Origin: Candidatus Gastranaerophilales bacterium
GTDB taxonomy: Bacteria > Cyanobacteriota > Vampirovibrionia > Gastranaerophilales > Gastranaerophilaceae
DNA length: 35,819 bases
Direction: 5' to 3'
Assembly: GCA_944325095.1 (NCBI GenBank)
Contig: CALUYV010000015.1
Coordinates: forward strand, 1 to 35,819
In this document: positions 1 through 35,819 of the stretch, in pieces
Layout: every line of letters begins with the position of its first letter
Numbering within the stretch: the first letter of the stretch is position 1
The notes under the pieces: generated by a model
Database searches by the model: none
What the model saw: the letters and a program-made list of their open reading frames with translations, nothing else
What the model was told of the DNA's origin: nothing
Translations under genes and position numbers: made by a program

Positions 1-20
1 ATCTGCAACATTTTACAATT

Positions 21-1379
21 TTATTCTTCTTTTAAACCTTTCCGTTTATAGAAATCTTCAATAAATCCGGTATTAAATTTGCCGCTTACAAAGACCTCAT
101 CTTCAATTATTGCCTGATGGAACGGAATTGTTGTTTCTATACCCGTTACAACATACTCTTTCAAGGCTCTATACATTCTGCGGCGGGCTTCATTTCTCGT
201 TTTACCCCAGCAGATAAGTTTACCTATCATAGAATCATAATACGGCGGAATTTCATAATCCTGATAAACATGTGAATCAACCCTGACTCCAAATCCGCCC
301 GGTGCCAGATAACCGGTAATTTTACCCGGATTCGGCATAAAGTTTTTCATAGGATTTTCGGCGTTAATTCTGCACTCTATTGCGTGACCTTTCAGATGAA
401 TATCATCTTGTGTATATGAAAGTTTTTCGCCGGACGCAACAAGTATCTGTTCTCTAACAAGATCAACACTTGATATCATTTCAGTTACACAGTGCTCTAC
501 CTGGATTCTTGTATTCATTTCCATAAAATACCACTTGCCGTCATGGTCAAGCAAAAATTCGCAAGTTCCGGCACCTTCATAATTTATAGCTTTTGCGGCA
601 CGAACTGCTGCTGCACCCATTTCTTGTCTTGTCTGTGCATCAATTGCAGGGGACGGAGCTTCTTCAAGCAGTTTCTGATGCCGTCTTTGGATTGAACAAT
701 CCCTTTCGCCAAGGTGAACAACATTCCCGTAACTGTCGCCAAGTATCTGCACCTCAATATGACGAGGATTTTCAAGATATTTTTCTGCATAAACATCAGG
801 ATTACCGAAGAAATTTTTTGCTTCAGCCTGACAAAGGCTCATATTAATTTCAACCTCGGAATCATCACGGCAAATTCTCATCCCTTTTCCGCCGCCGCCT
901 GCTGTTGCTTTCAAAATAACAGGATAGCCGACACGATGAGCAAATTCCTGAACTTCTTCTACAGTATTCACAATACCTGTGCCCGGAGTAACCGGAACAT
1001 CATTTTCAATCATTGTTTTGCGGGCAGTTGCTTTATCACCCATTTTTCTCATCGCCTCAGACGACGGCCCGATAAATTTTATTCCCTGTTTTTCGCAAAT
1101 CTCGGCAAAATCCGCTCTTTCGGACATAAAACCATATCCCGGATGTATTGCATCAGCACCGGAAACCATAGCCGCAGACATTATTGCAGGAATACTCAAA
1201 TAACTGTCCGCACTTTTTGCAGGCCCGATACAATAAGCCTCTGTAGCAAGCCTTACATGCAATGAATTTGCATCTGCCTGCGAATATATCGCAACAGTAG
1301 GAATACCTATCTCTCTGCACGCTCTGATAATTCTTACAGCAATTTCGCCTCTGTTGGCAATTAAAACTTTTCTAAACAT
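21..1379 (-). CDS. accC: Acetyl-CoA carboxylase biotin carboxylase subunit
   Basis: This is the ATP-dependent enzyme that carboxylates the biotin on BCCP (AccB) with bicarbonate, the first half-reaction of acetyl-CoA carboxylase in cytosolic fatty acid synthesis. The N-terminus FRKVLIANRGEIAVRI is the classic biotin carboxylase start. The glycine-rich ATP-grasp loop GGGGKGMR lies near residue 165, and MEMNTRIQVEH carries the metal- and bicarbonate-site residues. The length, 452 residues, is normal for the family. An in-frame ATG six codons upstream exists, but the AAGGGA ribosome binding site lies inside that extension, 6 nt before the chosen ATG, so I start at 1379. It is the third gene of efp-accB-accC, 62 nt after accB, with a hairpin in the gap. 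Function is very secure. Confidence 0.98.
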   Translation of the reverse strand: MFRKVLIANRGEIAVRIIRACREIGIPTVAIYSQADANSLHVRLATEAYCIGPAKSADSYLSIPAIMSAAMVSGADAIHPGYGFMSERADFAEICEKQGIKFIGPSSEAMRKMGDKATARKTMIENDVPVTPGTGIVNTVEEVQEFAHRVGYPVILKATAGGGGKGMRICRDDSEVEINMSLCQAEAKNFFGNPDVYAEKYLENPRHIEVQILGDSYGNVVHLGERDCSIQRRHQKLLEEAPSPAIDAQTRQEMGAAAVRAAKAINYEGAGTCEFLLDHDGKWYFMEMNTRIQVEHCVTEMISSVDLVREQILVASGEKLSYTQDDIHLKGHAIECRINAENPMKNFMPNPGKITGYLAPGGFGVRVDSHVYQDYEIPPYYDSMIGKLICWGKTRNEARRRMYRALKEYVVTGIETTIPFHQAIIEDEVFVSGKFNTGFIEDFYKRKGLKEE

Positions 1380-1398
1380 TAAATATCCCTTATCCAAA

Positions 1399-1433
1399 AA
1401 AGAAGTGAACAGAAATTAACTATTCACTTCTTT
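1399..1433 (-). terminator. Terminator-like hairpin between accB and accC
   Basis: The perfect 11-bp arms AAAGAAGTGAA (1399-1409) and TTCACTTCTTT (1423-1433) surround a 13-nt loop. Read on the minus strand, the second arm runs into a run of six T, the layout of an intrinsic terminator. It sits after the accB stop and before the accC ribosome site, so it would act as a partial terminator or a processing or stability element within the operon. The structure is seen in the sequence; activity is inferred. Confidence 0.7.
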
Positions 1434-1441
1434 AATTTACA

Positions 1442-1903
1442 CTACTCTACATATAGCAGAACCTGTCCGAATTCAACAGGCTGCCCGTCTTCTACACAAA
1501 TTTCAGTAACAGTACCGGAAACTTCCGATTCAATCTCATTCATCATTTTCATTGCTTCTACAATACAAACGATATCGCCTTTTTTAACAGTTGAACCGAC
1601 AGTTACGAAAGGTTCAGCATCTGGCGACGGAGATTTGTAGAAAGTTCCAACCATTGGAGATGTAATAGGAGTTCCCTTTGATGCCTTTTGAGCAGCAGGT
1701 TCTGCCGGCTGCTCGCTGACAGCAGGAACTGCTGCCGGAACAACAGGAGCAGCCTGAGGTGCTGCAATCTGCGGAGCCGGTGCTATTACAACTTCTTTTC
1801 TGAGAGTGATAGCCTGTTCGCCATCTTCCAGAGAAATTTCCGTTAATCCTGTATCTGCTAATACTTTAGCTAATTTTTCTATATAATCTGTTTCAAATTT
1901 CAT
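1442..1903 (-). CDS. accB: Acetyl-CoA carboxylase biotin carboxyl carrier protein
   Basis: This is BCCP, the biotinylated carrier that moves carboxybiotin from AccC to the carboxyltransferase. It has 153 residues: a short N-terminal helix region (1-35), a flexible Ala/Pro-rich linker (about 40-75), then the biotinyl domain. The biotinylation motif EAMKM puts the modified lysine at K119, and TSPMVGTFY opens the domain as in other BCCPs. The ATG at 1903 is chosen because AAAAAGGA lies 7 nt upstream; a longer reading (to 1960) would run into the efp stop and adds no family-like sequence. It follows efp by 50 nt, the usual efp-accB pairing in Cyanobacteria and Firmicutes. The identification is very secure. 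Confidence 0.98.
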
Positions 1904-1953
1904 ATTACTATCCTTTTTTAATGTCGAAATAAAATAATTACTGCCGGCAGAAC

Positions 1954-2511
1954 TTAACATCTGTCTAAGTATTCATTTGTTCTTGTATCGACTCTGATAA
2001 CATCACCGTTAGATACAAAGAACGGCACATTAACAACAGCACCGGTTTCAAGAGTTGCCGGTTTTGTTCCGCCCTGTGCGGTATTTCCTTTTTCGGCCGG
2101 CGGAGTATCAACAACTTCCAATTCAACATGCGCCGGAATATCTACTCCGATAATTCTGCCTTCGTGAGTTAATACCATAACATTCATATTTTCTTTAAGG
2201 TATTTGATACCTGAACCAATCTGGTTTTCTTCCACATGTACTTGATCGTAAGTTTCGTTATCCATCATTACATATGCAGAACCTTCTTTGTACAAATACT
2301 GCATTTCGCGTCTGTCCAATGTAGCCTTTGCAACTTTTTCGCCGGCTCTGAATGTCTTTTCAACAACCTGACCGGTGATAACGTTTTTTAACTTTGATCT
2401 GACAAATGCTGCGCCTTTACCCGGTTTTACATGCAGGAATTCGACAACCGTCCACAAACCGTTATCTAATTCAACTGTCAAACCTGTTTTAAAATCGTTT
2501 ACTGAAATCAT
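1954..2511 (-). CDS. efp: Translation elongation factor P
   Basis: EF-P binds ribosomes stalled on proline runs and promotes peptide bond formation. The 185-residue protein has the usual three beta-barrel domains. The conserved loop KPGKG has its tip lysine at K32, the position modified in many bacteria. The C-terminal domain carries the S-x-G-D-x-I-R-V-D-T-R-T pattern typical of EF-P. A strong AAAGGGGA site lies 6 nt before the ATG. It is the first gene of the efp-accB-accC cluster and is divergent from the unknown genes starting at 2695. No EpmA/EpmB-type modification gene is visible in this window, so the modification state of K32 cannot be told. Confidence 0.98.
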
Positions 2512-2694
2512 ATTTTTCCCCTTTTACAAAACAATCATAATCTATTTTCGTTTAGAATAACACAAAAATTTAAATTTGCCAAATTTTACGCAAAATAAAG
2601 AAATGTAACAAATTTCCGCCTTTAGCGTTAAAAAAAAATAAATGTTTGATTTATTATATAAACGTTGATTATTAAATAAAAGGAGTGTATAAAA

Positions 2695-3171
2695 ATGAAA
2701 ATTTCTGCAATTTCAACAAACTGTCAAAAACCTTATTTTACTTCAAACGAAAAAGATAATTCCGGTTACGAAAACCCGATTAACAGAAAAACAGAAAGCA
2801 AACTTGCCGTATGGGGCTCTATAGGCGGAAGTGTACTGGCAGGGGCGACAGCGGCAGGAATCGGCAGTTGCTTTATCAAAAGCAACGCACCGCACAGAGC
2901 AATGAAACTCGGCGGAATCGGTACCGTTGTCGGTCTGGTTTTGATGGCGTTAACACTGCCTGCAAAACTTTACGATACAAAAGTCAGAGCATTTACAAGA
3001 GAAAAAGAAATGGATGTGTTCTCCCGTGACAGAGAATTAAAAGCCAATATTATGGATGAAGTAAATAAAGAAGTTAAAAATGAAGATATAGATTTAGACC
3101 AAAAAATCAACCATTATGCAACCGTACAGATGGCAAATAACGGAAACGGGATGTTAATAAAAGGGGCATAA
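2695..3171 (+). CDS. Small membrane protein with MKIxxIS N-terminus, unknown function
   Basis: I do not recognise a named family. The 158-residue protein begins MKISAIS, followed by a polar stretch with PYF at 13-15. Two hydrophobic, glycine-rich segments follow, about residues 38-60 and 70-92, probably a helical hairpin in the membrane. The tail from about 95 is charged. Residues 99-149 match the next gene: AF at 99-100, MDV at 106-108 and QMANN at 145-149 correspond to AF, MDV and QMAKN there, so the two are diverged tandem paralogs. AAGGAG lies 9 nt before the ATG. The stop is only 5 nt before the next start, so the pair is translated together. The N-terminus resembles that of the genes at 3177, 18501 and 33178. 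Confidence 0.85.
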   Translation: MKISAISTNCQKPYFTSNEKDNSGYENPINRKTESKLAVWGSIGGSVLAGATAAGIGSCFIKSNAPHRAMKLGGIGTVVGLVLMALTLPAKLYDTKVRAFTREKEMDVFSRDRELKANIMDEVNKEVKNEDIDLDQKINHYATVQMANNGNGMLIKGA

Positions 3172-3176
3172 TTTAA

Positions 3177-3737
3177 ATGAAAGTCGGGGCAGTATCAAGT
3201 ACCAGCAATTATTATACATTCAAAGCGGACTCCAAACCTGCCGATAAAAGCAAATCTCCAATATCTAAAAGCGGAGAGAAAGCAAAACTTGCCGCTGCAA
3301 CTTTTGTGGCAGGCTTAGGATTAGGTGCAAAACTTTTGTTTGAATTAATGGACGGAGATTTCATTATTGAAGATATCGGAGAAGCAGCAGACAAAATCGT
3401 CAAAAAACAGCATAAAAATGCTTCCGGCAGCAAAAAATTCCTGCTCCAGCTCGGCGCATTCGGAGGTATTCTTGCAGCATTTGTCGGGGCGGTTGCGCTT
3501 TTATACACTCTTTTTAAAGCTCCTAATATAAATTATCAGGGAAATATCAATGCCTTTAAAAAAGGAAAAGATATGGATGTTTACATAAAAGGCAACGATA
3601 CGGAAAAAGAAATATACACACAGATGAACGAAAAAGCAAAAAATGCAACACCGGAAGAAAAAGCAAAATTGCAGGAACAGTACCTGAAAATGCAAATGGC
3701 AAAAAACCGCGTGCCTGAATTTGTCCGCAATTTATAA
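3177..3737 (+). CDS. Membrane protein paralogous to the preceding gene, unknown function
   Basis: This 186-residue protein belongs to no family I can name. It starts MKVGAVS, then a Lys/Ser-rich stretch to about 37. A hydrophobic segment spans about 38-57, an acidic connection 58-80, and a second strong membrane segment about 89-113. The C-terminal third carries the block shared with the upstream gene (AF at 126-127, MDV at 133-135, QMAKN at 173-177) inside a charged, probably coiled region. The AAGGGG that serves as its ribosome site lies in the last codons of the upstream gene, so expression is probably coupled. purB follows after 22 nt. Function is unknown; a paired membrane role with its neighbour is inference. 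Confidence 0.85.
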   Translation: MKVGAVSSTSNYYTFKADSKPADKSKSPISKSGEKAKLAAATFVAGLGLGAKLLFELMDGDFIIEDIGEAADKIVKKQHKNASGSKKFLLQLGAFGGILAAFVGAVALLYTLFKAPNINYQGNINAFKKGKDMDVYIKGNDTEKEIYTQMNEKAKNATPEEKAKLQEQYLKMQMAKNRVPEFVRNL

Positions 3738-3744
3738 TATTTTG

Positions 3745-3759
3745 TGATAAAATAAAATT
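3745..3759 (+). promoter_or_regulatory. Extended -10 element directly before purB, leaderless layout
   Basis: TG at 3745-3746 followed by A and TAAAAT (3748-3753) forms an extended -10 that ends exactly 6 nt before the purB ATG, so transcription would start on or next to the A of the start codon. No good -35 and no Shine-Dalgarno sequence are seen. A second possible -10, TATAAT at 3733-3738, would give a leader of about 14 nt. This is inferred from sequence only. Confidence 0.45.
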
Positions 3760-5052
3760 ATGATTAACAGATATTCAAGAGAAGAAATTTCAAAAATTTG
3801 GGATTTGAATACCAAATTTGATTATTATTTGAAAGTAGAACTTGCAGTTTGCGATGCATACGCAAAACTAGGAGTTATATCGCAGGAAACAGCGGATGAA
3901 ATCCGGGAAAAGGCAAAATTTTCAGTCGAACGGATAGACGAAATTGAGCGGGAAGTACGTCATGATGTTATTGCGTTTTTGACCTGTGTCAATGAAAGTC
4001 TTGGAGATTTAGGACGATATGTCCATGTAGGATTGACCAGTTCGGATGTTATTGATACCGCTTTCGCACTGCAAATACAGGACAGCGGAAAAATTATCGA
4101 GAAAGATTTGGAAGATACAATCACTACACTTAAAAAACTTGCGGATAAACACAGAAACACAATCTGTATCGGCCGTTCCCACGGCATACATGCAGAAGTT
4201 ATGACTTTCGGGGTGAAAATGTGTTCTTGGATTGATATTTTAGAAAGGCAGAAAGATAATTTTACGCACGCACTTGAACAGATTCGTGTCGGACAAATTT
4301 CGGGGCCTGTCGGAACATACAGCAATATTTCGCCTGATGTTGAAAAAATAACCTGTCAAAATTTGAACCTTAAACCTGCACGAATCTCCACCCAAATTAT
4401 AGCAAGGGATTATCACGCATACTTTATGCAGTCGCTTGCTCTTATTGCAAGTGTTCTTGAACAATTTGCAACAGAAATAAGACATTTGCAAAGAACAGAA
4501 GTTTTGGAGCTGGAAGAAGGTTTCGGGAAAGGACAAAAAGGGTCTTCTGCAATGCCGCACAAGAAAAATCCTGTACTTTCCGAAAATTTATGCGGTCTGG
4601 CAAGAGTTGTCAGAGCAAATTCCATTGCCGCACTTGAAAATGTTCCGCTATGGCATGAAAGAGATATTTCTCACAGTTCGGCAGAAAGAATTATTTTCCC
4701 TGACAGTTTGATTCTTGTTGATTTTATGCTAAACAGATTCAATTCTGTTATGGAAAATATTGTCGTTCACGAAAAAAATATGCTCAAAAATACTGATAAA
4801 TTCGGCGGTATAGTATTTTCGCAGAAAGTGCTTCTAACACTTGTTTCAAAAGGTTTGACAAGAGAAGAAGCGTATATCATTGTCCAGCGCAATGCGCTTG
4901 ATGCATTTCAAAATGACGGAGATTTTAAAGCAAATCTGCTAAAAGATTCTGAGGTTAGAAAATATCTTTCAGAATCCGAAATTGAACAGATTTTTGATAA
5001 AAATTCATTTTTGAGCAATATTGATAAAATTTACAGCAGAATACTCGATTAA
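3760..5052 (+). CDS. purB: Adenylosuccinate lyase
   Basis: PurB cleaves fumarate from SAICAR and from adenylosuccinate, two steps of purine synthesis. The 430 residues match the usual length. The fumarase/aspartase superfamily signature GSSAMPHKKNP is at 261-271 with catalytic serines 262-263 in the mobile loop. TSSDVIDTA near residue 91 and RSHGIHAE near 140 supply the substrate-binding and acid/base histidine regions. There is no clear ribosome binding site: the 22 nt before the ATG are AT-rich and hold two -10-like boxes, so it may be made from a leaderless or very short-leader mRNA. hemW follows after 14 nt and probably shares the transcript. Confidence 0.97.
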   Translation: MINRYSREEISKIWDLNTKFDYYLKVELAVCDAYAKLGVISQETADEIREKAKFSVERIDEIEREVRHDVIAFLTCVNESLGDLGRYVHVGLTSSDVIDTAFALQIQDSGKIIEKDLEDTITTLKKLADKHRNTICIGRSHGIHAEVMTFGVKMCSWIDILERQKDNFTHALEQIRVGQISGPVGTYSNISPDVEKITCQNLNLKPARISTQIIARDYHAYFMQSLALIASVLEQFATEIRHLQRTEVLELEEGFGKGQKGSSAMPHKKNPVLSENLCGLARVVRANSIAALENVPLWHERDISHSSAERIIFPDSLILVDFMLNRFNSVMENIVVHEKNMLKNTDKFGGIVFSQKVLLTLVSKGLTREEAYIIVQRNALDAFQNDGDFKANLLKDSEVRKYLSESEIEQIFDKNSFLSNIDKIYSRILD

Positions 5053-5066
5053 ATTGGAATTTTCTT

Positions 5067-6155
5067 ATGAGCGAAAGTGTATATATACATATTCCGTTTT
5101 GCAAATCAAAATGTTATTACTGCTCGTTTGTTTCATTTTGTTCAATTGAAGATAAATCAGAATATTTAAAAAGTTTGAAAAAAGAAATTCTTTCAAACTA
5201 CGAAAACGAAACGCTGAAAACACTCTATATCGGAGGCGGAACTCCGTCTATACTAACCCCCTGCCAAATCGGAGAATTGATAAAATTATTCAAAACAGAC
5301 GGCAGTACGGAAATCACTGTAGAACTTAATCCTGAAGATATTGATTATAATTATTTAAACGAACTCTATAATACAGGAGTTAACCGGTTAAGTTTCGGCT
5401 GCCAGACTTTTAATGATGATATTTTAAAAAAGATAAACAGGCGGCACAATTCAAAACAGGTATTGAAAACAGTTGAAAATGCATACTCAGCCGGATTTAC
5501 AAATCTAAGTCTTGATTTTATTTACGGATTGCCATCTCAAACAGTTGATATGTTTATACAGGATTTGCAACAGGCTGCAAAATTAAATCTGGCACATATT
5601 TCTCTTTACGGTTTGAAAATTGAAGAAGGGTGTTATTTTTTCAATAATCCGCCGCAAAACCTTCCGGATGATGATACTCAGGCGGATATGTATATCAAAG
5701 CGGTAGAAACACTCTCAAATTCCGGCTACAAACAATATGAAGTCAGTAATTTTTCAAAAGACGGACTGTATTCAAAACATAATATGAATTACTGGAATAA
5801 CGGGGAATATTACGGCTTCGGCATAGCTGCCCACGGATATAAAAACGGTATGCGCTACGAAAATTTTTCAACAATAAAAGATTATATGAGCAGTTCAATA
5901 AAAATAAAAGCCTCCCATATTTTGACAACTCAAGAAAAACTTGAAGAAGAAATATTTTTAGGATTGCGTAAAACAGAAGGGATAAATGTTGCTTCAATAA
6001 ATAAAAAATATTCAATAAACTTTGAAAATAAATATAACAAAATTTTAGAAAAATATCTAGGTTTAAACCTTTTAGAAAAAACCTCATCAGGATACAAATT
6101 GACCCTGCAGGGAGTTCTGGTCAGCAATGTGATTCTTGCGGATTTTTTGGAATAA
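5067..6155 (+). CDS. hemW: HemW-like radical SAM haem chaperone / coproporphyrinogen oxidase-like
   Basis: The 362-residue protein begins YIHIPFCKSKCYYC, giving the radical SAM cluster ligands C12, C16 and C19 in the CX3CX2C spacing typical of HemN/HemW. GGGTPS follows near residue 56, and VNRLSFGCQTFND is the conserved HemW/HemN strand. NYWNNGEYYGFGIAAHGY around 240-257 is also characteristic. At 362 residues without the long HemN N-terminal extension it fits HemW, a haem-binding protein thought to deliver haem, better than true oxygen-independent coproporphyrinogen oxidase. The start has only a weak GGAA upstream. It lies 14 nt after purB and 43 nt before mutS2. The HemW label is by length and motif; enzyme activity cannot be read from sequence. 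Confidence 0.9.
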   Translation: MSESVYIHIPFCKSKCYYCSFVSFCSIEDKSEYLKSLKKEILSNYENETLKTLYIGGGTPSILTPCQIGELIKLFKTDGSTEITVELNPEDIDYNYLNELYNTGVNRLSFGCQTFNDDILKKINRRHNSKQVLKTVENAYSAGFTNLSLDFIYGLPSQTVDMFIQDLQQAAKLNLAHISLYGLKIEEGCYFFNNPPQNLPDDDTQADMYIKAVETLSNSGYKQYEVSNFSKDGLYSKHNMNYWNNGEYYGFGIAAHGYKNGMRYENFSTIKDYMSSSIKIKASHILTTQEKLEEEIFLGLRKTEGINVASINKKYSINFENKYNKILEKYLGLNLLEKTSSGYKLTLQGVLVSNVILADFLE

Positions 6156-6181
6156 TTTTATTTTACATACTTATTTGTTTT

Positions 6182-6198
6182 TATAATACAATAACAGT
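6182..6198 (+). promoter_or_regulatory. -10 box close to the mutS2 start, very short leader
   Basis: A perfect TATAAT at 6182-6187 lies 11 nt before the mutS2 ATG, predicting a leader of about 5 nt, too short for a Shine-Dalgarno sequence; none is present. A possible -35 (TTTACA, 6162-6167) is at a short 14-bp spacing, so this is a moderate prediction. Confidence 0.4.
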
Positions 6199-8568
6199 AT
6201 GGATATCACAGAAAAAAGCAACATTACGCTTGAATTTGACAAAATTCGGGAAGAATTGGCAAAATATGCCAGATTTAAACAAAGCAAACAACTTTGTTTA
6301 AATCTTCTGCCGCAATCGGAACCGCAAAAAATACAGGAACAGATTTTATACACAAAAGAAGCAAAAAAAATTCTTGATTACGCAAAAGAAACACCGGTTG
6401 AATTTATTGCCGATATGACCGCAATCAAAACAAATTCCGCAGTTTCTTACCTTTCGGAAGAGGAACTCAATGATGTTGCAAAAACAATGAAATCTTCAAG
6501 ATTATTAAAGAAATTCATCATTGAAAACTCGGAAGAAAACGGACAGTTGGAGCAATTAGTTTCCGGATTAATTTCCGACAAAACAACCGAAGATGAAATT
6601 TTTGAAACATTTGATGAAAATTTAAACATTAAACAAAACGCCACACCAGAATTAAAAGGATTATACTCATCTCTTAAAGACACCGAGCAAAATATAAGAG
6701 ATACTATATCTTCTTTGTTAAACAACCCGAATTTTTCAAAATATCTGCAAAATAATATTTATACACAAAGAGATGAACGGGTAGTTTTTCAGGTAATTGC
6801 AGCAAATAAAACAAAAGTTCCCGGAATTATCCACGATGTATCAGCATCTTCAAAGACCTTTTATATTGAACCAGCGCAGCTTGTTCCTCTTAACAACAAA
6901 GTTAGGGAAGTTAAATCAAAAATTCACGCAGAATGTATTAAAATTCTTGTCAGATTAACAAATCTTGTTAAAGAAAGAATGGCTGCACTGGAAAAATGCG
7001 AAAAAATCATATCAGAAATTGATTTCCACTTTGCAAAAGCACGATATGCCGTAAAAATTCAGGCAATTGAACCTGAATTAACGAATGAAAAATATATATA
7101 TTTTGAGAATATGAAACACCCGCTGCTTATTCTTGTAAGTGAAAATGTTGTTGCAAATAATTTCGAAATCGGCAAAGATTACAAATCTATAATCATTACA
7201 GGTTCAAACACCGGCGGAAAAACAGTTACTTTAAAAACAATCGGATTATTTATCCTCATGGCAAAATCCGGAATGTTTCTCCCTTGCACCCACGCAGTTT
7301 TATATCCGTTCAAAAATGTATTTGCAGATATCGGAGATTCCCAGAGTATTTTGCAGAGTTTATCCACTTTTTCTTCTCATATGACAAATATTATAGAGAT
7401 TTTGAAACAAAGTAATGAAGATAGTTTTGTACTGCTGGATGAAATCTGCGCAGGCACCGATCCTGTTGAGGGTGCAATCCTTGCTCAACAGATACTCGAA
7501 AAACTTGCATCCAAAAATGTAATGAATGTTGCAACAACACATTACGGAGAATTAAAAGCACTGGAATATACAAACAGTTTCTTCAAAAATGCTTCTGTTG
7601 AATTTGATACCGAAACTCTAAAACCTACCTATAAACTTCTAATCGGAATCCCGGGACTCAGCAATGCGATTTCTATTGCCTCAAATCTCGGACTTGACAA
7701 AGATATTATTGATAAAGCAAAAAATATTTTAATAACCCAGAAAGATCCGGCAGTTACAGTTGTTGAAAAACTGCAGAAAACGCATCTGGAACTTTCCAAA
7801 AACCTTGAACAGGCACAGGAAATAAAAGAAAATTCACTTGAATTGCAAAAAGAATATGAAGAAAATCTTAATCAGGTGAAAAAAGATAAAAAGAAAACAT
7901 TGAAAAATATCAAAATCAAATTTGATTCGGAAATAATGGAAGCAAAAGGAGAAATAAAAAGTATCCTTGAAGAATTAAGAAAAGAAAAATCAGAAAAAAT
8001 TGCAAGAAGAGCATATTCAAGACTCGCAAAACTTGAAAACAACTTTAGAGCAGAAATCGATAAAGTATCTGATGCAAACAAGTATATTGAAATAGACTGG
8101 GATAAAGTTGTTCCGGGAGATACTCTTATGCTCAAAAACCTGCACCAGAAAGTAACCGTTGTATCTCTGCCTGATAAAAATAACAGACTTTTTGTAGATC
8201 TCGGGGCTATGAAAATGAAAGTAAAAAAAGACGAACTTGCAATACTTGATGACAAATACAAGGAACCGTATAAAGTTAAAATTCCGGGAACATCTTTTAA
8301 TAAATTTGAACTAAAACGGCACGAACTTTCTCAAACTCTGGATTTGAGAGGATTTAGAGTTGAAGAAGCACTGGATGAAGTCGAAAGTTATTTAGATAAA
8401 GCCAGCCTTGTTAACCTTTCGCCTGTTTATATAATACACGGCCACGGAACAGGCGCACTCAAACAAGCCGTCAGAGATTTTCTGCAGACATCGCCTTATG
8501 TTGCAAAATTCAGACCGGGCGAAGATTCAGAAGGCGGTGACGGGGTTAGTGTGGTTGATATCAATTAA
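6199..8568 (+). CDS. mutS2: Endonuclease MutS2
   Basis: MutS2 is the MutS paralog without the mismatch-binding domain; it acts on branched DNA and, in Bacillus, on collided ribosomes. The 789-residue protein has the clamp/lever helices (about 1-300) and the ATPase with Walker A GSNTGGKT near 335. DEICAGTDPVEGA near 414 is the Walker B region, and TTHYGELKA follows. A long charged coiled region spans about 520-640. The C-terminal Smr nuclease domain begins near 710 with LDLRGFRVEEA and contains HGHGTGALK. Length and domain order are normal. No ribosome site is seen; a TATAAT lies 11 nt before the ATG. A peptidase gene follows after 49 nt. Confidence 0.96.
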   Translation: MDITEKSNITLEFDKIREELAKYARFKQSKQLCLNLLPQSEPQKIQEQILYTKEAKKILDYAKETPVEFIADMTAIKTNSAVSYLSEEELNDVAKTMKSSRLLKKFIIENSEENGQLEQLVSGLISDKTTEDEIFETFDENLNIKQNATPELKGLYSSLKDTEQNIRDTISSLLNNPNFSKYLQNNIYTQRDERVVFQVIAANKTKVPGIIHDVSASSKTFYIEPAQLVPLNNKVREVKSKIHAECIKILVRLTNLVKERMAALEKCEKIISEIDFHFAKARYAVKIQAIEPELTNEKYIYFENMKHPLLILVSENVVANNFEIGKDYKSIIITGSNTGGKTVTLKTIGLFILMAKSGMFLPCTHAVLYPFKNVFADIGDSQSILQSLSTFSSHMTNIIEILKQSNEDSFVLLDEICAGTDPVEGAILAQQILEKLASKNVMNVATTHYGELKALEYTNSFFKNASVEFDTETLKPTYKLLIGIPGLSNAISIASNLGLDKDIIDKAKNILITQKDPAVTVVEKLQKTHLELSKNLEQAQEIKENSLELQKEYEENLNQVKKDKKKTLKNIKIKFDSEIMEAKGEIKSILEELRKEKSEKIARRAYSRLAKLENNFRAEIDKVSDANKYIEIDWDKVVPGDTLMLKNLHQKVTVVSLPDKNNRLFVDLGAMKMKVKKDELAILDDKYKEPYKVKIPGTSFNKFELKRHELSQTLDLRGFRVEEALDEVESYLDKASLVNLSPVYIIHGHGTGALKQAVRDFLQTSPYVAKFRPGEDSEGGDGVSVVDIN

Positions 8569-8617
8569 AAATATGCTATTATATAGTTACTTATAAAAAA
8601 AGAAAGGTTGGATTTTT

Positions 8618-9781
8618 ATGGAACTAAGAGAACTGCGCCGGAATAACGAACTTGTTGACCTTTTCTGCACACTTGCAGAAATACCTTCGCCTTCATGCGG
8701 AGAAGAAAAAGTAATAGATTGGATTTTTCAATATTGCAAAGATAATAATATTGAATGCGAAAAAGATGATTATCAAAATTTATATATAAAAATTGCTCCG
8801 ACTGATACAAATAAACCCCCGATTTTATTATCGGCGCACATGGATGTAATTGGAGATGATTCACCTGTTATTACTTATTTAGACGGCGACTTAATAAAAG
8901 CAAAAGACAGAACTCTCGGAGCCGATGACAAAGCAGGAGTTGCCAATGCATTGTATTTTGCAAAATTGTTAAAAGACAGAAAAGATTTAAAACACGGCGG
9001 ATTAGAAATTCATTTCACCCGTGATGAAGAAAACGGAATGACAGGAATAAAAAATACGGATTTTAACAAAATCAATTCCAAATATGTTCTGGTTTTAGAC
9101 AGTGACGCTCTCGGGCAATGTCTTATTTCCGGGGCAAGTTATGTTATGGTAGATTTAAAAATTTCGGCTCCGAAAGGCGGACATTCAGGAAATGATATCG
9201 GAGATAAAACAAGAGAAAATGCCGCCAAACTTATTGCTGATTTAGTTTCCGAGATGCCGCAGGGAGTTTTCTACTCCGAAGACGGCAAAGTTGTTACCTC
9301 CTGCAACATCGGCGGAATTACATCAGGAGATTTGAATGTCACAAATGTAATTAATACCGATGCTCACGCAACATATTCAATTAGAAGTTCTAGAAAAGAC
9401 AAAGAAAACGAACTCATTGAAATGATGAAAAGTTCAGTCGATATATTTAATAAAGAATATCAGGGAATTGCAGCTGCGTCTATAACATTCACGGAAAAAA
9501 TGCCTATGTTTGAAAAAAATGAAGATAATACAATTCCTGAACTTTTTGAAAAAACAGCAAAACAACTCGGCATAGAACCTGAAATTTCATCATTCCATGC
9601 CGGTGCGGAAACCCATATTTATGCAAACAAAACAAATGCAAAAGGCGAAAGATTTTCTCCGTACCTTATAGGACTTGCAACCGTTTGCAATATGCACTCT
9701 GCAAGGGAATATGTTGATTATAAAACAATGCTCAAAGGTCAGGAATTATTACAGGCATTTTTTGAGGCTTTTAATAAATAA
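8618..9781 (+). CDS. Peptidase T-like M20 metallopeptidase
   Basis: This is a di-zinc aminopeptidase of the M20 family that removes N-terminal residues from short peptides in the cytosol. In the 387 residues the metal ligands are visible in order: SAHMD (H74, D76), GADDKAG (bridging D103), DEEN (E137/E138), LDSD (D161/D163) and FHAGAETHIYAN near the C-terminus. The lid/dimer domain lies between about 185 and 300 and starts with the GGHSG motif. The pattern is closer to peptidase T than to DapE or ArgE; substrate is not certain. The ATG is preceded by AAAGG and GGA. The stop overlaps the next start (TAATG), so the next gene is translationally coupled. Confidence 0.9.
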   Translation: MELRELRRNNELVDLFCTLAEIPSPSCGEEKVIDWIFQYCKDNNIECEKDDYQNLYIKIAPTDTNKPPILLSAHMDVIGDDSPVITYLDGDLIKAKDRTLGADDKAGVANALYFAKLLKDRKDLKHGGLEIHFTRDEENGMTGIKNTDFNKINSKYVLVLDSDALGQCLISGASYVMVDLKISAPKGGHSGNDIGDKTRENAAKLIADLVSEMPQGVFYSEDGKVVTSCNIGGITSGDLNVTNVINTDAHATYSIRSSRKDKENELIEMMKSSVDIFNKEYQGIAAASITFTEKMPMFEKNEDNTIPELFEKTAKQLGIEPEISSFHAGAETHIYANKTNAKGERFSPYLIGLATVCNMHSAREYVDYKTMLKGQELLQAFFEAFNK

Positions 9782-10617
9782 TGCAGTTAGTAAAATTAAA
9801 CCTCGCAAGAAATTGTTTAAAATACTTAATTCGCACATACGGGATAAATGAAATATTTATCCCGTATTATACTTGCCCTGCAGTATGGATTGCTGCAAGA
9901 GAAGAAGGCTGCCGGATTATATTTTATCATATTGATAAAAATTTTTATCCCGTTAACCCATTCCCTCAAAATGCATATATTATTTACACAAATTATTTTG
10001 GAATGTGCAGCGAAAACTGCCGGAAACTTGCCGCCAAATACAAAAATCTGATAATTGATAATTCGCAGGCATTTTATAATCCGCCGGAAGGTCTTGCTTC
10101 TTTTTATTCTCTGCGAAAATTCTTCAATGTTCCGTCCGGTGCTTTTTTATATACCCGAAAACTATCACAAGAAAATTTTGAACAGGATAATCTGAACCTT
10201 AATCCGGCAAATTTTCATAACAATTACACAGATTTTGTAAAAAACGAATTAACACTGAATAAAGAAAAATCAATAAAGAATATCTCCGAATTATCAAAAA
10301 AATTATTTGAGAAAATTGATTTTGAAAAAGATAAAAATACTCGAATTTCCCTTTTTAAAGAATATAAAAAGATATTAAACAAAGATAATTATATAAAACT
10401 TTCACCGGATGAAAATGAAATTCCGTACTGTTATCCGTTTTGTCCGAAAAAAGATTTATATAAAGAAAAAACACTGAAAAATAATATTATTTTACTAAAA
10501 TTATGGAAAAATTATCCGCCGAATATGCCGGAAGCAACTCTAAACAACACAGCAGCACTGCCGTTGAATGATATTCAATATGCACAAAAAATACTGCAAA
10601 TATTTAGTGAAAAATAA
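9781..10617 (+). CDS. Short DegT/DnrJ-like PLP-dependent protein, substrate unknown
   Basis: The 278-residue protein looks like a reduced DegT/DnrJ/EryC1 aminotransferase-fold protein. IPYYTCPAVWIAAREEG resembles the active-site entry of sugar aminotransferases. IIDNSQAF supplies the PLP-nitrogen aspartate (D93), and SLRKFFNVPSGAF supplies the likely Schiff-base lysine (K113). After about residue 150 it is lysine-rich and poorly conserved. It is roughly 100 residues shorter than the usual 370-400. The catalytic residues are present, so an enzyme is plausible, but the reaction is unknown. It overlaps the peptidase stop by one base and ends 2 nt from the convergent exporter gene. Confidence 0.7.
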   Translation: MQLVKLNLARNCLKYLIRTYGINEIFIPYYTCPAVWIAAREEGCRIIFYHIDKNFYPVNPFPQNAYIIYTNYFGMCSENCRKLAAKYKNLIIDNSQAFYNPPEGLASFYSLRKFFNVPSGAFLYTRKLSQENFEQDNLNLNPANFHNNYTDFVKNELTLNKEKSIKNISELSKKLFEKIDFEKDKNTRISLFKEYKKILNKDNYIKLSPDENEIPYCYPFCPKKDLYKEKTLKNNIILLKLWKNYPPNMPEATLNNTAALPLNDIQYAQKILQIFSEK

Positions 10618-10619
10618 TA

Positions 10620-12188
10620 TTATATATTTTTTCGTTTCATAAATGATATCATCGGAATAACAAAAATACATGCAACCGCAAACAGTCTGAAGGTATCAAT
10701 ATATGCCCAGAGTGTAGATTGCTGGATTAACTGGTTATATAAAAGTCCTTTTGCGGCATAAGTAGCGGAAGCAAGATCCGTACTGCCGATAAAAGTGCTC
10801 GTATAAGCCTGTAATCTTTCGGTAAAAGCAGAATTCAATTCGGATAATTTTCCAACCATCATATACTGATGAATCTGTGCAAATCTGGAAATACAAGTTG
10901 TTACAAGAGATGTTCCGATTGCGGCACCGACATTTTTTAACAAATTCTGCACTCCGCTTGCGTTTGTTAATTGATCATTTCTCAATGTCCGGCAGGATAA
11001 TTCGACAAGAGGAACCATCGCCATTACCATCCCGAGTCCGAATAAAAAGTTAGGAAAAGCAATATTTGCAAGCGAAATCTGCAAATTGATTTCTCCAAAT
11101 GCCAGACCCCCGATAGCAAGAATAATAATTCCCATCGTTACCATTTTCCGCTCTCCGATTTTGGTAATAAACAGTGCGCTGAAAATAGTAGCAGCAAGAC
11201 ATCCCGCTCCCCGCGGCACCATAGAAATACCGCTTAAAAATGAGGTATAACCCATCATATTTTGAAGCATTGATGGTAATATTGCACTTGATGCCATCAT
11301 TACACCCATCAAAACAACCTGTATCAAAGTTCCGAAAAAGAAATTCCTGTTTTTCATTATAGATAAATCAACAAGAGTATTTTTTCTGGTGAATTGGGAT
11401 ATCAAAAATAAAATACCCGACACACAGGAAATACCGGTCATCCAGCAAACCCAGGCGGATCCGAACCAATCCGCATCATTACCTTTATCTAATACTATTT
11501 GTAAAAGTACAAGCCAGACCGCCAAAAATGCAAAACCTATAGCATCAAATTTAACTCCCTTTTGTTTTTTTGCATAAGGCGGCTCTTCCAGAAGTTCTTT
11601 TGCCATTGCAAGAACAATAAAACCTATCGGAATATTAATATAATATATATAAGGCCACGACCAATTTTCTGTAATCCATCCCCCGAGTGCCGGCCCGATA
11701 ATCGGAGCAAATACAACCCCCAGCCCGAATAAAGCCATTGCTTGAGGCCGCTGTTCTTTAGGGAAACTCTCCATCATTATGGATTGACACAACGGTAATA
11801 TCGCACCGCCGCCAAGCCCCTGCAAAAATCTCGCCAGAACCATCATAATTAATGAATTGGCAACCCCGCATAAAAATGATGATATCGTAAAGATAATAAC
11901 ACTCATCAAGAAGAAATTTTTTCGCCCGAATAATTTACACAAAAAATCAACGGCAGGAATAATAATACCGCTCGCAATCAAATAAAATGTCAAAACCCAG
12001 GTTGCTTCATTATGGCTGCACGAAAAAGAACCCGCCATATATGTTAAGGCAACATTTGAAATTGTTTCATCCAGTGCATACATAGCAACCGCAAGCATTA
12101 ACGGGGCTGAGATTAACCAGGGATTTCTTTTGGGATGCCACTCCTCCGAATTCATTGTCCCTTCTTGTTTTATAACTTCTTCACTCAT
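10620..12188 (-). CDS. DHA2-family (EmrB/QacA-like) drug exporter
   Basis: This is a proton-driven multidrug efflux permease of the major facilitator superfamily. Its 522 residues hold about 14 hydrophobic segments, the DHA2 number. Family signs are LDETISNVALTYMA in the first helix (D/E near residue 40, motif D1), LARFLQGLGGGAILP (motif B/C region) and GPALGGWITENWSWPYIYYINIPIG, which is near-diagnostic for EmrB. The ATG is preceded by AGGATAAG, which contains the stop of marR only 6 nt upstream, so the two are one operon. No EmrA membrane-fusion partner is adjacent; it may work alone or with one encoded elsewhere. Regulation by the upstream MarR protein is likely. Confidence 0.92.
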   Translation of the reverse strand: MSEEVIKQEGTMNSEEWHPKRNPWLISAPLMLAVAMYALDETISNVALTYMAGSFSCSHNEATWVLTFYLIASGIIIPAVDFLCKLFGRKNFFLMSVIIFTISSFLCGVANSLIMMVLARFLQGLGGGAILPLCQSIMMESFPKEQRPQAMALFGLGVVFAPIIGPALGGWITENWSWPYIYYINIPIGFIVLAMAKELLEEPPYAKKQKGVKFDAIGFAFLAVWLVLLQIVLDKGNDADWFGSAWVCWMTGISCVSGILFLISQFTRKNTLVDLSIMKNRNFFFGTLIQVVLMGVMMASSAILPSMLQNMMGYTSFLSGISMVPRGAGCLAATIFSALFITKIGERKMVTMGIIILAIGGLAFGEINLQISLANIAFPNFLFGLGMVMAMVPLVELSCRTLRNDQLTNASGVQNLLKNVGAAIGTSLVTTCISRFAQIHQYMMVGKLSELNSAFTERLQAYTSTFIGSTDLASATYAAKGLLYNQLIQQSTLWAYIDTFRLFAVACIFVIPMISFMKRKNI

Positions 12189-12194
12189 CTTATC

Positions 12195-12656
12195 CTACTC
12201 AAATACAATTTTATTTATCTTTTCTATTTTTTCTCTAAAATCTCTCAAACCTTGAATCATTTTATCTATATCAACTTCGGAAATCATTGATTCATATTGA
12301 TCTATAACAGGTTTCATCTTTCCGACAATATTGTCATATAAATTTTTGCCGGATTCCGTAACAACGGCAATTTTAATCAATTTTCCGTCACGTTCTTTGA
12401 CATGTCTTTCTACAAAACCTTTTTCCTCCAAAGACATAATAAACCTGCCGGTATGCGCTTTACCTTTCAACACAAGACGCGCCAAATCAGCCTGCGACAA
12501 TCCCGGTCTTGCAATAATAGTATCCAGTATGGAAAACTCCTCAAGTGAAATCTCATTCGTAAGAGTTTCAAGTAATCTTTTTGCATTTTCATGACATATC
12601 CGCGCCGTTAATTCAATCTCATACGGAAAACTTTCTATATAAAATGTCTTTTCCAT
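12195..12656 (-). CDS. MarR-family transcriptional regulator
   Basis: The 153-residue protein has the MarR layout: dimer helices at both ends and a winged helix between about 45 and 105. LSQADLARLVLKGKAHTGRFIMSLEEKGFVER is the helix-turn-helix and wing start, and RDGKLIKIAVVTESG is the wing. MarR proteins release DNA on binding small phenolic or drug-like ligands. It is first in a two-gene operon with the DHA2 exporter and very probably represses it. A palindrome in its own promoter (12694-12711) is a candidate operator. AAGG lies just before the ATG. The ligand cannot be predicted. Confidence 0.93.
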   Translation of the reverse strand: MEKTFYIESFPYEIELTARICHENAKRLLETLTNEISLEEFSILDTIIARPGLSQADLARLVLKGKAHTGRFIMSLEEKGFVERHVKERDGKLIKIAVVTESGKNLYDNIVGKMKPVIDQYESMISEVDIDKMIQGLRDFREKIEKINKIVFE

Positions 12657-12693
12657 TTACCTTCCCAATCTTTCTTTCATTCGTTCCATGTAT

Positions 12694-12724
12694 ATATCTT
12701 TGCATAGATATTTCTACCTGTCAA
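12694..12724 (-). promoter_or_regulatory. marR-exporter promoter with overlapping operator-like palindrome
   Basis: On the minus strand a consensus TTGACA (12719-12724) is followed after 17 bp by AAAGAT (12696-12701) carrying an extended -10 TG. The 18-bp sequence ATATCTATGCAAAGATAT (12694-12711) has perfect 6-bp inverted arms and covers the spacer and the -10. Bound MarR would block RNA polymerase, giving autorepression. The elements are seen; the regulation is inferred from how MarR/exporter pairs usually work. Confidence 0.65.
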
Positions 12725-12799
12725 GTAATAAATACTACGCTCCGTTGCAGATATAACGGGTAAAAATGTTATCGGATACAATAAAATATTTTTCAATAA

Positions 12800-13282
12800 T
12801 TAAACAATATATTTTTGTAAAATCAGTTTTTTCAATGCTTTAGCATGAACTGCATCAGGACAAATTTCTAATAATTTTTCCAAGTAAACAAGACTTTTAT
12901 GATAATCTCCGAGTTTTTTATACGCAGCCGCCATTGCATACAAAGCATCAACAAATTTTTCATCAAGCGACAGTGCTTTTTCTAAATCGTTCACCGCTTT
13001 ATGAATATCTGCCATGGAAGAATTTTGATTCGACAAAATAATTTTAGCCCGATTGTAATATGCATCTGTCATTTTATCGTTAAGTTGAATTGCTTTGGTG
13101 TAATCAAGCATTGCTTCATCATAATTTTCCAGTGCCTGAAATGCGACCGCTCTGTAAAAATACGGGATTTCCCAATCTTTTTTAAGTTCAAGAGATTTGT
13201 TTATATTCTCAACAGCCTGCTCATATCTGCCGTTATTAATATCATAAATCCCGTTATCCAAATAATACTTATAATCAGTCAT
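12800..13282 (-). CDS. Tetratricopeptide repeat protein
   Basis: The 160-residue protein consists almost entirely of TPR units of about 34 residues: near 3-36 (YYLDNGIYDINNGRYEQAVEN), 37-70 (YFYRAVAFQALENYDEAMLDY), 71-108 and 112-145 (ALYAMAAAYKKLGDYHKSLVYL). TPRs form a superhelix that binds other proteins. There is no signal peptide or membrane segment, so it is probably a cytosolic scaffold or adaptor. AAAGGA lies before the ATG. It is divergent from the EamA transporter and 143 nt from marR, so it is likely on its own transcript. The partner is unknown. Confidence 0.88.
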   Translation of the reverse strand: MTDYKYYLDNGIYDINNGRYEQAVENINKSLELKKDWEIPYFYRAVAFQALENYDEAMLDYTKAIQLNDKMTDAYYNRAKIILSNQNSSMADIHKAVNDLEKALSLDEKFVDALYAMAAAYKKLGDYHKSLVYLEKLLEICPDAVHAKALKKLILQKYIV

Positions 13283-13339
13283 ATTTTATCCTTTAATCAA
13301 CTTGAATAACAAGCATTATAATATAAAATAAAAAACTTG

Positions 13340-13368
13340 TGGACAACAAATTAAAGAAATCTTATAAT
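13340..13368 (+). promoter_or_regulatory. Sigma70-type promoter for the EamA transporter
   Basis: TGGACA (13340-13345) and a perfect TATAAT (13363-13368) are spaced by 17 bp. Transcription would start about 16 nt before the ATG at 13391, leaving room for the AGAGGAG ribosome site. It is one of the clearest housekeeping promoters in the window. Confidence 0.75.
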
Positions 13369-13390
13369 TAAAAATAGAGGAGTGTGCACA

Positions 13391-14326
13391 ATGGATAAAA
13401 AAATATATTCAAATCTTGCATTGTTTTTTACCGCACTCATCTGGGGTTTGTCTTTTGTCGCCCAGAAAGCAGGAATGGATTATGTAGGACCGTTCGGATT
13501 TAATTTTGTAAGAAGTATTCTCGGCGGTTTTAGTCTTATTCCGGTTATTTTTATTGCAAAAATTATTCAAAAAGACACCCGTACAAAAGAAATAAAACAC
13601 GAACAGCATATAAATCTTGCAAAAGCGGGAATATCCTGCGGGGCAGTCCTATTCACCGCAATGTCAATACAGCAGTATTGTATGCTTTATGCAGGAGCCG
13701 GCAAAGCAGGATTTATTTCATCGCTTTATATAATTTTCGTACCTATAATTTCAATGATTTTCGGGCACAAACTTTCAAAGGCGGTAAAAATCAGTGTCGG
13801 AATAGCACTCATAGGTTTGTATCTGTTATGTTATAAACCTCACAGCGGAGCATTCAGCCTGTATGATATGCTGCTTTTAATCGGAGCATTTTTCTACGGT
13901 GTACACATCCTTGTCGTAAACCATTTTTCAGGAAAAGTTAACGCAACAAAAATATCATGCCTGCAGTTTTTTGTAGTCGCAATTTTGTCGCTTCCGTTGA
14001 TGCTTATATTTGAAAACACACCGCCGGAAGCCTTCATAGCCGGATATGTTCCGATACTTTATGCCGGAATTTTAACCTGCGGTGTTGCTTATACCCTGCA
14101 AATCTTCGGGCAAAAATACACACCTCCGACAGTTGCTTCGCTCATTATGTGTTTGGAATCTGTTTTTGCCGTACTCGGAGGCTGCACCATTTTGCATGAA
14201 ACAATGACTCTGAAAGAAATTATAGGCTGTCTGTTTATGATAAGCGCAGTTATTCTTTCTCAAAGCCAAGGGACTCCAAGACTTTCTCCGCCAGAAGAAG
14301 AGAGGACTGCGGATTCTGACCGGTAA
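13391..14326 (+). CDS. EamA/DMT-family transporter
   Basis: This is an inner-membrane drug/metabolite transporter with two EamA repeats of five helices each. The 311 residues start LALFFTALIWGLSFVAQKAG, the typical EamA first helix. The second repeat begins near DMLLLIGAFFYGVHILVV, and the end FAVLGGCTILHETMTLKEIIGCLFMISAVILS is the conserved last two helices. An upstream in-frame GTG at 13382 would add three residues, but the ATG at 13391 has AGAGGAG 8 nt away and is preferred. The hydrophilic tail (SQSQG to the end) overlaps the convergent DJ-1 gene by 77 bp. The substrate is unknown; such proteins export amino acids or other metabolites. Confidence 0.92.
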   Translation: MDKKIYSNLALFFTALIWGLSFVAQKAGMDYVGPFGFNFVRSILGGFSLIPVIFIAKIIQKDTRTKEIKHEQHINLAKAGISCGAVLFTAMSIQQYCMLYAGAGKAGFISSLYIIFVPIISMIFGHKLSKAVKISVGIALIGLYLLCYKPHSGAFSLYDMLLLIGAFFYGVHILVVNHFSGKVNATKISCLQFFVVAILSLPLMLIFENTPPEAFIAGYVPILYAGILTCGVAYTLQIFGQKYTPPTVASLIMCLESVFAVLGGCTILHETMTLKEIIGCLFMISAVILSQSQGTPRLSPPEEERTADSDR

Positions 14327-14936
14327 TAATATTACCGTCAACACAAACAAATTCCGTCCACGGCTCACCGTGTTCAAACACAGCCCCGAGTTCTCTTAAT
14401 TTTGTTTCTAAAAGAAACGGAACTTCTTTATCAAGTTTTACAATATGTTCTTCATGATTTGTAAATGATGTAACTTTTTTATCTTTCAGAATTGAATCCC
14501 CGTTTTTATCCCTTGCAAGAATCAACCCTGCAGGCCCGTGGCATACCGCACTGATTACTTTTCCTGATTCATAAAAATATTCTACGATTTCTTTCAATGA
14601 AACATCATTTGCCAGATCAAACATCGGCCCGTGCCCGCCCGGCAAAAATAAAGCATCAAAAATTTTATAATCAATTTCATCTAATTTTGATGTTTCGCGC
14701 AATATTTTTATACAATCATCCCACTCAACAGGATTTGAGCAGGACATACTGTTTTCATCAACAGGAGATAATCCGCCTTCCGGACTTGCTGTTAAAACAT
14801 CATACCCGCAAGATTTAAAAACCAGATAAGGTACTGCATATTCTTCAAGCCACACACCTGTTTCTTTTATTGCTGAATTATTATCCCCGTGAGAATTTGT
14901 CGTTACTATAAGTATTTTTTTATTTTGTTTGGACAT
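14250..14936 (-). CDS. DJ-1/PfpI family protein (Hsp31-like)
   Basis: The 228-residue protein has the DJ-1/PfpI fold. The nucleophile elbow VISAVCHGPAGL gives the reactive cysteine C132 followed by H133. KETGVWLEEYAVPY supplies the acidic partner near residues 25-32, and FLPGGHGPMFDL is the conserved loop before it. The C-x-H-G-P elbow and the GVWLEE helix place it near the Hsp31/HchA and yeast Hsp31 type, linked to glyoxalase III activity, deglycase claims and chaperone activity. AAAGGAG lies 7 nt before the ATG. Its last 77 bp lie within the EamA gene on the other strand. The exact activity is not predictable. Confidence 0.9.
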   Translation of the reverse strand: MSKQNKKILIVTTNSHGDNNSAIKETGVWLEEYAVPYLVFKSCGYDVLTASPEGGLSPVDENSMSCSNPVEWDDCIKILRETSKLDEIDYKIFDALFLPGGHGPMFDLANDVSLKEIVEYFYESGKVISAVCHGPAGLILARDKNGDSILKDKKVTSFTNHEEHIVKLDKEVPFLLETKLRELGAVFEHGEPWTEFVCVDGNIITGQNPQSSLLLAEKVLESLGFEKE

Positions 14937-15035
14937 AATTAAACTCCTTTTTCAGAAATTTAATCCGAACAAAAAAATATTTTATCCCCCGGTTGAAGAT
15001 ATTTATTGATATAAAACAACACTAAACGGGAACTA

Positions 15036-15842
15036 TTATAAATAGCATTTACGCTCTTCGCCTGTCACACCGGCATATAATTCAACAAACTGTTTAGCAG
15101 GACTTGCTTCAATTTTTTGGAGCAGAACTTCTTCTATCTGGAAAAACCCGACATCACCCGACATTTCAACAGTAATTCTTATAGGTTTTCTTTCTCCGTG
15201 TTTAATACTTATACGCTCGATTGCATGGGCAGAATATTTATGAATATCACCGACTCTCGGAGTTGTACTTATTGACATAGGAATTCTGGCACGGCCTTTA
15301 GTCATATCGCAGCCATCCGCAATTAAAATAATCCCTGCTTCTGTTGAATGAATTTTGCGAGAACCCATATGTCCGATTATGGCTTCAGTTGCCACGGATT
15401 TAATTATTACGCGTCTATGCAAATCCTTCGGGAAAATATGCATTAAAGTTCTTTCTATAATCGGCTGTGCTAAAAGTACAGACATTTCTTCATGTCCCTG
15501 TCTGCCGACAGCCATACCCAAATCGTGCATTAAACCGGCAAGAATAACCGCACACATACTGTCTTCGAATGTGCCAATTTCCTCCTGCTCCAGTGATGTC
15601 TTAATGCCGAAATCGTGTAATATATTCAGCATTTTTATACCGTTGCCGACAACCTGCCGCATGTGAACCGGCCCATGGTCATTATAGCCAAGCCGTCTTA
15701 TTGAAACATTATTTGCATACTCCTGCATTTCTTGAAGTTCTGCATCCGCAAATAAATATTTCACCATTTCTAAACATTCGGGGCGGTCTTTTAATCTGCC
15801 TTCAATTTTTGCTTCTGTTGCCAGTTCTTTTGCTGATTTCAT
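15036..15842 (-). CDS. HD-domain phosphohydrolase
   Basis: This is a metal-dependent phosphohydrolase of the HD superfamily. Across 268 residues the ligand order is H60 (in DHGPVH), H106-D107 (in GLMHDLGM) and D176 (in LIADGCD), with extra histidines at H117 and H158. This is the full set needed for one or two metals. HGPVH and LAGLMHDLGMAVGR resemble nucleotide or cyclic nucleotide hydrolases, but there is no GYP motif, so it is not a classic c-di-GMP HD-GYP enzyme. The C-terminal part (about 190-268) is a small alpha/beta extension. Two identical 12-bp AT palindromic sites lie just upstream. The substrate is unknown. Confidence 0.85.
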   Translation of the reverse strand: MKSAKELATEAKIEGRLKDRPECLEMVKYLFADAELQEMQEYANNVSIRRLGYNDHGPVHMRQVVGNGIKMLNILHDFGIKTSLEQEEIGTFEDSMCAVILAGLMHDLGMAVGRQGHEEMSVLLAQPIIERTLMHIFPKDLHRRVIIKSVATEAIIGHMGSRKIHSTEAGIILIADGCDMTKGRARIPMSISTTPRVGDIHKYSAHAIERISIKHGERKPIRITVEMSGDVGFFQIEEVLLQKIEASPAKQFVELYAGVTGEERKCYL

Positions 15843-15859
15843 ATTTGTCCGTTTTGTAA

Positions 15860-15893
15860 ATTAATATATTACTCTGTTTCCATTAATATATTA
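15860..15893. repeat. Two 12-bp ATTAATATATTA repeats upstream of the HD gene
   Basis: ATTAATATATTA occurs at 15860-15871 and again at 15882-15893, a 22-bp period, about two helical turns. Each copy contains the perfect palindrome TAATATATTA. They lie 18-51 nt upstream of the HD start, where a regulator would bind. In AT-rich DNA this could be chance, but the identical length and helical phasing favour an operator. Confidence 0.4.
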
Positions 15894-15939
15894 ACCCATT
15901 TTTTTGAAAAAAGTAACCCCCTTCAAGGGAATTGTTTTA

Positions 15940-16224
15940 TTACTTAAATATCTTATCAACTATTGAGGCAATAATACCTCTTGTTTTAAACGGTTTATTC
16001 AAAGATTCAATTATATTTTCTCTCTGCATATTAACCTGATATGCTCTGTACCAATTCCTTACCGATTGTACAGGATTCTCAGCGGGAGTTCCGGAAACTT
16101 TTGTCAGAATATTATAATAATCTCTGTCTAAATTATCAATTATCGGTTTTTTAGAATTTCTTGCAACAAATCTTCTTTCTTTAGTTGCACAAATAGCAGC
16201 ATTAACAATTTTTTCTATTTTCAT
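15940..16224 (-). CDS. Small hypothetical protein
   Basis: The 94-residue basic protein matches no family I recognise. It starts MKIEKIVNAAICATKERRFVA and has no signal peptide or membrane segment. Residues 65-94 are lysine/arginine-rich with a probable C-terminal helix (RGIIASIVDKIFK). The start resembles the MKI openings of other unknowns here but lacks the later IS. It has only a weak purine-rich site (GAAAGTG) before the ATG. It lies between the HD gene and the acyl-CoA synthetase with a terminator upstream, so it is probably transcribed alone. Coding use looks normal for the window; a false gene cannot be excluded. Confidence 0.6.
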   Translation of the reverse strand: MKIEKIVNAAICATKERRFVARNSKKPIIDNLDRDYYNILTKVSGTPAENPVQSVRNWYRAYQVNMQRENIIESLNKPFKTRGIIASIVDKIFK

Positions 16225-16261
16225 TTATATCTACACTTTCTATATAGGGGTACGGGGGGAA

Positions 16262-16291
16262 AAACCGGTCTGATTAAATTCAGACCGGTTT
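16262..16291 (-). terminator. Hairpin after the acyl-CoA synthetase gene
   Basis: A perfect 12-bp stem AAACCGGTCTGA / TCAGACCGGTTT (16262-16273 and 16280-16291) has a 6-nt loop, 20 nt past the synthetase stop. On the minus strand it is followed by TTTT then C residues, a modest U-tract. Next to it, 16247-16259 is an unusually G-rich run on the plus strand. Confidence 0.7.
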
Positions 16292-16311
16292 ATTTTACTT
16301 ATTTTTATTTA

Positions 16312-18471
16312 TTAGTGGCAGCAAGAGCAAGAACCACATTCACAAGCAAGTGTATTTTTTGCTTCTTCCAAACGAACTTTAATACGTCCATCTACTGCAA
16401 TACCTTCACCTGTTTTTTCAGAAATCAATAACGGGTTGATATCCAACTCATCAATGAAGTTAAAATCGTGAACAAGTTGAGATAATCTCAACAGAGTTTC
16501 TTCAATTTGTTCCATTTGTGCAGGTGTTGTACCTCTTGCACCTTCTAACAATTTATATGCTTTAACGGATTTAATCATTTCTTTAGCATCAACATCAGTC
16601 AACGGAGCAATTCTAAATGTTACATCTTTCATAACTTCAATAAATACACCGCCTAAACCGAACATCATCATAGGGCCGTATTGAGGATCTGTTGCAATAC
16701 CGCAAACCATTTCACGGTTGCCTTTTACCATTTCCTGAATAATCACGCCTTCCAATCCGTCAATCAAACCTTTTTCGGTTAATTTAGAGATTAAATCACG
16801 ATATTCTGCTCTTAACTGTTCTTCAGACTGAATATTTACTCTTACACCGCCGACATCTGTTTTGTGAGAAGTTGTTTTTGAAGTCATTTTCATTACAACA
16901 GGATATCCGATTGAATTTCCGATTGTAATTGCTTCTTCTTCGGTTGTTGCAAAACCTGATTTACAAACTCTGATGCCGTAAGCGTCTAATACATCAATTG
17001 ATTCACGTGTGGTCAATTGAGCACGATCTTCCGATAATGCTTGTCTGATAATTTTCTTTGCTCTTTCAGTATCAACATCATAAACAGGAATTTTGCCTTC
17101 CGGTCTTTCCATCCACAATCTCTGCTGATTAAGTCTGTTCAAGCCGTCTGCTGCTTCTTCCGCATACATAAAGAACGGAACATTAACATCCATATCTGAC
17201 AATTGAGAGAAGAATTCACTCTTAGTCATAAATACACCGATAACCGGTTTTTCCGGATGTTCTGCTTTAATTTCCATAACAGCCTTAGCAACATCGATAT
17301 CTTTCAAACCTAAGAACGGCAGATAGATTACAATAATCATATCAACATTTTCATCTGCAATAACAGTTTCCAGTGTCTGCTTGTAGTGTTCAATAGGTGC
17401 TGATGCAATCATATCAATAGGGTTTTTTACAGATGCTGCAGAAGGTAAGAAACTTCTTAATTTTTCTTTTGTAGCATCAGTAATTTTAGCCATCTGCATA
17501 CCGTATTCGCAAACAGCATCAGTAGCCATAATACCAGGGCCGCCTGAGTTTGTAATAATTGCTACTCTGTCGCCTTTTGGAATAGGGCAGTTTGCAAATA
17601 CTTTTGCTGTTGCAAACAGATTTTTCAAAGAGTATTCTCTGATAACACCTGATTGCTGCAATAATGCGTTAGCTGCCTTATCTGCACCTGCCAATGATCC
17701 TGTGTGAGATGATGCAGCTGATGCTCCAGCTGCTGAACGACCAGCCTTAAGAGCAAGTACAGGTTTTTTCTTAGAAATTCTTGATGCAAGTTTTCTGAAA
17801 TTTGAAGGATTCTGGATTGATTCCATATAAAGAAGAATCTGCTCAACATCTTCTTCATTTTCCCAGTATTCAAGAGCAGTTTCAGCATTGACATCTGCCT
17901 GATTACCTATTGAAATAAACTGTGCAAAACCGAGGTTAAGGTCTTTTAATATATTCAAAATACCTCCGCCTAAAGCACCGGATTGTGAAACAAAACCGAT
18001 ATTGCCGCGTTCAGGCAAAGATTCTGCAAAACATCCGTCCATTCTGATATCAGGGTGAGTATTTACAACACCGAGGCAGTTTGGACCGACGCATCTCATA
18101 CCGTATTCTCTTACTTTTTCAAGTAATTGTTTTTCAAGTTCTGCACCTTCTTTACCGGTTTCTTTAAAACCAGCTGTTATTATACATAAACCTTTAATTC
18201 CTTTTTCGTGGCATTGATCTATTGTACCGAGTACAAATTTCGCATTTACAACAATAATTGCAAGATCAACTTCTCCAGGAATATCATTTACTGTCTGATA
18301 TGCCTGTAAACCTTCTATAATCCCGCCTTTAGGGTTAACCGGATAAATTTTTCCGTTAAATTTGTACTCCTGTAATCTTTTCATAATGTCAGAACCGATT
18401 GTGTGTTCTTTCGTTGAAGCACCGACAACCGCAATTGACTTTGGTTTCATAATTTTGTCTAAAATGTTCAT
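16312..18471 (-). CDS. ADP-forming acyl-CoA (acetyl-CoA) synthetase, fused subunits
   Basis: This enzyme converts an acyl-CoA, ADP and phosphate to the acid, CoA and ATP, which gives ATP in fermenters. The 719 residues hold the alpha part first: a CoA-binding Rossmann domain (1-130; KSIAVVGASTKEHTIG) and flavodoxin-like ligase domains. The phospho-histidine is H256 in SSHTGSLAG. The beta ATP-grasp part runs from about 480, with SHKTDVGGV and INPLL near the end. The ATG at 18471 has GAAAGGA 6 nt upstream; an ATG six codons earlier places that site inside the gene and is rejected. No GNAT domain is present, unlike the E. coli Pat relative. The last ten residues, CECGSCSCCH, form an odd cysteine-rich tail. 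Confidence 0.92.
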   Translation of the reverse strand: MNILDKIMKPKSIAVVGASTKEHTIGSDIMKRLQEYKFNGKIYPVNPKGGIIEGLQAYQTVNDIPGEVDLAIIVVNAKFVLGTIDQCHEKGIKGLCIITAGFKETGKEGAELEKQLLEKVREYGMRCVGPNCLGVVNTHPDIRMDGCFAESLPERGNIGFVSQSGALGGGILNILKDLNLGFAQFISIGNQADVNAETALEYWENEEDVEQILLYMESIQNPSNFRKLASRISKKKPVLALKAGRSAAGASAASSHTGSLAGADKAANALLQQSGVIREYSLKNLFATAKVFANCPIPKGDRVAIITNSGGPGIMATDAVCEYGMQMAKITDATKEKLRSFLPSAASVKNPIDMIASAPIEHYKQTLETVIADENVDMIIVIYLPFLGLKDIDVAKAVMEIKAEHPEKPVIGVFMTKSEFFSQLSDMDVNVPFFMYAEEAADGLNRLNQQRLWMERPEGKIPVYDVDTERAKKIIRQALSEDRAQLTTRESIDVLDAYGIRVCKSGFATTEEEAITIGNSIGYPVVMKMTSKTTSHKTDVGGVRVNIQSEEQLRAEYRDLISKLTEKGLIDGLEGVIIQEMVKGNREMVCGIATDPQYGPMMMFGLGGVFIEVMKDVTFRIAPLTDVDAKEMIKSVKAYKLLEGARGTTPAQMEQIEETLLRLSQLVHDFNFIDELDINPLLISEKTGEGIAVDGRIKVRLEEAKNTLACECGSCSCCH

Positions 18472-18500
18472 GTTTTGTCCTTTCCTCATAATTTACATGA

Positions 18501-18935
18501 TTATATTTCATCTTCATCTTGTAATGATTTTAGAAATTTGTTACCTATATTTTTAAAAAAGTCTTTAACATTTACTGTTTTTGAAGCAAATTTGTCATTA
18601 TAGGAATTAATAGTTTCCCTGGCAACTGCAGCATATAAATCTGTTGTACTGTCGCCCTGATCAAGTGCCTGAGCATTTGTTATAATGTTTTTTATAAAAG
18701 GTTTATTTTTTCTGCCCGCATGCTGCATTTTTTGAGCAACAAAAACAATCGAATCACCTTTAAAATCCTGTTTTATAAATAAATCAAAAGGCTTGTCGCA
18801 AAGTTCTTTTGATATGGAATCATAAGCCTTTCTTACATATTTGCAAGGATTATAACTCAAGTCATTAACAATATTTATACGACCCTGAAAAGTCTGGTTA
18901 TTTGATTGTACATTTGAGATGGCTGGTACTTGCAT
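18501..18935 (-). CDS. Hypothetical protein with MQVPAIS N-terminus
   Basis: This 144-residue protein is not in a family I can name. It opens MQVPAISNVQSNNQTFQG, close to the M-[KQ]-[IV]-x-x-[IV]-S start of the genes at 2695, 3177 and 33178, followed by a phenylalanine-glycine pair. The body is mixed and soluble, with SIVFVAQKMQ near 60-70 and an acidic C-terminus (SLQDEDEI). No membrane segment or signal peptide is visible. AAGGAG lies 8 nt before the ATG. It sits 19 nt after the radical SAM gene and 29 nt before the acyl-CoA synthetase, so all three may be one transcript. Function is unknown. Confidence 0.8.
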   Translation of the reverse strand: MQVPAISNVQSNNQTFQGRINIVNDLSYNPCKYVRKAYDSISKELCDKPFDLFIKQDFKGDSIVFVAQKMQHAGRKNKPFIKNIITNAQALDQGDSTTDLYAAVARETINSYNDKFASKTVNVKDFFKNIGNKFLKSLQDEDEI

Positions 18936-18954
18936 AATTTTTACTCCTTAAACT

Positions 18955-19590
18955 TTAGTATCCGTTAACAATCCACTCTCTCACTCTTAAATCAGCCCCG
19001 AGATTTTTGGCAATTTTTGCACATGCCAAAATATCAAGCCTTCTGCCTTTATATCCGTCAACAACAGAAGCAACTGTATGAATACCTGACTCAACACAAC
19101 ACTTGATAAAATTTTTAACTTCATCATAAGCATTTTCAAATTTTGGCTGTGAAAGTTCATCATACTCTGCGGATGTAGAACCGTTCAAACTTACGGAAAT
19201 TTCATCAATCAGTCCTTTAAGTTCAGGGGCGATATTTCTTTTATACACATAATTTGCGTGTCCGTTTGTATTAATTCTTATTTTGGTCTGCGGGTAATTA
19301 TCTTTAATATATTTTGCGACAGTTTTTAAAATATCAAGTTTGAGCAAAGGCTCGCCGTATCCGCAAAATACAACTTCATTTTTATAACCGCCGTGCGCAA
19401 AAGACTGTAATATTTTATTGAATTGCTCAATTACATCTTCCGCACCAAAATCCTCACTATCAAGCCACAATTTCTGTCCGCAAACATCATCTTTATCTTT
19501 TCTCAAACAGAAAATACAATCATTTGTGCAGCGATTAGTGAGATTAATATATATTTTATTTTCCAGTGTATAAACCAGAATATTTGACAT
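18955..19590 (-). CDS. TatD-associated type radical SAM protein
   Basis: This is a short radical SAM enzyme of 211 residues. The cluster motif CTNDCIFC gives C21, C25 and C28, and YINLTNRC just before it matches the TatD-linked radical SAM group. VVFCGYGEPLLKLDIL near 73-88 is the SAM-binding GGE-like strand, and IRINTNGHANYVYKRN follows. There is no C-terminal SPASM domain. Proteins of this group often sit next to tatD, which is not seen here. AAAGGA lies 6 nt before the ATG. The substrate is unknown in the family. The next genes downstream are a tagged unknown and the acyl-CoA synthetase. Confidence 0.82.
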   Translation of the reverse strand: MSNILVYTLENKIYINLTNRCTNDCIFCLRKDKDDVCGQKLWLDSEDFGAEDVIEQFNKILQSFAHGGYKNEVVFCGYGEPLLKLDILKTVAKYIKDNYPQTKIRINTNGHANYVYKRNIAPELKGLIDEISVSLNGSTSAEYDELSQPKFENAYDEVKNFIKCCVESGIHTVASVVDGYKGRRLDILACAKIAKNLGADLRVREWIVNGY

Positions 19591-19664
19591 GTCATATCCT
19601 TTCGTACACTATTATTATCGTACGCACAATATCAAAATACAAGAATATATTTTTAAATATATCA

Positions 19665-20888
19665 TTATAAATTTTCGTCAGCTTCGTAAGTTAAAATTGT
19701 ATAATTATCAATATCCTTTTTCTTTATCAAAAATTTCGGTTTTCTGGCATCTCCTGAGGGCTGGTGCCCTTGTTTAAATTCAGACAAAACTTCATTCATA
19801 TTAACTTTGTTTAATTCAAGAATCGCCATCTTTTTAAACCGCACCGAATGCTTCATTCTTTCTTTATATGAAATATGTCCGCCTATTTCATAGTGTTCAC
19901 CCGTAAGTTCCATACGCATTATTGCCATTTCAGAATTTCTTGAAGTATCTTTTATCGTTTCATGTTCATAGATTATATACCAGAGTTTTTCATTTGATGA
20001 AATCGCTTCCAGAACATTTTTTTGATCATTCCCCGGAGCATCTTTTTTGATAATATCTGAAGATTTTAAATCACCGTAAAACTTACCGCCGTCAAATCGC
20101 AAATCAAAATCAAGCCTGCCGGATTTGTTTTTGTTTCCTGTATAAACAATCTCTGTAATCTTTTCTTGTTCTAAAAATTTATTAAAAAGAAATTCAAGAT
20201 ACCAGCCTGCCCATTCTGTTTCTTTCCACTTTGCCCAGCCTGCTTCCTTCATTTCGGAAATTGCTTCCTGAGCAGTTATCCATTTATTAAAAGGAAACCT
20301 TGCATTAAAATTTTTAAAAATCTCAAGCAAAGAATTTCCTTTTACCTGACCGGTTAAATATTGTTTAAAATTTTGTGCGGCAACAACTGTAATATGATTT
20401 TTATTTTTGTCGATTTTTTCAAAAATACCATTTTCAACCGCCTGGTAAATATCATTTGAATAAACATGCGCAGCACTGGAATTGCATTTATTTTTCAGAT
20501 AATCATCCGTATTAAACTCTGCAAAAAGAATTATATCGTTATAATGATAAATACCAATCAGTCTTATATTCGTATTTGGTTTGTTTTTATATTCATTATA
20601 AAAATCTTTAAACCATTGTTTCAACTGGCATCGTTTTTTAAACAGCGGATGAGGATTTCCTAAATATGTAATAGAGGATGTCAAAAAATATTCTTTTATT
20701 TCGCTGCCGGTATATACATAAATCGTCTTTCCGTTATAGTTTTCAATTTCGCAGCCTGTACCGAGATATTTTTTATAAACATTCAAAATATCCTCCCGTT
20801 TAGTCAGCGGCTGGTCATAATCCAGAACAATTGTTTTGTCATTATTAATCTGCTCGTTTTTGACAGATTGTTTTTGTTTTTTAATCAT
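19665..20888 (-). CDS. Probable type II restriction endonuclease, PD-(D/E)XK-like
   Basis: The 407-residue protein lies 8 nt downstream of a cytosine-5 methyltransferase, the standard place for its cognate nuclease. A PD-(D/E)XK-like core is visible: E232 in a helix (WYLEFLFNKF), then GRLDFDL (D260, D262), then GDLKSSD with D273-x-K275 in the pattern D-(10-13)-DxK. The first 190 residues are rich in aromatic and lysine residues and may recognise DNA. I do not recognise a named restriction family, so the target site is unknown. The ATG at 20888 is chosen for its AAGGAG, 4 nt upstream; a TTG at 20912 would overlap the methyltransferase. A DNA-cutting role is inferred from context and motif. Confidence 0.75.
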   Translation of the reverse strand: MIKKQKQSVKNEQINNDKTIVLDYDQPLTKREDILNVYKKYLGTGCEIENYNGKTIYVYTGSEIKEYFLTSSITYLGNPHPLFKKRCQLKQWFKDFYNEYKNKPNTNIRLIGIYHYNDIILFAEFNTDDYLKNKCNSSAAHVYSNDIYQAVENGIFEKIDKNKNHITVVAAQNFKQYLTGQVKGNSLLEIFKNFNARFPFNKWITAQEAISEMKEAGWAKWKETEWAGWYLEFLFNKFLEQEKITEIVYTGNKNKSGRLDFDLRFDGGKFYGDLKSSDIIKKDAPGNDQKNVLEAISSNEKLWYIIYEHETIKDTSRNSEMAIMRMELTGEHYEIGGHISYKERMKHSVRFKKMAILELNKVNMNEVLSEFKQGHQPSGDARKPKFLIKKKDIDNYTILTYEADENL

Positions 20889-20896
20889 AAAACTCC

Positions 20897-22063
20897 TTAA
20901 CCGCTTACGCAATCAAACAACTGCTTTGCAAGATATTCCACACAATTCACATTGACTGCATTGCCAAACTGTTTATAGGCCTGATGGTCATTGGAATTCG
21001 GAATAAAAGTATCCGGAAAACTCTGTAATCTTGCGACTTCCCGCGGAGTTAAACGTCTTTTGTAACGGCCGATAATAGGAATATGAACCATTGCAACCAG
21101 CGCAGGAAATGTATCCGGTCTTTTAACCCTTATTCCTGACGGTCTGAATTGAATTATTCCATCCCAGATAGTCGAAATACTTTCTCCTGCCTGCCATTCA
21201 AATTTTCTTTCCGTTGGAGTGAAATCCTCAAGATAATCCCACTTTTTAAGCCATTTATCAAGAAATTTTTTATTGTTTAAATAAAGATTTCTGTTTTTGC
21301 GGCAAAAGTCCGCTTTCCATTTCGGATACTCATCAAGGCTGTAATCCTGGCCAAATTCAAAAGACCATATAGGAAAACCTATAACTTTTTCTTTTATTCC
21401 GTTATAAAACTCATCCCAGCAGGTAAGAACCTTATTTTCATGCTCGCTTATTGAATACTTTTCATCGGCAGATTCTTCAAGAATCCCGCTTTGATATATA
21501 TTTAATGCAGTTTTATCTTTTCGAGGAATTACAACATTTATTTCCTCGCTGTAAATATCCCTGCGAACTCCGAGAATATAAACCCTTTCTCTTAATTGCG
21601 GCACACCTAACTGATGCGGGCTCATTATAACCGGTTTTATATTGTACCCCAGCTCTTCCAGCGTACCTTTTATAACATTCCATGTATTACCTTTATCATG
21701 CGACATAAGATTTCTCACATTTTCAAGCATAATAAATTCAGGTTTGGTACTTTTTAAAATTCTGACAATTTGAAAAAATAAAGTCCCTTTTGTTTCATCA
21801 GCAAACCCCATCTGCTTGCCGGCTTTTGAAAATGCCTGACAAGGAAAACCTCCGCAAAGCACCTGATACTGCGGAATTTCAGTTTCAGACAGTTTTGTAA
21901 CATCAAGATTTGAATCTATATTATAATTTTCCATATAGGTTTGAATTGCATATTCATCAATTTCGGAAGCAAGCACACAAACTCCGCCCAGAGCGCACAT
22001 TGCCTGATGAAATCCGCCTATACCCGAAAATAAATCTATAAATCTAAACCCTCTTTTTAGCAT
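20897..22063 (-). CDS. DNA (cytosine-5-)-methyltransferase
   Basis: This is a type II C5 cytosine methyltransferase, 388 residues, with all main motifs in order. FIDLFSGIGGFHQ is motif I (SAM binding, from residue 9), GGFPCQAFSKAG is motif IV with nucleophile C75, ENV is motif VI with E114, and QLRERVYILG is motif VIII (Q156, R158, R160). RRLTPREVARLQSFPDTF is motif IX, and QFGNAVNVN is motif X. The target recognition domain lies between, about 180-310, and defines an unknown sequence. It protects the chromosome from the downstream nuclease. AGAGGG precedes the ATG closely, and the glycosylase stop is 12 nt upstream, so it shares that operon. Confidence 0.96.
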   Translation of the reverse strand: MLKRGFRFIDLFSGIGGFHQAMCALGGVCVLASEIDEYAIQTYMENYNIDSNLDVTKLSETEIPQYQVLCGGFPCQAFSKAGKQMGFADETKGTLFFQIVRILKSTKPEFIMLENVRNLMSHDKGNTWNVIKGTLEELGYNIKPVIMSPHQLGVPQLRERVYILGVRRDIYSEEINVVIPRKDKTALNIYQSGILEESADEKYSISEHENKVLTCWDEFYNGIKEKVIGFPIWSFEFGQDYSLDEYPKWKADFCRKNRNLYLNNKKFLDKWLKKWDYLEDFTPTERKFEWQAGESISTIWDGIIQFRPSGIRVKRPDTFPALVAMVHIPIIGRYKRRLTPREVARLQSFPDTFIPNSNDHQAYKQFGNAVNVNCVEYLAKQLFDCVSG

Positions 22064-22075
22064 TATCCCTCTAAC

Positions 22076-22666
22076 TTAATCCAATTGATCATAAACCCTG
22101 CGAACCTCTTTTATATCCTGCCACATAAGCCATTTTGGAGAACCTTTTTCTCTGCTGTCATTACGAAGCAGGTAAGACGGATGAAATATAGGCATCATTT
22201 TTGAAAAATACGGGCCTTCAAACCATTTTCCCCTTATTTTTGTTATTCCTAATTTTGTATCAATAAAAGAATGAACCGCAACTCTTCCGCAAAGAAGAAT
22301 TATTCTCGGCTGAAGAATTTTCACCTGTGCATCCAAATACTCGGAACACGCAAGTTTTTCATCCGGCAGCGGATCTCTGTTATCGGGCGGACGGCACTTC
22401 AAAGTATTGCAGATATATATATTTTCTTTTCTTGAAAACCCGACACAACCGAGAATTTTATCAAGCAGCTGTCCTGCTTTCCCGACAAACGGCTCGCCCT
22501 GCATATCTTCATAATACCCCGGAGCCTCACCGATTAACATCAATTTAGAATTCGGAACACCGCCTGAGAAAACCGTATTTGTTTTTGTTTCACCCAGCGG
22601 ACACTTATGACATTTCAGGCACTTTTCTTTTATTTCCGATAATGCTTTATCGTATTCGGTTTCCAT
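22076..22666 (-). CDS. Uracil-DNA glycosylase, family 4
   Basis: The enzyme removes uracil from DNA in base excision repair. It has 196 residues, normal for family 4 (UDGa/b-like) enzymes with an iron-sulfur cluster. Motif A is GEAPGYYEDMQGEPFVGKAG (from residue 46) and motif B is HPSYLLR near 161. The cluster cysteines are visible as the CxxC at C19/C22 plus C91 (LKCRPPDN) and C107. It starts 2 nt after the M16 peptidase stop, with GAGGAAGC as ribosome site inside that gene. The C5 methyltransferase follows after 12 nt, which is notable because C5 methylation raises deamination risk. Confidence 0.94.
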   Translation of the reverse strand: METEYDKALSEIKEKCLKCHKCPLGETKTNTVFSGGVPNSKLMLIGEAPGYYEDMQGEPFVGKAGQLLDKILGCVGFSRKENIYICNTLKCRPPDNRDPLPDEKLACSEYLDAQVKILQPRIILLCGRVAVHSFIDTKLGITKIRGKWFEGPYFSKMMPIFHPSYLLRNDSREKGSPKWLMWQDIKEVRRVYDQLD

Positions 22667-22668
22667 TA

Positions 22669-24000
22669 CTATGCTTCCTCCGGAACCAGAACGGAAATAA
22701 CCGCATTCTCAACAGATAAATATTTCCTTATCACATTTTCCAAATCATCCACTGTGATATCAGAAAGCAATTTAAGATAATCTTCTATTAACTTTAAACC
22801 GCCGCAAACCGTCATGTGATAGCCGATTGTTTCACCGATTTCCGAAACTGTTTCCGCCGCATAAGCAAATCTTGACTTTGTTCTTTTTTTCGCTTTAGAA
22901 AGTTCTTCTTCTGTAATTCTGTTATCCAGCAGTCCGGACAATTCTTTTTTTATAAGTTCAATTGCTCTGTCCTTTGCTTCAGGAGAAAAATTAGCCTGAA
23001 TAAAGAAATTGTTTCCGTCTTTGAATTGATAATGTTCAGTACCGACAATATTAAATATTTTTTCCGGAAGTTTTTCAATTAAGTTCTGCTGAAGGCGGGA
23101 ACTTGACCCATCTCCAAAAATTAAACTGATTAAATCCAGACAGATACTTTCTTTCAATTCACATGCCTTAGGCCCTAACCAGCCGAACATCATATAGGAA
23201 GTTCCGACATTTGAGGCTGTTTCTATATATTTTGTTTCCTGAACAGGTTTATCAATTCCTGATTCAATAGTTTTTGAAGGCAGCCTGTCAGGAAAATTAA
23301 ATTTCTCACAAATTGTATTTAAAACAGACTCATGGTCAAAATCACCGACAACTATAGTTGTTAAATTTTCAGGAGTGTAAAAAGTCCTGTAATATTTGTC
23401 AATATCTTCTCTTGTTAACCGTGAAATAATCTCCGGAGTTCCGATAACATCACGTTTGTACGGGTGAGAATGATACATATTATAATTACATTGATTATAA
23501 ACTTTTGTCCACGGCTGATCTTTTCTCATCCTTATTTCTTCGATAACAACATGACGTTCTCTTTTATCGGTTACGGAATTATCATTAATATCAAACGGTG
23601 CCCCGAGTTCTTCAGATGGAAAAACAGGATCCATCATCATATCCGCATGAAGATCAATTGCGAGTTTGAAATTTTCATTATTTATACCTTTCGGAAGAGT
23701 TATATAATAAAAAGTATAATCTTTCCATGTTGCTGCATTAACTATTGCACCTTTTGACTCAAGCATTCTGTCAAATTCACCGACTTTATATGTATGGGTT
23801 CCTTTAAACATCAAGTGTTCAAGAAAATGTGATATACCATTATTTGTATCATCTTCGTTTATTGAACCGGTTTTTACCCAGGATGACACATTAACCATCA
23901 TACCTTCTTTATGTGCCAGAACTATCTTATGCCCGTTTTCTCTTTCATATACTTCGACTTCTTGTGTTAAATACGGATATTTTATTAATGTTTTTTTCAT
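22669..24000 (-). CDS. M16-family zinc peptidase
   Basis: This is a pitrilysin/processing-peptidase-like enzyme of 443 residues in the cytosol. The inverted zinc motif HFLEH gives H58, E61 and H62, and the distant ligand is E154 in HVVIEEIRM. A region around 131-147 (ELGAPFDINDNSV) is absent from typical members, lengthening the distance to that glutamate by about 17 residues. YHSHPYKRDVIGTPE near 180 is the conserved follow-on. The C-terminal half is the inactive repeat, with RTKSRFAYAAETVSEIGETIGYH near 370-395. AAGGTGA lies before the ATG. It is the first gene of the operon running to the restriction genes. The substrate is unknown. Confidence 0.92.
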   Translation of the reverse strand: MKKTLIKYPYLTQEVEVYERENGHKIVLAHKEGMMVNVSSWVKTGSINEDDTNNGISHFLEHLMFKGTHTYKVGEFDRMLESKGAIVNAATWKDYTFYYITLPKGINNENFKLAIDLHADMMMDPVFPSEELGAPFDINDNSVTDKRERHVVIEEIRMRKDQPWTKVYNQCNYNMYHSHPYKRDVIGTPEIISRLTREDIDKYYRTFYTPENLTTIVVGDFDHESVLNTICEKFNFPDRLPSKTIESGIDKPVQETKYIETASNVGTSYMMFGWLGPKACELKESICLDLISLIFGDGSSSRLQQNLIEKLPEKIFNIVGTEHYQFKDGNNFFIQANFSPEAKDRAIELIKKELSGLLDNRITEEELSKAKKRTKSRFAYAAETVSEIGETIGYHMTVCGGLKLIEDYLKLLSDITVDDLENVIRKYLSVENAVISVLVPEEA

Positions 24001-24111
24001 AACTTCACCTTATATATATTGAAATACTATAACATAATACCACTATTTTACAAAATATATCGGATTATAAAGGTAACTTTACAAAACAATACCGAATGTT
24101 ACGGATTTCAA

Positions 24112-24145
24112 TTGAAATGATTTTTTTTAATATATAATTAGATGT
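24112..24145 (+). promoter_or_regulatory. Promoter of the nanE operon, leaderless layout
   Basis: A perfect TATAAT (24133-24138) ends 7 nt before the nanE ATG, so the transcript would begin at the start codon. TTGAAA (24112-24117) is a -35 candidate at 15 bp. No Shine-Dalgarno sequence is present. The rest of the 145-nt divergent gap with the M16 gene is AT-rich with no other clear element. Confidence 0.55.
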
Positions 24146-24838
24146 ATGAAAAATATTTTAAACAGTATAAAAGGTGTAATAGTGGTTTCTGTTCAGGCAA
24201 TGCCGTCTGAACCTTTATATAGAGAAGAATGCATGCTTGCAATGATGAAATCTGTTGTAAACGGCGGAGCAGGCGGTTTAAGAGTTGCAGGAGTCAGAGA
24301 TGTCAAAAATGCAAAAAAAACATTTGACCTGCCTGTTATCGGACTTACTAAACCTAATGTAATTCCGAAAAACTGGAAAGAAATTGTCTATATTACACCG
24401 ACAATCAAAGATGTAATCAGCCTTGCTGAAGCCGGAGCCGATATTATTGCAATTGACGGCACACAAAGAAAACGTCCTGGAAATGAAAAACTGGAAGATT
24501 TAATAAAATATATTCATATAAATAAAAAGATTGCGATGGCTGATATTTCGACGGTTGAAGAAGGATTAAAAGCCGCGGAAGCCGGTGCGGATATTTTATC
24601 CACAACACTTGCCGGCTATACATTGGAATCTCTTGATTCTCCGGCTAATGAACCTGACTTCAATCTGTTAAAAAATCTTGCAGAGCAGGCACCTATACCG
24701 GTTGTACTTGAAGGAAGAATATGGACGCCGGCGCAGGTTGACAGGGCTTTTGCGCTCGGAGCGCATTGCGTTGTAATTGGTTCTGCAATTACAAGACCGC
24801 AATTAATTACAAAACGTTTTGTATTCAGAAGGGGTTAA
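24146..24838 (+). CDS. nanE: N-acetylmannosamine-6-phosphate 2-epimerase
   Basis: NanE converts ManNAc-6-phosphate to GlcNAc-6-phosphate, a step in sialic acid and ManNAc use. The 230-residue TIM-barrel has the family start IVVSVQAMPSEPLYREE followed by GGAGGLRVAG. IGLTKPN places the likely catalytic lysine at K69, and VVLEGRIWTP places the likely acid at E189; positions are by pattern, not structure. The final GAHCVVIGSAITRP is the phosphate-binding strand. There is no Shine-Dalgarno site, and a TATAAT lies 7 nt before the ATG. It leads an operon with a ROK kinase (24841-27137). No neuraminate lyase (nanA) or sialidase is in the window. Confidence 0.93.
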   Translation: MKNILNSIKGVIVVSVQAMPSEPLYREECMLAMMKSVVNGGAGGLRVAGVRDVKNAKKTFDLPVIGLTKPNVIPKNWKEIVYITPTIKDVISLAEAGADIIAIDGTQRKRPGNEKLEDLIKYIHINKKIAMADISTVEEGLKAAEAGADILSTTLAGYTLESLDSPANEPDFNLLKNLAEQAPIPVVLEGRIWTPAQVDRAFALGAHCVVIGSAITRPQLITKRFVFRRG

Positions 24839-24840
24839 TT

Positions 24841-25026
24841 ATGAAAATTTTTCCGTTAAAACTAATGTCAACTTATGATAAAGCAAAAAATTTGATAAAA
24901 ATTATTTCAGGAGAATTTACTCCGGACAAAATCCGCAATAAACCGGCGATTTCGGATAAAATTGCACCAAATAAACCGGATGAATTTATCTCTAAACAAA
25001 ATTTAAACATTGCCTCAAGCAAATAA
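24841..25026 (+). CDS. Very small hypothetical protein in the nanE operon
   Basis: The 61-residue protein starts MKIFPLKLMSTYDKAKNLIK and is basic (lysine-rich). No family is recognised and no membrane segment is visible. AAGGGG, 6 nt before the ATG, lies in the last codons of nanE. The gene is 2 nt after nanE and 43 nt before the ROK kinase, a coupled layout that supports it being real. The MKI opening is similar to, but weaker than, the MKIxxIS tag of other unknowns here. Function is unknown. Confidence 0.65.
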   Translation: MKIFPLKLMSTYDKAKNLIKIISGEFTPDKIRNKPAISDKIAPNKPDEFISKQNLNIASSK

Positions 25027-25069
25027 ACATCCGGCAGCAGAGTATTTCAATATAAAAGGAGAGTAATTA

Positions 25070-25951
25070 ATGAAGCAGGCACTCGCTTTTGATGTCGGCG
25101 GCACTAAAATATACAACGCAATAATAAATTCCGAAGGGAAAATAATAAGCGAAATAGAAAAAAATCCGACACCTAAAAACATTGAAGATATAAAAAATTT
25201 ATTTAAAACAATTATAGAAAAATATGAAGATAAAGTTGATATAATTGCATTTTCAACCTGCGGTGCAGTTAATAACCAAAATAACGGAATTGTCGGTTCT
25301 ACAGGGAACATTGCAAAAGAATATCCTAAAATGAAATTTTCTGAATTGTCAAAAAAGCCTGTTTTTGTTGAAAATGATGCAAATTGTGCCGCTTGGGCAG
25401 AATATAAAATCGGTGCATCACAAAACACCGCTGTTTCCGTTATGATTACTCTCGGAACAGGTGTCGGCGGAGGAATTATTATTAACGGGAAACTTTTAAA
25501 AGGGCAAAACGGAGCGGCAGGCGAAATGCATTTTAAAATGAATACGGATAAAAGAAGAAAATGCACCTGCGGGAGCTGGGATTGTTTTGAAATTTACGCA
25601 TCCGGCAACGGACTGAAAATTACCGCTCAGGAAATCCTCGGCATGGAAAATGTAACAACCTATGATGTTGTAAACGGTGCTAAAGACAATAATCCTGAAA
25701 TGATTAAAATATTAAAAAAATGGCAGCAGGATATCTCAGACGGACTGGTCGGACTTGCCAACATTTTTGATCCGGATTGTATTGTCCTGTCCGGTTCACT
25801 TGCAGAATTTACAAATACGCAGGAAATAGAAACCTATGTTAATTCTCAAATTGTAACAACTCCTGTCGCAGTAAAAAAGGCAAAAGCAGGAAACTATGCA
25901 GGGATGATAGGTGCTGCATTACTTGCCTTAAATAACGAGGTTAATAAGTAA
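25070..25951 (+). CDS. ROK-family sugar kinase, likely ManNAc or glucose kinase
   Basis: ROK kinases phosphorylate hexoses or N-acetylhexosamines with ATP. The 293-residue protein has the phosphate loop DVGGTK (8-13), catalytic D103 in ENDAN, and the TLGTGVGGG region near 128-136. The ROK sugar-zinc signature has E152, H154, C165, C167 and C172. Because nanE is two genes upstream, an N-acetylmannosamine kinase (NanK-like) is the natural guess; glucokinase is the alternative, since the motifs do not separate them. AAAGGAGAG lies before the ATG. The stop overlaps the next start (TAATG). Confidence 0.9.
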   Translation: MKQALAFDVGGTKIYNAIINSEGKIISEIEKNPTPKNIEDIKNLFKTIIEKYEDKVDIIAFSTCGAVNNQNNGIVGSTGNIAKEYPKMKFSELSKKPVFVENDANCAAWAEYKIGASQNTAVSVMITLGTGVGGGIIINGKLLKGQNGAAGEMHFKMNTDKRRKCTCGSWDCFEIYASGNGLKITAQEILGMENVTTYDVVNGAKDNNPEMIKILKKWQQDISDGLVGLANIFDPDCIVLSGSLAEFTNTQEIETYVNSQIVTTPVAVKKAKAGNYAGMIGAALLALNNEVNK

Positions 25952-26178
25952 TGGGAAAATCCAAAACCAGAATATTAAGAAAAGGTATTAACAACCAGAT
26001 TACCCGCATTTCAAGAGAGGAAGCGGTTAATAATGTTGTAAAATATTTCAATAATAACAATTTATCCAAAGCTCACGATTTAATTACAATGTTCGGTCTT
26101 GGTGCAGAAGAAATACTTGAAGCCGGCGCAAGTTATGAACATGTAGCCGCAATGAAAAATATTATAGAGATATGGTAA
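25951..26178 (+). CDS. Small hypothetical protein between ROK kinase and prenyltransferase
   Basis: The 75-residue protein matches no family I recognise. The first 20 residues are basic (GKSKTRILRKG), the rest is predicted helical: EEAVNNVVKYFNNN, SKAHDLITMFGLGAEEILEAGA and SYEHVAAMKNIIEIW. It could be a small helical DNA- or protein-binding domain, but that is a guess. It overlaps the ROK stop by one base and the prenyltransferase start by 7 bases, so it is made by coupled translation. That tight packing is the best evidence that it is real. Confidence 0.75.
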   Translation: MGKSKTRILRKGINNQITRISREEAVNNVVKYFNNNNLSKAHDLITMFGLGAEEILEAGASYEHVAAMKNIIEIW

Positions 26179-27137
26179 ATTTTATAAAAAAAATAATTTT
26201 CTGGCTCAACTGCGCAAGAGTATATTCTCTGCCGATTACTGTTTTGAACTGGATTGTTATATTTATTTATTCTTTAAAATCCGGAGGAAACGCATTTTTA
26301 GGACTTGCCGCACTGATTGGTATTTCTCTTGTTCATATGGCAACAAATCTTACAGACGATTATTTCGACTATAAAATTTTATCAAAAGATGAAAAATACC
26401 TCAATTCTGCCCAGAACTGCAAATGTCTTTACCTGAAAAACAATCAGGCTACAACAGAAGAATTAAAATTTGTAATATTTATATTCCTCGGAATTGCCTC
26501 AATAATAGGAGGAGTCCTGTTTTTTATGTCAGGATATTATGTTGCCCTGCTTGCATTTATCGGGCTTTGCGTTGCTGCCGGATATCAAAAACTTTCTATC
26601 TCAGGAAAAGGAGAAATTGCAATATTTATTGCATACGGGCCTTTGTTATATGAAGGCACATATTATGTTATGACCGGCAAATTTTCCTTTGATGTTTTAT
26701 TTTTATCAATAGCGTGTGTATTTATGACAATTACTGTTTTATATGCACATATGCTTATGGATTATGACGGAGATGAATCATCGCATAAAATAACCCTCTG
26801 CAGAAAATTTAAAAATAAAACTTCCGCCCTGAAATTTATTCTTGTATTCTATTTGCTCGGATTTTTAAATATCTCTGCATTTGCAATATTAACCCGAAAT
26901 TATTATTATTTTTTATCTTTTTTAACCCTGCCGTTAATTATTGATTTGTACAAATCGTTAAATGCTTTTAATCACGATAAAATGAATATACCGCAGATAA
27001 AATTCTGGCACTATCCGCTTGACGGGTGGGAAAAGATAAAAAACACACAGGATGCACCTTTTTATTTCCGTTTTTTCTATGTAAGAAATATCCTTATCTG
27101 GTTTTTATTACTTATATGTATTGGAATTATTTTATAA
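26172..27137 (+). CDS. UbiA-family membrane prenyltransferase
   Basis: UbiA enzymes transfer a polyprenyl chain to an acceptor in the membrane. The 321 residues have about eight or nine hydrophobic helices. The first Mg-diphosphate motif is NLTDDYFDYK (N59, D62/D63, D66). The second is in HMLMDYDGDESSHKITL near residue 190. NLTDDYFD and the second motif resemble MenA-type members (1,4-dihydroxy-2-naphthoate prenyltransferase), but the acceptor cannot be told. The start overlaps the upstream small gene by 7 bp. Its place at the end of a ManNAc-type operon is unexpected for a quinone gene. A weak CTTCCC/GGGAAG hairpin follows the stop without a good U-tract. Confidence 0.85.
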   Translation: MVNFIKKIIFWLNCARVYSLPITVLNWIVIFIYSLKSGGNAFLGLAALIGISLVHMATNLTDDYFDYKILSKDEKYLNSAQNCKCLYLKNNQATTEELKFVIFIFLGIASIIGGVLFFMSGYYVALLAFIGLCVAAGYQKLSISGKGEIAIFIAYGPLLYEGTYYVMTGKFSFDVLFLSIACVFMTITVLYAHMLMDYDGDESSHKITLCRKFKNKTSALKFILVFYLLGFLNISAFAILTRNYYYFLSFLTLPLIIDLYKSLNAFNHDKMNIPQIKFWHYPLDGWEKIKNTQDAPFYFRFFYVRNILIWFLLLICIGIIL

Positions 27138-27236
27138 CTGCCGGTTGTAATAAAATCAAACTGCTTCCCGTCCTGACATATCAAAATCAAGGGAAGAAGA
27201 TTTTACCATCTCCAATATAATAAAAATTAGCAAAAA

Positions 27237-27263
27237 CGGGCTGTTTAAAAATAAAAAAGCCCG
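27237..27263 (-). terminator. Intrinsic terminator of the gene at 27291
   Basis: On the minus strand CGGGCT and AGCCCG (27258-27263 and 27237-27242) can pair; the A/T loop can extend the stem. The hairpin is followed by TTTTT. It lies 27 nt beyond the stop of the proline-rich gene and within the convergent gap with the prenyltransferase. Confidence 0.65.
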
Positions 27264-27290
27264 CTTCACCGCTCAAAAAGTTTAACATGT

Positions 27291-27668
27291 TTATGCAACA
27301 ACATTTAATTTTTTAAGTTCTGCTGCCGGTTTTTCTTCCGGTTTGGCTTCCTGTGCCGGTTTTGTATCTTTTGCAGGTTCTTCCGCTTTCACAACAGGAG
27401 GCTGCGGTTTGATATCCTGAGCCGGAGCAGGTTTTGATATCTCTACCGTATCTTTTGCCGGAGAGTTTTCCAATTTTAAATTTTTTACATTGTTTGCGAG
27501 TTCTTCTTTAATAAATTTATCTAACTCCATCTGGCGGACACCGTTTTTGTCGCCGACCAGAGTAACAATCCCGTCTTTTTTTGTTGCAGAAACTTTTTCA
27601 CCGTCTTTTGTTTCATAAATAATTGTTGTAAACTGCGGCGGTTTCTGTGCGGTAACTGCTTCAACCAT
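27291..27668 (-). CDS. Hypothetical protein with Pro/Ala/Lys-rich tail
   Basis: The 125-residue protein has two parts. Residues about 14-60 look like a small folded domain (FTTIIYETKDGEKVSATKKD). From about 68 on it is low-complexity, rich in P, A, K and E (KPAPAQ, KPEEKPAAE), a likely disordered or extended segment. No signal peptide, membrane helix or known family is seen. AGGTG lies 6 nt before the ATG. It is monocistronic: a terminator follows it and the divergent PadR gene starts 150 nt away. Function is unknown. Confidence 0.75.
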   Translation of the reverse strand: MVEAVTAQKPPQFTTIIYETKDGEKVSATKKDGIVTLVGDKNGVRQMELDKFIKEELANNVKNLKLENSPAKDTVEISKPAPAQDIKPQPPVVKAEEPAKDTKPAQEAKPEEKPAAELKKLNVVA

Positions 27669-27783
27669 ATAAACACCTGCCTTTCATTTAACCCTGTATA
27701 ATTATAAGTTCATAAATATATTTTTTGCTACCTGCCGGTTAAAATTTTACAAATCTTAATTGGAAAATTCAAAAACCGCCTTG

Positions 27784-27818
27784 TTGTTAAATTTATCAAT
27801 TAATGATATCCTGAAATT
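27784..27818 (+). promoter_or_regulatory. Promoter of the padR gene, leaderless layout
   Basis: TTGTTA (27784-27789), a 17-bp spacer and TATCCT (27807-27812) with an extended TG (27804-27805) form a promoter. The -10 ends exactly 6 nt before the ATG, so the mRNA would start at the AUG. No Shine-Dalgarno site is present. The element is seen; leaderless translation is inferred. Confidence 0.55.
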
Positions 27819-28328
27819 ATGATAGAGTTAATGGTTTTATATATTCTTGTAAATCATGATTTTACAATGTATGCAATACACAAAAGAATTCAGGAGTTTT
27901 TTCTTGCATATACAAGCCCGAGTTTCGGCGCAATAAAACCTGCACTGGTAAGACTTGAAAAAAATGGTTTTATAACATCTTCCAAAATAATGTCTGACGG
28001 CGGCAAATTGTCTGTATTTTACGCAATTACAAAAGAAGGACATAAGGAACTAAAAAGACTTCTGCAAACTCCGATGTCAAAAAATCCGCTCCAATTTATC
28101 TCTGATGCAAGCATAAAATTGTCCTGTATTTCCTATCTGGAGCCGGAAGATAGACTCGAGGTATATACGGATATTAAAACAGGCGCACTCCAGCATAAAT
28201 TTAATGCAGAAAAAATATTAAGTGATGAATATACTCCGTTAACAGTTTACCAAAAAATAGTTCTGGATAACTCAATATGTATGTACAAAAACTTTATAAC
28301 CATGATTGAAGGACTTGAAAAGGAATAA
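27819..28328 (+). CDS. PadR-family transcriptional regulator
   Basis: The 169-residue protein has a PadR winged helix in the first 85 residues. MYAIHKRIQEFFLAYTSPSFGAIKPALVRLEKNGFI is the helix-turn-helix core with the Y/G-x-I pattern, and DGGKLSVFYAITKEGHKEL is the wing. The C-terminal helices (about 95-169) match the PadR dimer region. PadR proteins usually repress stress or efflux genes. The following radical SAM gene starts 3 nt after its stop, so the pair is one operon. The start at 27819 fits the family N-terminus; there is no Shine-Dalgarno site and an apparent leaderless promoter. Confidence 0.88.
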   Translation: MIELMVLYILVNHDFTMYAIHKRIQEFFLAYTSPSFGAIKPALVRLEKNGFITSSKIMSDGGKLSVFYAITKEGHKELKRLLQTPMSKNPLQFISDASIKLSCISYLEPEDRLEVYTDIKTGALQHKFNAEKILSDEYTPLTVYQKIVLDNSICMYKNFITMIEGLEKE

Positions 28329-28331
28329 ATT

Positions 28332-29597
28332 ATGCCGGCAATAGTAAACAGTGTTATAAAAAGTTCTATAGCAGAAGAACTCGGAATAACCGCAGGTGAT
28401 GAAATTCTGTCTGTTGACGGCATAAAAATGACCGATATGATTGATTATAATTTCTATATGAAATCAGAACTTATTACGGTTGAAATAAAAAAAACAAACG
28501 GAGAAATCGAAGAAATTGAACTTGAAAAAGATTTTGATGAAGATTTGGGAATTGTTTTTGAAAGCGCGGTATTTGACAAAATTAAGCCATGTTTGAATCA
28601 TTGTATTTTTTGTTTTGTTGACCAGCAGCCGGAAGGATTAAGAAAAACTCTTTATATAAAAGATGATGATTACAGACTTTCCTATTTGCAGGGAACTTAT
28701 ATAACAATGACAAACCTCAAAGACTGCGACAGGGAAAGAATTAAACGAATGCATCTGGGGCCTTTTTATATTTCTGTGCATACCACAAACCCTGAATTAA
28801 GGGTTAAAATGCTGAGAAATCCAAATGCAGGAAAAGCATTAGAAAATCTGCAATGGTTCAGAAAAAATAAAATCCCTTTCCATGCACAAATAGTTCTGTG
28901 TCCCGGGTGGAATGACGGAAATGAACTTGACAGAACACTATCTGATCTTGCGAAATTAAAAAATACAGTTCTTTCTGTTGCAATAGTTCCTGTCGGGATA
29001 ACACAATTCAGGGAAGAAAAATTAAAACAGGTTGATAAACAGTGTGCAATAGAAACTATCGAAATTGCCTCAAAATATAAAAGAGTCTGCTGCTCGGATG
29101 AATTTTTCCTTCTTGCACAAAAACCAATACCGCCTGCAAAATACTACGGCGCATACAGCCAGTTAGAAGATGGAGTCGGTGCATTGAGGCTTACGCTCGA
29201 CAATTTTAATAAACTAAAACTCCCGAAAAATATTTCAAAACCCTATAAAATTGTATTTGCCTGCTCTTATGCGGCTAAAGACATGTTTGATGAAATTTCC
29301 GCAAAACTAAACAAAATAAAAAATCTCATCGTAGAAATTCATCCGGTAAAATCAAATTACTGGGGAGAAAATATTACGGTTGCAGGACTTATTACAACAG
29401 ATGATTTAATAAAAACAATTAAAGATGTTGACTGCAGTCTTGTAGTTATTCCGTCCATAATGCTAAGACCATATACGGAAGATTTTTTGGACGGAAAAAA
29501 CTTAGATTATGTAAAAAAACAATCAGGAAAAAACTTTTTTGTCCAGAAAAACATTTATTCTCTCGAGGAAATAGTAAATTACATAAAAACTCTATAA
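28332..29597 (+). CDS. DUF512 family radical SAM protein with PDZ-like N-terminus
   Basis: The 421-residue protein has a PDZ-like N-terminal part (1-55; ITAGDEILSVDG), the radical SAM cluster motif CLNHCIFC (C87, C91, C94) and FVDQQPEGLRKTLYIKDDDYRLS right after it. That last stretch is the hallmark of the DUF512 family. The C-terminal part (about 290-421) is the DUF512 domain. Family function is not established to my knowledge; members are widespread in anaerobes and Cyanobacteria. It starts 3 nt after padR with AAGGAA in that gene, and ends 1 nt from the convergent gene at 29599. Confidence 0.9.
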   Translation: MPAIVNSVIKSSIAEELGITAGDEILSVDGIKMTDMIDYNFYMKSELITVEIKKTNGEIEEIELEKDFDEDLGIVFESAVFDKIKPCLNHCIFCFVDQQPEGLRKTLYIKDDDYRLSYLQGTYITMTNLKDCDRERIKRMHLGPFYISVHTTNPELRVKMLRNPNAGKALENLQWFRKNKIPFHAQIVLCPGWNDGNELDRTLSDLAKLKNTVLSVAIVPVGITQFREEKLKQVDKQCAIETIEIASKYKRVCCSDEFFLLAQKPIPPAKYYGAYSQLEDGVGALRLTLDNFNKLKLPKNISKPYKIVFACSYAAKDMFDEISAKLNKIKNLIVEIHPVKSNYWGENITVAGLITTDDLIKTIKDVDCSLVVIPSIMLRPYTEDFLDGKNLDYVKKQSGKNFFVQKNIYSLEEIVNYIKTL

Positions 29598-29598
29598 T

Positions 29599-29874
29599 TT
29601 ACTTTTTAAAAATATTTATCCGGAAAGTATTTAGATTATTTGATTTTTTATTAAAAATTTTATTAAAAATTTTGTTAAAAATATCATTATCACCGAAAGG
29701 ATTAGAGCCGCCTGCCGCTGCAAAAAGCGGTTTTTCCGGCTTTTTATTTGTGTTTATTCTTTTTATCAAATCAAAAGGATGTTTTTCATCAAGTTTTACT
29801 AACTTTTCGGTTGCTTTCCTCATAGGTTCAAATTTATGGATTTTCGGATTAAAAGTTACATAATTACGAATCAT
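29599..29874 (-). CDS. Small hypothetical protein with internal IFNK repeat
   Basis: The 91-residue protein begins MIRNYVTFNPKIHKFEPM. No family is recognised. It is basic, and near residues 65-77 it carries IFNK three times in a row (IFNKIFNKIFNKK), encoded by a 12-bp DNA repeat. Two adjacent ATGs (29877 and 29874) are possible; AAAAGGGG is 7 nt before the second and only 4 nt before the first, so I take 29874. The longer upstream open frame is very hydrophobic and overlaps the terminator at 29962, so it is not used. Function is unknown. Confidence 0.7.
   Translation of the reverse strand: MIRNYVTFNPKIHKFEPMRKATEKLVKLDEKHPFDLIKRINTNKKPEKPLFAAAGGSNPFGDNDIFNKIFNKIFNKKSNNLNTFRINIFKK
29648..29682. 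repeat. Three-copy 12-bp tandem repeat in the gene at 29599
   Basis: Units like TTTTATTAAAAA recur about three times with the last copy slightly changed (G for A). The unit is 12 bp, a multiple of three, so copy number changes would add or remove four residues (IFNK) without a frameshift. Boundaries are approximate. Confidence 0.6.
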
Positions 29875-29961
29875 CATCTTACCCCTTTTAAAAAATAATA
29901 CTACACAAATATTATAAAACACAAAAAATAAAAACTTGCTGCCTGAATAAAAAACAAAAGC

Positions 29962-29990
29962 AAAAAAGACTTCATAATGAAGTCTTTTTT
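29962..29990 (-). terminator. Bidirectional hairpin after the ribbon-helix-helix gene
   Basis: A perfect 13-bp stem AAAAAAGACTTCA / TGAAGTCTTTTTT with a TAA loop has a T-tract on either strand. It ends the RHH gene (stop at 30028) on the minus strand and insulates the gene at 29599. Confidence 0.85.
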
Positions 29991-30027
29991 TACTTCCCAA
30001 ATCTTTCGCCTTTTTCCTTGCCGCCGA

Positions 30028-30216
30028 TTAACTCAACAGTGTTTCCAACAAAGTTGCATTTTGCAATGCGCCTGTTGATTCTTTGATTTTCTGTTTGTAA
30101 ATGTAAGTCCGTAATGCTTCCCGAATTAATTCACTCCGTGAGCGGTTTTCGCCATCTGCAATCTGGTCGATTTTGTTTAAAAATTCTTCGGGCATTGAAA
30201 TCAGTACTCTAGCCAT
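30028..30216 (-). CDS. Ribbon-helix-helix (CopG-like) DNA-binding protein
   Basis: The 62-residue protein has a full RHH domain: the strand MARVLISMPEEFLNKID, then helices DQIADGENRSRSELIREALRTYI. The C-terminal helix (ALQNATLLETLL) matches short CopG/antitoxin-type regulators. RHH dimers bind DNA with the N-terminal strand. No toxin gene lies next to it, so it is an orphan here; it may be a regulator or an old antitoxin. AAAAGGAG lies before the ATG. Two identical 12-bp repeats upstream may be its operator. Confidence 0.85.
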   Translation of the reverse strand: MARVLISMPEEFLNKIDQIADGENRSRSELIREALRTYIYKQKIKESTGALQNATLLETLLS

Positions 30217-30253
30217 ATATTCTCCTTTTCATTCCATTCACATTATGCTTACA

Positions 30254-30282
30254 TATATATAAAAACTTCGTATATATAAAAA
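30254..30282. repeat. Two 12-bp TATATATAAAAA direct repeats upstream of the RHH gene
   Basis: TATATATAAAAA occurs at 30254-30265 and 30271-30282, 17 bp apart, 38-66 nt upstream of the RHH start. Paired direct sites are how many RHH proteins bind. AT-rich low complexity makes chance possible. The remaining 30283-30448 of this 232-bp gap has no gene; it holds a hairpin at 30321-30345. Confidence 0.4.
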
Positions 30283-30320
30283 GTGCTATTTTTATATTTA
30301 AAAGTTATATAAAAATTTTG

Positions 30321-30345
30321 AAACCCTTCCTGCACAAGGATTTCA
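30321..30345 (-). other. Unexplained stem-loop in the 30217-30448 gap
   Basis: GAAACCCTT (30321-30329), a 7-nt loop, and AAGGATTTC (30337-30345) pair on the minus strand as nine pairs with one G-U. The stretch around it is richer in G and C than the rest of the gap and codes for no protein. It could be an RNA structure, a recombination site or a remnant of a mobile element; nothing decides. Confidence 0.4.
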
Positions 30346-30448
30346 GACGCTCAACTCATCTTTACAAAAGTTAACAATTCACAAGCACGGCAAAAATTGA
30401 ACAATCTCATGCCGGAAACTTGCACAAACAATACGGAAATAGAAAGTT

Positions 30449-31549
30449 TTAGAGATTCAAAAGAAAGAACGAAACAAATCCGGCAAGAACCATTGCAGGC
30501 CCGAACGGGAGATACAAACCTTCAGAAACTTTATTTTTGACACCTAAAAGAATTTCACGGCAGACAAAAATACCTATTGCAAGAAGAACAATTGTACTTG
30601 CCCAGTACGCAACAGAATTATCAAGCCAGCCGAGCGGACGGGCAATTAAATAACTTGCCGTATAGACTATAAAGGCACAAATTGAACCAAAAGTTATCCA
30701 ATTTTTCTTTTTAACAAGTTTATGCATAAATACAGGCAATGTAATCACAAGCTGCGCCGCACAACTCATTGCAAGAATAATAAGAATAGTCCAGACAGCA
30801 GGCAGCGGATTATGGAAAGTTTCTACAGTACCGAGCAAACCGCCGAAAACTGTACCGAGTCCGGCTGCTATATAAGAATCACCTTCTCCGAAAATTCTTG
30901 CCCCGACCAGCGGAAGTCCTATTCTTGCAGCAATTTCCATAACTACAAACCCGGCAATTCCGGCAATTATAGAAAAGACTACAGGGGAAGTCATACATAA
31001 CTCAAGGGTCAATTTCGGAAATTCACCGAGTTCTTTATGATACACATACACGGTTGCACCGGTATAAAGCAAACTAAAAATTAACCCGAATGCAATTAAA
31101 GGAATGGTATGAATATCCGCAACTTTTTTTTCTAAAATATCTGTACCTGCTATTGCAATAAGAAAACAGGTGACAATAATAGCAAAAATATAAACAAGCA
31201 GCTGATACCAGCCTATCGGCATCATAGCAGATAATCCGAACAGAGGATCAATCGGCTTGCAGATTTTTAAGAATAATGCAAGAAAGATAACTCCCGTAAA
31301 AAGTTCAACAATAGGATACTGAATACTTATATGCTCTTTACAGAAAGCACATTTCCCTCTCAGGAAAATATAAGATAAAACAGGAATATTATGATACCAT
31401 TTTAACGGAGTTCCGCACTTCGGACATTTTGAAGCCGGCAGAACAATCGATTCCCCGCTTACGGTGCGCAGAATGACAACATTTAAAAAACTGCCTATAA
31501 CAAGTCCTATAATAAAAATCCAACCTAATACCAGCAGAGTAAAACCCAT
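30449..31549 (-). CDS. Type IV prepilin leader peptidase (PilD/GspO-like)
   Basis: This membrane aspartic protease cleaves leader peptides of type IV pilins and related pseudopilins. The 366 residues include GSFLNVVILR at the N-terminus and a zinc-type cysteine box (CPKC at 42-45, CAFC at 67-70). The two catalytic aspartates are D137 in AGTDILEK and D224 in the GEGD motif. It has about eight to ten hydrophobic helices and is longer than the usual 250-290 residues, from a 40-residue loop around 160-200 and extra C-terminal helices. The ATG overlaps the sigma factor stop (TAATG), with GGAGGAA inside that gene, so the two are translationally coupled. Confidence 0.94.
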   Translation of the reverse strand: MGFTLLVLGWIFIIGLVIGSFLNVVILRTVSGESIVLPASKCPKCGTPLKWYHNIPVLSYIFLRGKCAFCKEHISIQYPIVELFTGVIFLALFLKICKPIDPLFGLSAMMPIGWYQLLVYIFAIIVTCFLIAIAGTDILEKKVADIHTIPLIAFGLIFSLLYTGATVYVYHKELGEFPKLTLELCMTSPVVFSIIAGIAGFVVMEIAARIGLPLVGARIFGEGDSYIAAGLGTVFGGLLGTVETFHNPLPAVWTILIILAMSCAAQLVITLPVFMHKLVKKKNWITFGSICAFIVYTASYLIARPLGWLDNSVAYWASTIVLLAIGIFVCREILLGVKNKVSEGLYLPFGPAMVLAGFVSFFLLNL

Positions 31550-32349
31550 TATTCCTCCTTTGTATCCGATAATTCTTCCCTGATTATCAGGGCTAATCTG
31601 TTTAATGCTCTTTTCAATATTCGTGAAACCTGTGTCGGTGAAACTCTTATCTGTTCCGCAATTTCTTTTCTTGACATATCTTCTATATAATACATCATAA
31701 TCGCTGTTTTATCATTTGCAGGAAGTTTATTCAGCGCATATTCAATAATTTTTTTATTTGCATAAGATTCTTCAAAACTTTCGGCAGTATCGGATTGTAT
31801 CCTGTCAAGCAGAGTTTCGCTGCCGTCTGCAGTATAAATATTCTGATCAAGAGAAATCATATTTTTTGTATATTCGATATTCATTAATTCGGCAACTTTA
31901 TCCTTCGGCAGAGAAACAATAGAGGCAACATCTTCTATTGTCGGCGTTTTGGTATTATTTTCGGATAAATGTTGAATTGCATCCCTGACTTTTGCCAGAT
32001 TGGCGTAAGTTTCTCTCGGCGGCTTAACCAGATTGGCTTTATCACGCAGATAATGATAAATTTTTCCTTTTATAACTTTACTCACATAAGTTTTAAAACT
32101 TCCCCGTTCTTCAACCCTGTAAGTTTCAATTGCCTGCAAAACACCGACAGCCCCGACCTGAATTAAATCATCTTTCGAAACCGTCGCAGGCAAAGAACCG
32201 AAAGACAAAACAATCCGCTTGACCACTTTTAATGTTTCTTCAACAAGGTTAATATAAACCACATGCTTACGTTTTTTATCTGTTTCTTGTTTGTATTGCA
32301 GAATTAACTCTTCAAGTTTTTCAAGTTCCGTAAGTTTTGTATCCGTCAT
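31549..32349 (-). CDS. Group 3 (SigF/SigB-like) RNA polymerase sigma factor
   Basis: The 266-residue protein has region 2 (DLIQVGAVGVLQAIETYRVEERGSFKTYV, about 62-90), region 3, and region 4 with its helix-turn-helix (DMSRKEIAEQIRVSPTQVSRIL). It lacks region 1.1 and the NTD of primary sigma factors, so it is group 3 like SigB/SigF. In Cyanobacteria SigF controls pilus genes and motility, which fits the prepilin peptidase gene it overlaps. The ATG at 32349 has GGAG 5 nt before it; a TTG at 32364 would put that site inside the gene. A TATAAT box lies 16 nt upstream of the ATG. Confidence 0.92.
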   Translation of the reverse strand: MTDTKLTELEKLEELILQYKQETDKKRKHVVYINLVEETLKVVKRIVLSFGSLPATVSKDDLIQVGAVGVLQAIETYRVEERGSFKTYVSKVIKGKIYHYLRDKANLVKPPRETYANLAKVRDAIQHLSENNTKTPTIEDVASIVSLPKDKVAELMNIEYTKNMISLDQNIYTADGSETLLDRIQSDTAESFEESYANKKIIEYALNKLPANDKTAIMMYYIEDMSRKEIAEQIRVSPTQVSRILKRALNRLALIIREELSDTKEE

Positions 32350-32365
32350 CGCCTCTCCAATCAAT

Positions 32366-32371
32366 ATTATA
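32366..32371 (-). promoter_or_regulatory. -10 box of the sigma factor-prepilin peptidase operon
   Basis: TATAAT on the minus strand (32366-32371) is 16 nt before the ATG at 32349. No clear -35 is seen at the usual spacing. The rest of the 90-nt gap up to the terminator at 32440 is AT-rich. Confidence 0.5.
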
Positions 32372-32439
32372 ATACCATAATTTTGCTTTTAATGCTAATT
32401 TTTAAAAAATATTTTATTTATCAAGGCTTTTAAAAAGGC

Positions 32440-32468
32440 AAAAGACCGGATAAATTATCCGGTCTTTT
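32440..32468 (-). terminator. Terminator of the gene at 32488
   Basis: AAAAGACCGGATAA (32440-32453) and TTATCCGGTCTTTT (32455-32468) are perfect inverted repeats of 14 bp with a one-base centre. The four T at the 3' end of the minus-strand hairpin make a terminator that can work in both directions. It is 19 nt past the stop of 32488. Confidence 0.8.
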
Positions 32469-32487
32469 GTACTTGTATTTCTAAAAA

Positions 32488-33030
32488 CTAATCTTTATCA
32501 TCAGATTCCGGCTTTTCTTCCGGTTTGTCTTCCGGTTCTTTTTCAACTTCAACTTCTTTTTCCGGTTCTAATTCGGATTTAGTATCAACTTCTTCAGTCT
32601 TATCTGGTTCTATTTCGGATTCAGGTTTGTAATTAATCGCTTCATCGATTTTTTCTTGATTTCCGGTTATTTCTTCCGCTTTAAAATATTTTAGATTACT
32701 TTTCTGCGCCTGAACATCAACCATATCGTCAAGTTTACGCAGCCCTAAATATGTGCCGTAACCTGAAGTTAAACCTACAAGACCTTTAATTAAAGCATTT
32801 GACTTCACTTTAGTTAAAAACAATATACCGGCAGCTGCTGAAACTGCCATGGACATATACTTTTGCCAGCCATCAATAGCATTCAAAGATTCTCTTTTTT
32901 TTACAAATTTATCTGCATTATCTTCACCTGCTATATAATATCTTACAGGAGAATTTGGAACTTTAACGTTCTTTTCGGATATCAAAACTTTGTTATCCGG
33001 CAATTTGTTAACGACATTTAACTCTAACAT
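32488..33030 (-). CDS. Hypothetical protein with membrane segment and acidic tail
   Basis: The 180-residue protein has no recognised family. The first 55 residues are mixed and polar. Hydrophobic stretches at about 58-75 (MSMAVSAAAGILFL) and 80-97 (ALIKGLVGLTSGYGTYLGL) may form a membrane hairpin. From about 125 it is extremely rich in E, P, K and D (DKPEEKPESDDKD at the end), a likely extended, disordered tail. AAAAGGAG is before the ATG. It is divergent from the tagged gene at 33178 and is followed by a terminator, so it is monocistronic. Function is unknown. Confidence 0.78.
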   Translation of the reverse strand: MLELNVVNKLPDNKVLISEKNVKVPNSPVRYYIAGEDNADKFVKKRESLNAIDGWQKYMSMAVSAAAGILFLTKVKSNALIKGLVGLTSGYGTYLGLRKLDDMVDVQAQKSNLKYFKAEEITGNQEKIDEAINYKPESEIEPDKTEEVDTKSELEPEKEVEVEKEPEDKPEEKPESDDKD

Positions 33031-33104
33031 AATGACTCCTTTTTATTATATTTTCATACAAAGTATAATACCTGTCAAAAATAAATTTGCTATTATAAAG
33101 GGAT

Positions 33105-33123
33105 TTTGTAACTAATTTGTAAC
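33105..33123. repeat. Two TTTGTAAC direct repeats before 33178
   Basis: TTTGTAAC occurs at 33105-33112 and 33116-33123, one helical turn apart (11 bp), in the divergent gap between 32488 and 33178. Same-face spacing suits a regulator, but eight-base matches are weak evidence. Confidence 0.3.
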
Positions 33124-33165
33124 ATTTAAATTCTTTATCCGCAAAAAATTTATGTCAGGAGTTTT

Positions 33166-33177
33166 TATATTACCGCT
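33166..33177 (+). promoter_or_regulatory. -10-like box directly before 33178
   Basis: TATATT (33166-33171) ends 6 nt before the ATG at 33178, the same geometry as purB and padR. No -35 is seen. A further TATTAT near 33091 and an AGGAG 16 nt before the ATG leave other arrangements open. Confidence 0.3.
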
Positions 33178-33594
33178 ATGAAAATAAATCCCATATCATT
33201 CGGACAAACATATCTGTCACCTACATTAAAATATTTATCGCCGGAAAATCAGGAAAAACTAAAACACTCTTACCCGCTCGGGCAAATATACCCTAATGAC
33301 ATTTACCTCGGAGCGACAAAAAGAGGCGATTTGACAGTTCAAATCACAACAACAACAGCATTAAAAAATCTGCTTGTAAATAATTTAATTCCAATAAATA
33401 AGGATACATTATCTTTATACTTACTGGAAAAAAGGCTGGATGAAAAATATATGCAGGTACATGGGCCTAAATACCCGATAGCAAAATCCGTAATAAAATC
33501 TCTTGATTACATTTCTGAAGATGAACTAGTGTATCATATTGCATCAGAAGTTGAGGCTTACAACAAAAAATACGGACATTTGTTTTTCAACTAA
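33178..33594 (+). CDS. Hypothetical protein with MKINPIS N-terminus
   Basis: The 138-residue protein opens MKINPISFGQTYLSP, the best example of the M-K-I-x-x-I-S-x-F-G start in this window. The body looks like a soluble mixed fold with GATKRGDLTVQITTTTALKNLL (about 44-65) and a helical C-terminus. No membrane segment, signal peptide or named family is seen. The ribosome site is poor: AGGAG is 16 nt away, too far. It ends 10 nt from the convergent yidD gene. Function is unknown; I expect it to be a member of a lineage-specific family sharing this N-terminus. Confidence 0.8.
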   Translation: MKINPISFGQTYLSPTLKYLSPENQEKLKHSYPLGQIYPNDIYLGATKRGDLTVQITTTTALKNLLVNNLIPINKDTLSLYLLEKRLDEKYMQVHGPKYPIAKSVIKSLDYISEDELVYHIASEVEAYNKKYGHLFFN

Positions 33595-33604
33595 ACTAAT
33601 ACCA

Positions 33605-33811
33605 TTACGGAACAGGGTCATAACCGCCCGGATTACCCGGATGACAGCGGCAGATCCGTTTTATGCCTAGCCACCCGCCTTTTAATACACCGTACTTTAT
33701 TATCGCCTGTTTTGTATATTCAGAACAGGTCGGATAAAACCTGCACACTGACGGAGTAAATTTTGAAAACCACTGATAAATTTTTATAAGTCCTAATATG
33801 AGTTTTTTCAT
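33605..33811 (-). CDS. yidD: Membrane protein insertion efficiency factor YidD
   Basis: YidD is a small protein that aids insertion of membrane proteins through YidC. The 68 residues match the family length. The signature [15 protein letters not shown] (near 23-37), [23 protein letters not shown] at the end and an N-terminal hydrophobic helix are all present. It is normally found between rnpA and yidC. Here it follows the FlhA-type gene by 13 nt, which is unusual. The ribosome site is weak (AAGAAG). The function call is secure; the context is odd. Confidence 0.95.
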
Positions 33812-33824
33812 CTATAACTTCTTT

Positions 33825-35819
33825 CTATTCCGCCATATAAGCATCCCCGATTGAATCAATCGCTTCTACCTTAATATCAGTTATAAGTTCGGAATAAGAA
33901 ATTACAACAACTGTCGGGATATGCCGCTCTAACAGTTGATAAAGCGGAAGCCTTATTCTTGGAGAACATAAAATTACAGGCTGGCGGCCGCAGGTCTGGT
34001 GTGCCCGCAAAAGCGTAGTTGCAGTTGTTTCAATAAGTTCCTGAACCTGCATAGGGTTTAGCAGAAACATTGTACCGAGTTCTGTTCTCTGGCAGCTGTC
34101 ATCAAGAATTTTTTCCCAATCAGGCGACAGAGTGAGAGCATAAAGCACTTTGTCATCCTGAACATTTGCAAGACATATCTGCCGCCCCAGTGCAGCTCTC
34201 AAACGTTCTGATAAAATATCAGGCTCTTTTGAAAATCTTGCATAATCGCAGAGTCTTTCAAAGACAAAAATGATATCTTTAATAGAAACCTTTTCTCTAA
34301 TAAGGTTAACAAAGATTTTTCTCAAATCACTTGTTGAAATAATTGTCGGAACAAGGTCGTTAACAAGCGTCGGGTCTTGCGATCTGACAAGTTCCATAAG
34401 TTTAAGAACATCCGTTTTTGTCATAACTTCATCAACATGTTTTCTTACACATTCCTGCAGATGTGTAACAATAACATCCGTTGCATCAACGGCAGTCACA
34501 AGACGGGCTGATTTAGCATCTTCTGCCGAAATCCAGTATGCCTGCGTTTGATATGTAGGGTCAATACCGATAATAGCATCTTCCGGAACTTCTTTTTTCA
34601 TTGAATCCCACTGATCGGCAATTACCATATATTTCCCCGGGTAAACATAACCCGTTGCAACCGTATTACCACGGATTGATATCATATATTCGTTAGCATC
34701 AAGTGCAGACGAATCCATAATTCTTATATTCGGCAGGATATAACCGAGTTCATCCGTAACCCTCTGACGCAAAGCAGCAATTTTTGCAAGCAGCTGTCCT
34801 TCTTGATCAGGGTCTGCAATAACAAGAAGATTTGAACCTACCTGCAGACTCAAAATATCAACACCCAGACGCTCATACATTCTGTTAGGATTGACTAAAT
34901 CCTGCATATTTTGTCTGACATTTTCCAATTGTCCCAGTTGGGATTGAACATCTGCATTGATAAGAACCTGAAAACCCGCAACCGCAATGACAATTGCAAA
35001 TATTAAAAACGGCAAAGGAGGCAGACCGGTTCCTGCCCAGAACCATGTATGACCTGTAATAGCAAGCAAAAGCAAAAATCCTGCTGCAAAGAATAATGCA
35101 TACGGTTTACTTGTTATTTGAGCGGCAACATCAGCACCCAAAGAAGGACTTGCGGCAGATGCACGTGTCATAAAGATACCGGCAGCAATTGACATCAAAA
35201 GGGACGGAACCTGAGATGCCAGACCGTCACCGATGGTTAATATTGTATATTTTGAAACAGCATCCGATATCTGCATCTGATTCATCAAACAACCAACGCA
35301 CAATCCGCCGATAATGTTTATCAATACAATAATAATACCGGCAATTGTATCACCTTTTACGAACTTCATAGCACCGTCCATAGAACCCATCAGACTTGAT
35401 TCTCTTGATAAGTCCTCACGTTTTTGGGTTGCTTCTTCAGGTGATATTAAGCCCGCATTAAAATCGGCATCAATTGTCATCTGTTTACCAGGCATAGCAT
35501 CAAGTGCGAATCTGGCTGAAACTTCCGCAATACGTTCCGCACCTTTTGTAATTACCATAAACTGTACAACCGTGATAATCAGGAAGATTACACCTCCGAC
35601 AATCATATTACCGCCTGTTACGAATTCCCCGAATGCGTGAATTACCTCTCCTGCCTCACCTTTAGCAAGAATAAGACGGGTCGATGCAATTGATAATACA
35701 AGACGAAACATTGTTCCGACAAGAATAATTGAAGGAAATGAAGATAATTCAAGAGTTTTCTGCACATACAGGGCAAACATCAAAAGTACAATACCGAGTG
35801 CAATATTTAAACAAATGCA
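33825..35819 (-). CDS. flhA: FHIPEP-family export apparatus protein, probably FlhA (5' end outside the window)
   Basis: This is the large membrane component of the flagellar or injectisome export gate. The reading frame is open to the window edge, so the start is missing; about 664 codons are seen of the usual 690-700. The FHIPEP signature region is complete: TKGAERIAEVSARFALDAMPGKQMTIDADFNAG. The cytosolic ring domain follows the membrane part from about residue 300. FGEFVTGGN near the start and QPVILCSPRIRLPLYQLLERHIP near the end favour FlhA; MDGAMKFVKGD is also common in injectisome SctV, so SctV cannot be fully ruled out. yidD follows after 13 nt. Confidence 0.92.
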   Translation of the reverse strand, partial: CICLNIALGIVLLMFALYVQKTLELSSFPSIILVGTMFRLVLSIASTRLILAKGEAGEVIHAFGEFVTGGNMIVGGVIFLIITVVQFMVITKGAERIAEVSARFALDAMPGKQMTIDADFNAGLISPEEATQKREDLSRESSLMGSMDGAMKFVKGDTIAGIIIVLINIIGGLCVGCLMNQMQISDAVSKYTILTIGDGLASQVPSLLMSIAAGIFMTRASAASPSLGADVAAQITSKPYALFFAAGFLLLLAITGHTWFWAGTGLPPLPFLIFAIVIAVAGFQVLINADVQSQLGQLENVRQNMQDLVNPNRMYERLGVDILSLQVGSNLLVIADPDQEGQLLAKIAALRQRVTDELGYILPNIRIMDSSALDANEYMISIRGNTVATGYVYPGKYMVIADQWDSMKKEVPEDAIIGIDPTYQTQAYWISAEDAKSARLVTAVDATDVIVTHLQECVRKHVDEVMTKTDVLKLMELVRSQDPTLVNDLVPTIISTSDLRKIFVNLIREKVSIKDIIFVFERLCDYARFSKEPDILSERLRAALGRQICLANVQDDKVLYALTLSPDWEKILDDSCQRTELGTMFLLNPMQVQELIETTATTLLRAHQTCGRQPVILCSPRIRLPLYQLLERHIPTVVVISYSELITDIKVEAIDSIGDAYMAE

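Follow-up and report, generated by a model that had tools for sequence, protein, structure and literature searches.

What brings a membrane prenyltransferase into one operon with enzymes of amino sugar metabolism? The question is raised by five genes within the window (the whole stretch of DNA analysed, 35,819 nt), which stems from a Gastranaerophilales genome (gut Vampirovibrionia) of 89% completeness. The original prediction had proposed that the link between an amino sugar phosphate and a polyprenyl acceptor could mean an envelope or glycolipid pathway not yet described, with MenA-like quinone synthesis as the plainer alternative.

The five genes and the conservation of their order

The genes were found at the coordinates and with the tight spacing first given, all on the plus strand:

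24146..24838, plus strand: NanE, putative N-acetylmannosamine-6-phosphate 2-epimerase, 230 aa (Pfam and NCBIfam match)
24841..25026, plus strand: S61, small fast-evolving protein, 61 aa (start ATG at 24841, motif in relatives)
25070..25951, plus strand: ROK sugar kinase, probable N-acetylmannosamine (amino sugar) kinase, 293 aa (Pfam ROK, pairing with NanE)
25951..26178, plus strand: S75, conserved helical small protein, 75 aa (conservation, AlphaFold2 model)
26172..27137, plus strand: UbiA-superfamily membrane prenyltransferase, MenA/UBIAD1-like, 321 aa (Pfam UbiA, motifs, fold)

In gene order the junctions are +2 nt (NanE/S61), +43 nt (S61/ROK), a 1-nt overlap (ROK/S75) and a 7-nt overlap (S75/UbiA), thus ranging from -7 to +43 nt. 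Scans of the operon for promoter- and terminator-like patterns gave counts within two standard deviations of those in shuffled sequence and were rejected as support.

NanE lies well above its family cut-offs (Pfam NanE 198.3 bits, cut-off 27; NCBIfam NF002231 257.9 bits, cut-off 189) and is present in 140 of 146 family genomes, which sample a larger family. In a search of 60 genomes a ROK gene adjoins NanE in all 57 that carry NanE. The operon ROK matches Pfam ROK with 205.9 bits (cut-off 22.9) and falls under the NanK cut-offs (160 vs 283 and 141.6 vs 450 bits) as well as under that of the glucokinase model TIGR00744 (161.1 vs 260.35 bits). A second ROK protein of the window genome passes the latter (263.2 bits), and we therefore rejected the operon ROK as the glucokinase of the cell. 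It is probably a ManNAc kinase, and together with NanE it would most likely feed ManNAc into GlcNAc-6-phosphate.

Neither of the two small ORFs reaches any Pfam family. S61 gave no match above cut-off in Pfam, NCBIfam or PADLOC; its relatives share the N-terminal motif MKIFPLKxxSxxDKAxNL, which supports the start ATG at 24841, and diverge after it. S61 is a real gene, patchy in distribution and missing from most genera: the NanE-ROK spacing is just 12–78 nt in 46 of the 57 genomes, which leaves no room for it there. S75 occurs in 140/146 genomes with 10 invariant residues among 43 sequences, and its AlphaFold2 model is all-helical (pLDDT 82.4). At E ≤ 0.001 the model matches no fold in the PDB, and S75 gave no match in PADLOC. 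Sequence matches of S75 to armadillo repeats were discounted, since they come from a short run of helix in designed repeats. Away from NanE-ROK, S75 has varying neighbors; in several genera it then lies near Mini-III RNase-like and histidine-kinase-like ORFs, identified by reading the sequences.

With linkage defined in our analysis as S75-UbiA <600 nt and NanE-S75 <2500 nt, the order NanE-ROK-S75-UbiA is kept in 74/146 genomes and 18 of 41 genera, S61 being patchy. The S75-UbiA gap across these 74 genomes, taken from coordinates, runs from -3 to 59 nt. The unit is layered, with a NanE-ROK core to which S75 is added in 90/146 and UbiA in 74/146, leaving 16 genomes with NanE to S75 and no linked UbiA. 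UbiA is single-copy and present in 141/146 genomes; in 67 of these 141 it is unlinked to NanE..S75, contig breaks counted in. The link of UbiA to NanE-ROK-S75 arose once within the family, and we interpret it as co-expression or hitch-hiking in preference to a single chemical pathway. Among the excerpts returned by our literature search none reports this operon, nor a quinone salvage set in Gastranaerophilales.

The prenyltransferase and its partner enzymes

The match to Pfam UbiA (63.7 bits, cut-off 34.2) places the protein in the UbiA superfamily. An alignment of 34 of the 51 cluster representatives, with L062 (a 580-aa ORF) excluded from both alignment and tree, showed residues N59, D62, D63, D66, D197, D201 and K206 to be invariant among the 34 relatives, and both Asp-rich motifs are intact. 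It matches ten NCBIfam models, eight of them for MenA, yet the protein remains under every curated MenA cut-off (best 75.9 vs 264 bits; TIGR00751 44.4 vs 102.15). By sequence, the closest PDB entry is UBIAD1 (E 6e-21), compared to 8e-4 for an archaeal lipid synthase. The predicted model (pLDDT 93.8) matches UbiA-fold proteins, with UBIAD1 on top (Z 25.9, rmsd 2.4 over 262 residues) and the next match at 20.8. The Rv3806c-type polyprenyl-phosphate phosphoribosyltransferase matches with Z 16.0, a kind of match that does not decide function; absence of another UbiA-fold family from the match list is no evidence against it.

In the phylogeny, suggested originally as a check, UbiA falls on the MenA side of the tree, apart from E. 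coli UbiA and CyoE, but outside the canonical MenA clades, forming a clade of its own with Bacteroidales relatives beside them; the separation from canonical MenA is only moderately supported (88/78). Sequence, predicted fold and gene company all suggest that the protein is a naphthoate prenyltransferase of MenA-like but divergent type.

In other lineages UbiA adjoins a gene for UbiE/MenG, for an FPP/GGPP-type (farnesyl/geranylgeranyl diphosphate) synthase, as in genus g15, or for a radical SAM enzyme. UbiE is adjacent in genera g3, g8, g19 and g31, with overlaps or few-nt gaps in the loci measured, and the UbiAs of these four form one supported clade within the family (100/98). UbiA has the radical SAM gene as neighbor in four Bacteroidales loci as well as in g16 and g29; UbiE is found in 0/8 genomes of these two genera. 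At a cut of at least 120 bits to PF01209, set in our analysis, UbiE was detected in 68/146 genomes. All 68 carry UbiA, which is weak evidence because UbiA is present in 141/146 anyway. In the remaining 78 genomes UbiE was undetected at the same cut, so that the end product there would differ or another methylase would act. The window genome encodes a UbiE above the TIGR01934 cut-off (180.2 vs 158.35 bits). Besides an FPP synthase it also has a trans-prenyl synthase of the long-chain type, whose best match is solanesyl (157 bits) and which stays under its equivalog cut-offs. No further men genes were recognised around UbiE.

Quinone precursors and the competing readings

The part of Di Rienzi et al. 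(PMC3787301) cited here describes gut Melainabacteria as fermenters without respiratory complexes or quinones. Neither the classical nor the futalosine pathway to menaquinone was recognised in the family: MenD (over cut-off), MenB and MqnA/D were each found in 0/146 genomes, and the same models' cut-offs were passed in control genomes for MenD in 7/14, MenB in 7/14 and MqnA/D in 4/14. Matches to MenD below cut-off occur, many of them within a few kb of UbiA. We rejected these as divergent MenD, the neighboring ThDP enzyme that was examined being an acetolactate synthase (657 bits, cut-off 538). What the window genome does hold is a partial menaquinone set, the MenA-like UbiA and UbiE without MenB, MenD or MqnA/D.

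We therefore predict from the near-universal and intact MenA-like enzyme, often accompanied by UbiE and a long-chain-type prenyl synthase and lacking the tested early genes, that members of the family rely on their neighbors for quinone precursors. With a probability of roughly 0.6, we infer that UbiA is a MenA-like enzyme making (demethyl)menaquinone from a scavenged precursor, e.g. DHNA. The polyprenyl chain, for which the long-chain-type trans-prenyl diphosphate synthase of the genome is the probable source, would be joined by the enzyme to a naphthoquinone precursor (DHNA, or a related compound like menadione) that the cell would be unable to make and would take from neighbors or diet. Where UbiE/MenG is present, as in the window genome, it would methylate demethylmenaquinone to menaquinone. 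MenA-like quinone synthesis thus fits better than the envelope pathway, although in the form of salvage only. The outcome named beforehand as speaking against the envelope pathway, a known MenA clade with men genes in the genome and an unconserved order, is not fully what we found: the canonical MenA clades do not include UbiA, the tested early men genes are missing and the order is kept in half of the genomes.

A prenylated product of another kind deserves consideration, since UbiE is undetected in more than half of the genomes, a radical SAM gene adjoins UbiA in some lineages, the protein diverges from canonical MenA, and the window genome has no true complex I NuoD, its sole match being hydrogenase-like (128 bits). 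UbiA might then transfer the prenyl group to a different acceptor, an aromatic compound or a naphthoquinone, and the product would have a non-respiratory role, e.g. as redox shuttle or membrane antioxidant, with UbiE or radical SAM tailoring by lineage. We consider this doubtful, as UbiA adjoins UbiE/MenG in four genera and, among the 33 genomes that have a NuoD-like match (at least 185 bits to TIGR01962, a cut set in our analysis; no match reaches the curated cut-off), occurs in 32, which fits a product serving complex I there, albeit UbiA is near-universal anyway. An improbable variant is that UbiA prenylates an acceptor other than DHNA whose supply is coupled to ManNAc-6-phosphate metabolism. 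The product would then be a new lipid, either of the envelope or for non-respiratory redox reactions, and depending on the lineage UbiE or a radical SAM enzyme would modify it.

The envelope or glycolipid pathway as such, in which UbiA would move polyprenyl (or sugar phosphate) to a carrier derived from NanE-ROK and yield a novel lipid-linked amino sugar, draws on the tight gaps and the order kept in 74 genomes, and on the UbiA-fold Rv3806c, which according to the excerpted text of PMC10994848 puts sugar phosphate on polyprenyl phosphate. Fold and sequence of UbiA are nonetheless closer to UBIAD1 (Z 25.9 vs 16.0), NanE-ROK often occurs without UbiA, UbiA is often apart from NanE..S75, in several cases beside UbiE, and none of the genes in the operon was recognised as coding for a glycosyltransferase, flippase or phosphatase; we consider this proposal quite improbable. 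Full home-made menaquinone synthesis through unrecognised early enzymes, with no salvage, would agree with the statement in the cited part of Di Rienzi et al. (PMC3787301) that one gut genome and ACD20 possibly make vitamins K1 and K2. The absence of MenD, MenB and MqnA/D, detected by the same models in controls, and the acetolactate synthase-like behavior of the weak MenD matches render it highly improbable.

Under the salvage reading, DHNA, menadione or menaquinone suggest themselves as candidate growth factors for culturing these bacteria. A family once described as without respiratory quinones nearly always keeps one MenA-like membrane enzyme, and a tight conserved operon can combine modules that assembled independently.

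Comparison with known systems

The pairing of a NanE above cut-off with an adjoining ROK kinase resembles nanE-nanK genes, from which the operon differs in a ROK under the NanK cut-offs and in the additional S75 and UbiA. The Rv3806c phosphoribosyltransferase and archaeal DGGGP synthase share the UbiA fold, with lower Z (16.0 and 20.2) than UBIAD1. MenA of E. coli and the cyanobacterial phylloquinone MenA are alike in fold, both Asp-rich motifs, best curated models, side of the tree and, in four genera, the UbiE neighbor; in contrast to them the window UbiA stays under all MenA cut-offs in a separate clade, the family genomes lack MenB and MenD, and half of them carry UbiA within an amino-sugar operon.

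Partial menaquinone pathways with menA and ubiE only (Porphyromonas, Tannerella, Lactobacillus) likewise combine prenylation and methylation genes without early men genes. In the section of PMC9704088 concerned, Porphyromonas are documented DHNA users with MenA and UbiE only and DHNA is a growth factor for P. pasteri; a menaquinone salvage hypothesis is put forward in the excerpt of PMC4746308. The family differs in that early-pathway marker genes occur in 0/146 genomes and UbiE was not found in about half. The closest solved structure by sequence and fold is UBIAD1, the animal menaquinone-4 synthase, which shares 17–18% identity with UbiA in fold alignments and differs in being eukaryotic with regulatory partners. 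UBIAD1 works in organisms that are unable to make the naphthoquinone ring.

Operon layout and conservation of its parts

The window, on contig 15 of a genome of 1.79 Mb (89% complete), carries the five-gene array on the plus strand, with the positions and identities stated in the original prediction:

24146-24838, plus strand: NanE (ORF and family match)
24841-25026, plus strand: S61, a 61-aa ORF
25070-25951, plus strand: ROK kinase (ORF and family match)
25951-26178, plus strand: S75, a 75-aa ORF
26172-27137, plus strand: UbiA-superfamily protein (ORF and family match)

Junctions in gene order are +2, +43, -1 and -7 nt. Among the 146 family genomes UbiA is present in 141 (124 of 125 high-quality ones), NanE in 140 (125 of 125) and S75 in 140, with one UbiA match per genome, the single exception being a UbiA split over two contigs. 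Gene coordinates place NanE, S75 and UbiA together in 74 of 146 genomes and 18 of 41 genera, and NanE and S75 without UbiA in 16 further genomes. The space from NanE to S75 measures 859-1396 nt and, wherever linked loci were examined, is filled by ROK; in the 60 genomes searched for ROK, the kinase gene lies 12-297 nt downstream of NanE in 57 of the 57 that bear NanE. From these linkage counts NanE-ROK is the widest pair, joined by S75 in part of the family and by UbiA in a smaller part.

S75 is near-universal in the family. Its sequence opens invariantly with MGK and includes an (A)EE(I/L)LEAGASYE stretch that is conserved; searches for family and fold matches returned none. S61 has a restricted distribution and little conservation beyond its N-terminal motif: the first ~20 residues are kept among relatives (MKIFPLKxxSxxDKAxNL) and divergence is free thereafter, so that by sequence it resembles a leader or anchor ahead of a variable tail.

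Elsewhere in the window (19665-22063, minus strand) a restriction enzyme of type II, which PADLOC scores as REase_II at 256 bits and Pfam matches to MTaX1, overlaps a C5-cytosine DNA methylase. It is missing from relatives L032 and L033, where the sequence runs on through the site with ~30 bases between the flanks.

Identity and neighbourhoods of UbiA

UbiA scores above the Pfam UbiA cut-off and reaches none of the curated MenA cut-offs, although 8 of the 10 NCBIfam models matching it are MenA models. Its catalytic Asp-rich motifs are invariant across 34 diverse relatives. UBIAD1 was the top hit of a PDB profile search (6e-21), with an archaeal lipid synthase and chlorophyll synthase far behind, and also the best fold match of the AlphaFold2 model (pLDDT 93.8; Z 25.9, rmsd 2.4 over 262 residues), followed by generic UbiA homologues (Z 20.8), DGGGP synthase (20.2) and a phosphoribosyltransferase (16.0). 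The closest named relatives come from gut genomes titled Gastranaerophilales or 'Cyanobacteria bacterium'.

A tree of 62 proteins, which places the long E. coli rows only with uncertainty, splits the MenA side from E. coli UbiA and CyoE. On the MenA side a separate group (88/78) is made up of the Gastranaerophilales proteins together with four from Bacteroidales, standing beside E. coli-type and cyanobacterial MenA (7 of 14 such rows labelled by NCBIfam). In one relative (L062, G011) the UbiA ORF has 580 aa, twice the usual length, possibly a fusion or a missed stop.

Gene linkage varies within this orthologous group. UbiAs of the NanE operon belong to a single 19-row clade (100/98); 16 of its rows show the linkage, and the other three (L069, L010, L027) lack it. 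Those adjoining UbiE/MenG (genera g3, g8, g19, g31) form a separate clade (100/98), with a 4-nt gap in L057 and a 4-nt overlap in L061, and in g15 an FPP/GGPP-type synthase comes after UbiA. A third clade (92/85) holds UbiAs directly adjoining a radical SAM gene of ~300 aa (L053, L054, L055, L056, L066, L071, L081, L082), which occur in genera g16 and g29 and on four contigs of Bacteroidales, three with Tannerella and one with Porphyromonadaceae in the title; since these UbiAs group together, there are hints of a laterally transferred two-gene cassette. In another set of genera (nine loci: L068, L070, L075, L077, L080, L083-L086) UbiA is found upstream of, and in divergent orientation to, what we read from the sequence as a ribosomal protein/rpoA-like block, and a phosphatidylethanolamine-binding-protein gene then follows in 8 of 9.

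The original prediction had raised the possibility that the operon links amino sugar phosphate to a polyprenyl acceptor in a cell-envelope or glycolipid pathway. Such a pathway is unlikely, and we read the amino-sugar linkage as secondary, mainly because the UbiA family accompanies quinone genes elsewhere.

Quinone genes and proposed function

MqnA/MqnD, MenB and MenD above cut-off were each found in 0 of 146 family genomes. Weak, sub-cut-off MenD matches occur in 130 of these; the neighbouring ThDP enzyme examined is an acetolactate synthase. UbiE (at least 120 bits) was detected in 68 of 146 genomes, all 68 with UbiA, and went undetected in 78; summed over genus rows, it accompanies the linked operon in 44 of 74 genomes. 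The window genome has a UbiE exceeding the TIGR01934 cut-off and an FPP synthase that also passes its threshold; a further trans-prenyl synthase is nearest to solanesyl/heptaprenyl synthases, yet under their cut-offs. NuoD-like (complex I) matches of at least 185 bits were obtained from 33 of 146 genomes, UbiA being present in 32 of these; the window genome gave none. A hydrogenase-like large subunit of that genome (G000:C22:17324-18133, 495-aa frame), which is without true complex I, is NuoD-related at 128 bits. The gene counts therefore show a last-step quinone kit in genomes lacking the early steps tested, with candidate quinone users seen in only part of the family.

The suggested MenA-like alternative fits better, in the form of salvage and not of synthesis from the early steps: UbiA is most likely a MenA-like salvage enzyme inside a conserved composite operon. 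It would most likely prenylate scavenged naphthoate or naphthoquinone, and UbiE, where present, would methylate the product. In g16 and g29, two genera with the radical SAM partner, UbiE is found in 0 of 8 genomes, which is suggestive of that partner as a putative alternative tailoring enzyme. NanE and the ROK kinase would most likely turn ManNAc into GlcNAc-6-phosphate. The operon ROK falls short of the NanK cut-offs and is probably not the glucokinase, because another ROK of the genome passes the glucokinase cut-off. The divergence of UbiA, the 78 genomes in which UbiE went undetected and a window genome with no demonstrated quinone enzyme count against salvage. UbiA is also kept in genomes that have neither UbiE nor complex I, and may there have another acceptor or role.

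For this widespread gut lineage the salvage reading offers a prediction that is clear and can be tested. For Melainabacteria, quinones and respiratory complexes are reported to be absent, yet vitamin K synthesis is named as a possibility for one of the gut genomes (PMC3787301). Salvage in menAG-only genomes has already been proposed (PMC4746308), DHNA and menaquinones are described as growth factors for gut bacteria (PMC5738691), and Porphyromonas provides documented organisms with only MenA plus UbiE that need DHNA (PMC9704088).
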